Part shown: positions 1 to 64,000 of the stretch, in pieces
Numbering within the stretch: position 1 is the first letter of the stretch
Layout: the number at the start of each line of letters is the position of its first letter
Notes under the pieces: model-generated
The model's input: only the letters and a program-made list of their open reading frames with translations
Database searches by the model: none
What the model was told of the DNA's origin: nothing
Assembly: GCA_028283855.1 (NCBI GenBank)
Contig: JAPWJX010000004.1
Location: 1 to 64,000 of the forward strand
Length of the DNA: 64,000 nucleotides
Reading direction: 5' to 3'
Source of the DNA: Verrucomicrobium sp.
Lineage (GTDB): Bacteria; Verrucomicrobiota; Verrucomicrobiia; Methylacidiphilales; GAS474
Translations under genes and position numbers: made by a program

Positions 1-855
1 TCCAACATTCTCACCAAATGGTTCTACGAAAGAGCCAGGCGCTTACATGGACGCGATTGGACGGGCTCCGACTGAGGCAAAGAAAAAGGAATTCAAGATT
101 CAGCATCCTCCACATCAGAAATTCACAAAGACAGATCTCGCAAAGGCTGAAAATACTTGAGGACAGCATCAAATCGTATGTGTCTTGGGGCAGAGAAAAG
201 CTTTGTCAAAGATTTACCGAAAGACTGAGGGAACAGCCGACGATGCCGGATGAATTGGCTTTCCGGAGTCTTGTTGCCAAACTCATCCTGTTCCGAACCA
301 CCGAGCGGGTTGTCCAAGCTCAAGCTTTTGGGGGTTATCGTGCTCAGATTGTGACCTATACGCTGGCATGGATCTCCCATCAAACCGGTCAACGCTTGAG
401 CTTGATCCGATATGGCAGGAACAGGGGTTATCTGAAGAACTGAAGGAAGTCATCGCCAAGGTGGCCGAACAGGCACATTACCACCTTGTTCACAACGCTG
501 GTGGAAGAAATGTCACAGAATGGGCCAAACGGGAGGAGTGCTGGAGTTTGGATTTCGAAAGACTGAGATTTCAGTGAAAATTCCCATGCGCAAATCCGGA
601 ACCAATGGCGAGGTGAAGACGCCCGTGGGAATTCTGATTGATCCCGGTCATCCCGTGCTCCCTTCTCGGTGGGGCCGGGTGGAAAAGCCTTGCGGCTTGG
701 GCAAAGGAACCGGGAATCTGCAATCCTGGCAGCGTTCTTTGGCCTACAGCGTGGGAAGGGTTTTTAACTTTGACAGGAAACAGCCAAGCGAGAAGCAACT
801 CCAGCATGCCACGCGCATTCTGGAGGAATCCTCTCGGCTTGGTTTCAAAATTTGA
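1..855 (+). pseudogene. AIPR-family (abortive infection phage resistance) gene, decayed, 5' end outside window
   Basis: No single frame is open, but consecutive pieces in three frames read as the C-terminal part of an AIPR protein. TKWFYERAR is in frame 1 (to about base 38), GAYMDAIGRAP to KFTKTDLAKAENT in frame 2 (38-157), then a TGA where Trp is expected. LGAEKSFVK is in frame 1 (about 181-207), and FTERLREQPTMPDE through FGGYRAQIVTYTLAWIS in frame 3 (about 213-395). LDPIWQEQGLSEELKEV to GGRNVTEWAKREECW is in frame 2 (about 400-546). A last piece with SEKQ and RILEESSRLGFKI ends at TGA 853-855. At least four frameshifts and one nonsense codon fall within about 600 bp, so the product cannot be made as one chain. 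AIPR proteins are known from phage-abortive systems. Family assignment is from remembered conserved blocks. Clustered sequencing error is the alternative, but the rest of the window is clean. Confidence 0.75.
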
Positions 856-892
856 TTCCTCATTTTATGCCGTTTCGGGATCTCAGCTGCAT

Positions 893-1570
893 ATGATCGC
901 AAAATCGTTGGTTTTATCTCCAATCTTTTATTCCTGTCTTGGAGCTGCAGCTTTGTACATCGTAGCTCGCTTGAAGGACGAACAACCCTTTTCCATTTTA
1001 CAGGCGTTGAATGTCGAAGTGAATCAGGATGCCAAACCTTGGAAGGTAACTTTCGATCTTTTTCTTTCCTCTGTCTTAGGCGGAATGATTGCAGATGCGA
1101 TAGCTCAACCCAGTTCTCCGGCACAAGCTCTTCTCGCTGGCTTGGGTTTATCGATCACACTAAAGCTGCTCCCCACTCGCAAGAAAAAGAGTAAACCTGT
1201 GGTTTTGGGTAAAAAACAAAATGCACCACAAATATTGCATCACGCACCACAAATATTGCATCACGCACCACAAGTATTGCATCAAGGCTTAAGCCAAGTT
1301 GAAACTGTTGATCAAAAATTGGCCCGATTAGAGTACATAGACGGTATCCTTGAAAAAGGGCGGGGAATGATGGAAAGACATCGCCACACAACAAAGCATC
1401 ATTTGCGAATAGGCTTTGTGATGATGGCATGCATTTTATTAATAAAATATCTTCCGTCCGCTTGGGGATTGCCATTAACAGCTTGTGCGTTTTCCCTTTG
1501 TGGATATATGGCCTTTATAATGATAAGGTCGTACCCAAAGAATAATCTAATTACGGAAAAGAATAATTAA
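893..1570 (+). CDS. Membrane protein of unknown function with a heptapeptide repeat
   Basis: I do not recognise a family. Starting at ATG 893, just after the AIPR remnant, the product is 225 residues with four likely membrane segments. Two are near the N-terminus (SLVLSPIFYSCLGAAALYIV and a Gly/Ala-rich pair around residues 60-95) and two near the C-terminus (FVMMACILLIKYL, ACAFSLCGYMAFIMI). Between them lies a basic linker with three copies of a His/Pro/Gln heptapeptide (APQILHH) and a short predicted helix. The frame is open upstream to 638, but that part overlaps the AIPR remnant and reads as a shadow. Base composition is low in GC like its neighbours. It may be a cargo gene of the island. 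Confidence 0.5.
   Translation: MIAKSLVLSPIFYSCLGAAALYIVARLKDEQPFSILQALNVEVNQDAKPWKVTFDLFLSSVLGGMIADAIAQPSSPAQALLAGLGLSITLKLLPTRKKKSKPVVLGKKQNAPQILHHAPQILHHAPQVLHQGLSQVETVDQKLARLEYIDGILEKGRGMMERHRHTTKHHLRIGFVMMACILLIKYLPSAWGLPLTACAFSLCGYMAFIMIRSYPKNNLITEKNN
1223..1285 (+). repeat. Three tandem 21-bp repeats inside the membrane-protein gene
   Basis: The unit gcaccacaaatattgcatca plus c occurs at 1223-1243 and 1244-1264 exactly, and at 1265-1285 with two changes. Being a multiple of three, it adds the heptapeptide Ala-Pro-Gln-Ile-Leu-His-His in frame, in the cytosolic or periplasmic linker between the two membrane hairpins. Slipped-strand expansion is the likely origin. Confidence 0.85.
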
Positions 1571-1710
1571 ATCTGCAATCCCGCTAAAAATAAATATCCG
1601 TATCGACTATTCTTTGTGCCTCCTCTGGGACGCCATCACGGAGCTTATTTCAATCTCTGCGGCATGCGGCCATTTCCATTGCTTTGTCCGCCTAATTAAA
1701 ACCATCAGTC

Positions 1711-3975
1711 ATGGACAAAGTAAGCATTGATCTTCGTCTTCGTCCTGTCCGGCTTGCATTTCTCGTGCGCCCCCAAGATGCCGTCCGTTTGCAGAGTATT
1801 TTTCAAATAAATACCTGCCTATGGGGAGGCCGTTTTAACCCAATCATCCCATTCTTTAAGCGTCTACCCGCTTGGTGGGATCGCGAAGGATACGGAGTTG
1901 ATAATGCAAGGCAGGTATCAGATGGGTACATCGATTTTTTTGAGCCAGACTTCCTGATTGAAGCTGAGAAAGGTTTGTCCGAAGGGCTTGGTTATAGTCC
2001 CAAGCGGGTATTGCAAATCGATGATGTTTTGGAACGGAATAAACTGAAATTGGAGCAAGGCGTTGGGCAGAGCGTGTTCGAACTTTACAGGAACTTATAC
2101 GAAGAAGAGTTCCAGTTCGTGCGCCGTCATCCTCGGAATTTTGTCATTCCTAAGCCAAAAGATTCCAAATTTAGGCTATTCGCTGCGGCACTGTTTGGTG
2201 CCTTTCCAACTGAAACCGGGTTGACCTATTTAAAACGGGCTTTCAAAGATGCATTTGCGCCGGCCGAAATAGCATTCGATGCCGCCGCTTTTGTTGAGCT
2301 TCTCAAGAAGCGATATCTTTCCCCCCTGCACGTTGGTGAGATGAAGCTAGAAGCCGACTATTCTTCTTATGAAGAAACCGTTCTATTCATCGTAAATCCA
2401 AGTAAGCCCAGCGATTTAATCGATTTCTGGAACTACCGAGCTATTCACCGTTCGGTTCTTGCGGTTCCTTTTCAATGGCTGCCACAGATGTCGGAAATTT
2501 TAAAAAAAATCATCCTTGAAGGATATCGACCTCTGCCTGGCAATTCCAACGGTGTCATGCTCAGGGTAAAGGTCATGTTTGCGCGCTCATTTTCAATCGC
2601 ACAATGTGATCAGCTATATCCAAAGCACCTTCAGACCACGCAGCCTCACGCGAATCTAGTTCAAACTTGGTATCCTCCCTTTTGGCGTCCACCTCCGAGT
2701 ATGATGGCTCGCACAATACGTCCCAGACTTGAAGCAAAGAGCAAGAGAGTCGACATCCCCTTCGATCCAGAAGATCCAAAAGTTCAGTTCGATCTCCTAG
2801 CTCCCGACTTTGCCGCCCGTTATGCCAACAAGAATGGGTGGGCAAACATTGTTCGCATGCGCAGTTGGCACAGGGAAAGCGTCGCAACCGTGTTTCCCTG
2901 TGACGTCCGTGCCTCGGTGGTTCCAAGATATGGTTTTGGAGACGAACGCCCAATCGCTACCACTGAAGGGCTTGTCTGTTTTTCCCGATTCAAAGAGGAC
3001 TCTGCATATTGGGAGCTGTTTAGCGGATCAGATACCTTCAACCAATGGTTCGAGGCCAAAAATATCGAGTCGGTGCTTTCTGATGCTGGCAGGGCGACGC
3101 AGCAAATGGTCCAAGCGTTGGGCGGATTTTGGGGTGTCGGGCAGATCGCAAATAAAGGCGTGGTCGAGCTTCTTGAAGGCATGACCAGAAGCGTCTCCAA
3201 GTCACTTAAGCGACACGAATTCGAAAATCGAATCAACAGAGCCCTTGGAGAGAAGCACCCCTATCGAAAGACTTTTGAGACGTTGGTAGATAAAAAGGCT
3301 GTCGAACTTGGCTACGAACTCAAATGTCCGAGATGCCATAGCTGGACTTGGTTTGCTCTATCTCAACTTAATGCATTGGTAGAATGTGACCTATGTCTCC
3401 GAGGCTTTCCATTTCCTCTTAAAGATCCAACCAAAATCGATCTTGCGCGTTGGGCTTACAGAGTGGTTGGGCCATTTGCGCTACCAGGCTATGCAAAAGG
3501 CGCATACACCTCGGCTCTCGCACTGCGCTTCTTTGTAAATGTGATCGGTCGATCCCACGACGCGCAGATAACTTGGTCGGGCGGTCAGAATATGACATTC
3601 CCAGACGGGGAAAAGCCTGAGGCGGATATCCTGCTTTGGTACCAAAGAAAATCCCGTAATGGATGTGATAACGAAACGGACATTGTTTTCGGTGAGGCAA
3701 AAAGTTTCGGAAAGGAGTGTTTTCTTGACGATGATTTTGACCGAATGATGGAAATCGCGGAAACATTTCCATGCTCAATCATAGTTTTTGCGACGATGAA
3801 GGAGGCCTCCGAACTCAGCAAAGGAGAACTCAAGAAATTACGTCGATTTGCTGAATGGGGACTCGAATTTGATAAGGATCGGCAAAAAGACCAGAGCGGC
3901 GGTCATTATGCTCACTGGAACCGAGCTTTTCTGCGAACACCACTTAAAAGAGACCTATCGCGAGAAGAAGGGTAA
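1711..3975 (+). CDS. Unknown 754-residue protein with Cys4 zinc motif and PD-(D/E)xK-like nuclease signature
   Basis: An intact, long low-GC gene in the island. The first 500 residues match nothing I can name; they include the N-terminal phrase LWGGRFNPIIPFF. A zinc ribbon follows (C539-x2-C542-x16-C559-x2-C562). The C-terminal domain carries D657-x4-E662-x-K664 in TDIVFGEAKSFG, preceded by EADILLWYQ and followed by FDRMMEIAETFPCSIIVF. That order (acidic residue, hydrophobic strand, E-x-K, then helix and strand) is the core of PD-(D/E)xK endonucleases, so DNA cleavage is a reasonable inference. Next to an AIPR remnant, a role in defence is plausible but unproven. No signal peptide or membrane segment is evident, so it should be cytosolic. 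No good ribosome site precedes ATG 1711, so the start is uncertain. Confidence 0.7.
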   Translation: MDKVSIDLRLRPVRLAFLVRPQDAVRLQSIFQINTCLWGGRFNPIIPFFKRLPAWWDREGYGVDNARQVSDGYIDFFEPDFLIEAEKGLSEGLGYSPKRVLQIDDVLERNKLKLEQGVGQSVFELYRNLYEEEFQFVRRHPRNFVIPKPKDSKFRLFAAALFGAFPTETGLTYLKRAFKDAFAPAEIAFDAAAFVELLKKRYLSPLHVGEMKLEADYSSYEETVLFIVNPSKPSDLIDFWNYRAIHRSVLAVPFQWLPQMSEILKKIILEGYRPLPGNSNGVMLRVKVMFARSFSIAQCDQLYPKHLQTTQPHANLVQTWYPPFWRPPPSMMARTIRPRLEAKSKRVDIPFDPEDPKVQFDLLAPDFAARYANKNGWANIVRMRSWHRESVATVFPCDVRASVVPRYGFGDERPIATTEGLVCFSRFKEDSAYWELFSGSDTFNQWFEAKNIESVLSDAGRATQQMVQALGGFWGVGQIANKGVVELLEGMTRSVSKSLKRHEFENRINRALGEKHPYRKTFETLVDKKAVELGYELKCPRCHSWTWFALSQLNALVECDLCLRGFPFPLKDPTKIDLARWAYRVVGPFALPGYAKGAYTSALALRFFVNVIGRSHDAQITWSGGQNMTFPDGEKPEADILLWYQRKSRNGCDNETDIVFGEAKSFGKECFLDDDFDRMMEIAETFPCSIIVFATMKEASELSKGELKKLRRFAEWGLEFDKDRQKDQSGGHYAHWNRAFLRTPLKRDLSREEG

Positions 3976-4372
3976 GCATGCTCAATTGGTTGACCCCTTT
4001 CGTGCATGTCGATAATTTACGACATCTTGCAGATATACACGAAGCGGCTTTATCTCGACCTCCTTGCTAGCTTGTGAGTGTGGATCACAAACAATACGTA
4101 AGCGTCCAATGGAATAGGGAGACGAACAGCTTCTGGTGATCTTCCGCGATAATCGCCGCGGCAACAGGACTTCACCGGGCTTAATAAGCCTCTTTAGAGC
4201 CCTAATGGAATCAAACCCTAGCCATGGGCGCATTCTAAATGCGTGGGGTTTCTGAGCGGGACAGTTTAAGCATTTTCGAACGTCTATGAACGTCCCAGAA
4301 CACGGGTGAGTTTATTCTCACTCGCATTCTCACTTTCGATGGATTTTATTTTTAAACTATTGATTATAAGAG
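3976..4372. other. Gene-free stretch between the nuclease-like gene and tRNA-Gly
   Basis: No convincing gene. An 83-codon minus-strand frame at 3982-4233 has no recognisable content. The part nearest the tRNA holds short repeats (listed separately) that could be recombinase arm sites if this is an island end. I see no clear terminator. Confidence 0.5.
4278..4333. repeat. Short direct and inverted repeats next to the tRNA-Gly 3' end
   Basis: GAACGTC occurs at 4278-4284 and 4288-4294; ATTCTCAC occurs at 4314-4321 and 4326-4333 (12-bp period); GTGAG (4306-4310) pairs with CTCAC (4317-4321) around a 6-base loop. Closely spaced repeats beside a tRNA 3' end resemble arm-type integrase sites, but without an integrase gene in view this is only a suggestion. 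Confidence 0.3.
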
Positions 4373-4448
<76 letters not shown>

Positions 4449-4525
4449 ATTGCCCGAAGGGACGGGAATTCAAGGCGATTCCTCCCTCCTTGGCAAGGGC
4501 AAAATGCCTCGGCATCCTCTCTCCC

Positions 4526-5266
4526 ATGGAGCCGGTGATCCTTGCGGAATTGGACGATTTTTTGGTCGTCGATAAGCCGGCTCATCTCCTTTCTCACCCG
4601 ACGCGGCTGGATGGGCAGCCCTCTCTTATCACGTGGCTGCGGGCGCAGCGGCCGGGCGCCTATCTGACGCTGGTGCATCGGCTAGACCGGGAGACGAGCG
4701 GGCTGGTGCTGGTCTCGAAGAATCTGGAGACGACGGGGAAGCTGGGGAAGCTGATCGAGCGCCGGTCGCTAGACAAGGAGTACGAGGCGATTTGCTGGGG
4801 GGAGATGGCTTCGGCGCTGGATGCGTTGGAGATTGAGGCTTCGCTAAAGGAACTGGGGATCACGGCGGAGAATCCGGTTCGTATTCGGCAGGGGGTGGTG
4901 CCGCGTGGGGAGGGGGTGGCGGCGCAGACGCGGGTGTGGCGGATTGCTGCGGGGGGAGGCTTTACGCATGTGGGGGCGGCGCCGCGGACGGGGCGGCTGC
5001 ATCAGATCCGGGTTCATTTGGCGACGATCGGGATGCCGGTGGTGGGGGATAAGATTTATGGCCCGGATGCGGGACACTTTTTGCGGTTTATCGAGGGCGG
5101 CTGGACGCCGGAGATGGAGCGGGAGCTGCTTTTGCCGCGCCATGCGCTCCATGCGGCGGCGTTGCGCTTTTGGTGGCAGGGGAAGCGGCTGGAGTTCCGC
5201 GCGCCGTTGCCGGCGGATATGCGGGAGTTTTTGGCGGAGCGGTGCGGGCAGGGGGCGGCGGCGTGA
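4526..5266 (+). CDS. RluA-family 23S rRNA/tRNA pseudouridine synthase
   Basis: Converts specific uridines in structured RNA to pseudouridine. The signature HRLDRETSGLVLVSK contains the catalytic Asp, and the C-terminal GRLHQIRVHLATIGMPVVGD block closes the catalytic fold. At 246 residues it has only the catalytic domain and no S4 RNA-binding domain, like RluA or RluC-short forms rather than RluD. The start at ATG 4526 gives MEPVILAELDDFLVVDKPA; the frame stays open to a TTG at 4490, but those residues do not look conserved. It ends in GTGA overlap with the next gene, so the two are probably co-translated. The exact substrate position cannot be told. Confidence 0.9.
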   Translation: MEPVILAELDDFLVVDKPAHLLSHPTRLDGQPSLITWLRAQRPGAYLTLVHRLDRETSGLVLVSKNLETTGKLGKLIERRSLDKEYEAICWGEMASALDALEIEASLKELGITAENPVRIRQGVVPRGEGVAAQTRVWRIAAGGGFTHVGAAPRTGRLHQIRVHLATIGMPVVGDKIYGPDAGHFLRFIEGGWTPEMERELLLPRHALHAAALRFWWQGKRLEFRAPLPADMREFLAERCGQGAAA

Positions 5267-6081
5267 CGGGGTTTCTGATGCCTTCCGGGGCGGAGGTGGT
5301 GGAGGCGCTCCCGGCGATCGGCTCGCTGGTGGTGATTGAGGGGCTGCTTTCGGTGGATAATGCGCTGGCGGTGGCGGCGCTGGCGAAGCGGCTGCCTGTG
5401 GCGCAGCGTAAGCATGCGCTGACGCTGGGGATGGGCGGGGCGTATTTGTTCCGATTTGTGGCGTTGCTGCTGGCGTCGTGGGTGATTCGCAATGAGTGGG
5501 TGAAGCTGTTGGGGGCGGCCTATTTGGTTTATTTGATGTGTGTGGAGCTGGGGAGGGCTGGGAAGGATGGGGCGGAGGGGGCTCATGTGGCGGCCCGGTT
5601 TTGGCCGACGTTTTTTGCGATTCAGTGGATCGATTTGACGTTGAGTCTGGATAATGTGGTGGCGGCGGTGGCTTTGAGTCCGAAGTTGTGGGTGGTTTGT
5701 ACGGGGGTGCTGCTGGGGATGGTGGCGCTCCGGTTTTTGGCGGGCTTTTTTATCCGGCTTTTGGACCGGTTTCCGATTTTGGGGCCGACGGCGTTTCTCT
5801 TGGTGGGTTTTGTTGGCCTTTTGCTGATTTATGAGACGACCTGTCATGTGGAGGTCGGCGCGGTGGCGAAGGGGGGGGCGCTGGCGGCGATTGTGGCGCT
5901 GGCGGTGGCCTATGAGGGGGTGGGCTGGATGCGGCGGCTGTTGGGGCCGCTGGTGCGGGCCGGGGGGGCGGTGATGGCGCTGGTGCCGCGGGCGCGGGAC
6001 GGGGCGCTGGCGGGGCTGGGGGCTATTGTTCCTGGTAGTTCCAAAGAAGGCCGCCGTCGACGAAGAGGGTCGTCCCGGTGA
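5263..6081 (+). CDS. TerC-family integral membrane protein
   Basis: A multi-pass membrane protein of the TerC family, which is linked to metal-ion (manganese) efflux and tellurium resistance. The two characteristic acidic blocks are present, GLLSVDNALAVAALAKRLP near the N-terminus and WIDLTLSLDNVVAAVAL in the middle, each with the conserved DN pair in a membrane helix. About seven hydrophobic segments can be counted. GTG 5263 overlaps the stop of the pseudouridine synthase (GTGA); ATG 5278 is an equally good start. The last 20 residues, ending in a run of arginines, come from DNA that also encodes the end of the convergent SDR gene (59-bp overlap). Confidence 0.88.
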   Translation: MTGFLMPSGAEVVEALPAIGSLVVIEGLLSVDNALAVAALAKRLPVAQRKHALTLGMGGAYLFRFVALLLASWVIRNEWVKLLGAAYLVYLMCVELGRAGKDGAEGAHVAARFWPTFFAIQWIDLTLSLDNVVAAVALSPKLWVVCTGVLLGMVALRFLAGFFIRLLDRFPILGPTAFLLVGFVGLLLIYETTCHVEVGAVAKGGALAAIVALAVAYEGVGWMRRLLGPLVRAGGAVMALVPRARDGALAGLGAIVPGSSKEGRRRRRGSSR

Positions 6082-6790
6082 TGTAGGCGGCGTCGTCGGA
6101 GGCTAGGAAGGCGGCGGCGCCGGCGATGTCGCGGGGCTGGCCGAGGCGGCCGAGGGGGATGTTTCCCAGGAGAGAGGCAAGTTTCTGCGGGTCGTGCAGG
6201 AGTTTGCTGTTGATGGGGGTTTCGATGGCGCCGGGGGCGATTGAGTTGATGGTGATTCCCAGGGGGGCCAGTTCGATGGCGAGGTTGCGGGTCATCATTT
6301 TGATGCCGCCTTTGCTGGCGCAGTAGGAGGTGAAGTGGGGGAAGGGGAGTTCTTCGTGGACGGAGCTGATGTTGACGATGCGGCCGGGGGCTTGGCGGGC
6401 GCGTAGGTGGCGGACGAAGGCCTGGGTGAGGAAGAAGGTGCCCTTGAGGTTGACGTTGAGGACGAGGTCGTAGTCGGCTTCGGTGACGTCCCAGAAGGGG
6501 GCGGCTTTTTCGACGCCGGCGTTGTTGACGAGGATGTCGATGGGGCCGAGTTTTTTGACGGCGTTTTGGAGGAGGGCGGTCAGTTCGGGAACGGAGCCGA
6601 GGTTGGCGCCGAGGGAGACGGCGCGGCGGCCCAGGGTTTCGATTTCGGCGACGACGCTGTCTCCTTCGGCGGGGTGGCTGTGGTAGTTGACGGCGACGTT
6701 GGCTCCTTCCTGGGCGAGGCGCAGGGCGATTTCCCGGCCGATTCCTTGGCTGCTGCCGGTGACGAGGGCGGTGCGGCCTGCTAGTTTCAT
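6023..6790 (-). CDS. Short-chain dehydrogenase/reductase (3-oxoacyl-ACP reductase or glucose dehydrogenase-like)
   Basis: A classical SDR of 255 residues: TGSSQGIGREIA nucleotide-binding motif (TGxxxGIG), NNAG, the catalytic Ser in NISSVHE, and YxxxK in YCASKGG, then PGAIETP and a C-terminal DGG. The start is ATG 6790, MKLAGRTALVTG; upstream residues in the frame are the end of the previous gene read in another phase. ATG overlaps the TGA of 6-phosphogluconolactonase (ATGA), so they are coupled. Coupling to a pentose-phosphate enzyme suggests a sugar or polyol substrate such as glucose, though SDR substrates cannot be read from sequence. Confidence 0.88.
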   Translation of the reverse strand: MKLAGRTALVTGSSQGIGREIALRLAQEGANVAVNYHSHPAEGDSVVAEIETLGRRAVSLGANLGSVPELTALLQNAVKKLGPIDILVNNAGVEKAAPFWDVTEADYDLVLNVNLKGTFFLTQAFVRHLRARQAPGRIVNISSVHEELPFPHFTSYCASKGGIKMMTRNLAIELAPLGITINSIAPGAIETPINSKLLHDPQKLASLLGNIPLGRLGQPRDIAGAAAFLASDDAAYITGTTLFVDGGLLWNYQEQ

Positions 6791-7575
6791 GGGGTGGCGG
6801 CGGTGGCTTCCCCTTCGACGGGGAGGCTGAGGCGGGCGGCGGCGGGGGCGTCTAGGTACCACTCCAGCAGGCCGGGTTCCGGGGCGACGTCTTGGGCGGG
6901 GTAGGCGTGGGGGAGGGCTTGGGGGCCGAAGATTGTTTCGATCCGCTCGGCTTTGTCGGCGCCGGTGACGAGGAAGAGGACGCGGGCGGCGCGGTTGAGG
7001 AGGGGGTAGGTGAAGGTGATGCGGTGGGTCTGGAGTTTTTCGACCCAGTTGGCGGCGACCCAGTGTTTCCGTTCGGCGAGGGCGGGGGTGCCGGGGAAGA
7101 GGGAGGCGGTGTGGCCGTCGGCGCCCATGCCCAGGAAGATGAGGTCGAAGGTGGGGGGGGTGTTTTTTTCCACGTTTGCGGCGAAGGAGGCGACGATGGC
7201 GTTTTGGTAGAGGGCGGCGGCTTCCGCGGGATCGGGCCGTTCTGTCAGGACGCGGTGGAGGTTGGCGGCGGGGACGGGGACTTTGGAGAAGAGGCCCTGG
7301 CGGGCGGTGCCGAAGTTGCTGTCGGCGTGGTCGGGCGGGACGTTGCGCTCGTCGCTGAAGAAGAAGTGGATGCGGTCCCAGGGGACTTTGTCCCGGTAGG
7401 GGTCGGTGGCGAGGATGTCGTAGAGGCGTTTGGGGGTGGAGCCGCCGGAGAGGGCGACGCGGTAGGTGCGGTTGGCCGCGGCGGCGGCCACGCTTTCCTT
7501 TAGGAGGAGGTCGGCGGCGGCTCGGGCGACGGCGCCGGGATCGGGGAAAACGCGAAGGTGGGGGGTGGAGGCCAT
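6787..7575 (-). CDS. pgl: 6-phosphogluconolactonase
   Basis: Hydrolyses 6-phosphogluconolactone to 6-phosphogluconate in the oxidative pentose phosphate pathway. It belongs to the DevB/SOL type: VALSGGSTPKRLYDIL near residue 57, the FFSDERNVPPDHADSNFG block, and FLGMGADGHTASLFPG containing the active-site His. Length 262 residues is normal. The start is ATG 7575 (MASTPHLRVFPDPG) about 50 bases downstream of a strong hairpin. It is the first gene of a two-gene unit with the SDR. No zwf or gnd gene lies next to it. Confidence 0.93.
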   Translation of the reverse strand: MASTPHLRVFPDPGAVARAAADLLLKESVAAAAANRTYRVALSGGSTPKRLYDILATDPYRDKVPWDRIHFFFSDERNVPPDHADSNFGTARQGLFSKVPVPAANLHRVLTERPDPAEAAALYQNAIVASFAANVEKNTPPTFDLIFLGMGADGHTASLFPGTPALAERKHWVAANWVEKLQTHRITFTYPLLNRAARVLFLVTGADKAERIETIFGPQALPHAYPAQDVAPEPGLLEWYLDAPAAARLSLPVEGEATAATP

Positions 7576-7623
7576 GGGGTCAATATAGGGTGCGGGAGGG
7601 GTTGTGCAACCGGACGCGGGCAC

Positions 7624-7661
7624 AAAAAAACCGCCGGAGAAAATCTCCGGCGGTTTTTTTT
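7624..7661 (-). terminator. Bidirectional rho-independent terminator
   Basis: A 10-bp perfect stem CCGCCGGAGA/TCTCCGGCGG around loop AAA, flanked by seven A residues on the left and eight T residues on the right, so it can stop transcription in both directions. It sits just after the stop codon (7678) of the minus-strand barrel gene. Confidence 0.9.
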
Positions 7662-7677
7662 GTGACGGCTGCTGCGA

Positions 7678-8361
7678 TTAGAAGCGGTAGCCGACGCCAA
7701 CCTGCGGCCCGACGGCGTCGATGGCGCGGTTGGGGTGGGCGGGCTCGGAGAGCCCGGCGTTGGAGAAGTGGGTGTAGGCGGCGCCCACGCGGGTGAACCA
7801 GCGGTCGTTGATGTCGTAGCGGACACCGACGCCCACGCCGAAGGTGAAGTTGAAGTCCTGGCCCAGGCCGTGAGCGGAACCGCCAACGACGGTCGGGTTG
7901 GAGTCGGCGAAGCCGAAGCCGACGAGGCCCTGGACGTAGGGAACAACTTTCCAGCCCGGCTGCACGAAGTTGTAGCGGGGACCGAAGTTCGCGCCGGCGA
8001 TGTAGTTTTCGCCGGAGGGGCCGTTGACGATCTGGTCGTAGTAGCCCTGGAAGAGGAACTCGGTGTAGCCGCGGAGGATGCCGCCCAGCTGGTTGTCGAG
8101 GGAGACGTCGTCGATCTTCAGCGCCGCGGTGGCGTTGACGGGGATGTAGGTGTAGCCGTCCAGGTGGCTTTCGCGCACGTTGGAGAAGGCGGCGCCGCTG
8201 CCCAGCTCGATGGACCAGTCATAGTCCTCGGCGGCGGCTTTGACGCCGAGTTCCTTCGGGTCGACGGCGGTTTTGGAATCCCCGGCGTGCAGGGGGGCGG
8301 CCACGAGGCCGAGCACCGCGACAGCCGCGGCGCAGGTAGTCAGAAGAGAGCGATAGTTCAT
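7678..8361 (-). CDS. Outer-membrane acyloxyacyl hydrolase-like (PagL-type) beta-barrel
   Basis: A 227-residue exported protein with a clear signal peptide cut after LVAAPLHA. It is Gly/aromatic-rich with alternating strands and ends in F, as outer-membrane barrels do. Near the C-terminus, YTHFSNAGL matches the His-x-Ser catalytic pair of lipid A 3-O-deacylase PagL, and PNRAIDAVGPQVG follows. Removal of a 3-O-acyl chain from lipid A is therefore likely, but the family also contains barrels of unknown activity. ATG 8361 was chosen because it starts the signal peptide. The gene has its own terminator and no partner gene. Confidence 0.7.
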   Translation of the reverse strand: MNYRSLLTTCAAAVAVLGLVAAPLHAGDSKTAVDPKELGVKAAAEDYDWSIELGSGAAFSNVRESHLDGYTYIPVNATAALKIDDVSLDNQLGGILRGYTEFLFQGYYDQIVNGPSGENYIAGANFGPRYNFVQPGWKVVPYVQGLVGFGFADSNPTVVGGSAHGLGQDFNFTFGVGVGVRYDINDRWFTRVGAAYTHFSNAGLSEPAHPNRAIDAVGPQVGVGYRF

Positions 8362-8430
8362 CGGGCAGGAAAATAAGGAGGTTCGGAAACGTTGCAAACT
8401 TTTTTTACTTAGGCGTTAGCTACTAGTGTG

Positions 8431-10476
8431 TTAATCGCGATTGGAATTTTCGTGTTCTGCCTGGCTGCGGACGGCGACGTCCAGGAGGGTGAGGATGCCG
8501 GTGACGGTGCCTGCCTCGTTCAGTACAAGCAGCTTGGAAGCGCCGCTGCGGCTGAATTGCTCCAGCGCCTCGGGCAGCAGGGTCTCCTCGTGGACGGCGG
8601 AGGCGGGGACGCAGGGAATTTTGCTGTCCTCGATTTTTGTCGCATGGGTGATGCCCGGATTGCGGAAGACCTCGGTGAGGTCGCCGTGTTCCACGACGCC
8701 CAGGAGGCGGTTCTGCGGGTCGAGGAGGGGGTAGGAGGAGAAGGGGTGCTGGCGGGCGAGGCCGGCGACTTCTCCCATGGTCATTCCCTCCCGCAGGGAG
8801 ACGACGGGGGAGCTCATGAATTCCCGCGCCGTCATGGTGTGGAAGGCGGCGGGCAGCTCTTCGATGCGGCGGGTGACTTCCTCGCGCCGGGCGAAGCGGC
8901 GGGAGGTTTTTTCGAAGAAGCGGTGGATGCCCTGGCTGGCCCCGGCCAGGTCGACGAAGCTCTGCCCGTCCAGGGCGATGAGCTGGGTGGGCTGGGCGGC
9001 GGTGGCGTTGAAGAGCCAGCGGCGGTCGGTGAGGAGGGCTTTTTCCCCGAAGTAGTCGCCCGGGCCGACGGAGCGGACCAGGCCGTGTTCGTCGTTCAGG
9101 TCGATGCGGCCGGACTTGACGATGTAGAGGGAGGAGAGGGGCTCTCCGGCGCGGCCCAGGGGATCGCCCTTTTCCAGGTACATCTCCCGCAGCACCTTGG
9201 TGGGCACGGTGCGCAGCAGGCTGATTTCCCGCGGGAAGAAGAGGTCGAAGACCCAGTCGATGAGGACGCGGATTTTCCGGTCCAGGCCGGGGAGCTTGTT
9301 CAGGTAGATGGCGCGCCACATGAGCCAGGCCAGGAAGCCGGAGAAGCGCAGCCCCATGATTTCCGCCACGGCCGTCTGGTGGCCGATGGCGGCCAGTTCC
9401 CCCTGGCTTTTGAAGGTGAAGGGCTTCGGCGCCTTCCCCTTTTGCACGGCGGCGATGTTCTTCCCCGCCAGCGTTCCCTGCCGCAGGGCGAACTGGGCGG
9501 TGGCCGGGCAGAGCCCGCCGCCCACGTAGGGGACGGCGGCGCAGTCGCCCAGGGCCCAGAGGCCGTCCCGCCCCGGGACGCGCAGGGTGGCGTCGACGGT
9601 CAGGCGGCCTTTGTCGTTCGGCAGGTTGTGCTTCTTGCAGAGGTCGAGGATGAGGGGGTGGGGCGCGTTGCCCACGGTGGTGACCACGGTGCGGCTTTCG
9701 AAGGAGGTGCCGTCGGTCAGAAAGACGCGGGTGGCCGTCACGGCCTGGACGCGGGAGTTGAGCAGGACGGTGATGCCGCGCTCGCGCAGTTTCCGCTCGC
9801 TGTAGGCGCCGAGTTTTTCGCCGATCGTGGGCATCAGATGGGGGCCGGAGTGGATGAGGATGACGCGCGGCGCGGCCTTTTCCAGGCCGGGATAGAAGCG
9901 GCGGACGCCCTGGAAGAGGTCCATTAACTGCCCGGCCGTCTCCACGCCGGAATAGCCGCCGCCGACGACGACGAAGGTGAGGAGGCGGCGCATTTCGTCC
10001 TCGCCGCGGGCCAGGTTGGCCTCCTCCAAGCGGTCCAGGATGGAGGAGCGCAGGGCGATGGCGTCGCCCACGGTCTTCATGGGCAGGCCGTGCTCCGCCA
10101 TGCCAGGGACGCGCCGTAGGTCGACGACGCTGCCCAGCGCCAGCACCAGTTCCTTGAACTGGACCTCGGAGGTGCCGATGCAGTCCCCCGCGTGGAGGGT
10201 CAGCTTCCGGGCGTCGAGGTCGACGGCCGTTACCGTGCTGCAAAGGACGTTGACCCCCCGGCAGAACATCCGGTTGGGATTGACGACGTGGAGGGGGGAA
10301 AGGGAGGAGCCGCAGACCTCCGCCAGCATCGGCTGGAAGGTCATATAATTGGAGTCGGAGATGAGGGCGACGCGCTTGGCCCCCTCCGGTCCCAGCTGGC
10401 GGCGCAGGCTGCGGGCGGCGTAGACCCCGGCAAAGCCACTGCCTAGGATGGCCACATCGAATTGATGGTCAGGCAT
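8431..10476 (-). CDS. Type II NADH dehydrogenase fused to cyclic-nucleotide-binding and CBS domains
   Basis: A 681-residue protein. Residues 1-420 are a type II NADH:quinone oxidoreductase: FAD motif GSGFAG at 12-17, second Rossmann motif VVVGGGYSGVETAG near 170, and LWALGDCAAVP near 310. The hydrophobic/amphipathic segment FSGFLAWLMWRAIYL could attach it to the membrane. Residues about 430-530 form a cyclic-nucleotide-binding fold (GDPLGRAGEPLSSLYIV, GDYFGEKALLTDRRW). Residues about 548-670 form a CBS pair (FMSSPVVSLREGMTMGEV, LGVVEHGDLTEV). The tail domains suggest that electron entry is controlled by a nucleotide ligand such as cAMP, AMP or ATP. The cNMP domain lacks the exact phosphate-binding cassette of CAP, so its ligand is open. 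It is transcribed divergently from the gene unit at 10576. Confidence 0.88.
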   Translation of the reverse strand: MPDHQFDVAILGSGFAGVYAARSLRRQLGPEGAKRVALISDSNYMTFQPMLAEVCGSSLSPLHVVNPNRMFCRGVNVLCSTVTAVDLDARKLTLHAGDCIGTSEVQFKELVLALGSVVDLRRVPGMAEHGLPMKTVGDAIALRSSILDRLEEANLARGEDEMRRLLTFVVVGGGYSGVETAGQLMDLFQGVRRFYPGLEKAAPRVILIHSGPHLMPTIGEKLGAYSERKLRERGITVLLNSRVQAVTATRVFLTDGTSFESRTVVTTVGNAPHPLILDLCKKHNLPNDKGRLTVDATLRVPGRDGLWALGDCAAVPYVGGGLCPATAQFALRQGTLAGKNIAAVQKGKAPKPFTFKSQGELAAIGHQTAVAEIMGLRFSGFLAWLMWRAIYLNKLPGLDRKIRVLIDWVFDLFFPREISLLRTVPTKVLREMYLEKGDPLGRAGEPLSSLYIVKSGRIDLNDEHGLVRSVGPGDYFGEKALLTDRRWLFNATAAQPTQLIALDGQSFVDLAGASQGIHRFFEKTSRRFARREEVTRRIEELPAAFHTMTAREFMSSPVVSLREGMTMGEVAGLARQHPFSSYPLLDPQNRLLGVVEHGDLTEVFRNPGITHATKIEDSKIPCVPASAVHEETLLPEALEQFSRSGASKLLVLNEAGTVTGILTLLDVAVRSQAEHENSNRD

Positions 10477-10517
10477 AAGGCGGCAACCTAAGGCTATTCC
10501 TTAATTAGTACAAGGGG

Positions 10518-10541
10518 ATAGGAATAGTGCGCATATCCTAT
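10518..10541. promoter_or_regulatory. Inverted repeat in the divergent intergenic region
   Basis: ATAGGA (10518-10523) and TCCTAT (10536-10541) face each other with 12 bases between, in the region between the divergent NADH dehydrogenase and sulfate-binding protein units. A TTGACT follows immediately at 10541. It could be an operator, but no clear -10 box goes with it. Confidence 0.25.
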
Positions 10542-10575
10542 TGACTAAATAGATTACTGCGCGATTGTGGAGGCT

Positions 10576-10734
10576 ATGTCTAAACCCTACCCACAAAAGT
10601 GGAGGAAGGCAGCCCTGGAGCCCGACGGCTCGGGACCGCTTCCGTTCCGGAGGGCCGTGCTCGGCCCGCTGGACCGGGTCGGCCCCGATCCGAAGTTCCC
10701 CAAGGCTCCGCTCCCCACGCGTTACCGCGAATGA
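10576..10734 (+). CDS. Small 52-residue protein overlapping the sulfate-binding protein gene
   Basis: A short reading frame begins [18 protein letters not shown] and ends PLPTRYRE, with stop TGA 10732-10734 overlapping ATG 10731 of the next gene (ATGA). GGAGG lies just upstream of its ATG, though close. Third codon positions are strongly G/C, as in real genes of this genome, and the peptide is rich in Pro, Arg and Lys. I recognise no family. The overlap suggests translational coupling to the binding-protein gene, either as a small functional protein or as a leader controlling it. Confidence 0.5.
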
Positions 10735-11744
10735 AAAGCCATCTCTCTCTCCTCTGGCTTCTGTCCCTTTCCCTTTGGATCATGGCCCCCTGTACCATGC
10801 GGGCCAAGGACGCGACGCTCCTCAACGTCTCCTACGATCCGACCCGCGAACTCTATTCCCATATCGACGCCGCCTTCGCCCGTGCCTGGCAGGCGCAGAC
10901 GGGCGACAAAGTCGCCGTCCACCTTTCCAACGGCGGCTCCGGCAAGCAGGCCCGCGCCGTCATCGACGGCCTGGAGGCCGACGTGGTGACCCTGGGCCTG
11001 GCCTACGACATCGACGTCATCGCGCGGAAAAGCGGCCTGCTGCCCGCCGACTGGCAGGGCCGCCTTCCCGACCGCAGCACCCCCTACACCTCCACCATCG
11101 TCTTCCTGGTCCGCGCGGGAAACCCGAAGCAGATCCGCGACTGGGACGACCTGGCGAAGCCGGGCGTCTCCGTCATCACCCCCAATCCCAAGACCAGCGG
11201 CGGCGCGCGCTGGAACTTTCTGGCCGCCTGGGGCTACGCGCGGAAGAAATACGGGAGCGAGGAGAAGGCCCGCGCCTTCGTCGCCGCGCTTTATAAGAAC
11301 GTCCCCGTCCTCGACTCCGGCGCGCGCGGGGCGACGAACACCTTCGTCCAGCGTGGCCTGGGGGACGTCCTCCTGGCGTGGGAGAACGAGGCTCTCCTTT
11401 CCCAAAAGCAGCCGGGCGGCGACAAGTTCGAGATCGTCTACCCCTCTTCCAGCATCCTGACGGAGCCGCCCGTGGCCGTGGTCGACAAGGTGGCGGAACG
11501 CCACGGCACCCGCGCCTTGGCGGAGGCCTACCTGCGCTTTCTCTACACGCCGGAGGGGCAGGAGATCATCGCCCGGGACGGCTACCGCCCGCGCCTGGCG
11601 CAGGCGGCGGAGAAGGCGGGACGGCAGTTCCACGACCTCACTCTTTTCACCATCGACGACACTTTCGGCGGATGGAGCAAGGCCCAGCCGGAGTTCTTCG
11701 ACGACGGCGGCGTCTTCGACCAGATCTACCGCCAGCTCCGCTAG
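10731..11744 (+). CDS. sbp: Sulfate/thiosulfate ABC transporter substrate-binding protein (orphan)
   Basis: Periplasmic sulfate-binding protein of the Sbp/CysP family. A signal peptide ([17 protein letters not shown] to A) is followed by [13 protein letters not shown], the [16 protein letters not shown] anion-binding block, [13 protein letters not shown], and [19 protein letters not shown]. Length 337 is typical. The longer upstream frame overlaps the small gene and is not used. No permease or ATPase gene accompanies it: the next gene is convergent. It must work with a transporter encoded elsewhere, or have another role. Start ATG 10731 overlaps the small upstream gene. Confidence 0.92.
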
Positions 11745-11747
11745 TCC

Positions 11748-13116
11748 CTAGGCCACGCGGACCGTCTTCACGTTGACGAAGGAGCGCAGCCCCCACGCGC
11801 CCAGCTCCCGGCCGTAGCCGGAGTCCTTCACCCCGCCGAAGGGGAGCGCGGGCTGGGAGGCGACCAGCCCGTTGACGAAGACCTGCCCGGCTTCCAGGTC
11901 CGCGATGGCCCGTTCCTGTTCCGCGGGATCGTTTGTCCAAACGCTCGCGCCGAGGCCGAAGGGCGTCCCGTTGGCCAGCCAGGAGCATTTCGTCGAGGTC
12001 CCGCGCCGGGAAGAGGAGCGCGGCGGGGCCGAACCACTCCTCCTTCGCCACCGGCGCGTCCGGAGGCAGCCCGGCCAGGGCGGTGGGCTCGAAATAGAAG
12101 CCCGGGCCGGGCAGGCGACGGCCGCCGCAGAGGATCCGCGCCCCGGCCTTCATCGCCTCGGCGACCTGCCGTTCCAGGCTGGCCAGCGCCTTGGCGTGGG
12201 CCAGGGGGCCGATTTCCGTGGCGGGATCGAGCGGGTCGCCCACCTTCAGCGTGCGGCATTTCTCGACGAAGAGCCGCTCGAAGTCGGCGTAGACCGCCTC
12301 ATGGACCAGGAAGCGTTTGGCCGCGATGCAGGACTGGCCGCCGTTGAGCATGCGGGCCTTCACCGCCTGGGCGGCGGTTTCCTCCAAAGGCGCGCTGGGC
12401 AGGACCAGGAAGGGATCGCTGCCGCCCAGCTCCAGCACCGTCGGCTTCAGCGCCGCGCCGGCCTTCGCGGCCACGGAACGGCCCGCGGCCACGCTGCCGG
12501 TCAGTGTCACGGCGGCCACGCGGGGATCTTCGATGAGCTGCGGAAGGGTTTGGATCTCAATGTCGAGGTTTTGGAAAACGCCCGGCGCGCAGCCGGAGCG
12601 GAGGAAGAGCTCCTCCAGGGCGGCGGCGCATTGAGGGACGTTGTCCGCGTGCTTGAGCAGGACGACGTTTCCCGCCATCAGCGCGGGCGCGGCGGCGCGG
12701 GCCACCTGCCAGAAGGGAAAGTTCCACGGCATGAGGGCCAGGAGCGGCCCCAGCGGCTCGTAGCGGACGGCGGCGCGGCCGCCGCCGGGAACTTCGACGG
12801 GCTCTTCCGCCAGAAGGCGCGCGGCATGCGCGGCGTAGTAACGGAAGGCGGTGGCGCATTTGGCCGCTTCATCGCGCCCGGCCTGGAGCGGCTTGCCCAT
12901 CTCCAGCGCCATGAGGCGGGCCAGGCGGTCCGCCTCGCCTTCCAGGAGCGCGGCCAGGCGTTGGAGCGGCGCGGCGCGTTCCGCGAAGGAAAGGGCGCGC
13001 TGGCGGGCGAAGGCTTCCCGCGCCCGGGCCAGCTTTTCCTCCAGCGCGGCGGGAGAGAGGGGGGCGACCGTGTGGACCGTCTCGCCGGTCGCCGGATTGG
13101 TGGAGGCCAATGGCAT
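11748..13116 (-). pseudogene. NAD(P)-dependent aldehyde dehydrogenase (succinate-semialdehyde type) with one frameshift
   Basis: The reading frame starts MPLASTNPATGETV and holds all catalytic blocks: MPWNFPFW (Asn), LELGGSDPFLV (Glu) and GGQSCIAAKRF (nucleophilic Cys). After DLDEMLL the frame is lost near base 11983. Removing one base in the minus-strand string CTCCTGGCTGGCC restores [19 protein letters not shown] and the rest of a normal C-terminus ending VKTVRVA at stop 11748-11750. With that correction the enzyme would be about 455 residues. As written, the product would lose the last 75 residues or so, which form part of the substrate-binding and oligomerisation region, and would carry a nonsense tail. 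A recent mutation or a sequencing error are both possible. The gene is convergent with the binding-protein gene. Confidence 0.85.
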
Positions 13117-13187
13117 GCGGCAAGGTAGCCTTCCCGCCGGGGTGGCGCAAACTTGCGCGCGCGGCGAACGGGCCCTTAAGTGGAAAG

Positions 13188-14450
13188 GTGGAAAACCTGC
13201 CTGACAAAGCCGATCCCTACGCCGCCTGGCGGCAGGGGCCCTTCCGCCTCTTCATCTCCGGACGGGCCATCTTCCTCATCGGCACCCAGATGCAGAACGC
13301 GGCCGTGGGCTGGGAGGTCTACGAGCGGCTGGGGACGAAGCTGGCGCTGGCCTACGTCGGCCTGGTGCAGATCCTCCCCGTCTTTTTCCTGACTTTGCCC
13401 GCCGGGCACCTGGCCGACCGCGCCGATCGGAAGAAGATCCTCCTTTCCGCCATCGCGCTCTATCTCTCCTGCTCCGTCGGCCTGGCCTGGGTTTCCTGGA
13501 AGGCGGCCTCGCCCTTCCTCATTTACACGCTGCTTTTCTTCCTGGCGGTGGCGCGGGCCTTCGCCATGCCGGCGATGGGCTCCCTTTTGCCCAATCTTCT
13601 GCCCCGCAAGGTGTGGGGCAACGCGGCAACGTGGAACAGCACGGTTTTCGAGCTGACGGGGCTGGTCGGCCCGGCGTTGGGCGGCTTCCTCATCGCGGCC
13701 TCCGGCCATGCCACGGTGGTCTATGCCTTTGCGGCCTGTTCCGGGGTGGCCTGTTTTTCCCTCTTTCAGTTCCTCCCTTCCGTCCGTCCGGAAGGGCCGC
13801 CGAAGGCGGCGACGTGGCGGAGCCTGGGGGAGGGCCTCCGCTTCATGTTCCGCACGCGGATTTTGTTGGCGGCGGCCAGCCTGGACCTCTTCGCCATGTT
13901 CCTGGGCGGCGCGGTGGCGCTCCTGCCCGTGGTGGCCAAGGACATCCTCCACGTCGGCCCGCACGGTTTCGGCTGGCTGCGGGCGGCCCCCTCCATCGGC
14001 GCGATGGCGATGGCCTTCTGCACCGCCCACCTGCCGCCGTGGCGGAAGGCGGGACGCGTCCTCTTCGGGGCCTTCATCGGCTTCGGCGCGGCCATGATCG
14101 TCTTCGGCCTTTCGCACAGCTTTTGGCTCTCGTTCTCGATGCTGGTCCTCACCGGCCTTTTCGACAATTTGAACGTCGTCATCCGGCAGACGCTCATCCA
14201 GTTCATCACGCCGGACTCGATGCGGGGCCGCGTCACCTCGGTCAACTTCCTCTTCATCGGCCTCTCCAACGAGCTGGGCGAGTTCGAGTCCGGCCTGACG
14301 GCGCAGTGGCTCGGCACGGCTCCGGCTATTGTCCTGGGAGGGATCGGGACGGTCCTCGTCGCCCTGCTGGTGATGAGGCTCTCGCCGCCCCTGCGGCGGC
14401 TGGGCCCGCTGCACGAGGTGAAGACGGCGCCGGCGATGGAAGGGATCTAG
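13188..14450 (+). CDS. MFS transporter (EntS/MFS_3-like exporter)
   Basis: A 420-residue major facilitator with about twelve membrane segments. It has the loop 2-3 motif GHLADRADRKKIL (GxLaDrxdRK) and the MPAMGSLLPNLLPRKVWGNA block common in the enterobactin-exporter-like MFS_3 family. GTG 13188 is preferred because a GGAAAGG ribosome site precedes it; the frame is open further upstream across the divergent aldehyde dehydrogenase start. The substrate is unknown. The gene stands alone, convergent with tlpA four bases downstream. Confidence 0.85.
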   Translation: MENLPDKADPYAAWRQGPFRLFISGRAIFLIGTQMQNAAVGWEVYERLGTKLALAYVGLVQILPVFFLTLPAGHLADRADRKKILLSAIALYLSCSVGLAWVSWKAASPFLIYTLLFFLAVARAFAMPAMGSLLPNLLPRKVWGNAATWNSTVFELTGLVGPALGGFLIAASGHATVVYAFAACSGVACFSLFQFLPSVRPEGPPKAATWRSLGEGLRFMFRTRILLAAASLDLFAMFLGGAVALLPVVAKDILHVGPHGFGWLRAAPSIGAMAMAFCTAHLPPWRKAGRVLFGAFIGFGAAMIVFGLSHSFWLSFSMLVLTGLFDNLNVVIRQTLIQFITPDSMRGRVTSVNFLFIGLSNELGEFESGLTAQWLGTAPAIVLGGIGTVLVALLVMRLSPPLRRLGPLHEVKTAPAMEGI

Positions 14451-14453
14451 GCT

Positions 14454-15110
14454 CTACTTCTTCTTCACCTTCTGCGCCAGGAGGGGGAGGATCTGCCCTT
14501 CGAACTGGCTGCGGTCGGTATAGCCGCCTTCCCGCGCGACGATGTTCCCCAGGCGGTCGATGAGGAAGCTGGTGGGGATCGCCGCGATGCCCCCGTAGGC
14601 GGCGGCGACCTGAGGGTTGCCCATGACGACGGGGAAGTTGACGTGGTAGGCCTGCAGGAACGGCCTCACCGCCGCAGGCCCTTCCGCGTCCAGGGAGACG
14701 CCGATGACGGCAAGCCCCTGGTCCCCGTATTTTTGCTGAAGGTAGACGAAGCCGGGCATCTCCTGCTGGCAGGGCGGGCACCAGGTGGTGAAGAAGTCGA
14801 GGATCACGACCTTCCCCCGGAAGTTTTCCAGGGAGACGGTGCCCCGGCCTCCCGCGTCCGGCAGGCTCCAGAGCGGCGCGGCGACGGCGTCCCGGGCCCG
14901 CGCCTGCGTTGGAGGCGGGGCGGATGCCCGGGCCGCGTCGGCGGCGTCGACGGAGTCGTCCAGGGGGGCGGCGGCGTTCGGCGGGGTGCCGAAGTCGGCG
15001 GGCGTCGGCCCGGCGGCCGCGGGAGGCGTGCCGAAGGTGACGGGAGGCTCCGCGGAGGCGGCGGAAAGTCCCAGCCCCAGGAGGGCGGCCAGGAGGAGGG
15101 AGCGGATCAT
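14454..15110 (-). CDS. TlpA-like secreted thiol-disulfide oxidoreductase
   Basis: A signal peptide ([20 protein letters not shown]) is followed by a Pro/Ala-rich linker and a thioredoxin-like domain with active site WCPPC, the block VILDFFTTWCPPCQQEMPGF, and cis-Pro in IAAIPTSFLID. Length 218. Such periplasmic proteins of the TlpA/ResA type pass electrons to oxidised partners. It overlaps msrA by ATGA and is last in msrB-msrA-tlpA, so it most likely reduces the two secreted methionine sulfoxide reductases. Confidence 0.9.
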   Translation of the reverse strand: MIRSLLLAALLGLGLSAASAEPPVTFGTPPAAAGPTPADFGTPPNAAAPLDDSVDAADAARASAPPPTQARARDAVAAPLWSLPDAGGRGTVSLENFRGKVVILDFFTTWCPPCQQEMPGFVYLQQKYGDQGLAVIGVSLDAEGPAAVRPFLQAYHVNFPVVMGNPQVAAAYGGIAAIPTSFLIDRLGNIVAREGGYTDRSQFEGQILPLLAQKVKKK

Positions 15111-15697
15111 TTGAAGGGAACGGGCGGGGGGTGCTGCTCCAGCTTCTGCAGCTTGGGGCTGATGACGTAGGCGCAGTAGGGCACGTCGGGATGCTTGCGG
15201 AAGTAGTCCTGGTGGTAGTCCTCCGCCGGGTAGAAGGCGGGCAGGGGGGAGATCTCCGTCACGATCTCCTGGTGGAAGCGGGCGGCGGCTTCCTTCTTCG
15301 ACGCCTCGGCCTCCTGCTTCTGCGCGTCGCCCTGATAGAAGATGACGGAGCGGTATTGGGTCCCCACGTCGTTGCCCTGGCGGTTGAGGGTGGTGGGATC
15401 GTGGACGTCCCAGAAGATTTCCAGGAGCTGCCGGTAGGTGATGACGGCGGGATCGTAGGTGATCTCGACGACCTCGGCGTGGCCGGTCGCGCCGGTGCAG
15501 ACCTGCTCATAGGTCGGATTTGGGCGCTGGCCGCCCGCATAGCCGCAGACGATCTTCTCCACGCCCTTGAACTTCTTGTAGAGCGCCTCCGAGCACCAGA
15601 AGCAGCCCATGCCGAAGACGGCGGTCTCGGCCTTGGGCGCGGCGGGGGAGGTCATGGGGAGGAGGAGAAGCGCAAGCAGGAGGAGGCGCGCGCTCAC
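15107..15697 (-). CDS. msrA: Peptide-methionine (S)-S-oxide reductase MsrA, exported
   Basis: Repairs Met-S-sulfoxide in proteins. The catalytic GCFWCSEA is followed by the family blocks [52 protein letters not shown] and YHQDYF. An N-terminal signal peptide ([15 protein letters not shown]) puts it outside the cytoplasm. It is second of three genes, overlapping msrB upstream (15694-15697) and tlpA downstream. Confidence 0.95.
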
Positions 15698-16200
15698 TTC
15701 GCGCCGCTCTTCTTCTCGAAGAGCTTCAGGTAGTCGCCGTAGCCTTCCTCCTTCATCTTCTCCTTCGGGATGAAGCGGAGGGCGGCGGAATTGATGCAGA
15801 AGCGCTGGCCTGTGGGGGCGGGGCCGTCCTCAAAAAGGTGGCCCAGGTGGGAGTCGCCCTCCTTGGAGCGGACCTCCGTGCGGACCATGCCGTGGGAGCT
15901 GTCGCCCTTTTCCGTCACGGCCTTCGGGTCGATCGGCTGGGTGAAGCTGGGCCAGCCGGTGCCGGAGTCGAACTTGTCGGTGGAGGAGAAGAGGGGCTTC
16001 CCCGTTACGACGTCGACGTAGATGCCTTCCTGATGGTTGTTCCAGTAGGCGTTGTGGAAGGGCGGCTCGGTGCCGCACTGCTGGGTGACGTAATACTGCT
16101 CCGGGGTCAGCTTCGTTTTGAGGTCGTCAGCGTTCATGGTTGGGGTGGCGGCTATTCCCAAGGCGAGCGCGCCCGCCGCGCGGAAAAGCCAGCGTTTCAT
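15694..16200 (-). CDS. msrB: Peptide-methionine (R)-S-oxide reductase MsrB, exported
   Basis: Reduces Met-R-sulfoxide. It shows [44 protein letters not shown] and the catalytic Cys in [11 protein letters not shown]. The two CxxC pairs of the zinc-binding MsrB type are absent ([13 protein letters not shown]), so it is the zinc-free form. A signal peptide ([17 protein letters not shown]) directs it out of the cytoplasm. First gene of the unit with msrA and tlpA. Confidence 0.94.
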
Positions 16201-16239
16201 GTGAGATACAATCTACTCCCTTCCAGGGGAAAAGAAAGC

Positions 16240-16740
16240 CTATGAAGCCAGCCGCTTGCGGATGACGACGGCCTCATCCTGCATGTTCATAAGAGAGAGC
16301 TGGGTGGCCCGGAAGAGGCAGGCGCTGCCCACGATCAGGCTGCCCGCCCCCACGAAGCCCAGCGCCAGCCCCAGGTAGGTGAGGATCTGGAACCAGACCG
16401 CGCCGTGGAAGTCGACCAGGGTGGCTCCCAGCAGGGTGACGAGCGTCGCGCCGGCGAAGGAGGCGATGGCGATGTAGATGGCGTGGAGGGAGCGGAGAAG
16501 AAGGACCCCCTGGGCTTCCACCCGGCCGACCTGAGCCAGAAAGCGGGCTCCGTCCTCCCCTTCCAGGCGGCCCTGCTCGGAGCGTTTGTAGAGCTCGTGC
16601 ATCCGGTCGCGCGTGCGCAGGAGGCGGTTGATCGTGCCGGTGGCCAGGAGGCTGGAAGCGTTCGTCAGCAGCGCCGGGGCGGCGATGAAGGTGAGGGCGG
16701 AAAAGGGGTTCTGCGCCAGGGAGGTGTCCATCATCAGCAT
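16240..16740 (-). CDS. DUF2721-family membrane protein
   Basis: A 166-residue protein with three membrane segments: FSALTFIAAPALLTNASSLL at the N-terminus, then AIYIAIASFAGATLVTLL and YLGLALGFVGAGSLIVGSA. Between the first and second is an Arg/Glu-rich cytosolic stretch (INRLLRTRDRMHEL). The pattern matches DUF2721, whose function is unknown. Only 39 bases separate it from msrB, so it may be co-transcribed. Confidence 0.7.
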   Translation of the reverse strand: MLMMDTSLAQNPFSALTFIAAPALLTNASSLLATGTINRLLRTRDRMHELYKRSEQGRLEGEDGARFLAQVGRVEAQGVLLLRSLHAIYIAIASFAGATLVTLLGATLVDFHGAVWFQILTYLGLALGFVGAGSLIVGSACLFRATQLSLMNMQDEAVVIRKRLAS

Positions 16741-16799
16741 GGCCGGAACCCTACGCGTGGCCGCTTGGCTTTGCCAGGAGGAACGGGCAGGATGGAGGG

Positions 16800-18863
16800 A
16801 TGCGGCTCACCCTTCTCCTACTTGCCGTGTTTCTTCCTCCCCTGGTTGCGGCGCCCCTGCGGACCGCGCCGGAAAAAGCCTCCCACCCCCTGGATCCCCT
16901 CACGGCGGCCGAGTTCGGCGTGCTGCGGGAGGTGGCGGCCAAGGAATTCGGCGCGGACAAGACGGTCTGCGGCTGGGCCCAGCTCAACGAGCCGCCGAAG
17001 GAGGAGGTCCTGGCCTTCCGGCCCGGGCAGCCTTTCCGCCGGGAGGCGCTGGCCGCCTTCCTGGTTCCCGCGCGGAAGACCGCCTATGAGGTCGTCGTCG
17101 ACCTGCGGGGGAGGAAGCTCGTCTCCTGCAAGGATCTGGGGAACCTCCAGCCCTTCGTCACCAATTACGACCACGACGTCGCCGTGGAGGTGATCGACGC
17201 CTCCCCGGAGGTCCGCGCCGCGCTGGAGAAGCGGGGCTACAAGCTGGACGGGAAGAAGATTTCCGAGCGTTTCCTGGTCGACTACTACGCCCCGGGCGAC
17301 GATCCGCGCCTCCGCCGGGACGGGAAGACGGTCCGCGCCCAGCGCATCCTCTTTGCCGACCGCCAGGGCGGGACGAACGACTACGGCCCCTACGTCGAGG
17401 GGCTCATGGCACTGGTCGACGTGTACGACAAGAAGATCCTGGCCCTCTACGACTATCCCGGCCCGAAGTCGCCGGAAAACGTGCCGCACGACATCTACAG
17501 CCGCGCCGTCCTGGGGCCGAAGGCGCCGTCCAGCCCGCTGCATCTGGTTTCCGCCCCCTTCGGCAAGGGGGACCTGAAGGTCGACGGCAACCACGTCGCC
17601 TGGGGCCCGTGGGACTTCCGCTACGGCTTCAACCAGCGGGAGGGGCTCGTCCTCTACCAGATCGCCCACCGGGACGGCGACCGCCTCCGCTCCGTCTGCT
17701 ACCGCGCCGCCGTTTCCGAGATGCTCGTCCCCTACTCGGAACCGGCGCCGGAATGGGTCTGGCGGGAGTTCTTCGACGTGGGGGAATACGGCCTCGGCTT
17801 CTGCTCCAACCAGATCAACGCGGGCAAGGAACTGCCCACCAACGCCGTGACGGCCGACGCCGTCTTCCCGGAGCAGGACCTCTCCCTTTCCAAGGACTAC
17901 GGCAGCCGCGTCTGTTTCTACGAGCGGGACGGCGGCGCGCTCTTCGCCCACACCCAGCCGGATGACGGCTCCCGCGTCTACGCCCGGGGGAAGGAGCTGG
18001 TCGTCGGCTTCATCGCCACCGTCGGCAACTATGACTACCTCTACAAATGGGTCTTCCGCCAGGACGGCAGCTTCGGCTTCGAGACGGAGCTGGAGGGCCT
18101 CATTCTCAACAAGACCGTGCCCCCGCCGACCGACTGCTCCCTCTGCCGGAAGGAGGAAGGGCCCGGCACCTACGTGACCGACGAGGAGCCCTACGGCACC
18201 CTGGTTTCCCCGCAGATCCTGGGCGTCTTCCACCAGCACTGGGTGAGCCTGCGGATGGACTTCGACATCGACGGCACGGCCAACGCGGTGAAGGAGGTCG
18301 ACACGGTGGGCGTTCCCTTCGACGCGGCGAAGAACCCGCGCGGCCGGGCCTTCCGCCTGCGGCAGACCGTCTTCGGCACGGCGGCGGAAGCGGAGCGGCT
18401 CGTCGATCCCGGGGCCAACCGCTGCTGGGTCGTCTACAATCCGGCGCTCCAGTCCCCGCTCGGCCACCATCCGGGCTACGCCATCGTGCCGCAGGGGAAC
18501 ACCACCTCCTGCATCCCGCCGTACCGCTGGGGCGGGGAGACTTCCTTCTCCCAGCGCCATTTCTGGGTGACGCCCTATAAGGAGGGCCAGCTCTACGCCG
18601 CCGGCCGCTATCCGAACGAGGCCCCGGCCGATCTGCACGACAACCTGGCCGCCTACGCCAAGGCGGGCGGCTCCATCTACAAGGCGGACGACGTGGTCTG
18701 GTACAGCCTTGGCTTTACCCACATCACCCGTCCGGAGGACTACCCGCTGATGCCCGCCGTCCATGTGGGGGTCGACTTCGTGCCGGACGGCTTCTTCCTG
18801 CGCTCCCCGGCCATGGGCTACGCCCACCCGGAGCCGCGCGGCGTGCCCCCCACGCAGGAGTAG
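16800..18863 (+). CDS. Copper-containing primary amine oxidase, exported
   Basis: Oxidises primary amines to aldehydes, releasing ammonia and hydrogen peroxide. All key residues are in place: Tyr411 in T407-VGNYDY-413, the precursor of the topaquinone cofactor; the copper ligands His478 and His480 (HQHW) and His641 (THIT); and the catalytic base Asp326 (REFFDVGEYGLG). An N-terminal signal peptide (LLLLAVFLPPLVAA) indicates export. At 687 residues it is full length for the family. It lies alone, but the nearby aldehyde dehydrogenase and aldo/keto reductase could handle the aldehyde product. The amine substrate is unknown. Confidence 0.93.
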   Translation: MRLTLLLLAVFLPPLVAAPLRTAPEKASHPLDPLTAAEFGVLREVAAKEFGADKTVCGWAQLNEPPKEEVLAFRPGQPFRREALAAFLVPARKTAYEVVVDLRGRKLVSCKDLGNLQPFVTNYDHDVAVEVIDASPEVRAALEKRGYKLDGKKISERFLVDYYAPGDDPRLRRDGKTVRAQRILFADRQGGTNDYGPYVEGLMALVDVYDKKILALYDYPGPKSPENVPHDIYSRAVLGPKAPSSPLHLVSAPFGKGDLKVDGNHVAWGPWDFRYGFNQREGLVLYQIAHRDGDRLRSVCYRAAVSEMLVPYSEPAPEWVWREFFDVGEYGLGFCSNQINAGKELPTNAVTADAVFPEQDLSLSKDYGSRVCFYERDGGALFAHTQPDDGSRVYARGKELVVGFIATVGNYDYLYKWVFRQDGSFGFETELEGLILNKTVPPPTDCSLCRKEEGPGTYVTDEEPYGTLVSPQILGVFHQHWVSLRMDFDIDGTANAVKEVDTVGVPFDAAKNPRGRAFRLRQTVFGTAAEAERLVDPGANRCWVVYNPALQSPLGHHPGYAIVPQGNTTSCIPPYRWGGETSFSQRHFWVTPYKEGQLYAAGRYPNEAPADLHDNLAAYAKAGGSIYKADDVVWYSLGFTHITRPEDYPLMPAVHVGVDFVPDGFFLRSPAMGYAHPEPRGVPPTQE

Positions 18864-18907
18864 ATTTTTTGACAGGCGGGGCGGGCGGGGTAGAATGTTC
18901 ATGCTTT

Positions 18908-19852
18908 ATGAACAAACGCATCCTTGGCGGCTCCGACCTTTCCATCACCCCCATCGGCTTCGGCGCGTGGGCCATCGGCGGGGGGGACTGGCAGTTCGGC
19001 TGGGGGGACCAGGATGACGCCGCCTCCATCCGCGCCATCCACCGGGCCCTGGAACTGGGCGTCAACTGGATCGACACCGCCGCCGTCTACGGCCTGGGCC
19101 GCTCGGAGGAAGTCGTCCGCCGCGCCCTGGCGGAGTGGAAGGGGGAGCGCCCCCACGTCTTCACCAAGTGCGGCATGATTTGGAACGAGAAGCGGGAGGT
19201 CGACTATTCCCTGCGCGCCCCCTCCATCCGCAAGGAAGTGGAGGCCAGCCTGCGCCGCCTGGGCGTGGAGACGATCGACCTCTACCAGATCCACTGGCCC
19301 GCCGACGACCTGGAGGAGACGAAGGAGGGCTGGGCCGAGCTGGCCAAGCTGAAGCAGGAGGGGAAGATCCGCTGGGCCGGGGCCAGCAACTTCAGCGCGG
19401 AGGAGCTGCGCGCCGCCCAGGCCATCGCGCCCGTGGCTTCCCTCCAGCCGCCCTACTCCCTGATCCGCCGCGATATCGAGGCCGAGGTTCTCCCCGTCTG
19501 CCGGAAGGAGAACATCGGCGTCATCGCCTATTCCCCCATGGCGTCCGGCCTTCTCACCGGCGCGGTGACGCGGGAACGCGCGGCGGCCTTCCCGGCCAAC
19601 GACTGGCGCAGCCGCAACCCGGAGTTCCAGGAGCCGAAGCTTTCGGAAAACCTCGCCCGCGTGGAGCGGCTGAAGAAGGTCGGCGCGCGCCACGGCCGTT
19701 CCGCCGGGGAGGTCGCCATCGCCTGGGTGCTGCGCGATCCGGTGGTGACGGGCGCCATCGTCGGCGCGCGGAGCCCGGAGCAGGTGGAGGGCGTCGTCGG
19801 CGCCGCGGGCCTCAAGCTGGCCGCGGAGGAAATCGCGGAGATCGAGGGCTAG
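18908..19852 (+). CDS. Aldo/keto reductase
   Basis: A 314-residue (alpha/beta)8 oxidoreductase. It has the Asp and Tyr of the catalytic tetrad in NWIDTAAVYGLGRSEE, Lys in VFTKCGMIW and His in YQIHWPADD, plus the NADPH-binding tail VVTGAIVGARSPEQVEG. ATG 18908 (MNKRILGGSDLSITPIGFG) is the natural start; the upstream residues of the open frame are not family-like. It follows the amine oxidase by 44 bases and may share its transcript. The substrate is not predictable. Confidence 0.9.
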   Translation: MNKRILGGSDLSITPIGFGAWAIGGGDWQFGWGDQDDAASIRAIHRALELGVNWIDTAAVYGLGRSEEVVRRALAEWKGERPHVFTKCGMIWNEKREVDYSLRAPSIRKEVEASLRRLGVETIDLYQIHWPADDLEETKEGWAELAKLKQEGKIRWAGASNFSAEELRAAQAIAPVASLQPPYSLIRRDIEAEVLPVCRKENIGVIAYSPMASGLLTGAVTRERAAAFPANDWRSRNPEFQEPKLSENLARVERLKKVGARHGRSAGEVAIAWVLRDPVVTGAIVGARSPEQVEGVVGAAGLKLAAEEIAEIEG

Positions 19853-20217
19853 GCCGCCATGCGCGCCGCTTCCTCCACCTGCCGGGGGAGGGAGCGGTGG
19901 CTGACCGGCTTGACGACGAAGGCGGTGAAGCCCGCCTGGCGCCAGTGGCGCCCGCCGAGCTGGTCGGGATGGGCGGTGACGCCCACCACCGGGATGGAGG
20001 CCGTCTCCGGCGCCTGCCGGATGCGCAGGGTGAAGGTGACGCCGTCCATGTGGGGCAGCTGAAGGTCGGTGAGAATCACTTGGGGCCGCTCCGTTTCCAG
20101 GATCGTCATGGCCTCCTCCGCGCTGTGGGCGCCCAGGATCTCGTGGCCCTCGCCGCTGAGGATGGAATGGGCCAGCTTGAAGTCGGCGGCCTCGTCTTCG
20201 ATCAAAAGGATTTTCAT
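19849..20217 (-). CDS. Single-domain response regulator
   Basis: A lone receiver domain of 122 residues: acidic pocket IEDEA at 7-9, phospho-acceptor Asp51 in ILTDLQLPHMDG, Thr in GVTAHP, Lys in VVKPV. There is no output domain, so it acts as a phosphate carrier or through protein contact, in the manner of CheY or Spo0F. Start ATG 20217 overlaps the stop of the neighbouring receiver gene (ATGA). It is the last gene of the kinase-receiver-receiver unit and also overlaps the aldo/keto reductase by four bases convergently. Confidence 0.9.
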   Translation of the reverse strand: MKILLIEDEAADFKLAHSILSGEGHEILGAHSAEEAMTILETERPQVILTDLQLPHMDGVTFTLRIRQAPETASIPVVGVTAHPDQLGGRHWRQAGFTAFVVKPVSHRSLPRQVEEAARMAA

Positions 20218-20584
20218 GCTTTTTTCGCCAGATGCTCGGCGATCTGCTGGGGGAATTTGCGGGTGTCGATGGGCTTGGTGATATAGCCGTCGCACCCGGC
20301 GGCGAAGGCCTTTTCCGCGTCCCCTTTCATGGCGTGGGCGGTGAGGGCGACGATGGGAAAGGGGCGGATGCCTTCGTCCGCCTTGAGGAGGCGGGCCAGC
20401 GTCAGGCCGTCCATCTCCGGCAGCTGGAGGTCCAGGAGCAGCAGGTCGGGCGGCGCCTGCCGGATCATTTCCAGCGCGCTCTCGGCGTCCTCCGCCTGGC
20501 CCACGCGGTAGCCTTCCGCCTCCAGGATGTGGGTGGCCAGCTTGAGGTTCACGACGCTGTCGTCGACGACCAGGATGTAGGGGT

Positions 20585-20588
<4 letters not shown>
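20214..20588 (-). CDS. Single-domain response regulator (DivK/CheY-like)
   Basis: A 124-residue receiver: VVDDS, phospho-acceptor Asp53 in LLLLDLQLPEMDGL, TAHAM, and ITKPIDTRKF. The phrases VVDDSVVNLKLA and ALTAHAMKGD are typical of receivers that pair with PAS-type hybrid kinases. No DNA-binding domain. It overlaps both neighbours by four bases, so kinase and receivers should be made together. Confidence 0.92.
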
Positions 20589-23041
<2,453 letters not shown>

Positions 23042-23136
23042 GGTGTCGAGGGAAAGGTAGGAGATTGTGATCGCCTGCCAAGCAAAGGAGAATAGGAATT
23101 GACACCTATATCCTCTCTTTTAAGAAGGAAAGAAGG

Positions 23137-24663
23137 ATGAAAGAATATAAAATCACTAGATTTTATATTCTAATAGGCCTCTTTTGCCTGACTGCTTCTC
23201 TGGGCCGGGCGGAGGACGATGCCGCCGCCGATCCGACGGCGGCGACCTCTTCTTCCTCTTCCGTGGATGATCTCCGGCGGCAGCTCCAGGATTTGCAGAA
23301 CAAGGTCATTGACCTGCAAAGCCGCCAGGAGGTGCAGCAGGAACAGCTCCACAACGCGGGCCTCACCAACCTGCCGACGGTCCGCGTCAGCTCCCAGGGC
23401 TTCGAGCTGCAGTCGGCCGACAAGCAGTTCGACCTTCGCCTGCGCGGCCTCATGCAGGTCGACGCGCGCGAGTTCCTTTCCCCGGGCAATAGCGGGGGCG
23501 CGCCGGGGGACGGCATCTACGTCCGCCGCCTGCGGCCCATTTTTCAGGGCACGCTGTGGGGCGCCTATGAGTTTGTTTTGGAGCCCGACTTCGGCTCCCG
23601 CTCCGGCGGGGCGGGGGGCACCAGCGGCAGCACCGCCGTCCTGGCCAACGCCTACATCAACATCCACTACAACGACACCGTGCAGCTGATGGCCGGCCGG
23701 TGGAAGGGCCCCGTCGGCTTCGAGCGGGCGGAGCCCTCCCGCGACACCATCTGGATCGAGAACGGCCTGCCGCAGAACCTGACGCCGAACTACTACCAGG
23801 CCATCGCCGTGCACGGGGACATCAAGAAGGGGGTCTTCTCCTATTCCGTCGGCGTGGGGGAAGGCGTGCGGGACAACGCCAACGCCGACGTGCAGACGCT
23901 GATCGACAACAACTACGATTTCATCGCCGCCCTGGGCTGCGCCCCCTTTGCCCAAAGCGAGAACAAGGCGCTCAAGGGCCTTGGCTTCGGCGTGGGGGGC
24001 ACGGTGGGGGAGCGCGGGGACGCCGCCACGGCGGCCAATGCGCCCCTGGCCACCTACGTCACCCCCGGGCAGACGGTCCTCCTCAATTACAACACCGCCG
24101 CCTCCTCCGGCCAGACGGTCGTCGAATCCGAGGACGGCGAGGCGTGGCGCCTGGCCCCTTACATCTACTATTACTACGGGCCGCTGGGCTTCTACGGCGA
24201 ATACGGCGTCTCCAGCGTGGAGGCGCGCCGCGCCGTCTCCGGCACCGGGACGGGCACGGGCGTCCGTCACGCCAACTTTGAGAACCGCGCCTGGCAGGCC
24301 GTCCTTTCCTACGTCCTCACCGGGGAGGACGCGGGCTACCGCGGCGTCGTCCCCTTCCATCCGTTCAGCCCGAAGGAGCATTCCTGGGGCGCCTTTCAAG
24401 TCATGGCGCGCTACGGGGAGCTTTACTTCGACGACGCCTACTTCGCCTCCAGCGGCGCGGCGACGGGCGTGGGCGGGGCCTTCGTCGGCTCCGGGCCGCA
24501 TGACGTGCGCGACATCGGACTGGGCCTCAACTGGTATCTGAACGAGAACATCAAGGCCCAGTTCGATTACGATTACATTTCCTACTCCGGCGGCAACATG
24601 CCCGTCACCAAGGCGACGGAAGACGAGAACGCCTTCATCACGCAGCTGCAGCTGGCGTTCTGA
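23137..24663 (+). CDS. OprP/OprO-type outer-membrane porin
   Basis: A signal peptide (FYILIGLFCLTASLGRA) is followed by a coiled coil (VDDLRRQLQDLQNKVIDLQ), a start-of-barrel block (FDLRLRGLMQVDAREF) and the family phrase FRRLRPIFQGT-like RRLRPIFQGTLWGAYEF. It ends in F after GLNWYLNENIKAQFDYDYI. Length 508. Such trimeric porins take up phosphate or pyrophosphate in Pseudomonas; the specificity here is open. A strong AAGGAAAGAAGG ribosome site precedes ATG, and TTGACA lies at 23099 without a good -10 box. Confidence 0.85.
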   Translation: MKEYKITRFYILIGLFCLTASLGRAEDDAAADPTAATSSSSSVDDLRRQLQDLQNKVIDLQSRQEVQQEQLHNAGLTNLPTVRVSSQGFELQSADKQFDLRLRGLMQVDAREFLSPGNSGGAPGDGIYVRRLRPIFQGTLWGAYEFVLEPDFGSRSGGAGGTSGSTAVLANAYINIHYNDTVQLMAGRWKGPVGFERAEPSRDTIWIENGLPQNLTPNYYQAIAVHGDIKKGVFSYSVGVGEGVRDNANADVQTLIDNNYDFIAALGCAPFAQSENKALKGLGFGVGGTVGERGDAATAANAPLATYVTPGQTVLLNYNTAASSGQTVVESEDGEAWRLAPYIYYYYGPLGFYGEYGVSSVEARRAVSGTGTGTGVRHANFENRAWQAVLSYVLTGEDAGYRGVVPFHPFSPKEHSWGAFQVMARYGELYFDDAYFASSGAATGVGGAFVGSGPHDVRDIGLGLNWYLNENIKAQFDYDYISYSGGNMPVTKATEDENAFITQLQLAF

Positions 24664-24699
24664 TCCCTTCCCCGGTCGGGGAAAATTGCGGATGCGGCG

Positions 24700-26223
24700 G
24701 TGAGTAGCACTCCCGATACTGCGTGCTTGGAAAATCGGATACGGTCCCTGCCACAGGTGACCCCCTCAGTGAAAGACGCAGGCAGGTTAGATGGTTTCTT
24801 CGGCGGCGAGGCCCGCCAGCTCCGGCTCCATATCCAGGACATGACCGTGCTCATCAGCATGGCGGGGGATTTCATCGTTTTCCTGCTGGGGATGCGCCTG
24901 GCTTTTTGCCTTCGCTTTCATTCGCCGGTTGCGGAGTGGCTTCCCCCGTTCAGCCTGGAGCAGGGCGCGTACGGCCGTTTCATCCTCTTCGGCCCCGCGC
25001 TCTTTTCCATCTTGGCGATGCTGGGCGGCACCTACCGCCAGGACCGGCGGATCGACCTGCCGTGGGTCTACTGGCACATCGTCCGGCCGATGTTCTTCTG
25101 GGCCGTCACCTTCGTTCTGCTCACCTTCCTCTTCCACGTGGAGCCCAGCATTTCCCGAGCCTACATCGCTCTTTCGGTGCTGGTGTGCGGAGGCTTTTTG
25201 ACGGGCTGGCATCTGCTCCTGGAAAAGCTCTTCGCCATGGCGCCGATCCGGGAGCAGCTGCGGCAGCGCATCCTGGTGATCGGCTGGAACCAGGAGGCGG
25301 AGCACCTTCAAAGGGTGCTCCAGGCCGATTCGAGCGCCCGCTACCAGATTGCCGGCTGCCTGCCTTCCGCCCACAGCCGGTATAAGGTCGAGCCGCCCGC
25401 GTCCGTGGCGCGGCTGGGGGATTACAACGAGGTGGAGGAAATCGTCGGCGTCCGGAGCATCGACATCGTCCTGGTCGCCGATCTCGATCCGAACACCCGG
25501 GAGATGATCGCCCTTTCAGAGCTGTGCGCGCGGCAAATGATCCAGTTCAAGGTCATCCCCTCCTTCTTCCAGATCCTTCTCTCCGGCCTAAAGCTGGAGC
25601 GGATCGGCATGGTTCCCGTCCTGGGCGTCACCCGTCTCACCATCAATTCGATGCTCAACCGCGTGCTCAAGCGGACGCTGGACATCGCGGGGGCCCTCGT
25701 CGGCCTGCTTTTGGCCGCGCCCATCGTGGCGTTCTGCGGCCTCCTGGTCTATTGGGAGTCTCCCGGGCCCGTCCTCTACGCCCAAGTCCGCGCGGGACGC
25801 GGCGGGCGGCTTTTCTCCATCTACAAAATCCGCAGCATGAAGCTCAACGCGGAAGTTGCGGGCGCCGGATGGACGACGAAGGACGATCCCCGCCGCCTCC
25901 GCATCGGCGCTTTCCTGCGTAAATACAACTTGGACGAGGTGCCGCAATTCTGGAACGTCCTCAAGGGGGAGATGAGCCTCGTCGGCCCCCGTCCGGAGCG
26001 GCCGGAGTGGATCGAGAAGTTCAAGGGCGAAATCCAGTTCTACAACGCCCGCCACTATATCAAGCCCGGCATGACCGGCTGGGCGCAGGTGCACGGCCTG
26101 CGGGGGGACAACGACCTGCGGGAGCGTCTCCGCTACGACCTCTACTACATCGAGAACTGGACCCTCCTGCTCGATGTCTACCTGCTCTTCATGACGTTCT
26201 TCCGGGTGAAGAACGCCTACTAA
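24700..26223 (+). CDS. Polyprenyl-phosphate hexose-1-phosphate transferase initiating exopolysaccharide synthesis
   Basis: Loads the first sugar phosphate onto undecaprenyl phosphate. N-terminal membrane segments and a Rossmann-like CoA-binding middle ([16 protein letters not shown]) lead to the bacterial sugar transferase domain. That domain has [19 protein letters not shown] (membrane anchor), [37 protein letters not shown] and [16 protein letters not shown]. Length 507 is normal for the WcaJ/undecaprenyl-phosphate glucose phosphotransferase type. GTG 24700 gives the most complete N-terminus. It overlaps the convergent phosphoesterase by four bases. It belongs functionally with the glycan genes that follow. 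Confidence 0.93.
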
Positions 26224-27011
26224 GTGAAGGTGACGACGACGATCTCCGGCGGGCAGTTGATCCGCACGTTCACCATCTTCGTGCCGATGCCCCGGCTGAC
26301 GATGAGGCGGTTGTTGTTCCCCCGCTCGTAGCGCCCCTGGTAGTAGATCCGGCCCGCCTCCGGCAGGATGAGGGGCCCGCCGAAGAGCTGCACCTGCCCT
26401 CCGTGGCTGTGCCCGGCCAGGTGAAGGAGGTTGGGCTCCAGGTAGCCGCGCCAGAAATCGGGCTCGTGCCCCAGGACGATCTTGAACTTCCGCGTCTTAA
26501 GGGTGCCGTAATCGATCGGTCCGCGCAGCCCCGACTCCATGCCGATGACGGCGTAGTCCGCGTGGTCTTCCCGCTCGTTGCAGAGGACGCGCCAGCCCGC
26601 CGCGGCCAGGTCCCGCTGGGTGCGGGTATCCTGCGGGCCGGTCTTGTCGTGGTTGCCGGGGGAAAAGTAGGTCGTCCAGGGGCGCCGCCCGTGGAGGTCG
26701 AGGTATTCGCCCAGGTCGGCCCCGGCCACGTCCGTGAAGTCGCCGGGGAAGGCGACCATGTCCGGCTTCAGCTCCTCCAAATGGGAGAGGAGGATGCGGA
26801 ACTCCTCCGGGCCGAAGAAGTGGCCGATGTGGAGGTCGGCGGCCACGGCGATCCGTTTTCCCGCCAGCGCGCCCGGGCCCGGGACGGCATGATGCGTGAT
26901 CCGTAGCTGCCTGGGAAAGGGAGAGTAGCAGGTTTCCTCCAGGAGGAAGGCGCCGCCCGCCGCGGCCGCCGAGGCGGTTCCGGCTGCGATGAACTGGCGG
27001 CGTGTGAGCAC
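26220..27011 (-). CDS. Tat-exported metallophosphoesterase
   Basis: A calcineurin-like phosphoesterase of 263 residues: DLHIGH, PGDFTDV, GNHD, LGHEPD and AGHSHGGQ carry the dimetal ligands in the usual order. The N-terminus MLTRRQFIAAGTASAAAAGG is a twin-arginine signal, so the folded enzyme is exported. It resembles the YaeI/YkuE group, some members of which act on phospholipid-type substrates. Start is GTG 27011. It is convergent with the glycosyl-phosphotransferase; 39 bases separate it from the glycosyltransferase gene upstream. Confidence 0.88.
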   Translation of the reverse strand: MLTRRQFIAAGTASAAAAGGAFLLEETCYSPFPRQLRITHHAVPGPGALAGKRIAVAADLHIGHFFGPEEFRILLSHLEELKPDMVAFPGDFTDVAGADLGEYLDLHGRRPWTTYFSPGNHDKTGPQDTRTQRDLAAAGWRVLCNEREDHADYAVIGMESGLRGPIDYGTLKTRKFKIVLGHEPDFWRGYLEPNLLHLAGHSHGGQVQLFGGPLILPEAGRIYYQGRYERGNNNRLIVSRGIGTKMVNVRINCPPEIVVVTFT

Positions 27012-27050
27012 GGCTTAGAATAGAATCGGGCGGCGCGGGGCGGCAATGAG

Positions 27051-28160
27051 CTAATAAGCGGCGGCGCGGAAGATCTTCCAATAGGCCTCCGCGGCCGCCT
27101 CCCAGGTGAAGCGTCCGGCCCAGGCCGCGCCCGTCTCCAGGCGCCTGGCGCGCTCCTCTTCCGGCAGCCGCAGCATCTTGGCCAGCCCGGCGGCGATCGC
27201 GCCGGGGTCGAGAGGATCGACCAGCTCCGCCGCGGGCCCGGCGATTTCCGGCAGGCAGGATGCGTTGGAAGAGACGACGAGGGTGCCGGCCAGGGCCGCC
27301 TCCAAAAGCGGCAGGCCGAAGCCCTCCTCCAGCGAGGGGTAGCAAAAGACCCGCGCGTCCCGGTAGGCGCGCTGCAGCTCGGCCTCGGAGAGGTAGCCCA
27401 GGACCTTGAGGCCCGGTGTTTCCAGGAGGGCGGCCAGCTCCGGCTGCGCGGCGAAGCGCGCCTGCGGACGGCCCACGACGTGCAGCTCCAGTCCGGGGAA
27501 GTCGGGCCGGAGCCGCCGGTAGGCCTCGATCAGGCGCGGCAGGTTTTTGTGCGGCTGAAGGGAGCCGACGCAGAGGATGTAGGGCGGCGTGCCGGGCAGG
27601 GAGGGGGCGTCGCCGGGGAGGGGGCGGTTCCCGTTGTAGACGCGCGTCAGCCGCTCCGGGCGGAGGTGGAAGTGTTCCCGGGCCTGTCCGGCCACGTAGT
27701 CGGAAATGGCCACCACGCGGTCGGCGCGCTGGAGTCCCGGCACCGCGCAGAGCCGCAGGACCAGGGAAAAACGGCGGGAGAACCATTCCGGGTGGAGGTA
27801 GAAGTTGAGGTCGTGGAGGGTGACCACCGTCCGCAGCCCGTTGTGCCAGGCGGGGCAGGTGGTGATGGGGTGGTGGGCAACGCGCGCGCCGCGCCGCCGG
27901 GCGGCCAGAGGGAAGGCGAATTGCTCCCAGAGCTGCGCGCGGCCCCGGGACCAGTCCTGGAAGGGGACGGGCACCAGCCTGGTGCGCGGCAGCTCTGCCC
28001 AGGCGGCGACGCCGGGAAAGCGCGGATCGGCGAAGACGACCGCTTCCTCCCCGCGCGGCGCGCGCAGGATGGCGTCGAAGAGGTGGTAGGCGACGACCTG
28101 CGTGCCGGTTGGCTTTGGCGTGCCGGAGAAGCGGCCGTTGAGGGCGAGGGTGAAGCTCAT
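27051..28160 (-). CDS. GT4-family glycosyltransferase
   Basis: A GT-B glycosyltransferase of 369 residues. The N-terminal domain has VAYHLFDAIL and TLHDLNFYLHPEWFSRRF; the C-terminal donor domain has ILCVGSLQPHKNLPRLIEAY and the E-x7-E motif in YPSLEEGFGLPLLEA, followed by CLPEIAGPAA. This pattern is that of mannosyl/rhamnosyl-type GT4 enzymes (WbaZ/MtfB-like). It overlaps the polymerase gene (ATGA at 28157-28160) and so belongs to the same unit, building the exopolysaccharide repeat. Confidence 0.92.
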   Translation of the reverse strand: MSFTLALNGRFSGTPKPTGTQVVAYHLFDAILRAPRGEEAVVFADPRFPGVAAWAELPRTRLVPVPFQDWSRGRAQLWEQFAFPLAARRRGARVAHHPITTCPAWHNGLRTVVTLHDLNFYLHPEWFSRRFSLVLRLCAVPGLQRADRVVAISDYVAGQAREHFHLRPERLTRVYNGNRPLPGDAPSLPGTPPYILCVGSLQPHKNLPRLIEAYRRLRPDFPGLELHVVGRPQARFAAQPELAALLETPGLKVLGYLSEAELQRAYRDARVFCYPSLEEGFGLPLLEAALAGTLVVSSNASCLPEIAGPAAELVDPLDPGAIAAGLAKMLRLPEEERARRLETGAAWAGRFTWEAAAEAYWKIFRAAAY

Positions 28161-29644
28161 GAGGCGCGGGCTTTCCCCGCGGCGGGCAAAACCACCGCGG
28201 CCCAGATGACGAGGAGGAGGGAGGCCAGCCCCCAGAAATAGAAGGCGTCGCTGGTGTTGGAGAGCGGCACCAGGATCTGCAGGGCCACAAGGAGGGTCAA
28301 ATTCCGGTACAGGCAGGACTGTGGCGCGGCGGCGGCCAGGTGGACCCGCCGCAGGGCCAGGCCGAAGAGGGCCCCCAGCCCCAGTCCCAGGCCGATCACC
28401 CCGGCCATGCCGAAGTTGAGGAAGGATTCTCCGAAAAAGGTGATGCGGAGGCCGAAGTGGGTCTCCTCCGACCAGTGCACGATGCGCAGCGCGTTCATGC
28501 CCAGATGCCACTGTTTCTTTTCCGGAAAAAGGCCGGAGGGGACCAGGGAGAACGCGCCGCCCAGGTAGGTCTTCCCCATCAGGGGGCTGAAATCCCACCG
28601 GCTTAAAACCCAGGAGAAATCGCGCAGGTCGATGACGTTGTCCCCCAGAAAGGCCTGCTGGAAGCTGGCCGCCACCGGATTGCCGCTGGTGAGGGCCTCC
28701 GGTTTTGCGCGGAGCAGTTCCGTGAAGCCGCTTAGGAACGTGTAGGCCGTCAGATAAGCCGCGACGGTGCCCACCAGAAGGAGGCGGGGCCACTTCCACT
28801 CCATGGAGATCAGGCTGCAGGTGACGAGCAAGGCCAGGGAAAGGGGATAGCGGTTGGTCGTCAGCAGCTGGACGGCGCCCAGCAGCGCCATGAGCACCGG
28901 CTCCCAGCGGAGGAGCTTGTGCCGTCCCCGCAGGGCCACGATGGCCAGGCCGCCGAAGAGGAACGGCAGGTAGGTGGTGCCCAGATTGTAAAAGGCGCGC
29001 CCGGTGGGGGAGGTGTCCATGAGCAGGCGCGCTTCCGAGCCCTGGAACAGGGGAACCGTATGGGTCAGCGCCATGGGCATGGCCAGGAAGACGAGGCAGA
29101 CCAGGCTCATGGCTCGCAGGAGCAGAACGAGCCGCCGGTCCAGGACCTCCGCCGGGCGTGGCAGGGGAGGCAGCCGCCCGCCCAAAGCCGCGCAGGTGTG
29201 GTAGGAGAGGAAGAGGCCAAGGAAGAGCGTGGCGAAGCCGACGGCGTTGACCGTGATGGCCAGGGAAGACATGGCCAGGATGCCGGAGGAGGCTTCCTTG
29301 ATGTGGGCGGCGGTGGTGTCCAGGTAGAAGTAGCCGCAGAAGATGAGCGCGTTCTGCGCCAGGGTCAGGGCCAGGATGTCGATGGCGCGGGCGCGCCACA
29401 TCCAGACGGCGGGCAGGAGGAAGAGGGAGGCCGCCAGGGTGACCGCCGTGAGCTGGGCGGCCGGATCGGGCCAGGCCGTTTCATGCCGCTGGAAAAAGGC
29501 GGGAAGGTAGGCGCCGCTCCAATAAGCCAGCGGGCCCAGGATGCCCGCCAGCGCGATGACCAGGGGGACGGCGGCGGAGAGCCGCAGCACGGGCCCGCGC
29601 CGGGCGGCGCCGCGGGTGCGGGGGAGCGTCGGCAGGGGGCCCAT
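28157..29644 (-). CDS. Oligosaccharide repeat-unit polymerase (Wzy-like) membrane protein
   Basis: A 495-residue protein with about twelve hydrophobic segments and one large loop (about residues 290-390, with SGNPVAASFQQAFLGDNVIDL). That is the layout of O-antigen or exopolysaccharide polymerases. The phrase LTTNRYPLSLALL matches the conserved R-containing site of the oligosaccharide repeat unit polymerase family. These proteins vary widely in sequence, so the call rests on topology and on position: it overlaps a glycosyltransferase and lies beside export genes. Start ATG 29644. Confidence 0.7.
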   Translation of the reverse strand: MGPLPTLPRTRGAARRGPVLRLSAAVPLVIALAGILGPLAYWSGAYLPAFFQRHETAWPDPAAQLTAVTLAASLFLLPAVWMWRARAIDILALTLAQNALIFCGYFYLDTTAAHIKEASSGILAMSSLAITVNAVGFATLFLGLFLSYHTCAALGGRLPPLPRPAEVLDRRLVLLLRAMSLVCLVFLAMPMALTHTVPLFQGSEARLLMDTSPTGRAFYNLGTTYLPFLFGGLAIVALRGRHKLLRWEPVLMALLGAVQLLTTNRYPLSLALLVTCSLISMEWKWPRLLLVGTVAAYLTAYTFLSGFTELLRAKPEALTSGNPVAASFQQAFLGDNVIDLRDFSWVLSRWDFSPLMGKTYLGGAFSLVPSGLFPEKKQWHLGMNALRIVHWSEETHFGLRITFFGESFLNFGMAGVIGLGLGLGALFGLALRRVHLAAAAPQSCLYRNLTLLVALQILVPLSNTSDAFYFWGLASLLLVIWAAVVLPAAGKARAS

Positions 29645-29738
29645 AGGTCGCCGCCCATCCTGCTTTCAAAGCGGCGGAAGGGCAACCGCCGAAAACGCCT
29701 ATTGAAGACGGACGCGGTCTCCCTATTGTTCGGGGATC

Positions 29739-30122
29739 ATGAAGCTCCTCATCGTCGACGACCAGGAAGCCGTGGGCACGATCATCGCCCAGGTAGTCGC
29801 CCAGGGTGGTTGGGAATCCATTTACCGGTCGGACGCCGCAGGCATCTCCGATTTGATCCGCCAGGAGAAGGTCGACGTCCTCCTCATCGACTATTTCATG
29901 GAAGGCCGCACCGGCCTCGACATCATCGAGTCCCTCCGGCAGGACGGCTTCGGCCTGCCCATCATCCTCTTTTCCGGGGACACGGCCGCCATTGACGCAA
30001 ACCGCGCCGCCCGCCTCAACGTCCTGAGCATTCTTAGCAAGCCGCTGAGCATCCCCCAGCTGCGCACCACGATCAATCAGGCCAAAAAGAGCATTCCGCC
30101 CCAGGACGGCCTTTCCGCCTGA
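29739..30122 (+). CDS. Single-domain response regulator heading the polysaccharide-export operon
   Basis: A 127-residue receiver: VDDQE, phospho-acceptor Asp51 in LLIDYFMEGRTGL, Ser in LFSGDT, Lys in LSKPLS. No output domain. It is divergent from the polymerase gene and lies 14 bases upstream of an outer-membrane barrel followed by Wza- and Wzc-like genes, so it probably regulates glycan export by protein contact. No kinase is beside it; the CHASE kinase at 20585-23041 is one possible partner. Confidence 0.9.
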   Translation: MKLLIVDDQEAVGTIIAQVVAQGGWESIYRSDAAGISDLIRQEKVDVLLIDYFMEGRTGLDIIESLRQDGFGLPIILFSGDTAAIDANRAARLNVLSILSKPLSIPQLRTTINQAKKSIPPQDGLSA

Positions 30123-30136
30123 TTTCCTCCGCCTGC

Positions 30137-31591
30137 ATGTCCGCGCCCGGCCCGCGCACCTGTGCCGCCCTGCTCCTGGGGCTGCTGGCGTTGGGCGTTT
30201 TTCCCGCGCTGGGCCAGGAGCAGATCTCGCCCGGGCCGCAGAGCCCCTCGATCTCCCAGGGGGGCCTGAGCTCCCATGCCGTGCCCGATCCGGCCACGCC
30301 CGACGAGGAGGCGCTGCAGGGCAGCTTCGTCCCCCTTTACCGGCTGACGCGGCCCTTTTACGACAACCTCTTCGCCGCGCCGATGCCGCAGCCTTACGAG
30401 CGGCCCGACCCTTCCTCCTACCGGGAGGTGTCCGCCTATGAGGCGCCGCTGGCCCTCCAGCCGGTCTATCCGAAGACCGGCGTCGTGACGTGGAGCCCCT
30501 TCGCGGGCATCGCCCAGAGCTGGGACTCCAACCTCCTTTTGACCTCCGCCAACCACGTCAGCGACACCTACACCACTTTGGCGGCGGGGACCGACTTCCA
30601 AATCGGCTCGCCCGACTCGATCTATAACACCAACGGGTACGACTCCATCCTGGCCCTGCACGGCCGCTACTATTTCTCCACCGACCTCTTCGCCGAGCAC
30701 GAGGAGCTCAACGCCGTGAACAACCGCCTGCACCTGGACGGGCGCATCGGCCGGGACGCGGCGATCTGGCGCCCCTACGTCACCGTCGAGCAGTTCACCA
30801 GCACCGACTTCCAGGACCGCAACGTGCAGGGCATCGGCCGCCTCCAGCGCCAGATCCTTTCCCCCGGGCTGCAGTCCAACTACAAGATCGATTCCAACCT
30901 GACCTACAATCAGAACTTCTTCTGGAGCCGCCTCCTTCACCCGCAGGGCAGCTACGTGAACACGGACACCTACGTCCTGCAGCAGGACTTCGGCGTGCGG
31001 GTGCTGGAGAACGTCGACTTCATCGTCTGGAACGAGCTGCGGCAGACCCAGCCCTCCCTTGGCTCGGAAGTGGGCGAGTGCACCTCCGGCATCGGCTGGC
31101 GGGGCATGCCGGACCCCCGCATCTTTACGGAGTTTCGGATCGGCTGGGATGCGATGGAGTGGAGCGACGGCAATCCCGGCCGCCAAAACCTCCCCGCCTG
31201 GCGCATGGACGGCCATACCACCTTCGAATGGAGTCCCCGCCTCAGCCTGGGTCTCAAATACTCCCGCGCCTACGTCTTCAACGAGGTCCTCCCGAACAAT
31301 AACTACACCAGCACCGGCGCCCAGTTCGTCCCCCAGGTGTTTTTGGGTGGCAACTTCTACCTGACCCCTTACATTTCGCTCATCGACTACTCCTATGAGC
31401 AGCAGCACCTTGAGCAGCTCGAGTGCCGTTTGGAAACGGAGCTGGCCTACCGTTTCGGCGGTCGGCGGGACGCCGATTCCCGCGTCTACGTCAAAGTGGC
31501 CTGCCTGCGCCTCTCCCAGCAGAGCGGGGACGCGGACCAAGGCCGCGTCGACGACGCCCGCGTCTCCCTAGGCATGGCCTACCGCTTTTAA
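30137..31591 (+). CDS. Outer-membrane beta-barrel protein of the polysaccharide locus
   Basis: A signal peptide (LLLGLLALGVFPALG) precedes a 460-residue chain of alternating strands rich in Tyr, Asn and Ser. Example strands are VVTWSPFAGIAQSWDSNLLL, HGRYYFSTDLFAEHEEL and FGVRVLENVDFIVWNEL. It ends SLGMAYRF with terminal Phe, as barrels do. It resembles the BBP2/OmpL-type barrels found in exopolysaccharide clusters, which may form or assist the export pore, but no specific family is certain. It lies seven bases before the Wza-like gene. Confidence 0.7.
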   Translation: MSAPGPRTCAALLLGLLALGVFPALGQEQISPGPQSPSISQGGLSSHAVPDPATPDEEALQGSFVPLYRLTRPFYDNLFAAPMPQPYERPDPSSYREVSAYEAPLALQPVYPKTGVVTWSPFAGIAQSWDSNLLLTSANHVSDTYTTLAAGTDFQIGSPDSIYNTNGYDSILALHGRYYFSTDLFAEHEELNAVNNRLHLDGRIGRDAAIWRPYVTVEQFTSTDFQDRNVQGIGRLQRQILSPGLQSNYKIDSNLTYNQNFFWSRLLHPQGSYVNTDTYVLQQDFGVRVLENVDFIVWNELRQTQPSLGSEVGECTSGIGWRGMPDPRIFTEFRIGWDAMEWSDGNPGRQNLPAWRMDGHTTFEWSPRLSLGLKYSRAYVFNEVLPNNNYTSTGAQFVPQVFLGGNFYLTPYISLIDYSYEQQHLEQLECRLETELAYRFGGRRDADSRVYVKVACLRLSQQSGDADQGRVDDARVSLGMAYRF

Positions 31592-31598
31592 GAAATCG

Positions 31599-32231
31599 AT
31601 GAAACGCCTGATTCCCCCCTCCGCCCGGGCCTTCGGCCTGGCTTTTTTCCTCTCCGCCTGCGCGTCGGCCCCGGTGCCGGAGGCTTCCCTTCAGCCGCCC
31701 AATCCGGCCTACGCCGTTCCGGCCGGCATCGAGCACCTGAGCCACGCCACGCAGCCCTACGTCCTTTCCAGCCTGGACAAGGTCACCGTGCGAAAGGCAA
31801 ACGGCGTGCTGGAAACCTGCCAGGTCAACCAGGAAGGCATCCTGCCCCTGCGCGCCGACGGCGCCGGGCCCTCCGTGCGGGGCCTCTCCGTGGAGGCCCT
31901 GCGGGCCCTCGTCGCCCAGGAATTCAAGGGTGGCCGCCTCGTGTGGGTGGAGGAATTCCGCCCCGCCCGCGTCACCGTCCTGGGCGAGGTCTACCACCAG
32001 ATCCATACCGACATGACCGAGGGACCGATGCGCGTTCTGGACGCCATCGCTGCCGCCAACGGATTTACCCCCTTGGCCAACACCCGCCGGGTGAAGCTGG
32101 TGCGGGAGAACGCCGGCGTCGTCGACGTCTACGAGCTGGACCTGCGCGAGGCGCTCAAGGGCCGCCGGTTCGAGCAAAACCTCCTCCTCCAGCCGGGGGA
32201 CGTCATCACCGTGCCGAAGAACTTCCTCTAA
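31599..32231 (+). CDS. Wza-like polysaccharide export lipoprotein
   Basis: A 210-residue export protein with a lipoprotein signal (FGLAFFLSACASAP, lipobox SAC). A Poly_export domain follows (YVLSSLDKVTVRK, VNQEGILPLRADG, GLSVEALRALVAQEF) and then one SLBB-type beta-grasp block (VTVLGEVYHQIHTDM, LQPGDVITVPKNF). It is short compared with Wza (about 380 residues), which has more SLBB repeats and a C-terminal barrel helix. It probably forms the periplasmic channel with the preceding barrel protein and the following Wzc-like protein. Confidence 0.88.
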   Translation: MKRLIPPSARAFGLAFFLSACASAPVPEASLQPPNPAYAVPAGIEHLSHATQPYVLSSLDKVTVRKANGVLETCQVNQEGILPLRADGAGPSVRGLSVEALRALVAQEFKGGRLVWVEEFRPARVTVLGEVYHQIHTDMTEGPMRVLDAIAAANGFTPLANTRRVKLVRENAGVVDVYELDLREALKGRRFEQNLLLQPGDVITVPKNFL

Positions 32232-32248
32232 TCCCCCCCCTCCTTCTT

Positions 32249-34186
32249 ATGCCCGAAGAACCGCTGTTCAACGAGAGCGCCGAGGAGCGCGTGCTCTTCA
32301 CCTTTCAGCACGGCCTGCAGGTCGCGCGGGAACAGATGCATATCTGGGTCACCGCCCTCCTCTTCGGGCTGCTCTGCGGCTTCGCCATTTACCTGGTGAC
32401 GCCCCGGACCTACGAGGCGAAGGGGACCTTCCTCGTTGACCAGCTTCCCTTCCAGACCGCCTCGGAGAACGCGACCGATCCGGACACCATCCATGAGATG
32501 GTGCAAAGCCTCATCCTCAGCATCCCGGGCCGGGACCTGAAGCGCGCCGTGGCCAAGGGCGTCGGCGTGAAGGACTCCGCCCTTTCCTTCGTCGACAAGG
32601 AGCCGCCCATCTGGCTCACCGGCTTCGACGTGAAGCGGGGCAACATCCGCGTCACCGCCACGCGGAACAGCCGCCTGGGCGTCATCACCGTCCAGTCCCG
32701 GGACCCGGAATTCGCCGTGCGGGTGGTCAACGCCGTCCTTGAGGAGCTGATGCAGATGAACAAGCTGGCCGGGCGCCTCGGCGAGGTGCAGTCCCGGCTC
32801 GTCGTGGCCAACGGCACCTCCCACCAGCTGGTCCAGGAACTGGTCACCGCCATCGGCCAGCGGATCAAGCTGGAGAAACAGGTGCAGGAATTGCGGGAAT
32901 ACACCAAGCACGGCTTCCCCCTTTCCGACTTCGAGGCCTTCAACACCGATCCGACCCTCAACAATCTCAAGACGCAGCTCATCCTCGTCGAGTCCGAGTA
33001 CAAGTCCCTGGCCGCCACCAGCACCCGCGGCGCCAAGCTGGAGGGCAAGCGCGCCGAGGTGGAAGGGCTCAAGATGCTCCTGCACGGCCACGCGCAAAAG
33101 CTGGCGGAGGCCATGAATTCCTCCTACGAGATCAGCAAGACCCAGGAATCGGCCGTCCGCCACGACATCGCCGAGAGCGAAAAGGGCGTCAATCTCCTCC
33201 AGGCCCAGCGCGGCGACTTCACCCGCGCCTTCAGCGATTTCGGCCTGCGCAAGCGCCTCCTGGCCGACACCGGCAGCGATCTGTCCGGGGAAGCCAGCGT
33301 CATCGCCGTCGTCGAGCGCGGCTCGTCGGAGCGGCGGCCCGTCCGCCCCAGCTTCTTCCTCGACCTCTTCCTGGGCGCCCTTCTGGGCCTCTCCGGGGGC
33401 GGCGTCCTGGCCTTCCTCTTCCACGTCCTCGACTCCCGGCTCCGCACCCCCTTCCAGATCGAGCGGGCCACCGGCTACCCCTGCATCGCCGTCATGCCGG
33501 TGGAGAAGGAGCGCCCCACCGTCTTTTCCGACGCGCCCTCCCCGCTTAACTTCCTGCGCGGCCAGATCCTGCGCGCGGCCTTCACCGGGGAGGGGTCGAA
33601 GGTCTTCGCCTTCACCGCCGTCGGGGAAAAGGCGGACAGCCTGGAAGTCGTCGCCCAGCTGGCCATCCTCCTGGCCAAGTCGGAAAAGCGCACCCTGGTC
33701 ATCGACGTCGACGTCGCCCGCCATGGCCTGGCCAAGCGCCTGGGCATCGCGGCCAAGAGCGGCCTGGCCGACTGGCTCTTCGCCGACGACGAGCTGGAGC
33801 GCCACATCAGCTATTCCGCCATCCAGGAGCTGGCCATCATCGACTCCGGCAAGCTCTCCGGCGACGTCGACAGCCTCTTCTCCCGCCGGCCCGTGGCGCC
33901 GGAGATCTCCCGCCTGGCCTCCAAGTGGGACTTTATCCTCATCCACGGTCCCGCGCTCCTGGCCCATTGGCACCTCTTCATGGCCGTGCCGGAGCAGGCC
34001 CAGCTCGTTGCCGTCGCCGCCTATCAGGCGGCCACGACGAAGGACATCGTAGAGGTGGCCGACCGCGCCGCCTCGGCCAAGCTCTCCTTCTACGGCATCG
34101 TCCTCGACCACGTGCCGGAGGAAACCGGCCCCCTGCCTTTCGGGAAAAAGGGCTTCCTCTCCCCCCTCGCGAAAACCCAGGCCTAA
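32249..34186 (+). CDS. Wzc/GumC-like chain-length protein with degenerate kinase domain
   Basis: A 645-residue inner-membrane protein. The Wzz domain begins with a membrane segment (WVTALLFGLLCGFAIYLVT), followed by a long periplasmic coiled coil (about residues 170-360) and a second membrane segment (FFLDLFLGALLGLSGGGVLAF). A cytosolic P-loop-like domain follows. In it Walker A reads AVGEKADSLEV with no GKS/GKT, Walker A' is LVIDVDVARHGLAKRL, and the Walker B position has FILIHGP in place of D. No C-terminal Tyr cluster is visible. It therefore cannot be a normal tyrosine autokinase and probably serves as the polysaccharide copolymerase. ATG 32249 follows the Wza-like gene by 17 bases. Confidence 0.85.
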   Translation: MPEEPLFNESAEERVLFTFQHGLQVAREQMHIWVTALLFGLLCGFAIYLVTPRTYEAKGTFLVDQLPFQTASENATDPDTIHEMVQSLILSIPGRDLKRAVAKGVGVKDSALSFVDKEPPIWLTGFDVKRGNIRVTATRNSRLGVITVQSRDPEFAVRVVNAVLEELMQMNKLAGRLGEVQSRLVVANGTSHQLVQELVTAIGQRIKLEKQVQELREYTKHGFPLSDFEAFNTDPTLNNLKTQLILVESEYKSLAATSTRGAKLEGKRAEVEGLKMLLHGHAQKLAEAMNSSYEISKTQESAVRHDIAESEKGVNLLQAQRGDFTRAFSDFGLRKRLLADTGSDLSGEASVIAVVERGSSERRPVRPSFFLDLFLGALLGLSGGGVLAFLFHVLDSRLRTPFQIERATGYPCIAVMPVEKERPTVFSDAPSPLNFLRGQILRAAFTGEGSKVFAFTAVGEKADSLEVVAQLAILLAKSEKRTLVIDVDVARHGLAKRLGIAAKSGLADWLFADDELERHISYSAIQELAIIDSGKLSGDVDSLFSRRPVAPEISRLASKWDFILIHGPALLAHWHLFMAVPEQAQLVAVAAYQAATTKDIVEVADRAASAKLSFYGIVLDHVPEETGPLPFGKKGFLSPLAKTQA

Positions 34187-35625
34187 GCCTGCCGGTGCAG
34201 CCGCCGCAGTTCCACGGCGGCGCACGCCCCCACGGCGGCGCAGGCCGCCCCGGCGGGCAGGAGGCCCCCCTGCGCGGCGGCCAGCGCCAGCGCCGCGCTC
34301 CCGGCGGCCAGGAGCGGCAGCAGCCGTTTAAGGGGCGCGATCCACGCGGCGGCGAACGATTGGCCCAGATCCCGGCTTAGGCCGCGCGCGGCGGGCAACA
34401 GGCATCCTCCCGCCAGCGCGGCGGCCCAGAGCAGCCCCTCCAGCCCCCAGCGGGGCACCACCGCGAAGCCCGCCGCCGTCACCAGCAGCGCCTCGGCGAT
34501 CGTGCCCAGGCCCGCCGCGCGGATGCGGCCCGTCCCCATGCACGCGTTCACCGCCACGCGTCCCAGGGCGGTGGCCAGGCCGTAGGCGGCCATCGCCCAG
34601 CCGATGCCGGGGGGGAAAGGCTGCTGCGGCAGCCAGAGCCGCAGCGCCAGCGGCCCCAAAAAGCCGACGCCCGCCGCCCCGTAAAGGCAGAAAAGGGCGG
34701 CGTAGCGGTAGGTGCTGCGGAAACGTTCCGCCCGCTCCGCCTTCGTCCGGGCGTGGGAAAGGGAGGCCAGCGCGGTGTCGCTGGAGGTCGAGCCGAAGGT
34801 GCCGATGATCTCCGTGATGCGGAGCAGGACGTAAAAGGCGCCCGCGGCCGCCGGGCCGCTGGCGGCGGAGACGACGAAGGTGAGGGCGTGGGACTTCACG
34901 ATCCAGGCCACCGTGGTGCTGTAGAACCAGCCGCCCGCGCGGAACGTCTCGGCGACGTCCTTCCAGGAAAGCTCCCGCCATTCCCGCCGGACGCCGGGCC
35001 CCAGCAGGCGGTGGCGGACGATGAGCCACAGATTCGGCGTCAGGAGGCAGGCCAAGTAGACGCAGACCGCCGCCAGCACGGGCGCGCGGAGCCAAAGGCA
35101 GAGCGCCACGGCGGGGAAGGCGGCGACGGCCCCGGCGGTATTGGCCGCCTTGAGCAGGGAGAGCCGTCCCCGCGCGGCCAGGGGTTCCAGCGCCAGGAAG
35201 CTGGTCATGAGCAGGCTGACGAGGACGACCGTCACCGCGATGAGCAGGTTGCCCCCCGCCGGCAGATGGAGAAAACGCTCCCACACGCCGCCGGCGGCCA
35301 GGGCCGCCGCTCCCGCCGTCACGGTTCCCGCCACCAGGCCGAAGGCGGCGATTCCCCGCCCCAGGTGGCGGTGGAAGTCCCGCTCCACCCCGGAGACGAG
35401 CGCCTCCGCCAGCTTGATCCGGGTCAGGCTCCGCACGCCGCCGTCGATGACCGCCATGGAAACCAAGAGAGAGCTGGCCAGGGCGAACATGCCGAAGCCT
35501 TCCTCCCCCCAGACGCGGAGCATCCAGGGCGTCAGGACGGCCAGGAAACCCGCCTTGGCGGCGAAGTTGAGGCCCTGCCAAAGCTGGTTCTGGAACAGCT
35601 CCCGGCGATGCGCCTTCTCGCTCAT
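34183..35625 (-). CDS. Wzx-type polysaccharide flippase
   Basis: A 480-residue membrane protein with about twelve to fourteen segments and the N-terminal look of MATE/MOP exporters (FFAAKAGFLAVLTPWMLRVWGEEGFGMFALASSL-type arrangement). It is expected to flip the lipid-linked sugar repeat across the inner membrane. Position supports this: its start overlaps the stop of a glycosyltransferase gene (35622-35625), and it is the last gene of a minus-strand unit with an ABC exporter. It is convergent with the Wzc-like gene, overlapping by four bases. Confidence 0.82.
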   Translation of the reverse strand: MSEKAHRRELFQNQLWQGLNFAAKAGFLAVLTPWMLRVWGEEGFGMFALASSLLVSMAVIDGGVRSLTRIKLAEALVSGVERDFHRHLGRGIAAFGLVAGTVTAGAAALAAGGVWERFLHLPAGGNLLIAVTVVLVSLLMTSFLALEPLAARGRLSLLKAANTAGAVAAFPAVALCLWLRAPVLAAVCVYLACLLTPNLWLIVRHRLLGPGVRREWRELSWKDVAETFRAGGWFYSTTVAWIVKSHALTFVVSAASGPAAAGAFYVLLRITEIIGTFGSTSSDTALASLSHARTKAERAERFRSTYRYAALFCLYGAAGVGFLGPLALRLWLPQQPFPPGIGWAMAAYGLATALGRVAVNACMGTGRIRAAGLGTIAEALLVTAAGFAVVPRWGLEGLLWAAALAGGCLLPAARGLSRDLGQSFAAAWIAPLKRLLPLLAAGSAALALAAAQGGLLPAGAACAAVGACAAVELRRLHRQA

Positions 35626-36788
35626 CGCGCCAGGCCCTCCAGGAGATGGAAGACCTCCTCATGCCGCGCCTCCGCGTCGAAGAGGATCCGCGCCCGCTCC
35701 ACCTGCCCGGCGGGGGCGCCTTCCGGTTGGGGATTTTCCAGCCACGGACGGAGCACGGCGCCGATCCGGGCGGCCAGCTCCGTCTCGTCGGAGGAGGGCT
35801 CGATCCAGCCGATGCCGTCGAAGCCCAGCTCGGCCAGGCAGCGGTTGCCCGGGGCGCGGGTCAGGAAGAGCTTGAGGCCGCAGCAGAGCGCGGAAAGGAC
35901 GCTCAGCGCCAGCCCCTCGTACCGGCTCGTCAGGATGAAGGCGTCGGCCGCCCAGAGCAGCTCCTCCACCTGGTCGACGTGTCCGGCGGCGACGAAGCGC
36001 GGCCGCGCCGCCTCCGGCAGCAGGCGGCCCAGCTCCTCCCCGCCGGCCCCGGCGTGGACGAAGAAGAGGTCGCGGGCCGGATCGGCCAGCAGCGGCCCCA
36101 GCGCGCGGTAGAGCGGCGGGTAGTTCTTCTGCGCGGAATGGCGGCCCACCGTGACCAGGACGCGGGCCCCGGCGGGCAGGCCGAACCGCTCCCGTCCCCG
36201 CTCCCGCGCGCCCGGCGGCGCGGGCCGGTAGCGGGCCGTGTCGACGTTCATCAGCACCATCTCCACCCGCTCCGGCGGCAGGCGCAGCGTCTGCAGGGCA
36301 AAGCGGCGCTCGTCCGGGGAAATCGTCACCGTCCGGCCGACGCGGCCCAGCGCGGCCTCGACCGCGTTGTAGAAGCGGGTCTTTCTGGAAAGGTCCCCTC
36401 CCAGGCCGTAATAGGCGTGCGGAAGGTAGAGGACGGGGGGGAAGCCGGGGCAAAGGAGGCGCAGGAGGCGGCAGAGCGCGCCTGCCTTGGAGCTTTGCGC
36501 CGCGACGGCTTGAGCGTGCCGGGCCAGCCGCAGGAGCCGCAGGGCGGCCGGAAAGTCGCGGGGTTCCGGCGCGTTTCCCACTTGGAGATCGACGGCCTGG
36601 CCGCCCCGGGCGCGGACCCGCTCCACCAGGCCGGGGAGGCCCGGGCTGCTCCGGCGGCTGGAATAGGCCAGGTCGACGGCCACTTCCGGATGGCGCCGGG
36701 CCAGGTGATCGACGAAGGCGGCGGTGTAATCGAAGACGCCGTCCCGGCCGGGCTCGGCGACGACGAGGAGGCGTTGGAGCTTCTGCAT
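35622..36788 (-). CDS. GT4-family glycosyltransferase
   Basis: A 388-residue GT-B enzyme. It starts with LLVVAEPGRDGVFDYTAAFVDHLARRHPEV; the acceptor domain has PVLYLPHAYYGLGGDLSRKTRFYNAVE; the donor domain has LVTVGRHSAQKNYPPLYRAL and the E-x-nucleotide-sugar region FILTSRYEGLALSVLSALCCGL. Start ATG 36788 is two bases after the stop of the ABC exporter gene. With the flippase and exporter it should act in surface glycan assembly; the sugar cannot be predicted. Confidence 0.9.
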   Translation of the reverse strand: MQKLQRLLVVAEPGRDGVFDYTAAFVDHLARRHPEVAVDLAYSSRRSSPGLPGLVERVRARGGQAVDLQVGNAPEPRDFPAALRLLRLARHAQAVAAQSSKAGALCRLLRLLCPGFPPVLYLPHAYYGLGGDLSRKTRFYNAVEAALGRVGRTVTISPDERRFALQTLRLPPERVEMVLMNVDTARYRPAPPGARERGRERFGLPAGARVLVTVGRHSAQKNYPPLYRALGPLLADPARDLFFVHAGAGGEELGRLLPEAARPRFVAAGHVDQVEELLWAADAFILTSRYEGLALSVLSALCCGLKLFLTRAPGNRCLAELGFDGIGWIEPSSDETELAARIGAVLRPWLENPQPEGAPAGQVERARILFDAEARHEEVFHLLEGLAR

Positions 36789-36790
36789 CG

Positions 36791-38557
36791 TTATTCGGGC
36801 AGGAAGCCGCCTGATTGGAGCGCCCAGAGCCGGGCGTAGGCCCCCTGGCGGGCAAGGAGGGCGGCGTGGCCTCCTTCTTCCACGATGCGCCCTTTTTCCA
36901 GGACGACGAGCCGGTCCAGGTGGGAGATCGTCGAGAGCCGGTGGGCGATGGCCAGCACCGTCTTGCCCTCCATCAATTGGGCCAGGCTCTCCTGGATGTA
37001 GCGTTCCGACTCGGAGTCGAGGGCGCTGGTCGCCTCGTCGAGGATGAGGATGGGGGCGTCCTTGAGGATCGCCCGGGCGATGGCGATGCGCTGGCGCTGC
37101 CCGCCGGAGAGGCGGACGCCCCGTTCGCCCACGTGGGTGGCGTAGCCCTGCGGGAGCTGGCGGATGAACTCGTCGGCGTGGGCGCGGCGCGCGGCCTCGG
37201 CGACCTCCTCGTCCGTCGCCTCGACCCGGCCGTAGCGGATGTTTTCCAGCAGGCTCGCCTCGAAGAGGGAGACGTCCTGCGGGATGACGGCGATGCGGCG
37301 GCGGAGGCTCTCCTGGGTCGCGCGGCCGATCTCCTGCCCGTCGACGCGGATTGCGCCCGTTTCCGGGTCCTGGAAGCGGAGGAGGAGCTGGACCAGCGTT
37401 GTCTTCCCCGCGCCGGAATGGCCGACGAGGCCGACCTTCTGCCGCCCCGGCACGCGGAAGGTGAAATCCTGGAAGATGGGTTTGGCCGCGTGGTAGGAAA
37501 AGCCGACCCGGTCGAACTCGATCGCCCCCTCCCGCACCTCCAGGGCGAAGCGGCCTTCCGGCCGGTCGGCCAGACGCTCGAACTCGGCGTGGAGCGGCTC
37601 CGCCGCGCGCAGGTCGGCGTCCTGGCGGGTGAGCCCCTGGTAGGCGATGGCCAGGGCGCCGAAGACGCCGTTGACGCTGTGGAGGTATTGGTAGAGGGCC
37701 ACCAGGCTGCCCAAGAGCAGCGCGTGCCCGGGCCGCAGGTGCAGGGCGATGTAGCCCAGGAGAATGCCGAACTCCGCCAGCGCCGCCAGCATCATCCAGT
37801 TGAACCACTTCACCTCCACGGTCAGGATGTAGCGCCGCAGGAGGAGCTGCACGGCGTCGAGCGCCTTGTCCAGCACCGCGCCGGTGTGCCGCACCAGGTT
37901 GAAGGCCAGCACCCCCGGCATGTTTCCCACATAGTCGAAGAAGGAGGCCGAGTAGAGGTGCTCCTTCTCATTCTGCTCCTTTAGGAGGAGCTGCTGCTTT
38001 TTTTCCTGCCGGATCAAGAGCGCGAAGATGAGGGCGGCGAAAAGGGCCTCCGCCCCCGCCGCCAGCGGGGAGATCCAGGCCAGGAGCGCCAGCGCGCCGA
38101 AGAAGCGGATGAAGTTCTCCACGTAGAGGAACTGCGCGTCGGCGAATTCGTAGAGCCCCTGGGAAGCCTTCGTGATCCGGTGGATCGTGTTGCCGGAGTG
38201 GTGCTCCTGGTGCCAGCGGACGGGGAGCTGGGTCAGCAGGTCGTAGTGGCGCTGGAGGAAGCGCCGCTTCACGTGGAAGGCCACGTTCCGCTCCAGGACG
38301 CGGGCCGGGCCGTGGAAGGCCCAGAAGAGGAGGAGCAGCCCGATGTTCGCGCCCAGCCACAGGGCCGATTGCCGGAGCAGGTCCGGCCCGCCGCGCTGAA
38401 GGACGTTGACCAGCGCGCCGATGACGACGGGCTGGAGGAGGAAGGCCACGTTGGCCCCCGCGGTGAGGGAGACGAAGAGGACGACCGTCCGCCGCCGCTC
38501 CCCCGCGTAGCGCCAGACGGTGGAGAAGAGGTGGAAGTAGGGGATGTCGCGGATCAT
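36791..38557 (-). CDS. ABC exporter, fused membrane and ATPase domains (MsbA/HlyB-type)
   Basis: A half-transporter of 588 residues: six membrane helices in residues 20-320 followed by an ATPase domain with Walker [11 protein letters not shown]-loop VIPQDVSLF, signature [10 protein letters not shown], Walker [13 protein letters not shown] and H-loop IAHRLS. It is expected to work as a homodimer exporting a lipid, glycolipid or peptide. The upstream adenine deaminase gene overlaps it by ATGA at 38554-38557, while the downstream neighbours are a glycosyltransferase and a flippase, so a glycolipid substrate is likely. Confidence 0.92.
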
Positions 38558-40365
38558 TCGAAGAGCGGCGCCAATTCCATGGTGGCGACGCGGACCAATC
38601 CCTTGTCCGTCAGGCGCAGGGCGGGAATGACGGAAAGGGGCAAAAGATTGAATCCCATGTAGGGCATCCGGCAGCCCACGGCCTCCCAGGCCTCCCGCAG
38701 CGTGGCCACCTGGGCGGCCACCTCTCCCACCCGCTGGTCGGAAAGGAGCCCGGCCACGGGCAGGGGCAGATGGGCCAGGACCTTGCCCGCCTGCACCACG
38801 CAGACGCCGCCGTGCGTCTTCCGCAGCGCCTGGAGGGCGGCGCGCATTTCAAAGGCGTCGGTCCCCGCCACCACCACGTTGTGCGCGTCGTGCCCCACGG
38901 AGCTGGCCACCGCCGCCTCCGGCACGGAAAAGCCGAAGCCCTGCAGCAGGCCGTGGGCGGCGTGGCCGCCCTGGCCGTGCCGTTCCAGCACCGCCAGGTG
39001 GACCAGCCGGTGGGCGGCGCAGAATTCCTTGAGCGGGCGGGATTCCAGGGGCAGCACCGCCTCCTCCGTCACGATCTGGCCGGGCAGGAGCCGGATGACG
39101 CGGGCCTTGGTCACGGCGGGCGGCAGCTCCGGCACCAGGGGCGGGAGCTTCTTTTTGAGGCGGAGCGTGCGGTAGGCGCGCGCCGGGTAGCGGTAGCGGC
39201 GGCGCTCGGAAAGGGCCTCGTCCAGGAGCGGGGTGATCCGCTTTCCCTCCACCACCAGCCGTCCGCCGTACCAGGTGTTTTCCACCTCCAGCGAGTCGTT
39301 GAGCAGGACCATGTCGGCCCGGCGGCCGTGGCCCAGCGCGCCGATTTCCCCGTCCATGCCGAAGCGCGTGGCGGCGTGTAGGGAGCCCAGGCTCCACGCG
39401 GCGGCGGGTTTCAACCCGGCCTGCGCCGCCTGGCGGACAGCCCAATCCATGCCGAATTGGAGGAGGTCGGCCGCGTCGCGGTCGTCCGTGCAGAGGCAGA
39501 AGCGCTTCGGGCTAAGGCCGCCCTGGGTGACTGCGCGGATCACGTCCGGCAGGTTGTTCCAGGGGGAGCCGGGCGGGCCGCTGCGCAGGAAGATCCAGAG
39601 GCCGGCCTCCAGCAGCGCCTCGGCGATGGCGGGGTCGACCGCCTCATGCGTGTCGGTCACGCCGCTGGCGGCGTAGGCGGCGACGAACTCGTGCCCGAAG
39701 ACGTGGCCGGAGACGGGGCGTCCGCGCCGGAGGGCCTCCCGCAGGATGGCGTGGCTCCCTTCCTCCCCGCGCGCCACGGAGACGAAGTCCATCTTCTCCC
39801 CCAGGGCCACGGCTTCCGGCCAGCGGTCGAAAAGCTTGCCGATGCGCGAGGCGTCGAGGGAGCCGCCCGCCGTCTCCAGGCCGGGATGGGTGGCGGGGAC
39901 GGTGCTGGGCACGGTCAGAAAAATGGAGAGGGGAGCCTGCCGGGCGTCCTCCAGCATCATCTCCACGCCGCGCGCGCCCAGGACGTTGGCGATCTCGTGG
40001 CTGTCGCAAAAGATGGTGGTGGTACCGTTGCGCAGGGCCGCTTCCGCGTAGGCGCAGGCGGTGACCATGCTGCTCTCGATATGGAGGTGGGCGTCGACCA
40101 GCCCGGGGGCCAGGAGGCCGCCCCGCGCGTCGTATTCCCGCGCGGCGTCGCCGGGGGGCAGGGTGCCGCAGGGATGGACGGCGGCGATGCGGCCCTGCTC
40201 GATCCAGATTTCGCGGTCTTCCAGGATCCGCTCCGAATAGGCGGAGAGGACGCGCGCCCGGCGGATAATCAGCTGCGGGCGTTCCGCGCCGGAGGCGACC
40301 GCCGCCAGCCGCCGCGTCACGTCCGCCAGGGGAGGGACGGGAAACGGGCGCTCGCCGGAGGGCAT
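38554..40365 (-). CDS. ade: Adenine deaminase
   Basis: Converts adenine to hypoxanthine. An amidohydrolase of the Ade family: [14 protein letters not shown] (metal His pair), [36 protein letters not shown], and the Ade-specific C-terminal domain with [13 protein letters not shown] and [22 protein letters not shown]. Length 603 is typical. It feeds purine breakdown, which the genes to its right complete, yet its stop overlaps the start of an ABC exporter. A GC hairpin and about 80 bases lie between it and the GDYXXLXY gene upstream, so it may have its own promoter. Confidence 0.94.
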
Positions 40366-40404
40366 GCAGGAAGCTTAAGCGACTTCCGGCCGTTTGGCCA
40401 CTCC

Positions 40405-40425
40405 CGCCGCGGGATTCCCGCGGCG
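40405..40425. other. Perfect 9-bp stem-loop flanked by an A8 tract
   Basis: CGCCGCGGG (40405-40413) pairs with CCCGCGGCG (40417-40425) around ATT, and eight A residues follow on the plus strand. For transcripts on the minus strand the U tract comes before the stem, not after, so it is not a standard terminator in either direction. It lies between the GDYXXLXY gene and adenine deaminase and could be an mRNA processing or attenuation structure. Confidence 0.6.
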
Positions 40426-40445
40426 AAAAAAAAGCCGATTCTTTC

Positions 40446-41930
40446 TTAGTTTTGGGAGGAAGGGTCCCCGGCGAGGGGAGGGACGGAGGTGGGGTGCGGA
40501 GGCGCTTCGATAGGGGGGGGCGAAGAAGGCGGCGTGAACGTCTCCGGGGGAATGTCATCCGTCTTCCAGTTGGAGAAGGTGAGGGCGGAGTTTATCGAAG
40601 TGGAGTTGGATGCGTTAAGGGATCGGCTCCATTTGAGAAGAAAGGGGGAGGCGCCTTGGGCGATCCAAAAATCGGTCGTGCTGTTGAGATTGGCCGCTTG
40701 GAGGTGAAAGGCCGCCTGCCCATCCAGAGTTTCTTCTCCCAAAAGGGTAACAGGGACTCCCCGGAGTTGAAGGAAGAGGGAGGGGTGGGGCGAAACCAAG
40801 GCGGAAACGCACACATGCGTTCCCCGGCTGATATGAGCCAGATGTGCTTTGGTGACCAAGGAGGGCAGGTCGGCGGGAGCAGCATCGGTGCGATAGGAGC
40901 GGGTGTAGGGCAGCAAAACCGCCAGGGTTTGCCCGTCGGAGATCGTGGCGCCCCCCTGTTCGGGATCGGCGATCAAGGCGAAGGAGTTCGGACGGGCAAC
41001 GGAGAGGGTATAGACCCCTTGGCCCTCCCGTCCGGGAGAGGATGCAAAGTGGGTGGATTCCTGCCATGCCACCTTGGCCTGAAAGCTTTTTAGCCCCGCG
41101 TAGAACGTGTCGAAATCCTGGAAGATCCGTTCGGCTTTTCGGTTTTCTTCCGTGTTCGCGGGAGGGGCGGGGGGCTGGGGGGGAGCTTTTACGGAAACGG
41201 AGGGCGCGAGCGCTGGAAAAGTTGGAGCGGAAGAATCGGGTTGCGGGATGGCTTGAATGGAAGGGGGTGAGGGCGGGGGAGCCAGATTCGGGGTGGGCGG
41301 GGGTGCTGAAACGGTGGAGGATTTTAAGTATTCCAGCACGGGCACGTTCTCTATGTAGAGGTCCTTAATGGTGGCGTGATAGTTTCGAATGGCTACGCAG
41401 GCGTAGGCTTCTTTCCCCCGTAAGATCGAAGCGCTTCCACCTCTTTGCTCCAGGGCGGCCTGAGTTTCGGCGGCCTCCTTTTGTTTCATGTAAAAGCGGT
41501 CGAAGGGAAGTTGGATGCGCCAGGCGGGTTGGGCGTGCCGCGTGGCGGGATCCCAATCGGTGCCCTGGGTCAAGGTAACGGGCAGGCTTTCGTCCGGGGC
41601 TAAGATGGGCCGCTTTTCGCTCAAGGAGTCGATTTCCGCCCAGCCGTCGGCATTTTCATGGAAAACGGCATACACGGGAACGGCTTTCCCGTGGGCGCGC
41701 TCTTTGAGATCGTCGCTCAGGTTCTGGGCGGCGGAGTCCGGAACGCGCTGCGCCTCAAATTGCAGGGTGACGTATCCGCCGCGGAACATGTCCATCGGGT
41801 CGACGGCCCGGGTTTTGAATCTGAAGGCTTGCCCATTCCGCAGGGTCAACTCCTCTCGCTGTATTAAATAGAGGGGGACGGCCGCCTGGGCGCAAGCGAG
41901 CAGGATAAAGAGCAAAACGCGCGGCTTCAT
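40446..41930 (-). CDS. GDYXXLXY-domain protein fused to a LolA/DUF2092-like domain
   Basis: A 494-residue exported or anchored protein. An N-terminal hydrophobic segment (VLLFILLACAQAAVPLYLI) is followed by a GDYXXLXY-type domain to about residue 205. It has FKTRAVDPMDMFRGGYVTLQF, where the motif reads GGYVTLQF, and ends ACVAIRNYHATIKDLYIE. A Pro-rich linker (about 210-265) leads to a second domain with FYAGLKSFQAKVAWQEST, YTLSVARPNSFALIAD, ISDGQTLAVLLPYTRSY and LDGQAAFHLQAANLNSTTDFWI, which has the look of LolA or DUF2092 lipid-binding folds. A Pro-rich tail ends it. GDYXXLXY genes commonly follow DUF2157 genes, as here. The added second domain is unusual. Function unknown. Confidence 0.75.
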   Translation of the reverse strand: MKPRVLLFILLACAQAAVPLYLIQREELTLRNGQAFRFKTRAVDPMDMFRGGYVTLQFEAQRVPDSAAQNLSDDLKERAHGKAVPVYAVFHENADGWAEIDSLSEKRPILAPDESLPVTLTQGTDWDPATRHAQPAWRIQLPFDRFYMKQKEAAETQAALEQRGGSASILRGKEAYACVAIRNYHATIKDLYIENVPVLEYLKSSTVSAPPPTPNLAPPPSPPSIQAIPQPDSSAPTFPALAPSVSVKAPPQPPAPPANTEENRKAERIFQDFDTFYAGLKSFQAKVAWQESTHFASSPGREGQGVYTLSVARPNSFALIADPEQGGATISDGQTLAVLLPYTRSYRTDAAPADLPSLVTKAHLAHISRGTHVCVSALVSPHPSLFLQLRGVPVTLLGEETLDGQAAFHLQAANLNSTTDFWIAQGASPFLLKWSRSLNASNSTSINSALTFSNWKTDDIPPETFTPPSSPPPIEAPPHPTSVPPLAGDPSSQN

Positions 41931-43240
41931 GAAGCTTTCTTCCGTTGGATCCTGGAGAAGAAGATGTTCACGCTCAAAAAGCCCATGCCGAGCAGGATGT
42001 ACGCGCCCCCCCGGATTACGAAGTCCAGGGAGCTGTCTGCAAAGCGCAGGACGGCCAGGAAGCCCAGCAGCCCCATGCCTTCGTTGACGGTGCGCAGGCT
42101 ATTTTCCCGGAAGCCGCCGATCATGATGGAAATGGAGAGGGCCACGGTATAGATGTTCATGAAGAGCATCGATATGGCCGGGAAATCCCCCTCGGCGATG
42201 AGCCAGGCCAGCCCGACGCAGACGGGAAAGACGGCGAAGAGGATTTTAAAGCGGTGCCCGGAGCGCAACAGGAATGCGGCGAGCGCCAGGAAAAGCGCCG
42301 GAAAGGCCAGGCAGATGAGAAGGCTCGGCACGGAAGAGGTGTTTCCATTGGCCCAATGAAATTCCCAGGTGGTTTGAAAGGTGCCAAGGAGCGCGCACGC
42401 CTCGATGGTCGAGGTGGAGAGCCTCTCCAGCCGCTTGCTTCCAAACGGGGGCTGCCCGAAAAAAGGGTGGCGGGAAAGGAGATAGCAGGACCCCAGAAAA
42501 CCGCCGACCGCCAGGTAGCCGATTCGATGGCCCGCCTGGGTGGCCTCGGCGAAGAGGAGGAAGAGCAGGCCGTAGAGGCTGAACCAAAAGAGCCAGCGGA
42601 AGGAGGTGGAGCGGCCTTGTTTCCAAAGGGGGTAAAGCTGGGCCGCTGCCGCCAGAAATAAGGTCCAGTTAAGCAGGGTTTCCTTGGGGGCGAAGCTGGC
42701 GTACATGCCCGCGATATTGAGGCAGAGGATCGCCGCTCCCACGGAGTCGAGGAGGTAGACCACCGGCAGCGCGAGGAAAAACCATGTCAGCAGGAACGAG
42801 GCGGTGCTGCCCGCGATGTGATAGGTCTGGCTGACAAGGGAAATGGAGGCGCCGACGGCCAAGACCTGGAAGGTGGCCGCCCCTTCCTGCCAGGCTTTGG
42901 AGGAGGATCGCAGGGCATATCCCGAAAGGCCGATGCCGACGATAAGCGGGAGGAAGGAGAGGGCGACGCGAACCGGGTGGCCCAGCTCATTCCAATTGTG
43001 GGCGATGATCAGGATGATGCCGCAGCCGACGAGCAGCCCGCCTAGAAGGGAGCAAACGAAGGCGACAAGGGAGGGATGGGCGGATTTCGCGGCCTGGGTG
43101 GCGTAGCGCGTTCGCAGGTTTTCCGCGTCGGCAGGGGAAATGACCCCTTTGGCGGTCAGCTCGGGGAGTTGTTCCAGTAGCCAGCGGGAGGCCTGGAGAT
43201 CGGAGGGGGTGGGCTGGTCTTTATCGGTATTCGGATCCAT
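41927..43240 (-). CDS. DUF2157-family membrane protein
   Basis: A 437-residue protein. The soluble N-terminus (LLEQLPELTAKGVISPADAENLRTRY) is the DUF2157 start, and about twelve hydrophobic segments follow (for example VAFVCSLLGGLLVGCGIILIIAHNWNELG). Function is not known. Its stop overlaps the start of the GDYXXLXY gene (ATGA), and the two are a frequent pair. It begins 24 bases after the guanine deaminase stop, so it may be on the purine operon transcript. Confidence 0.85.
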   Translation of the reverse strand: MDPNTDKDQPTPSDLQASRWLLEQLPELTAKGVISPADAENLRTRYATQAAKSAHPSLVAFVCSLLGGLLVGCGIILIIAHNWNELGHPVRVALSFLPLIVGIGLSGYALRSSSKAWQEGAATFQVLAVGASISLVSQTYHIAGSTASFLLTWFFLALPVVYLLDSVGAAILCLNIAGMYASFAPKETLLNWTLFLAAAAQLYPLWKQGRSTSFRWLFWFSLYGLLFLLFAEATQAGHRIGYLAVGGFLGSCYLLSRHPFFGQPPFGSKRLERLSTSTIEACALLGTFQTTWEFHWANGNTSSVPSLLICLAFPALFLALAAFLLRSGHRFKILFAVFPVCVGLAWLIAEGDFPAISMLFMNIYTVALSISIMIGGFRENSLRTVNEGMGLLGFLAVLRFADSSLDFVIRGGAYILLGMGFLSVNIFFSRIQRKKAS

Positions 43241-43264
43241 GGGTAGCCCCGCTGTGTTTGGGAG

Positions 43265-43738
43265 TTAGTAGGGCTTCTTGTCCGGCTTCGTCACCCAGGC
43301 CTCGAAGGCGGCCTGGGCTTCGGCGTCGGGAAGAAGATGGGTGGGGAGCGACCGCTCGTCGACGGGGAGGGCGACCTCCTTATAGAGGAAGGCGTCGTCG
43401 AAGCCGATGCGGGCGGCGTCTTCCCGCGTGTTGGCGTAGTAGAGGCGGTCGATCCGGGCCCAGTAGACGGCGGCCAGGCACATGGGGCAGGGCTCGCAGC
43501 TGGTATAGAGCTCGCACCCGGCCAGGGTGAAGGTGTTCAGGGCCTTGCAGGCCTCCCGGATGGCGACGACTTCCGCGTGGGCCGTCGGGTCGTTCGTGGA
43601 GGTGACGCCGTTGTTCCCGCGGCCGACGATTTCCCCGCCGCGCACGATGACGCAGCCGAAGGGGCCGCCCCGGCCGGCGTCCATCCCTTCCCGGGAAAGG
43701 CGCGCGGCTTCCCGCATGAAGTCCTGAGGCGTCTTCAT
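43265..43738 (-). CDS. guaD: Guanine deaminase (CDA-fold nucleoside deaminase)
   Basis: Converts guanine to xanthine. It has the cytidine-deaminase fold: zinc ligand and proton shuttle HAE in DPTAHAEVVAIREA, and PCPMC in YTSCEPCPMCLAAVYWARI. The C-terminus with FDDAFLYKEVALP and the length of 157 residues match bacterial GuaD rather than tRNA adenosine deaminase. ATG 43738 overlaps the uricase stop (ATGA). In a cluster for purine breakdown this assignment is well supported. Confidence 0.92.
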   Translation of the reverse strand: MKTPQDFMREAARLSREGMDAGRGGPFGCVIVRGGEIVGRGNNGVTSTNDPTAHAEVVAIREACKALNTFTLAGCELYTSCEPCPMCLAAVYWARIDRLYYANTREDAARIGFDDAFLYKEVALPVDERSLPTHLLPDAEAQAAFEAWVTKPDKKPY

Positions 43739-44562
43739 CGGCCGAGGCGGGCCTCGATTTGGCCGTGGGGCTCGTCGGTGGGCAGGAAGATTTCGCCCGG
43801 GTTTTCCAGTTTGAAGGGGGCGAAGTTGACGGGCAGGTAGTGCTTGTTCGGCATGGCCAGGTGGATTTCCTCGATGGCGGGGACCTTTTCCAGCGCGGCC
43901 TGGCCCATTAGGTAGAGGGTATTCTGAAGGGAGGGGCTGAAGGTGTCGGCGAAGGTGGTGAGGAGCGTTTCCAGGATCGCCGCGTCGGCGGCGAAGTCGG
44001 CCCCGCGCGCGGCGTAGAGCCAGGTGGCGTCGACCTGGGTGGCCAGGATCCGGTCGTCGGTTTCCGGCAGGGTGGTGTAGGCGTCCTTGGGATATCCCTT
44101 GAAGGCGGAGTTGGTGGAGTTGAGGACCAACAGGCCCCGCACGCCGCCCTCGACGCGGCAGTTTTCCCGGTCGATCTCCACCCGGCCGTAGGGTAGTCCG
44201 CTGGAGCCGCCCTGGAAGGTGTGGGGCCGCCCGGCGTAGCGCTCCCACCGGCGCAGGGTGACCTCGACGCGGGCCTTGGCCACCGCCGGGTAGGCGGAGA
44301 GGAAGTAGTCCCCCAGCGCCAGGGCGAAGGCCTGCGGGCAGGGGCCCAGGTGCTTTTGCGCCAGGATCTGGACGGTGTTCTTGACCGTGTCGGTGGGGGT
44401 GACCTTGCCGTTGTCGCCGGTCAGGTAGGTGGCGGCGAAGTCGCCCTCCAGCATCGCTTTGACTTCGGCCTCGTAGACGTCGTGCCGGCCTTCGGCGCCG
44501 CGGACGACGCGCAGGACGCGGACGCGGCCCTTGCCGTAGGTGTTCGTGAGGAGTTGTGCCAT
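43735..44562 (-). CDS. Urate oxidase (cofactor-free uricase)
   Basis: Oxidises urate to 5-hydroxyisourate with O2, giving H2O2. The catalytic Lys11 (TYGKGRVRV), Thr57-Asp58 (KVTPTDTVKNT) and His in MPNKHYLPVNF are present, as are NSTNSAFKGYPKD and TQVDATW. Length 275. Start ATG 44562 gives MAQLLTNTYGKG; the frame extends to 44610 but upstream residues overlap the Rieske gene. It lies between the Rieske oxygenase and guanine deaminase and supplies the substrate for the HIU hydrolase encoded at the head of the operon. Confidence 0.94.
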   Translation of the reverse strand: MAQLLTNTYGKGRVRVLRVVRGAEGRHDVYEAEVKAMLEGDFAATYLTGDNGKVTPTDTVKNTVQILAQKHLGPCPQAFALALGDYFLSAYPAVAKARVEVTLRRWERYAGRPHTFQGGSSGLPYGRVEIDRENCRVEGGVRGLLVLNSTNSAFKGYPKDAYTTLPETDDRILATQVDATWLYAARGADFAADAAILETLLTTFADTFSPSLQNTLYLMGQAALEKVPAIEEIHLAMPNKHYLPVNFAPFKLENPGEIFLPTDEPHGQIEARLGR

Positions 44563-44572
44563 CTGGTGCTTT

Positions 44573-45592
44573 CTAGGTCGTATAATTACGGCCCAGGCCC
44601 AGGACGCCAAGCGCTTTGCGGTATTCGATGGAGGTGCGGTCGGCCCGGATGTGGACTTCCTCCGTCAGGTCGATGGGGAGGTCTTCCGGGCACTGCGTTT
44701 CGACGATGTCTTGGTCTTCGGCGAAGACCTTGGCGTTGAATTCCTTCACCAGCTGTTCCGGGAAGTCCTTGTCGAAGTCCCGGCAGATGGGGACGAAGAG
44801 CCGCGTTTTCCGGGCGGAGATGGGGCAGCAGGCGTTGAGGATGCAGAGGTGGCCGTTGTCCGGGAAGTGGACGGTGAGCCGCGCGCTGAAGGGGACGGTC
44901 ACCTCGAAGACGCGCCGCCAGACGAAGCCTTCCGGAGCGCGGTGCCGCTGGTCCGGGGTGTAGTTGGAGACGGAGCTGGTGTAGTCCATGAGGAGCCCGT
45001 GGGGCCGGGGCGTCACCTCGTAGCGGGGGACGATGGGGTTGCTCCGATCGCCGAAGGTTTCCGTGTGGATCCAGGCGAAGTGGGCGACGTCGAGGAACCC
45101 TTCCAGCTGGCGCCCGGCGGCGGCGTTCATGTCGACGGAGTCGGGCAGGACGCGGACGTAGTTCGGATCGTCCCATTCGTGGAAGTCGGGGAGGACCTGC
45201 GGGGCGGAGGGATCGAGGCAGGTCCAGACCAGGCCGTATTTTTCCACGGTGGGGAAGGTCTGGAGGCAGAGTTTGGGCGGAATCGCCGCGCCGGGGTGGG
45301 CGGGGATATCGATGCACTTGCCGTCCGGGGCGTAGCGGAAGCCGTGGTATTTGCAGACCAGGTCGTTCCCCTCCACCCAGCCCTTCGTCAGCGGGACGCC
45401 CCGGTGGAGGCAGAGGTCGACGGCGGCGGTGACGCCTTTCTCGTTCCGGTAGAGGACGAGTTTTTGGTCCAGGAGCTGGGCGGCGTAGGGGGCCGCCTTG
45501 ACGTCATGGGAGAAGGCGACGGGATACCAGAACTTGGAGAGGATCTCCCAGTCGGTCGGCGAAAAGGTACATCGGGAAGGCGGCATGCTCAA
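44573..45592 (-). CDS. Rieske non-heme iron oxygenase, candidate hypoxanthine/xanthine hydroxylase
   Basis: A 339-residue oxygenase subunit. The Rieske [2Fe-2S] ligands are C61-x-H63 and C80-x2-H83; the mononuclear iron site is D168-x2-H171-x4-H176 (LDVAHFAWIH). No reductase domain is attached, and no ferredoxin reductase gene is nearby. In Klebsiella a Rieske oxygenase (HpxD) with reductase HpxE replaces xanthine dehydrogenase in purine breakdown. Here the gene lies directly upstream of uricase, and no xanthine dehydrogenase genes are in the window. Oxidation of hypoxanthine or xanthine to urate is therefore the best guess for its role, but this is inference from context. A demethylase role is the alternative. 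Confidence 0.85.
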   Translation of the reverse strand: MSMPPSRCTFSPTDWEILSKFWYPVAFSHDVKAAPYAAQLLDQKLVLYRNEKGVTAAVDLCLHRGVPLTKGWVEGNDLVCKYHGFRYAPDGKCIDIPAHPGAAIPPKLCLQTFPTVEKYGLVWTCLDPSAPQVLPDFHEWDDPNYVRVLPDSVDMNAAAGRQLEGFLDVAHFAWIHTETFGDRSNPIVPRYEVTPRPHGLLMDYTSSVSNYTPDQRHRAPEGFVWRRVFEVTVPFSARLTVHFPDNGHLCILNACCPISARKTRLFVPICRDFDKDFPEQLVKEFNAKVFAEDQDIVETQCPEDLPIDLTEEVHIRADRTSIEYRKALGVLGLGRNYTT

Positions 45593-45628
45593 AGGAACAT
45601 GGAAGCATCCTTCATGCCGGTTAAGGGA

Positions 45629-46585
45629 TTAATTTGAGACGACGTTGCGCGGTTTCCCGGCCAGGAAGGCGCGGAGGTTTTCCGCCGTCTGATGCATAAG
45701 GCGCTCCCGCGCGGCGAAGCTGGCCCAGGCGATGTGGGGGACGACGAGGCAGCGCGGCGCGGAGAGAAGCGGGTGGTCGGCCGGGGGCGGCTCCGCGGAG
45801 AGGACGTCGACGGCGGCATGGGCGATGATCCCCTCCTGCAGGGCGCGGGCCACGTCGGCGTCGTTGAGGAGGCCGCCCCGGGCGGTGTTGACGAGGATGG
45901 CGCTGCGCTTCATCCGCTTCAGGTTGTCCCAGGAGATGAGGCCCTGGGTCTGCGGGGTGAGCGGGCAGTGGAGGCTCACCACGTCGCTCGATTCCAGCAG
46001 GGCGGGCAGCCCCAGGAAGGTGACGGGGTATTCGCTCCACGGCTTGGCGGTGCGGGTGTGGACCAGCACCTTCATGCCGAAGGCGTGGGCGATCCGCCCC
46101 ACGGCCTGCGCCGTCTGGCCGAAGCCGACGAGGCCGATCGACTTCCCCGCAAGCTCGATGAGGGGGAAATCCCAGAAGCAGAAATCGGGGCTGGCGCTCC
46201 ACGCCCCCTCCGCCACGCGCCGCGCGTGGTGGCCGACGTGGTGGGTCACTTCCAGGAGGAGGGCGAAGACGAGCTGGGCGACCGAGTCGGTGCTGTAGCC
46301 CGGCACGTTCGTCACCGTCACGCCGCGGTGCTTGGCCGCCTCCAGGTCGACCATGTTGTAGCCCGTGGCGGTCACGCCGACGTAGCGGAGCTTCGGCGCC
46401 GCCTCGAACGCGGCGGCGGGCAGGGCGGCCTTGTTCGTCAGGACGGCCTCCGCCTCGGCCAGGCGGGCGGCCAGCTCGGCGGGAGAGGTGCGGGGATAAA
46501 AAGTCGTTTCCGCCAGCGCCTCGACTTCCTTCCAGGAAAGGTCGCCGGGGTTGAGGGTGTGTCCGTCGAGGATGACTAGTTTCAT
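45629..46585 (-). CDS. D-2-hydroxyacid dehydrogenase, probable glyoxylate/hydroxypyruvate reductase
   Basis: A 318-residue NAD(P)-dependent dehydrogenase of the D-isomer family. The NAD motif is GLVGFGQTAQAVG, the substrate Arg lies in VNTARGGLLND, Glu in VLSAEPPP and the catalytic His in VPHIAWAS. The N-terminal VGVTATGYNMVDL matches glycerate dehydrogenase-like members. Placed among genes that turn allantoate into glyoxylate, it likely reduces glyoxylate to glycolate (or hydroxypyruvate to glycerate). The specificity is inferred from context. Confidence 0.88.
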   Translation of the reverse strand: MKLVILDGHTLNPGDLSWKEVEALAETTFYPRTSPAELAARLAEAEAVLTNKAALPAAAFEAAPKLRYVGVTATGYNMVDLEAAKHRGVTVTNVPGYSTDSVAQLVFALLLEVTHHVGHHARRVAEGAWSASPDFCFWDFPLIELAGKSIGLVGFGQTAQAVGRIAHAFGMKVLVHTRTAKPWSEYPVTFLGLPALLESSDVVSLHCPLTPQTQGLISWDNLKRMKRSAILVNTARGGLLNDADVARALQEGIIAHAAVDVLSAEPPPADHPLLSAPRCLVVPHIAWASFAARERLMHQTAENLRAFLAGKPRNVVSN

Positions 46586-46595
46586 AAAGGTTTTT

Positions 46596-47864
46596 TCAGG
46601 AGGCCCATTCCCGCAGGGCGGCGGCCAGGACCGCCGCGCCGCGCGCGGTCTCTTCCGGGGAGGTGTATTCGTCCGGCCGGTGGCTGACGCCGCCCCGGCT
46701 GGGGACGAAGAGCATCGTCACCGGGCAGAGGAGGGCCATGAACAGGGTGTCGTGGTAGGCGTGGCTGACCAGGGGGACGGCCTTCAGCCCGGCCTCCCGC
46801 GCCAGGCGCAGCAGGTCGTCGCGCAGGCCCGCGTCGCACAGGGCGGGCGGGTCGAGGTTGATCGGCTCCTCCAGGAAGGTGACGCCGCGCCGTTTGCAGG
46901 CCTCCTCCGCGGCGGCCTCGATGGCGCGGAGCGTCCGCTCCCGCACGGCCACGTCGGTGTCCCGCAGGTCGATTTCCAGGAGGGCGGAGGCGGGGATGCT
47001 GTTGATCGCGTTGGGGCCGATCTGGAAGACGCCGGTCGTCGCCACCGTGTCGGGGCTGCCCGATTCCTTCGCCGCCTTTTCCGCCGCCAGGGCGATTTCC
47101 GCCCCGGCCAGGAGCGCGTCGTGCCGCCCGGGCATGAGGACGGCCCCGGCGTGGCCGCCTTCCCCCGTCAGCCGGTAGCGGAAGGCGGCGGGCGCGGCGA
47201 TCTTCTCCACCACCGCCAGGTCGAGGCCCTCTTTTTCCAGGATCGGGCCCTGCTCGATGTGGAGTTCCACGAAGGCGTGGTAGCACCCGCGCGGCAGGGC
47301 GGCGGAGGCCAGCGGCGCGGCGGCCCAGGAATAGCCGGCGGCGGCCAGCCCCTCCCGCCATTGGGCCAGGGTGACTCCGCCGGAGTCGCGCAGGGCGGCG
47401 GCCTTTTCCGGGGAGAGCGCGCCGGAAAGCATCCGGCTGCCCAGGCAGCCCAGGCCGAAGCGGGTCGGCTCCTCGGCGGCGAAGACAACCAGCTCGATCG
47501 CGCGGCGCGGCGCGAAGCCGGAGGCGCGCAGCGCGCGGAAGGCCTCCAGCGCGCCCAGGACGCCCACGACGCCGTCGTAGCGGCCCGCGTTCGGGATCGC
47601 GTCGATGTGGGAGCCGGTGGCCACGGCGGGCAGGCCGGGCTCCGTCCCCTCCCAGTGGGCGAAGGTGTTGCCCACCGCGTCGGTCCGCAGCTCCAGCCCC
47701 AGCGCGCGGCAGCGGCCCGCCAGCCAGGCGCGGGCGGCCAGGTCCTTTTCGGAATAGAGGACGCGCGTCACCACGGGGGCGGGCGCCTCGGAAATGGCGG
47801 CCAGCTCGTCGATTTCCGCCTGGAGGCGGGCGGCGTCGAGGGAGAGGGCCGGGGCCGGGCTCAC
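46596..47864 (-). CDS. M20-family ureide amidohydrolase (allantoate or ureidoglycolate amidohydrolase)
   Basis: A 422-residue binuclear metallohydrolase of the AllC/carbamoylase group: GSHIDAIPNAGRYDGVVG, AAEEPTRFG, LHIEQGP, GGHAGAVLMPGR, QIGPNAINSIP and GGVSHRPDEY carry metal ligands and substrate-binding residues. GTG 47864 (VSPAPALSLDAARL) overlaps the TGA of ureidoglycine aminohydrolase. A second member is encoded at 49929-51116. In plants two enzymes of this family act before and after ureidoglycine aminohydrolase, so one of the pair here is probably allantoate amidohydrolase and the other ureidoglycolate amidohydrolase. Sequence alone does not say which. Confidence 0.88.
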   Translation of the reverse strand: MSPAPALSLDAARLQAEIDELAAISEAPAPVVTRVLYSEKDLAARAWLAGRCRALGLELRTDAVGNTFAHWEGTEPGLPAVATGSHIDAIPNAGRYDGVVGVLGALEAFRALRASGFAPRRAIELVVFAAEEPTRFGLGCLGSRMLSGALSPEKAAALRDSGGVTLAQWREGLAAAGYSWAAAPLASAALPRGCYHAFVELHIEQGPILEKEGLDLAVVEKIAAPAAFRYRLTGEGGHAGAVLMPGRHDALLAGAEIALAAEKAAKESGSPDTVATTGVFQIGPNAINSIPASALLEIDLRDTDVAVRERTLRAIEAAAEEACKRRGVTFLEEPINLDPPALCDAGLRDDLLRLAREAGLKAVPLVSHAYHDTLFMALLCPVTMLFVPSRGGVSHRPDEYTSPEETARGAAVLAAALREWAS

Positions 47865-48607
47865 AGCAGGGGGCGGTTGACGTCCTTGTAGTAGAGGTAG
47901 GCGGCGGGCTCGTCCCCCATCGCCACGAACCATTGCGGGCAGTGGGGGGCCATCCAGATCACGTCCCCGGCGGTCACCGGGTACCATTCCTCTTCCAGCC
48001 GGTAGATCCCCTGGCCGCGCAACATGAGGAGTCCGTGCTCCATCACGTGCGTTTCGACGAAGGGGAGGGTGGCTCCCGGCTGGTAGGTGAAGACGTTCAC
48101 CGCCATGTCCCACGCGGGGGCGTCCGGGAGGAGGACTTGGAGGAGGGCTTTGGGATTGCCCAGGAAGGGCTGGCCCTCCACGTCGGCGCCGCGGCCGAAG
48201 AGGGAGGCGGGCGGCGCCTCGTCCTTCTGCGGCACGAATTCCTTGGCGAAGACGGCGACGACGGCCGGGTCCTCCCCCGCGCGGAGGGAGCCCGCGTCGG
48301 CCGGTGAAAGGTAGAGGTATTCGCCGGGGCTCAGCGCGCGGTCCTCCGCCCGGGCCCTGGCGACGACCTTGCCCTGAAGCACGTAGAAGAAGTGCTGGCT
48401 GCCGCGGGAGGAAAAGTTGGCCGTGCCGCCTGCCTCGATGTGGAGCGTGTATTGGGCGAAGCCGGCCCCCAGCGCGGGCGTGATGTGGGCGACGGCGCGG
48501 ACCTTTTCCATGCCCGGCAGGACGCTGGCGACGTGGCCGTCCGGGGTGATGAGGGCGTGCCGCCCGGCGACGCGGGTGCGGGTGGAACCGAAGAGGGGGG
48601 TGCTCAT
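47861..48607 (-). CDS. allE: (S)-ureidoglycine aminohydrolase
   Basis: Releases ammonia from ureidoglycine to give (S)-ureidoglycolate. A bicupin of 248 residues: the C-terminal cupin has Mn ligands in E-T-H-V-M-E-H (FVETHVMEHGLL) and the Gln ligand in HCPQWF; the N-terminal cupin has SQHFFYVLQGKV. These match UGlyAH (YlbA/AllE). It overlaps allantoinase upstream (48604-48607) and the M20 hydrolase downstream, placing it exactly between the steps it links. Confidence 0.93.
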   Translation of the reverse strand: MSTPLFGSTRTRVAGRHALITPDGHVASVLPGMEKVRAVAHITPALGAGFAQYTLHIEAGGTANFSSRGSQHFFYVLQGKVVARARAEDRALSPGEYLYLSPADAGSLRAGEDPAVVAVFAKEFVPQKDEAPPASLFGRGADVEGQPFLGNPKALLQVLLPDAPAWDMAVNVFTYQPGATLPFVETHVMEHGLLMLRGQGIYRLEEEWYPVTAGDVIWMAPHCPQWFVAMGDEPAAYLYYKDVNRPLL

Positions 48608-49932
48608 GATAAGGGGGTGGGGCGCAGGAGCTGCGCGGTGAAGGAGGCGGGCGTCGGCGCGGGGTGGACGGAGACGCCCCGGCAGAAGGTTTCGACGACT
48701 TGAAGTCCCGACACGACGCCAACGTAAGGCGATTGCCGGTGGCGGTAAAGCAATTCGGACGCCTCGATCCGGCGCTCCTCCGGGCGGAGCACCGTCACGT
48801 CGGCGCGGAAGCCCGGCTCCAGGCGGCCCATCTCCGCCAGGCGGAAGCGGCGGGCGACATTCTCCGTAAGGAGCGGCACGGTCTCCGCCAGGGAGAGCCC
48901 CCGGTCGAGCGCGGCCTGGAGGAAGAGGGGCGCGGCGTGCTGGCAGCCGGAGATGCCGCCCCAGACGGCGAAGAAGTCGGCGTCCCGCTTCATCTCCGGC
49001 GGGGCGGGGGAATGGTCGGAGCCGACAGTCAGGATCTTCCCCTCCGCCAGGCCCTGCCAGAGCCGGTCCCGCTCCGCCGCCGCGCGCAGGGGCGGGGCAC
49101 ATTTGGCGACGGGGCCCTTTTCCGCCATGTCCTCCTCCGTGAGGAGGAGGTAGTGCGGGCAGGTTTCCGCCGTGGCCCCGCCGCGCAGGGCGGCGTCGAG
49201 GCCCGCCGCCGTGCTGACGTGGACGATGTGGAGGGAGCAGCCCGTTTCCCGCGCCAGGGAGCAGGCCATCTCGATGGCGGCCACCTCCGCCTCCGGGGGG
49301 CGGGAGGCCAGGTAGTCCCGCACGCCGGTCTTTCCGGCGGCGCGGGCGGCCTCCGCCAGGCGGCGGGTCGTTGCCTCGTCCTCCGCGTGGACGGCCACGG
49401 GCAGCCCCAGCTCCGCCGCGCGGGCCATCCCTTCCCGCAGCGTCGCCGCGTCGGCGGCGGGGAACTCCGGCAGGCCGCTGTCGGAAAGGAAGGCCTTGAA
49501 GCCGATCGCGCCGCGCGCGGCCAGTTCCGGCAGCGCCTTCAGGTTCAGCGGGGTCAGGCCGCCCCAGAGCGCCGCGTCGAGCCGGGAGGAGCGGGCCAGG
49601 GCGGCGGCCTTCGCGTCGAACGCGGCGCCGTCCAGGACGGGCGGCGTGCTGTTGAGCGGCATGTCGAAGAAGGCGCTCCCGCCCCCGGCGGCCAGGGCGG
49701 CGCTGCCGGTGGCCAGGCCCTCCCACTCGGCCCGGCCCGGCTCGTTGAAATGGACGTGGGCGTCGATGAATCCGGGGAGGACGTATGCTCCACCGGCGTC
49801 GACGATCCGCGCGGCGGGGAGGTCCAGGGAAGGGGCCACGGCCACGATCCGCCCCGCGCGCCAGGCGACGTCGGCCACGGAGCCGTCGGCCAGCGTGCCG
49901 CCGCGCAGGAGGACGTCGCACGGCCCGTTCAC
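48604..49932 (-). CDS. allB: Allantoinase
   Basis: Opens allantoin to allantoate. A cyclic amidohydrolase of 442 residues: metal His59 and His61 (FIDAHVHFNEPGR), carboxylated Lys146 (IGFKAFLSDSG), VAVHAED, HIVHVST and Asp in VGSDHSP. The phrases FFDMPLNSTPP and WGGISGCQHA point to allantoinase rather than dihydroorotase. GTG 49932 overlaps the TGA of the upstream M20 gene. The longer open frame upstream is a shadow. Confidence 0.94.
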   Translation of the reverse strand: MNGPCDVLLRGGTLADGSVADVAWRAGRIVAVAPSLDLPAARIVDAGGAYVLPGFIDAHVHFNEPGRAEWEGLATGSAALAAGGGSAFFDMPLNSTPPVLDGAAFDAKAAALARSSRLDAALWGGLTPLNLKALPELAARGAIGFKAFLSDSGLPEFPAADAATLREGMARAAELGLPVAVHAEDEATTRRLAEAARAAGKTGVRDYLASRPPEAEVAAIEMACSLARETGCSLHIVHVSTAAGLDAALRGGATAETCPHYLLLTEEDMAEKGPVAKCAPPLRAAAERDRLWQGLAEGKILTVGSDHSPAPPEMKRDADFFAVWGGISGCQHAAPLFLQAALDRGLSLAETVPLLTENVARRFRLAEMGRLEPGFRADVTVLRPEERRIEASELLYRHRQSPYVGVVSGLQVVETFCRGVSVHPAPTPASFTAQLLRPTPLS

Positions 49933-51116
49933 TTCGCGAAATCCTCCAGGAAGCGGGCCAGGGCGCGCGCGGCGGCGGCCAGGTCGTCCGGCGCGGCGTA
50001 TTCGTCCGGATGGTGGGAAAGGCCGTCCCGGCAGCGGATGAAGAGCATGCCCACGGGAGCGATGCGGGAGAGGATGACGCCGTCGTGCCCGGCCCCGCTC
50101 ACCAGCCGGGGCGGCTCGTGGGCGGCCTTCGCCAGCTTGGAAAGGAGCGCGGCGTCGCAGTCCACCTCCTCCTGGACGAGGAGCGTCCGCACGCGCGCGG
50201 TGACGCCCCGCTCCTGCGCGCTGTGGGCGGCGCGCTCTTCCAGCAGTTCCCGGGCGTGGGTGACGGCCCAGGTTTCCGCGTGGCGGAGGTCGACGGAGAG
50301 GACCACCTCCCCCGGGATGACGTTGCCCGCGTTGGGGGAGACGTGGACGCGGCCGACGGTGGCCACGAGGCCCTCCGTGTGCCGCCCCAGGTCCTCCACG
50401 GCCAGGATGAAGGCGGCGGCGGCGCACAGGGCGTCCTGGCGTCCGGCCATCGGCGTCGTCCCGGCGTGCCCGGCCACGCCGGTGAAGACCGCTTCCAGCC
50501 GGACCTGCGCGGCGATGTGGGTGACGACGCCCAGAGGCGCTTCCCGCCGTTCCAGGACGGGGCCCTGCTCGATGTGGGCCTCCACGTAGCCCAATAGGCG
50601 CTTGGCCACGTAGAGGGAGACCGGCGGTTCGGCCAGGTCGGAGGCCTGGGCCAGGGTGATCCCGTCGCGGTCGCGCAGGAGGAGGTCTTCCGGCTCCAGC
50701 TGGCCGGTCACCGCCTTGCTCCCCAGGTAGGGCGTGCCGAAGCGGACGCCCTCCTCGTCGGCGAAGGCCAGCACGTCGACGTCGAAGGGAAGGATGACGC
50801 CCCGTTCCCGCAGGTCCTCCAGCGCGGCCAGCGCGGTGACGATCCCCGCCGGGCCGTCATAGCCGCCGCCGTTGCGGACGGTGTCCAGGTGGGAGCCCAG
50901 CAGCAGGGTTCCCGCCTCCGGCGTGGCGCCCGGCAGGTGGCCGATGACGCTGCCCAAGGCGTCGATCCGCGCTTCCAGCCCGGCATCGGTCATCCAGCCG
51001 TAGACCAGGCGGGCGGCCTCCGCCATGGCGGGGGAAAGGAGGGTGCGGGTGATCCGGCCCGGCTCGTCGGTGACGGTGGCCAGCTTCGCGATCCGCGCGG
51101 CGAGCTTTGCTTCCAT
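49929..51116 (-). CDS. M20-family ureide amidohydrolase (allantoate or ureidoglycolate amidohydrolase)
   Basis: A 395-residue relative of the hydrolase at 46596: GSHLDTVRNGGGYDGPAG, FADEEGVRFGTPYLGSKAV, AHIEQGP, AGHAGTTPMAGRQDAL, RVHVSPNAGNVIPGEV and GLSHHPDEYA. These are the metal and substrate blocks of AllC-type enzymes, which hydrolyse allantoate to ureidoglycine, CO2 and NH3. Start ATG 51116 lies 17 bases after HIU hydrolase. Its coupling to allantoinase (GTGA) slightly favours allantoate as its substrate; the other copy would then act on ureidoglycolate. Confidence 0.9.
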   Translation of the reverse strand: MEAKLAARIAKLATVTDEPGRITRTLLSPAMAEAARLVYGWMTDAGLEARIDALGSVIGHLPGATPEAGTLLLGSHLDTVRNGGGYDGPAGIVTALAALEDLRERGVILPFDVDVLAFADEEGVRFGTPYLGSKAVTGQLEPEDLLLRDRDGITLAQASDLAEPPVSLYVAKRLLGYVEAHIEQGPVLERREAPLGVVTHIAAQVRLEAVFTGVAGHAGTTPMAGRQDALCAAAAFILAVEDLGRHTEGLVATVGRVHVSPNAGNVIPGEVVLSVDLRHAETWAVTHARELLEERAAHSAQERGVTARVRTLLVQEEVDCDAALLSKLAKAAHEPPRLVSGAGHDGVILSRIAPVGMLFIRCRDGLSHHPDEYAAPDDLAAAARALARFLEDFAK

Positions 51117-51133
51117 ATAATATAGTAAAAGGG

Positions 51134-51478
51134 TCAGCTTCCCCGGTAGGTCGTGTAGGCCCAGGGGGAGGCCAGGAGCGGCACGTGGTAGGAGCCGCCC
51201 GCCTCCATGGCGAAGCGGACCGGCACCTCGTCCAGGAAGGGGGAGGGGACGCCGAGGCTTTGGAAATAGGCGCCGAGGTGGAAGAGCAGCTCGTAGCTCC
51301 CGGCCTGGACGGCCTCGCCGGAGAGGAGCGGGGCGTCGGTCCGGCCGTCCGCGTTCGTCGCCGCCGTTTGGAGGAGCGTCCGCGCGCCGCCGGATTCCAG
51401 GCGGAAAAGCTCGATCGTGAGGCCCGCCGCGGGGCGGCCGTGGCAGGTGTCCAGGACGTGGGTGGAGAGTTTGCTCAT
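51134..51478 (-). CDS. uraH: 5-hydroxyisourate hydrolase (transthyretin-like)
   Basis: Hydrolyses 5-hydroxyisourate to OHCU. A 114-residue transthyretin-like protein with STHVLDT (catalytic His7), GRPAAGL, NADGRTDAPLL (Arg), SYHVPLLASPWAYTTYRGS and the diagnostic C-terminal YRGS. No signal peptide, so cytosolic like the uricase. ATG 51478 overlaps the stop of OHCU decarboxylase. Confidence 0.97.
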   Translation of the reverse strand: MSKLSTHVLDTCHGRPAAGLTIELFRLESGGARTLLQTAATNADGRTDAPLLSGEAVQAGSYELLFHLGAYFQSLGVPSPFLDEVPVRFAMEAGGSYHVPLLASPWAYTTYRGS

Positions 51479-52008
51479 GCGGAAAAGATCTGTTCCAGGC
51501 GCAGGGTGGCGATTTTTTCGATTTCGGCCAGCGCCGTGTCGAACTCCGTTTGGGGATCATTCTCCAGCCGCCGCGCGAAGGCGGAGAGGATGGCGGCCTT
51601 GTCGTTGAGCCGCGCGCAGATGACGAAGGGAAAGCCGAACTTCTCCCGGTAGCGCGCGTTGCCCGCCTCGAAGCGGGCCAGCTCCTCCTCGGATAGCCGG
51701 TCCAGGCCCGCACCGGCCTGCTCCGCGCGGGAGGCGGCGGTCAGCTTGTTCTCCCGCGCCAGCCGCCCGGCCAGGTCGGGGTGGGCGCGGATGAGGGTCA
51801 GCTTCTTTTCCCGGCCGCTTTCCCGCAGCACGGCGACGAGTTTTTCGCGCAGGTCGGCGGGGGAGGAAAAGGGCCGCCGCTCCCACGCGGCGGCGGCGAT
51901 CCAGGGCGACTCTTCAAAGACGGGACCGAAAATCGCCACGAAATCGTCACATGAAAAATCGTTCAAAGAAGGGGGGGTCACGACGCCAGCCAGATAAACA
52001 CGTCCCAT
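51475..52008 (-). CDS. uraD: 2-oxo-4-hydroxy-4-carboxy-5-ureidoimidazoline (OHCU) decarboxylase
   Basis: Decarboxylates OHCU stereospecifically to (S)-allantoin. It is a 177-residue all-helical protein: LIRAHPDLAGRLA contains the catalytic His, then FEAGNARYREKFGFPFVICARLN. First gene of the purine-catabolic unit, so the operon promoter should lie in 52009-52140, shared with the divergent mannitol operon. ATG 52008 is followed by MGRVYLAGVVTPPSLNDFSC; the domain proper begins at about residue 12, so a later start is possible. Confidence 0.94.
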   Translation of the reverse strand: MGRVYLAGVVTPPSLNDFSCDDFVAIFGPVFEESPWIAAAAWERRPFSSPADLREKLVAVLRESGREKKLTLIRAHPDLAGRLARENKLTAASRAEQAGAGLDRLSEEELARFEAGNARYREKFGFPFVICARLNDKAAILSAFARRLENDPQTEFDTALAEIEKIATLRLEQIFSA

Positions 52009-52055
52009 GCCAAGAGAAAAATATCTCTATTTATGACAAAATATCTTAGGCGTAC

Positions 52056-52083
52056 TTGACCCAAATAGCCGAATAATTAATAT
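52056..52083 (+). promoter_or_regulatory. Predicted sigma70-type promoter of the mannitol/fructose operon
   Basis: TTGACC (52056-52061) and TAATAT (52078-52083) are separated by 16 bases, in an A/T-rich patch of otherwise GC-rich DNA. It would drive the leader small reading frames and the dehydrogenase genes. The divergent purine operon must start from the same interval. Confidence 0.5.
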
Positions 52084-52141
52084 TGGCAGACTTCATCGTT
52101 TTGGAGGATGGCTCGGGCGGGCCGCTTCTAAGGGGGTGAAA

Positions 52142-52249
52142 ATGAACGGAGTTAAGATGTCTTCGAGCTACTGCGAACAGGGCCATTCCCGCAAGGCGCG
52201 TGCGGCAGAAGAGAACCTTAACGTTTCCGTTCCGGCGCTGACTATCTAA
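52142..52249 (+). CDS. Small 35-residue leader reading frame upstream of the mannitol dehydrogenase operon
   Basis: ATG 52142 is preceded by AAGGGGGTGAAA, a good ribosome site, and the frame encodes MNGVKMSSSYCEQGHSRK and so on to the TAA at 52247-52249, 21 bases before the next gene. It is a hydrophilic peptide with one Cys. An even shorter frame (MARAGRF, 52108-52131, after TTGGAGG) precedes it. They may be a small protein or leader peptides that govern translation of the operon. No family recognised. Confidence 0.4.
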   Translation: MNGVKMSSSYCEQGHSRKARAAEENLNVSVPALTI

Positions 52250-52270
52250 GTCTTTGCCTAGAAAGGTATT

Positions 52271-54016
52271 ATGGCAGAAGTCCAGGGTAAGAAGGTGACC
52301 CCCACCACCTTAGAGGCGCTCCGTCCCCACTTCGACGCGGAGCACTTCCCCCAGTTCAACCGCGACACCTTGGAGAAGCGCGTTGTCGCCCTCGGCGGGT
52401 CCAGCGTCCTTTTCCGCGGACTCTTCGTCCCGGAAGTGGAGGCCCTCAACAACAAGGGCATCACCAACCTGGCCATCGTCTCCGTCTCCTGCGGCACCGA
52501 GGCCAGCAGCCGCGCCAAGGCGGACAGCTTCCGCGAGCAGGGCGGCCTCTACACCCTTCACGAGCATGACGGCACCGTCGACCGCTTCCGCCTGATCGGC
52601 TCCATCACCGATTCCATCTTCGCCACGGACGAGCCGGCGAAGGTCTACAACCAGATCGCCGACCCGCGCACCCAGGTGGTCACCATGACCATCACCTCCC
52701 GCGGCTACAACTTCAAGGGCGTGGGCAGCGAGCTGGACCTCGACAATCCCTCCGTCCGCCAGGACATCGAGAACCCGACGACCCCCGTCACCGCCCTCGG
52801 CTACGTGCTGCAGGGCCTGGCCCTGCGCCAGCAGGCCGGGCAGGAGCCGCCCATCATCCTGCCCCTGGAAAACGTCTCCGACAGCGGCAAGGTCATCAAG
52901 CAGGCCCTCCTCACCATGGCCCAGGAGCGCGACAAGCTCCACGGCACCCACCTGGCCGAGTACGTCCAGGACCAGGTCCACGTCCCGCAGACCATGGTCG
53001 ACAAGATCTGTCCCGCCCTCAAGGACCAGACCCTGGAGGCCGAGCGCGCCAACCTGGCCGCCCACGGCGTCCACGACGCGCTGCCCGTCACCGGCGAGCC
53101 CTTCGGCAAGCTGGTCATCGCCGACACCGACCCGCGCATCTTCGACATCCTCCCCTTCCAGAAGCTGCCGGAGAGCAACGTCGCCGTCGCCTCGAAGGAG
53201 GAGATGCACGCCTACGAAGTCGGCAAGCTGCGCATGCTCAACGGCGGCCATCGCGCCATCGGCATCCTGGGCCTTTCCGCCGGGGAAAAGATCGTCCATG
53301 AGACGATCGCCAAGTCCGCCATCCGCGACTTCATCCACGGCATGAGCCGGGAGACCCAGCAGACCCTCCCGGAGCATGCCGACATGCACAAGACCTTCAG
53401 CCCGGCCACCGTCATCAGCCGCTTCTCCAACTCCTCCATCCAGGACGACCTAGGCCGCCTGGTCGACAACTCCTCCGGCAAGCTGCTGGACCGGATCGTC
53501 CGCCCCATCCAGCACCTGCGGGAAAATGGCCAGAACGCGCCGCACCTCACCTTCGTCATGGCCGCCTGGTTCAACCTCCTGCGCGGCGAGAACGACCACG
53601 GCCACCCCACCGCCTTCAAGGACGACAACGCCGCCAAGCTCGGCTTCGTCCAGGCGGCGAAGGAAGTCCACGCCGCCTGGCACGAGGCCAAGAAGGCCGA
53701 TCCCGCCGCCCAGGCCGACCTCACCCCCCTCCTCAAGCTGAAGGACATGCAGGTCCTCCTGGGACCCCTGGCGCAGGACGAGCAATTCCTGGGCGACATT
53801 AGCCGCCAGATGACCTCCGTTTGGAAGATCAACGAGCAGCGCCCCGGCCGCGGCACCCTGGAAACCCTCCAGGCCGTCGCCCAGGAGGTCCAGCCCCGGC
53901 GGGACGCCCTCCACGCCATCGAGCGGACCTTCTCCAAGGACCCAGTTCAGCGTTGTCCTCTGCCCGATTTGGTGGTTCAGTCCGAGACGCCCGCGAAGGA
54001 CCGTTATCTCCGATAG
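52271..54016 (+). CDS. Divergent mannitol-dehydrogenase-family protein lacking the NAD motif
   Basis: A 581-residue protein, clearly a relative of the next gene. It shares VPQTMVDKICPAL with FPNTMVDRITPV, and KLRMLNGGHRAIGILG with KVRLLNGGHSALAYLG. The catalytic K319-x4-N324-x2-H327 set of polyol dehydrogenases is kept. In the place of the Rossmann motif (GLGGFHRAH in the neighbour) it has LGGSSVLFRGLFVPE, which lacks the normal glycine pattern and the RAH. The SCDN block reads ENVSDSGKV. It is about 80 residues longer. It may be a dehydrogenase with a different cofactor mode or a catalytically altered partner. First gene of the operon, 31 bases before mannitol 2-dehydrogenase. Confidence 0.75.
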   Translation: MAEVQGKKVTPTTLEALRPHFDAEHFPQFNRDTLEKRVVALGGSSVLFRGLFVPEVEALNNKGITNLAIVSVSCGTEASSRAKADSFREQGGLYTLHEHDGTVDRFRLIGSITDSIFATDEPAKVYNQIADPRTQVVTMTITSRGYNFKGVGSELDLDNPSVRQDIENPTTPVTALGYVLQGLALRQQAGQEPPIILPLENVSDSGKVIKQALLTMAQERDKLHGTHLAEYVQDQVHVPQTMVDKICPALKDQTLEAERANLAAHGVHDALPVTGEPFGKLVIADTDPRIFDILPFQKLPESNVAVASKEEMHAYEVGKLRMLNGGHRAIGILGLSAGEKIVHETIAKSAIRDFIHGMSRETQQTLPEHADMHKTFSPATVISRFSNSSIQDDLGRLVDNSSGKLLDRIVRPIQHLRENGQNAPHLTFVMAAWFNLLRGENDHGHPTAFKDDNAAKLGFVQAAKEVHAAWHEAKKADPAAQADLTPLLKLKDMQVLLGPLAQDEQFLGDISRQMTSVWKINEQRPGRGTLETLQAVAQEVQPRRDALHAIERTFSKDPVQRCPLPDLVVQSETPAKDRYLR

Positions 54017-54047
54017 ATAGCGCTCTTTCCCGCGGCGTCCCATCCAC

Positions 54048-55556
54048 ATGACCATGGCCACCCTGTCCGAAGAAAAGCCGTCCACCACGGCCTCCCCCCT
54101 CAACGCCGCGCTGCTTTCCCAGCTGCCCGCCACCGTCGCCGTCCCGCGCTACGACCGCTCCCGCGTCGTCCCGCGCATCGTCCACATCGGCCTCGGCGGC
54201 TTCCACCGCGCCCACCAGGCCGTCTACCTGGACGACCTCCTCAACCAGGGCGCGACCGATTGGGGCATCTGCGGCCTCGGCGTCCTGGAACAGGACCAGG
54301 CCATGCGCCAGGCCCTGGCCTCCCAGGACTTCCTCTACACCTTGGTCGAGCGCAGCCCGCAGGCCGACCAGGCCCGCGTCATCGGCTCCATCCGGGACAT
54401 GATGCTCGGCTTCCAGGACCAGGAAAAAACCCTGGCCCGCCTCGCCGGCCCGGAGACGGCCATCATCAGCCTCACCGTCACGGAAAAAGGCTACTTCCAC
54501 GATCCCGCCACCGGCCGCCTCAACGACAAGCACCCCGCCATCGTCAACGACCTGGCCGCCGGGGCCAAGCTGCAGACCGCCATCGGCTTCATCGTCGAGT
54601 CCCTCCAGCGCCGCTTCGCCGGGGACAAGACCCCCGTCACCATCCTTTCCTGCGACAACCTCCTGGGCAACGGCGACGTGGCCAAGGACGTCATCCTCTC
54701 CTTCGCCACCCTCAAGTATCCGAAGCTCGCCGCCTGGATCGAGGAATCGATCGCCTTCCCCAACACCATGGTCGACCGGATCACCCCCGTCACCACGCCG
54801 AAGGAAAAGGCCATGGTCGCCGAGAAATACGGCATCCAGGACCAGTGGCCCATCGTCTCCGAGTCCTTCCGCCAGTGGATCGTGGAAGACCACTTCGCCG
54901 CCGGCCGCCCCGCGTGGGAAAAGGCGGGCGCCGAGCTGTTGGACGACGTGAAGCCCTACGAGCACATGAAGGTCCGCCTCCTCAACGGCGGCCACTCCGC
55001 CCTGGCCTACCTGGGCTACCTGCTCGGCCACCGCCTCGTCGACCGGGCGACCAACGACCCCCTCATCACCCGCTTCCTCCAGCGCCTCATGGATGAGGAA
55101 GTCACCCCCACCCTCCTGCCCCTGCCGCGCGTCGACCTGGCGGAGTACAAGGCCACCCTCATCGCCCGCTTCGGCAACCCCAGCATCCAGGACCAAGTCC
55201 AGCGCCTGGCCATGGACGGCTCCCAAAAGCTGCCGAACAACCTCATCGCCTGCGTCCGGGACCAGGTGAAGGCCGGCCGCCCCGTCCGCCTCCTGGCCCT
55301 GGCCCTGGCGGGCTGGATCCGCTACCTGCGCGGCACCGACGAGCAGGGCGCCCCCATCGAAATCACCGACCCCATCGCCTCCCAGCTGGTTTCCGCCGCC
55401 CAGAGCGCCGATCCGGCACGTGCCGTGCTTGGAATAAAACAGGTGTTCGGCGACGACCTGCCCCAGGCCCAGCCCTTCGTGCGGGAACTCGCCGCCGCCC
55501 TCGACAGCCTCAACCAACGCGGCACCCAAGCGACCCTTTCCCACTATTTGAGCTAA
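54048..55556 (+). CDS. Mannitol 2-dehydrogenase (polyol dehydrogenase)
   Basis: Interconverts mannitol and fructose with NAD(H). It is a 502-residue long-chain polyol dehydrogenase: Rossmann start IVHIGLGGFHRAHQAVYLDDL, SLTVTEKGYF, LSCDNLLGNGDV, FPNTMVDRITPVTT and the catalytic K308-x4-N313-x2-H316 (KVRLLNGGH). Mannitol, arabinitol and sorbitol enzymes are alike, but the fructokinase downstream supports a fructose product. The intact neighbour of the divergent paralogue. Confidence 0.92.
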   Translation: MTMATLSEEKPSTTASPLNAALLSQLPATVAVPRYDRSRVVPRIVHIGLGGFHRAHQAVYLDDLLNQGATDWGICGLGVLEQDQAMRQALASQDFLYTLVERSPQADQARVIGSIRDMMLGFQDQEKTLARLAGPETAIISLTVTEKGYFHDPATGRLNDKHPAIVNDLAAGAKLQTAIGFIVESLQRRFAGDKTPVTILSCDNLLGNGDVAKDVILSFATLKYPKLAAWIEESIAFPNTMVDRITPVTTPKEKAMVAEKYGIQDQWPIVSESFRQWIVEDHFAAGRPAWEKAGAELLDDVKPYEHMKVRLLNGGHSALAYLGYLLGHRLVDRATNDPLITRFLQRLMDEEVTPTLLPLPRVDLAEYKATLIARFGNPSIQDQVQRLAMDGSQKLPNNLIACVRDQVKAGRPVRLLALALAGWIRYLRGTDEQGAPIEITDPIASQLVSAAQSADPARAVLGIKQVFGDDLPQAQPFVRELAAALDSLNQRGTQATLSHYLS

Positions 55557-55562
55557 TCCCCC

Positions 55563-56480
55563 ATGAAGCCCCAGGCCTTCCTCTTCGATTGTGACGGCAC
55601 GACCGTCCAGAGCGAATCCCTCGCCATGAAAGTGGCGCTGGACACCGCCTACGGGCACTTCGGCAAGGACTACGACCCCACCCTCATCTCCTTCCTCTCC
55701 GGCAAATCCTTCCGCCAGATCTGCGACGCGGTGGAGGAAAACGTCGGGGAAAAGATCCCCGCCGCCGCCTACCCCGCCCTGGACAAGAAGCAGCTGCACG
55801 ACACCATCGCCGTCCTGGCGGCGGACGTCACCCCCGTCCCCGGCATCGTCCCCCAGCTCCAGCGCCTCCAGACGGAGGGGAAACCCTGCGCCATCGTCAC
55901 CAGCAGCCCCCTGGAGCGCGTCGAGCCCTGCATCGACCGCGTCCAGGACGACGGCAAGACCCTGCGCCCCTATTTCCCCCAGGTCTTCAGCGCGGAAGAC
56001 CCCAAGATCTTCCCCGAGGGCCCGCGCAACAAGCCCGATCCCAGCATCTACCTCCACGCCGCCAAGACCCTGGGCGTCGAGCCCGGCCAAAGCCTCGCCT
56101 TTGAGGACAGCCTCTCCGGCGTCCGTTCCGCCGTCCGCGCCGGCATCCCCGTCGTCGCCATCGTCGGCGCCGACCACATCACCGACAAGGAAGCCCGCGC
56201 CGGCCAGCTCCGCGCCGCCGCCGCCCAGCCGGGAGAGGGGTTCCAAGGCGTTCCCGACATCATCGTCATGCACCACTGGGACGAGCTGCCCGCCGTCGAG
56301 TCCGCCCTGGCCCGTTCCGCCAGCTACCAGGACGCCGTCCAGCTCTATAACCTGGAAAACAGCCGGGAAAAAAGCGCCCCCTCCAAAAGCGCCGTGCCGG
56401 AAGCCGCCTACCAGCGCGCCCCCGTCGCCCAATCTTTGACCGCCGCGGACCTCCATCGCGCCGCCGCCCGCACGCAGTGA
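55563..56480 (+). CDS. HAD-family phosphatase
   Basis: A 305-residue haloacid-dehalogenase phosphatase of the phosphoglycolate phosphatase/beta-phosphoglucomutase type: FDCDGTTVQSE (nucleophile Asp), helical cap, IVTSSPLERVE (motif II), Lys in RNKPDPSIYLHAA, and FEDSLSGVRSAVRAG (motif IV). The extra 60 C-terminal residues are not part of the fold. Between mannitol dehydrogenase and fructokinase it could remove phosphate from mannitol-1-phosphate or a hexose phosphate; this is inference. It overlaps the kinase gene (GTGA). Confidence 0.88.
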   Translation: MKPQAFLFDCDGTTVQSESLAMKVALDTAYGHFGKDYDPTLISFLSGKSFRQICDAVEENVGEKIPAAAYPALDKKQLHDTIAVLAADVTPVPGIVPQLQRLQTEGKPCAIVTSSPLERVEPCIDRVQDDGKTLRPYFPQVFSAEDPKIFPEGPRNKPDPSIYLHAAKTLGVEPGQSLAFEDSLSGVRSAVRAGIPVVAIVGADHITDKEARAGQLRAAAAQPGEGFQGVPDIIVMHHWDELPAVESALARSASYQDAVQLYNLENSREKSAPSKSAVPEAAYQRAPVAQSLTAADLHRAAARTQ

Positions 56481-57385
56481 AAAAGATCCTTTGCTTCGGC
56501 GAGCTCCTCTGGGACTGCCTCCCCACCGGCCGCCATCCCGGCGGCGCCCCCGTCAACGTCGCCTACCATCTGGCCCAGAACGGCATCGAGCCCTTCGTCG
56601 CCACCGCCGTCGGCGAGGACGAGCTGGGCCGCGAGATCCTGGCCTACCTCGAAGGGCAGGGAATCAGCACCCGCTTCATCGTCCGCCACACCGATTGGCC
56701 CACCGGCACCGTCCAGGCCACCATCAACGAGCAGGGCAACGCCAGCTACGACATCAAAACCGGCGTCGCCTGGGACCACATCGTCCCCCCGGCGGAGCTC
56801 AAGGCCCTGGCCCCCAGCCTGGACGGCATCGTCTTCGGATCCCTGGCCCAGCGCTCCCCGCAGAACCTGGCGGAGATCCTGGAACTGCTCCACGTCTTCC
56901 AAAAGGATTCGTCCAAGCTCCGCATCTTCGACGTCAATCTCCGCCCTCCCTTCGACACCGTGGAAACCGTCTGGAAGCTGGCCAAGGAAGCCAACGTCAT
57001 CAAACTCAACCACGAGGAAGCCGCCCGCCTCACCGGCATCTCCCTGGCGGACGGGACCCTCGACACCGTCGCCATCCGGCTGGCCCGCGCCCTGGAAAAG
57101 GAAACCGGCTGCCACACCATCTGCATCACCGCCGCCGAGCGCGGCGCGGGCCTCCTCATCAAGGGGGAGTGGTACTTCGAGCGAGGCCGAAAGGTCCAGG
57201 TCGCCGACACCGTCGGCGCGGGCGATTCCTTCCTGGCGCGGCTCACGCGCGGCCTCCTTTCCGGCACGGAGCATCCCCGGGACACCCTGGCGGCGGCCTG
57301 CCGGACGGGGGAATGGGTGGCCAGCCAGAAGGGGGCCATGCCCAGCTACGCCGTCTTCCACGCCGCGCAGGCGCTGGCGGTTTAG
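56477..57385 (+). CDS. PfkB-family fructokinase
   Basis: Phosphorylates fructose to fructose 6-phosphate. It is a ribokinase-fold enzyme of 302 residues: CFGELLWDCLPTGRHPGGAPVNVAYHLAQNG (N-terminal PfkB signature region) and the anion hole with catalytic Asp in ADTVGAGDSFLARL. The start is GTG 56477, overlapping the TGA of the HAD gene. With mannitol 2-dehydrogenase it completes a route from mannitol to glycolysis. Confidence 0.92.
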   Translation: MKKILCFGELLWDCLPTGRHPGGAPVNVAYHLAQNGIEPFVATAVGEDELGREILAYLEGQGISTRFIVRHTDWPTGTVQATINEQGNASYDIKTGVAWDHIVPPAELKALAPSLDGIVFGSLAQRSPQNLAEILELLHVFQKDSSKLRIFDVNLRPPFDTVETVWKLAKEANVIKLNHEEAARLTGISLADGTLDTVAIRLARALEKETGCHTICITAAERGAGLLIKGEWYFERGRKVQVADTVGAGDSFLARLTRGLLSGTEHPRDTLAAACRTGEWVASQKGAMPSYAVFHAAQALAV

Positions 57386-57437
57386 TTTAAGGCTTGCCCC
57401 GGCGGGGGCCCTTCCGTAAATTCCATCCTCTTCCCAC

Positions 57438-57518
57438 GCGGTCGTGGCGAAATGGCAGACGCGCTAGATTCAGGTTCTAGTGGAGCAATCCATGGAGGTT
57501 CAAGTCCTCTCGACCGCA
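57438..57518 (+). tRNA. tRNA-Leu (anticodon CAG)
   Basis: A class II tRNA: acceptor stem GCGGTCG/CGACCGC, D arm with GGCAGACGCG, anticodon stem CTAGA/TCTAG around loop TTCAGGT (CAG), long variable arm TGGA-gcaa-TCCA, T arm GAGGTTCAAGTCCTC, discriminator A. The CCA is not encoded here. It lies 52 bases after the fructokinase gene. Confidence 0.95.
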
Positions 57519-57558
57519 CGCTTCCTTTGCTAGCCGGGTTTCCCACGCCCTAAAGCCG

Positions 57559-58308
57559 ATGCTCCATCTTTTCTCTCTCGGGATTCTCGCCATCCCGTAC
57601 CTGCTTTGGGGAGGAATGCTTTTCGTGGGCTGGCGCAAGGCCCGTCCGGGCAGTGCGAATAGGTGGCTTCTCGGCCGTTATCCCGTTTTGGTGGGGGGCT
57701 TTGCGGGGGTCGCTTTGGGCGTTTACGGAGTGATGGGGATTCTTTCCTCCCATTCTTCGACCGCGGTCGTCGGCTTCTTTTTCATTCCGTTCTGGATGAT
57801 CGGGGTAGGGCTCTTGGGCTGGCTTCTCACCCTCCTTGTTAATGGCGCGATTCATCTGACGGGCAAAGGCGGGGGAAACCCAGTGCGCACAGGAGCGGTC
57901 GGGGCACTCCTGACGTTGGGAGTTCTTGGATGGGGAGCCTTCCTTTATTTCGGCCATCTTGCGCGAGAGGGAAAAGCGGCATCCCAGGCCGCCCTGGCGG
58001 TTGCCGCTTCTCCTGCCTTGAAGGCATCGGACGTTCCCTCCCTCCTGGGGCTAGCCCGGGACACGCGGGATTTGGACATTCTCCTGGCATTGGCCTCCAA
58101 CCCCGCCATGCCGGCCGAGGGGACGACGAACATTTATATGTACGCGGCAAAGGCCCCGGACAGTGATCCAAGAAAAATCCGCATCATGCGGGCGTTGGCG
58201 CGCAATCCACGCCTGCCCGTTTATTACCTTCAGCTGCTGGCCAGGGATGATGATTGGATCGTGCGGAAAGAGGCTTTGAACACGCTTGGCCAAGGCCTTG
58301 CCCCTTAA
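57559..58308 (+). CDS. Membrane protein with C-terminal HEAT/LRV-like repeats
   Basis: A 249-residue protein. Four N-terminal membrane segments run from LFSLGILAIPYLLWGGMLFV through VGALLTLGVLGWGAFLYFG. A soluble C-terminus follows with repeats of the form LLALASNPAMP and ALARNPRLPVYYLQLLARDDDWIVRKEAL, similar to leucine-rich-variant or HEAT repeats, which bind proteins. I know no named family. It is more A/T-rich in codon use than its neighbours but still normal. Its function is unknown. Confidence 0.65.
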   Translation: MLHLFSLGILAIPYLLWGGMLFVGWRKARPGSANRWLLGRYPVLVGGFAGVALGVYGVMGILSSHSSTAVVGFFFIPFWMIGVGLLGWLLTLLVNGAIHLTGKGGGNPVRTGAVGALLTLGVLGWGAFLYFGHLAREGKAASQAALAVAASPALKASDVPSLLGLARDTRDLDILLALASNPAMPAEGTTNIYMYAAKAPDSDPRKIRIMRALARNPRLPVYYLQLLARDDDWIVRKEALNTLGQGLAP

Positions 58309-58344
58309 CTTCTCGAACGTTACGCTTTCGCCTGGAATGAACCG

Positions 58345-59229
58345 CTAGGCCGCGGAGTAGTCCATGGCCTCCAAATCGGCCAGGAGGCCAGGGCCCGTCG
58401 GATTCCAGCCCAGCTTTTGCCGCGTCTTCTCGCTGGAGCCTTGCAGGTCGCCGCCGGCAAATCCGCCCAGCCATCCGAAGTGGGCCTTGGCTTCCTCCTG
58501 GGAGAGGGAAACGGCGGGGATCTTGAGGCCGCGCCCGATTGCCTCGGCGATTGCCCGCAGGGGAACGCCGACCTCGCCCACCGCGTGCCATGCCGCGCCG
58601 GGCTCTCCTTTTTCCAGGACCAGCCGGTACAGGCGCGCGACATCGGCGACGTGCGCGGCCGCCCAGCGGTTGGTTCCCTCTCCCACGTAGGCGGAGACGC
58701 CTTTCTCCCGGGCCAGGGCGATGAGATAGCTGACCAGCCCTTGTTTGACGGGATCGTGGACCTGCGGCAACCGCATGACGGAGGCGGCCACGCCCCGCAG
58801 GGCCAAGGCGGTCTGCTCCGAGACGCGCGGGAAGGGGAAATGGGGAGGAACCGCATGGTCTTCCGTCGCCACCTCTCCCGGCGCGGCCAGGCCCGCCAGG
58901 CCGGAGGCGACGATGAGGGGCCGCGCGGAGCCGGCCAGCGCCGCGCCCAGGGCCTCGATGGCGCGCTGGTCGATCCGGCAGTTTTCCTGGAACTTGGAAA
59001 AGTCGTGGATGAAGCCCAGATGGATGACGGCGTCGGCCTCCGCGGCGCCCCTTTTCAGGCTATCCAGGTCTTCCAGCGAGCCGGGATGCGCCTGCGCTCC
59101 CGCGTCGGCCAGGGCCCGGATGCCTGCCTCGGAGCGGGCCATGCCCAGCACGCGGTGGCCGGCAGCTAGCAGTTCTTTGATGACGGCGGAGCCGATGAAG
59201 CCGGTGGCTCCGGTAACGAAAACACGCAT
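58345..59229 (-). CDS. NAD-dependent epimerase/dehydratase-like extended SDR
   Basis: A 294-residue protein starting MRVFVTGATGFIGSAVIKEL (NAD motif GATGFIG) with VIHLGFIHDF and the domain end LGWNPTGPGLLADLE. The YxxxK of classical SDRs is not clear, as in several NmrA/epimerase-like members. A good AGGAGAT ribosome site precedes ATG 59229. It is divergent from an HTH regulator, a frequent arrangement in which the regulator controls the oxidoreductase. Confidence 0.87.
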   Translation of the reverse strand: MRVFVTGATGFIGSAVIKELLAAGHRVLGMARSEAGIRALADAGAQAHPGSLEDLDSLKRGAAEADAVIHLGFIHDFSKFQENCRIDQRAIEALGAALAGSARPLIVASGLAGLAAPGEVATEDHAVPPHFPFPRVSEQTALALRGVAASVMRLPQVHDPVKQGLVSYLIALAREKGVSAYVGEGTNRWAAAHVADVARLYRLVLEKGEPGAAWHAVGEVGVPLRAIAEAIGRGLKIPAVSLSQEEAKAHFGWLGGFAGGDLQGSSEKTRQKLGWNPTGPGLLADLEAMDYSAA

Positions 59230-59301
59230 GGATATCTCCTGTTTGGGGGTTGAGAGAGGAATATCTTTAAGGCAAAATTATCCCCGTAAAAGTAGTGACA
59301 A

Positions 59302-59313
59302 TATACTGGTATA
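59302..59313. promoter_or_regulatory. Palindrome TATAC-TG-GTATA between divergent genes, possible operator
   Basis: A perfect 5+5 palindrome with a 2-base centre overlaps TATAAT (59310-59315), a good -10 box for the regulator gene. It lies 26 bases before the regulator ATG and 72 bases before the epimerase ATG. Autoregulation by the HTH protein at this site is plausible. Confidence 0.4.
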
Positions 59314-59334
59314 ATTCTTAACAGTTTTCCGCCC

Positions 59335-60162
59335 ATGCCCTCAGAAAACCGCCTCGGCGATTATCTCAAAGCCCGCCGCACGAAGCTCGACGCCGCCGCC
59401 ATGAGCTTTCCCCTGGGGCGGCGCAGGACGCCCGGGTTGAGGCGGGAGGAGGTGGCCCACCGCGCCCACATCAGCGCCACCTGGTATACGTGGCTGGAGC
59501 AGGGGCGCGGGGGCGCCCCTTCGGCCGATGTCCTCGACCGGCTTTCCCGTGCGCTGATGCTGACGGAGGTGGAGCGGGAGCATCTTTTCCTCCTGGCCCT
59601 GGGCCGGGCGCCGGAGGTGCGTTACCGGGAGGTCGGCGTCTCCGCCCGCCTCCAGCGGGTGCTCGACGCCATGGAGGGAGTTCCCGCCATCGTGCGGACG
59701 GCCACCTGGGAGGTGGTCGCGTGGAACCGGGCGGCCCGGGCGGCCCTGACCGATTACGAGAAGCTGCCTCCCGGCGGAAGAAACATCCTGCGCCGGATCT
59801 TTTGCCACACGCCGACGCGCGCCGCGCAGCGGGATTGGAAGGAAGTCGCCCGCTTCACGGTGGCGACATTCCGCGTGGAGGTGGAGCGGGCCGGGGCGGC
59901 GGAAGAGGTGCAGGCGCTGGTCCAGGAACTGCGCCGCGCCAGCGCCGAGTTCGACGCGCTATGGCGCGAGCACGACCTCTCCACCCCGTGCGAGGGGGTC
60001 AAGCGGCTCAAGCATCCGGTGGCGGGGATGCTGACGCTGGAGCCGTCCACCTTCGCCGTCGACGGGCGGCCCGATCTGAGCCTGGTTGTTTTCAATCCGG
60101 CCACGCCGCGGGACGCGGAACGGATCCGCAAGCTGGCCAGGGACCTCAAGCGGAGCCGCTAG
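59335..60162 (+). CDS. HTH transcriptional regulator with MmyB-like ligand domain
   Basis: A 275-residue regulator. The XRE-type HTH occupies residues 5-80 (LGDYLKARRTKL, RRTPGLRREEVAHRAHISATWYTWLEQGR). An MmyB-like C-terminal domain follows (residues 105-265) with VVAWNRAARAALTDY and LTLEPSTFAVDGRPDLSLVVFNP. Members bind fatty-acid-like ligands and are nearly always divergent from a short-chain dehydrogenase, as here. It ends in a four-base overlap with the convergent VOC gene. Confidence 0.93.
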   Translation: MPSENRLGDYLKARRTKLDAAAMSFPLGRRRTPGLRREEVAHRAHISATWYTWLEQGRGGAPSADVLDRLSRALMLTEVEREHLFLLALGRAPEVRYREVGVSARLQRVLDAMEGVPAIVRTATWEVVAWNRAARAALTDYEKLPPGGRNILRRIFCHTPTRAAQRDWKEVARFTVATFRVEVERAGAAEEVQALVQELRRASAEFDALWREHDLSTPCEGVKRLKHPVAGMLTLEPSTFAVDGRPDLSLVVFNPATPRDAERIRKLARDLKRSR

Positions 60163-60593
60163 GCGCCCAGCTCCTGCGCGAATTCGACCAGGTTGCCGTC
60201 TAGGTCGAAGATGTGGACGTAGCGGATGCCCAGGGCGGGCAGATGGCCCGGCTCGCAGGCGAAGCGGGCGCCCTTGGCTTGGAGGGCGGCGATCGTCGCG
60301 TCCAGGTCGGCGACTTGGAAGGCGTAGTGGGCGTAGCCGCGCGTCTTCATCTGCGCGTCGGGCTCCTGCCAGGCCAGGGGAGAGGCCTCCGATCCGTAGA
60401 GCTCGATGAGTTCCAGTCGGAAGCCGTCCCTTTGAAGCAGCGCCGCGCGCAGGTGGGGAAGCTCCAGCCGCCGCGCGGCTTGGGCCTGGAAGCCGAGCAT
60501 CTCCCCGTACCAGCCGGCGGCGGCGTCCAGGTTGGAGACGGAGAGGGCGGCGTGGTGGTGGCGGGGCGGGCCGCCGAAGACGTCTGGGCTCAT
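60159..60593 (-). CDS. VOC-superfamily (glyoxalase-like) protein
   Basis: A 144-residue single-module vicinal-oxygen-chelate protein: HHAALSVSNLDAAAGWYGEMLGF, the centre YAHYAFQVADLDATIAAL and the end YVHIFDLDGNLVEFAQ. Metal ligands would be His12/13 region, His from AHYAF and Glu from LVEF. The reaction (lyase, dioxygenase, resistance or epimerase) cannot be told from this. The reading frame starts at ATG 60593. Confidence 0.88.
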   Translation of the reverse strand: MSPDVFGGPPRHHHAALSVSNLDAAAGWYGEMLGFQAQAARRLELPHLRAALLQRDGFRLELIELYGSEASPLAWQEPDAQMKTRGYAHYAFQVADLDATIAALQAKGARFACEPGHLPALGIRYVHIFDLDGNLVEFAQELGA

Positions 60594-60711
60594 GCCGCCA
60601 TTGCAGGCGCAGGCGGGCCGCCCGGCCAGCCGAAAACGCGGGGTGCCATTCCCGCCGCTCCTCCCGTCAAGGACGGCCTGGCGCGGGGCGGGCTAGCGTC
60701 GGCGGCAACGG

Positions 60712-62523
60712 ATGAAAAAGACGCTCCTTCTCCCCCTCTTCCTGCTGGCGGTCCTGCCGGTTTCCGCGCAGCAGCTGATCAATAACCCCACCTTCCAGGG
60801 CGCGGCCCAGAACGACCTGGACATGGGCGGCCACGCGGTGACCAACGCGGCGGCCGATCCACGCGTGCCGCTCCTGGCGGCGGCGAACACCTTCACTCTG
60901 CCGCAGACGATTTCCGTTTCCCAGACGAACCTGGCTCCGGTCCTTCTCCTGCGCTCCACGCTGTCCGCGCCGGGGGCGGCGGACCTTTCTCCTGGGGCGC
61001 TGACCCTGACCTCCTCCTCCCTCACGAACGCGGCGGGGGGCCTCGACCTGGCGCTCGACTTTAAGAACGCGGCCGCGCCGGCGAACAGCCGCGTCTGGCG
61101 GCTGACCTCGCCGAACGACGGGAGCAAATCTTTCTTCTTCTCCCTCATGAACGATGCCCTGAGCGGAAGCGCCGCGTTCCTGGGCTTCCTGCGGGATGGG
61201 CTGTCCCCGGTGGCGTTGGCGGTGAATTCCCGCGTGGTGGTGGGGGGCGCGCTGACGGATGACGACGGGGGCACGGCCCTGCAGGTGCGCGGCAAGGCGC
61301 GCCTGGCCAATCTGCTTACCATTTCCCCCGACGCGGGCAGCACCAACGGGATCGTGATCGGCTCGAGCGATTCGACCGATTGGTCGATCCGGCGTTCGGG
61401 GGATGACCTGCGTATTTCTGTGGATGGAAGCGCCGTGGGGGGCGCGCTCCATTTGCAGGGTGGGTATGACAATAATGACCTGGTGGTGCAGGAGGAGAGC
61501 CTCGACTACGTGGGCAATCCGTATTCCTGCTACTTCAACGTGCATTCCGCGGGCTATGGGGCGGGAATCGGCCTGGGCGGGGATAGCGGTTACGAGTCGG
61601 CCTATTACCTGAACAAAGGCCCCTATAACCGCTGGTCCATGGGCAAGTCGAGCGATGCGGAGACGGGCTCCAGCGCGGGAGGCAACTTCTTCCTGCGGAG
61701 CTATGACGACACCGGCTTGACCACGACCAACGTGTTGACGGTTTCCCGGGCGACGGGGGCGGCGGCCTTCTCCGGGGCGGTGAGCGCCGCCTCCTTCAGC
61801 GGCAGCGGCGCGGGGCTTTCCTCCCACACGGTTCCGCTTTCCTCCCTGGCCGCGGGAAGCGCGACCAATGGGCAGGTCCTGGCATTCAACGGCAGCTCCT
61901 GGGCTCCCGGGGCGGGCGCGGCGATCGCCTCGACGGGGGCGCTGCTGAAGGGCAACGGCAGCGGGGGCGCCGTGGCCGCCACGGCGGGGAGCGACTATCC
62001 CGGCCTGGGCACGGCCAATACCTTCACCACGAATCAAACGGTGACCGGCACGGTGACGGCGACGTCTTTCAGCGGCAGTGGCGCGGGCCTCACGAGCATC
62101 CCTTCCGCAGCTGTGCTGGGAGCGACCGGCGGGTCGAGTGCGGCTGCGGGATGTATTGGGGAATATGTGAGCAGTTCCGGGACGGTATCCCTAACCTCCG
62201 CGGTCACGGCGAATGTGACGAGCGTGACGCTGACTCCGGGCGACTGGGAGGTGATGGGAAACGTGGAATTCACATTTACCGGCACGGTCACCTCCCTTAC
62301 GGCCGGGATTTATACGACATCCTCTGGCTTTCCGGCCTATTCCTCCCCGGGTTTCGTTAGCCACCAAGCCATTTCAATCGCCAATTCCTTTTGGTCGTTT
62401 CCCACGGGCTTGACCCGGTTCCTGGTAACTACGAACACCGTTGTTTATCTGAATGTGGCGGACAGTTTTTCCTCGGGCACCTCGACAGCCTACGGAACCA
62501 TCCAGGCTCGCCGCATGCGCTAG
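60712..62523 (+). CDS. Secreted tail-fibre-like repeat protein
   Basis: A 603-residue exported protein (signal peptide LLLPLFLLAVLPVSA) with a Ser/Gly/Ala/Thr-rich body. It starts NNPTFQGAAQNDLDMGGHAVTNAA, which resembles the start of phage tail-fibre stalks, and carries the repeat SFSGSGAGL twice (about residues 362 and 456) beside LGTANTFTTNQTVTG. The C-terminus (GDWEVMGNVEFTFTGT) looks like a beta-sandwich head of the C1q/fibre-tip kind. It is probably a trimeric surface or adhesion fibre. No other phage genes are near, so it is not an obvious prophage relic. Confidence 0.7.
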   Translation: MKKTLLLPLFLLAVLPVSAQQLINNPTFQGAAQNDLDMGGHAVTNAAADPRVPLLAAANTFTLPQTISVSQTNLAPVLLLRSTLSAPGAADLSPGALTLTSSSLTNAAGGLDLALDFKNAAAPANSRVWRLTSPNDGSKSFFFSLMNDALSGSAAFLGFLRDGLSPVALAVNSRVVVGGALTDDDGGTALQVRGKARLANLLTISPDAGSTNGIVIGSSDSTDWSIRRSGDDLRISVDGSAVGGALHLQGGYDNNDLVVQEESLDYVGNPYSCYFNVHSAGYGAGIGLGGDSGYESAYYLNKGPYNRWSMGKSSDAETGSSAGGNFFLRSYDDTGLTTTNVLTVSRATGAAAFSGAVSAASFSGSGAGLSSHTVPLSSLAAGSATNGQVLAFNGSSWAPGAGAAIASTGALLKGNGSGGAVAATAGSDYPGLGTANTFTTNQTVTGTVTATSFSGSGAGLTSIPSAAVLGATGGSSAAAGCIGEYVSSSGTVSLTSAVTANVTSVTLTPGDWEVMGNVEFTFTGTVTSLTAGIYTTSSGFPAYSSPGFVSHQAISIANSFWSFPTGLTRFLVTTNTVVYLNVADSFSSGTSTAYGTIQARRMR

Positions 62524-62648
62524 ATCAGGAGAAGCCATGTTCTCTACGGGTGAGCCGTCTTACATGAATATATAATTGATGGTTAATGGGTTGCGTGTTT
62601 GGCGGGGAGGGGAGGGCGGTTCTTTGCTATAGTGGCCCTTCTCTTTTT

Positions 62649-63554
62649 ATGGAAGCCAAGCCCGCTCCGCTGGACCTGACGGTCCGCGTTGGCTGCGACT
62701 TCGTCTATGAGACGACGCAGCCCACCCCCATTCTCCTGGTCCTCAAGCCGCGCATCGCGGAGAACCAGGTCATTCAGGAGGAAAAACTCTCCTTCGGCCC
62801 CGGCCTGCCGCCGCACGAGTTTGAGGACATCTGCGGCAATATCACCTACCGCTGCGTGCTGGCGCCGGGGCGCAACGAGATCCGGCACGACGCGATCGTG
62901 GCCGTCTCCTCCCAGCCGGAGAACCTGGAGGTGGACGACCACCCGGTGCCGGTGGAGCAGCTGCCGCCGGAGCTGCTGCGCTACACGCTGCCCAGCCGCT
63001 ACTGCGATTCGGACAAGCTGCTCGACTTTGCCTGGAGCCAGTTTGGCGGCGTGCCGCACGGCCTCCGGCGCGTGCAGGCGATCTGCGACTGGGTGCACGA
63101 GAATATCGAATACCGCTTCGGCTCCGGCCGGGCGGACATCTCCGCCTCCGAGGTCATTCACCGCGGCTACGGCGTCTGCCGGGACTTCGCCCATTGCGGC
63201 ATCGCGCTCTGCCGGGCTTTCAACATGCCCGCGCGCTACGTCACCGGCCACTTGCCGGACATCGGCTACATCGACCCCGGCGTGCCGATGGACTTTCACG
63301 CGTACATGGAGGTCTACCTGGGGCAGCGGTGGTACACTTTCGATCCCCGTTACAACGTGCCGCGCATCGGCCGGGTGAAGGTGGCGCACGGCCTCGACGC
63401 GGTCGACGGCGCTTTCTCCACCATCTACGGCCAGGCTAAGCTGACTTACTTCGAGGTGTGGGCCTACCAGGTCCGCTCCGGGGAGGTTTCCATCGGCGAC
63501 CCGATCGACCTTTCCCGCCGCCTGGACGGGACGGTCGAGGTCCGTTACGCCTGA
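62649..63554 (+). CDS. Transglutaminase-like cysteine protease-fold protein
   Basis: A 301-residue protein with an intact catalytic triad: Cys177 in RGYGVCRDFAH, His217 in PMDFHAYMEV, Asp232 in YTFDPRYN. The N-terminal half (TVRVGCDFVYETTQPTPILLVLKP) is the beta-rich domain common in bacterial transglutaminase-like proteins of this type. No signal peptide is seen. ATG 62649 was chosen because it starts the conserved domain; the frame is open to 62586. Such proteins may be proteases or crosslinking enzymes. It is convergent with the truncated gene at the right end. Confidence 0.9.
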   Translation: MEAKPAPLDLTVRVGCDFVYETTQPTPILLVLKPRIAENQVIQEEKLSFGPGLPPHEFEDICGNITYRCVLAPGRNEIRHDAIVAVSSQPENLEVDDHPVPVEQLPPELLRYTLPSRYCDSDKLLDFAWSQFGGVPHGLRRVQAICDWVHENIEYRFGSGRADISASEVIHRGYGVCRDFAHCGIALCRAFNMPARYVTGHLPDIGYIDPGVPMDFHAYMEVYLGQRWYTFDPRYNVPRIGRVKVAHGLDAVDGAFSTIYGQAKLTYFEVWAYQVRSGEVSIGDPIDLSRRLDGTVEVRYA

Positions 63555-64000
63555 CCGGCGTTCTTGCCTTCCTCTTCCAAAAGGCCCGCCCATTCCCGAC
63601 GCAGGGTGGCCTGGGCCAGGTCGAGCCGCTCGAGCCGGGCCGGGTCCTGCGCGTAGATGAAGCGCGGGGGCGGCGCCAGGAGGCGGCGGTGGAAGCCGGT
63701 GCCCTCCAGGTTGCGGAACTGGTCCCAGGATGCCGGGGCGTCGCTGCAGAGGAGGCCGGTGGTTTCCACCGGCGCGGGGAGGTCGTCCCGGGTGCGCGTG
63801 GGCACCTGGCGGAAAAAGGCCTCCATGCCCCGCAGATATTCGGCCTCCATCGGGGCCAGGAGGGCTTCCAGCGCCTCGGCCTCCGCCGCATAGTCCAGGA
63901 AGGGTTCCGCGCGGCCCAGGAGGGCCTGCGCCAGCGCGCGGGGTTCGGGCGGCATCTTGTCCCAGTGCTTGTTCTCCGGCTTGCCGCCGCCGAAGTGCCA
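63545..64000 (-). CDS. Unknown protein, partial (N-terminus beyond the window)
   Basis: The frame is open from stop TAA 63545-63547 to the window edge, giving 151 residues that run WHFGGGKPENKHWDK then MPPEPRALAQALL and so on. It is rich in Ala, Glu, Leu and Arg and mostly helical, with a cysteine in LLCSDAPASW and RRLLAPPPRFIY. I recognise no family. ATG 63955 could start a shorter product, but the open frame before it suggests a longer gene. It overlaps the transglutaminase gene by ten bases. Confidence 0.6.
   Translation of the reverse strand, partial: WHFGGGKPENKHWDKMPPEPRALAQALLGRAEPFLDYAAEAEALEALLAPMEAEYLRGMEAFFRQVPTRTRDDLPAPVETTGLLCSDAPASWDQFRNLEGTGFHRRLLAPPPRFIYAQDPARLERLDLAQATLRREWAGLLEEEGKNAGQA

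Follow-up and report, generated by a model that had tools for sequence, protein, structure and literature searches.

The Rieske gene within a purine-catabolism operon of Verrucomicrobium sp., a member of the Methylacidiphilales (Verrucomicrobiota), very probably encodes an HpxD-type oxygenase that stands in for xanthine dehydrogenase in this host, as its sequence and gene context suggest. The proposal, which we hold with good confidence, is that the enzyme hydroxylates the purine ring in a host apparently lacking molybdenum-cofactor synthesis, and that its electrons do not come through HpxE. The gene was studied in a 64-kb stretch of DNA (64,000 nucleotides), referred to here as the window.

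In the ORF list of the window, the Rieske gene spans 45592-44573 on the minus strand and encodes 339 amino acids from a TTG, and an ATG two codons in, at 45586, gives a protein of 337 amino acids. The product matches the Pfam domains Rieske (71 bits, against a cut-off of 20.3) and VanA_C (71.5 bits, against 23.5). The [2Fe-2S] and mononuclear iron ligands, described as intact in the earlier note, were all found: C59, H61, C78 and H81 are the Rieske cluster ligands, H169, H174 and D291 form the 2-His-1-carboxylate site, and the bridging D166 is also present, all of them invariant in an alignment of 15 homologues. With its C-X-H ... C-X2-H motif and its iron site, the protein is a Rieske non-haem iron oxygenase. 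The AlphaFold2 model has a mean pLDDT of 85.7, and its best solved fold matches are SxtT/GxtA (TM 0.80-0.86).

Ten genes lie in a row on the minus strand, from UraD at 52008 down to the probable guanine deaminase at 43265. Neighbours are separated by -4 to +42 bp, a tight spacing that is consistent with one transcription unit. An adenine deaminase gene follows downstream on the same strand. In order, the genes are:

51475-52008, minus strand: OHCU decarboxylase (TIGR03164, 198.7 bits, cut-off 96.25)
51134-51478, minus strand: 5-hydroxyisourate (HIU) hydrolase (TIGR02962, 124.2 bits, cut-off 87.45)
49929-51116, minus strand: allantoate amidohydrolase (TIGR01879 over cut-off; best model PRK09290.2-5, 447 bits, cut-off 479)
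48604-49932, minus strand: allantoinase (TIGR03178, 461.4 bits, cut-off 357.85)
47861-48607, minus strand: (S)-ureidoglycine aminohydrolase (TIGR03214, 282.4 bits, cut-off 200)
46596-47825, minus strand: second M20 amidohydrolase, by its pathway position a probable ureidoglycolate amidohydrolase (TIGR01879 over cut-off, allantoate-amidohydrolase subfamily models); the true start is probably slightly upstream
45629-46585, minus strand: D-2-hydroxyacid dehydrogenase (PF02826/PF00389) that may act as a glyoxylate reductase on the end product
44573-45586, minus strand: HpxD-like Rieske non-haem iron oxygenase that is proposed to hydroxylate xanthine and hypoxanthine (Pfam Rieske and VanA_C, identity, tree, ligands)
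43735-44562, minus strand: factor-independent urate oxidase (TIGR03383, 283.8 bits, cut-off 168.4)
43265-43738, minus strand: CDA-fold deaminase (PF00383), probably a guanine deaminase yielding xanthine, the end of the ten-gene run
38554-40365, minus strand: adenine deaminase (adenine to hypoxanthine; PF13382 and PF01979)

The uricase gene is directly downstream of the Rieske gene. The run takes purine bases through to glyoxylate with only hypoxanthine and xanthine oxidation unaccounted for, which leaves that step for the Rieske enzyme. This was the gap pointed out in the earlier note, an operon with deaminases and a uricase but no molybdenum xanthine dehydrogenase; the genes are as described, and the window has no match to PF02738, the molybdopterin-binding subunit. 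The Rieske gene is placed among purine-catabolism genes both here (52008-43265) and in the related genome G015, where the CDA-fold deaminase also adjoins the uricase (64% identical) and the D-2-hydroxyacid dehydrogenase is kept in the operon (67% identical). The guanine deaminase, ureidoglycolate amidohydrolase and glyoxylate reductase are predicted from family and position, and the CDA-fold deaminase scores below the cut-off for TadA. PMC10579966 describes TsaC/TsaD as recycling NADH for a Rieske oxygenase. The D-2-hydroxyacid dehydrogenase might act in this way here, but glyoxylate reduction seems the likelier role. The genes between the guanine and adenine deaminases (40446-43240) encode DUF2157 and GDYXXLXY/DUF2092 proteins, which are membrane or periplasmic, and their third-position GC is lower than that of the purine genes. 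An Rfam search of the window found two tRNAs only, with neither a xanthine (NMT1) riboswitch nor any further regulatory RNA.

Identity and tree placement assign the window protein to the HpxD group and not to the demethylases. It shares 50-53% identity with proteobacterial HpxD; the homologues from Enterobacterales (including Klebsiella HpxD), Paraburkholderia, Frateuria and Sphingobium are at 48-53%, and two cyanobacterial proteins are at 61-62%. Identity is about 33-35% to SxtT/GxtA (35% to SxtT) and 31-33% to NdmA/NdmB. A maximum-likelihood tree places the window protein together with the copies from G015 and a second related genome, G127, and with the cyanobacterial and proteobacterial HpxD (UFBoot 99); on the other side of this split are NdmA/NdmB, SxtT, Methylacidiphilaceae homologues and the family f20 proteins. 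The earlier comparison with the HpxDE solution of Klebsiella agrees with both the identities and the tree, and the placement among demethylases that would have spoken against it was not seen.

Genome-wide absences rest on family and protein searches. PF02738 has zero matches in the window or the rest of the host genome (G000; 2.56 Mb, 9 contigs, 95.6% complete), while control genomes gave matches, and a family search of the same genome did not find MoaA (PF06463). The lack of both suggests that the missing xanthine dehydrogenase is probably a real absence, and the host seems incapable of molybdenum-cofactor synthesis. A full xanthine dehydrogenase elsewhere in the genome, named in the earlier note as evidence against its reading, did not turn up. 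The operon is not constant within the genus: neither HpxD nor this uricase is present in the congeners G001 and G002, which do carry a molybdenum hydroxylase. The hydroxylase genes of these congeners were considered as a syntenic xanthine dehydrogenase and rejected, as there are no purine genes beside them.

The pairing of HpxD with this uricase recurs in two relatives. This type of uricase is present in three of the 17 genomes checked for it (G000, G015 and G127), all of which have HpxD (57-68% identity). In G015 the operon is ordered as in the window, apart from a few inserted genes and a tandem HpxD pair in place of the single gene. G127 belongs to another family and is 99% complete; its urate genes are on one contig and its two tandem HpxD genes on another, and neither PF02738 nor MoaA was found in it. 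MoaA is present in G015, along with three PF02738 matches. One of the matched proteins, grouped with an iron-sulphur subunit that carries a Tat signal, is read as a periplasmic aldehyde dehydrogenase, and the other two are short fragments at contig ends. Two of the three genomes with both uricase and HpxD, G000 and G127, appear free of the molybdenum cofactor, and G015 is not informative. Several HpxD-bearing genomes (K. grimontii, Phormidium and others) also carry molybdenum hydroxylases, so HpxD does not stand in for them in every case. Close HpxD is rare in the phylum (6 of 388 genomes at E 1e-70). The tandem pairs (L061 at G015:C158, L062 at G127:C52) are in two distant Verrucomicrobiota genomes.

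It is improbable that a xanthine dehydrogenase lies in the part of the genome missing from the 9 contigs and that the Rieske protein has another role, since MoaA is missing as well and the pattern is repeated in the 99% complete G127; the incompleteness of G000 is what leaves room for it. Slightly less probable still is an NdmA-like N-demethylase of methylxanthines. The complete urate pathway around the gene argues against this, as do the 33% identity to NdmA and the tree, even though NdmA ranks with the nearest solved structures (sequence E 5e-43, TM 0.75-0.82 to the model) and shares purine-contacting residues. NdmA F168, N282 and F286, numbered on the assumption that 18 residues of the crystal chain are a tag, correspond to window F164, N284 and F288, which are conserved in the HpxD clade; we take these to be purine-binding positions. 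N282 and F286 are the pair altered in the NdmA QL mutant 6icp. The window protein is outside the NdmA/NdmB clade, and no NdmD- or Fer2-type reductase, with a plant-type ferredoxin domain, was found in G000, and both results speak against an NdmA-type N-demethylase.

For the HpxD-type oxygenase, we infer the substrates, reaction, pathway end and electron route from homology and gene context. Xanthine would be hydroxylated at C8 to urate, using O2 and reducing equivalents, and hypoxanthine would probably be hydroxylated at C2 to xanthine by the same enzyme. Urate would pass to the adjacent uricase and then to HIU hydrolase, OHCU decarboxylase and allantoinase, and allantoate amidohydrolase, ureidoglycine aminohydrolase and the second M20 hydrolase would complete the route to glyoxylate and ammonia. 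Electrons would reach HpxD by a chain other than an HpxE-type reductase.

A doubtful variant is that the enzyme carries out only the conversion of xanthine to urate, with hypoxanthine going to salvage or to another enzyme, and that the tandem pairs represent a division of labour. G015 and G127 each have two adjacent HpxD genes where the window has one, and their second copies form a group of their own (support 99) with intact catalytic ligands. However, both steps are assigned to hpxDE in K. pneumoniae, where these genes take part in hypoxanthine and xanthine oxidation (PMC7373994), and the adenine deaminase nearby on the same strand suggests that hypoxanthine is used. It is conceivable, though we lean somewhat against it, that in genomes without the cofactor hypoxanthine and xanthine have come to reach urate through HpxD alone, on a shared electron chain other than HpxE, and that tandem duplication split the two hydroxylations in some relatives.

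Of 18 proteobacterial HpxD loci, 17 have HpxE as a neighbour, namely every one from enterobacteria, Paraburkholderia and Frateuria. It is not beside HpxD in the remaining one, from Sphingobium, nor at any cyanobacterial or verrucomicrobial locus examined. The earlier note had remarked that no reductase gene accompanies the Rieske gene, and this holds for HpxE across the genome: a Klebsiella HpxE query at E 1e-4 gave no match in G000, G001, G002, G015 or G127, and only weak partial matches in the cyanobacterial genomes. A general reductase, as the earlier note suggested, may serve in its place. The sole plant-type [2Fe-2S] (PF00111) match in G000 is SdhB. The host does not have an HpxDE two-component system, with a cognate HpxE carrying a plant-type [2Fe-2S] domain. 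Electrons may instead come from a stand-alone Rieske ferredoxin (G000 C3:289496-289795) with a flavin reductase, such as a CysJ-like FAD/NADPH protein (G000 C1:56920), although this particular pairing is rather unlikely. A carrier search that covered Rieske ferredoxins, plant-type [2Fe-2S] and NAD_binding_1 proteins gave no other small Rieske ferredoxin, no other NAD_binding_1 reductase and, besides SdhB, no plant-type ferredoxin in this genome. The candidacy of the ferredoxin is weakened because G127, with two HpxD, has no such protein, and the ferredoxin is widespread in the order in genomes without HpxD. As a dedicated HpxD partner it was rejected, since its distribution does not track HpxD. 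The ferredoxin (L001) has 100 residues and no nitrite reductase beside it.

Klebsiella HpxD is like the window protein in ligands, length, purine-breakdown context and tree group. The Klebsiella hpx system differs in having HpxE, which the host lacks at the locus and genome-wide, and in passing urate to HpxO, an FAD urate oxidase (PMC4562309), where the window operon has a cofactor-free uricase; unlike that system, the host genome is also apparently free of the molybdenum cofactor. The cyanobacterial HpxD genes (Phormidium tenue and a Chroococcidiopsidaceae MAG; L006, L007) adjoin a guanine deaminase and have no adjacent HpxE, as in the window, but their genomes carry molybdenum hydroxylases and MoaA and no uricase of this type. 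NdmA/NdmB have the same fold, with the three NdmA residues kept in the window protein, and differ in clade and in their NdmD-like reductase, which has no counterpart in the host. SxtT/GxtA, the best fold matches, differ in substrates and clade. The literature searched, to which the founding Klebsiella papers did not belong, describes neither an HpxD that lacks HpxE nor one in a genome free of the molybdenum cofactor. New here are an HpxD without a cognate reductase, a genome apparently devoid of the cofactor, and the tandem HpxD pairs that relatives carry.

If the proposal is true, the molybdenum-free purine oxidation of Klebsiella extends to Verrucomicrobiota, with cyanobacterial relatives, and is tied to the lack of the molybdenum cofactor. 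It poses the question of what reduces a Rieske oxygenase without the usual reductase or any plant-type ferredoxin in the genome. It also cautions that an annotation without xdh genes is not the same as an organism without xanthine oxidation.

Family f20 has HpxD-like proteins (45-52% identity; L083 and L084 in G243 and G391, L085 and L086 in G472). Some f20 proteins have Q or E at the conserved N284 position, so their substrates may differ. The f20 genes in G243 and G391 adjoin a nucleobase permease.
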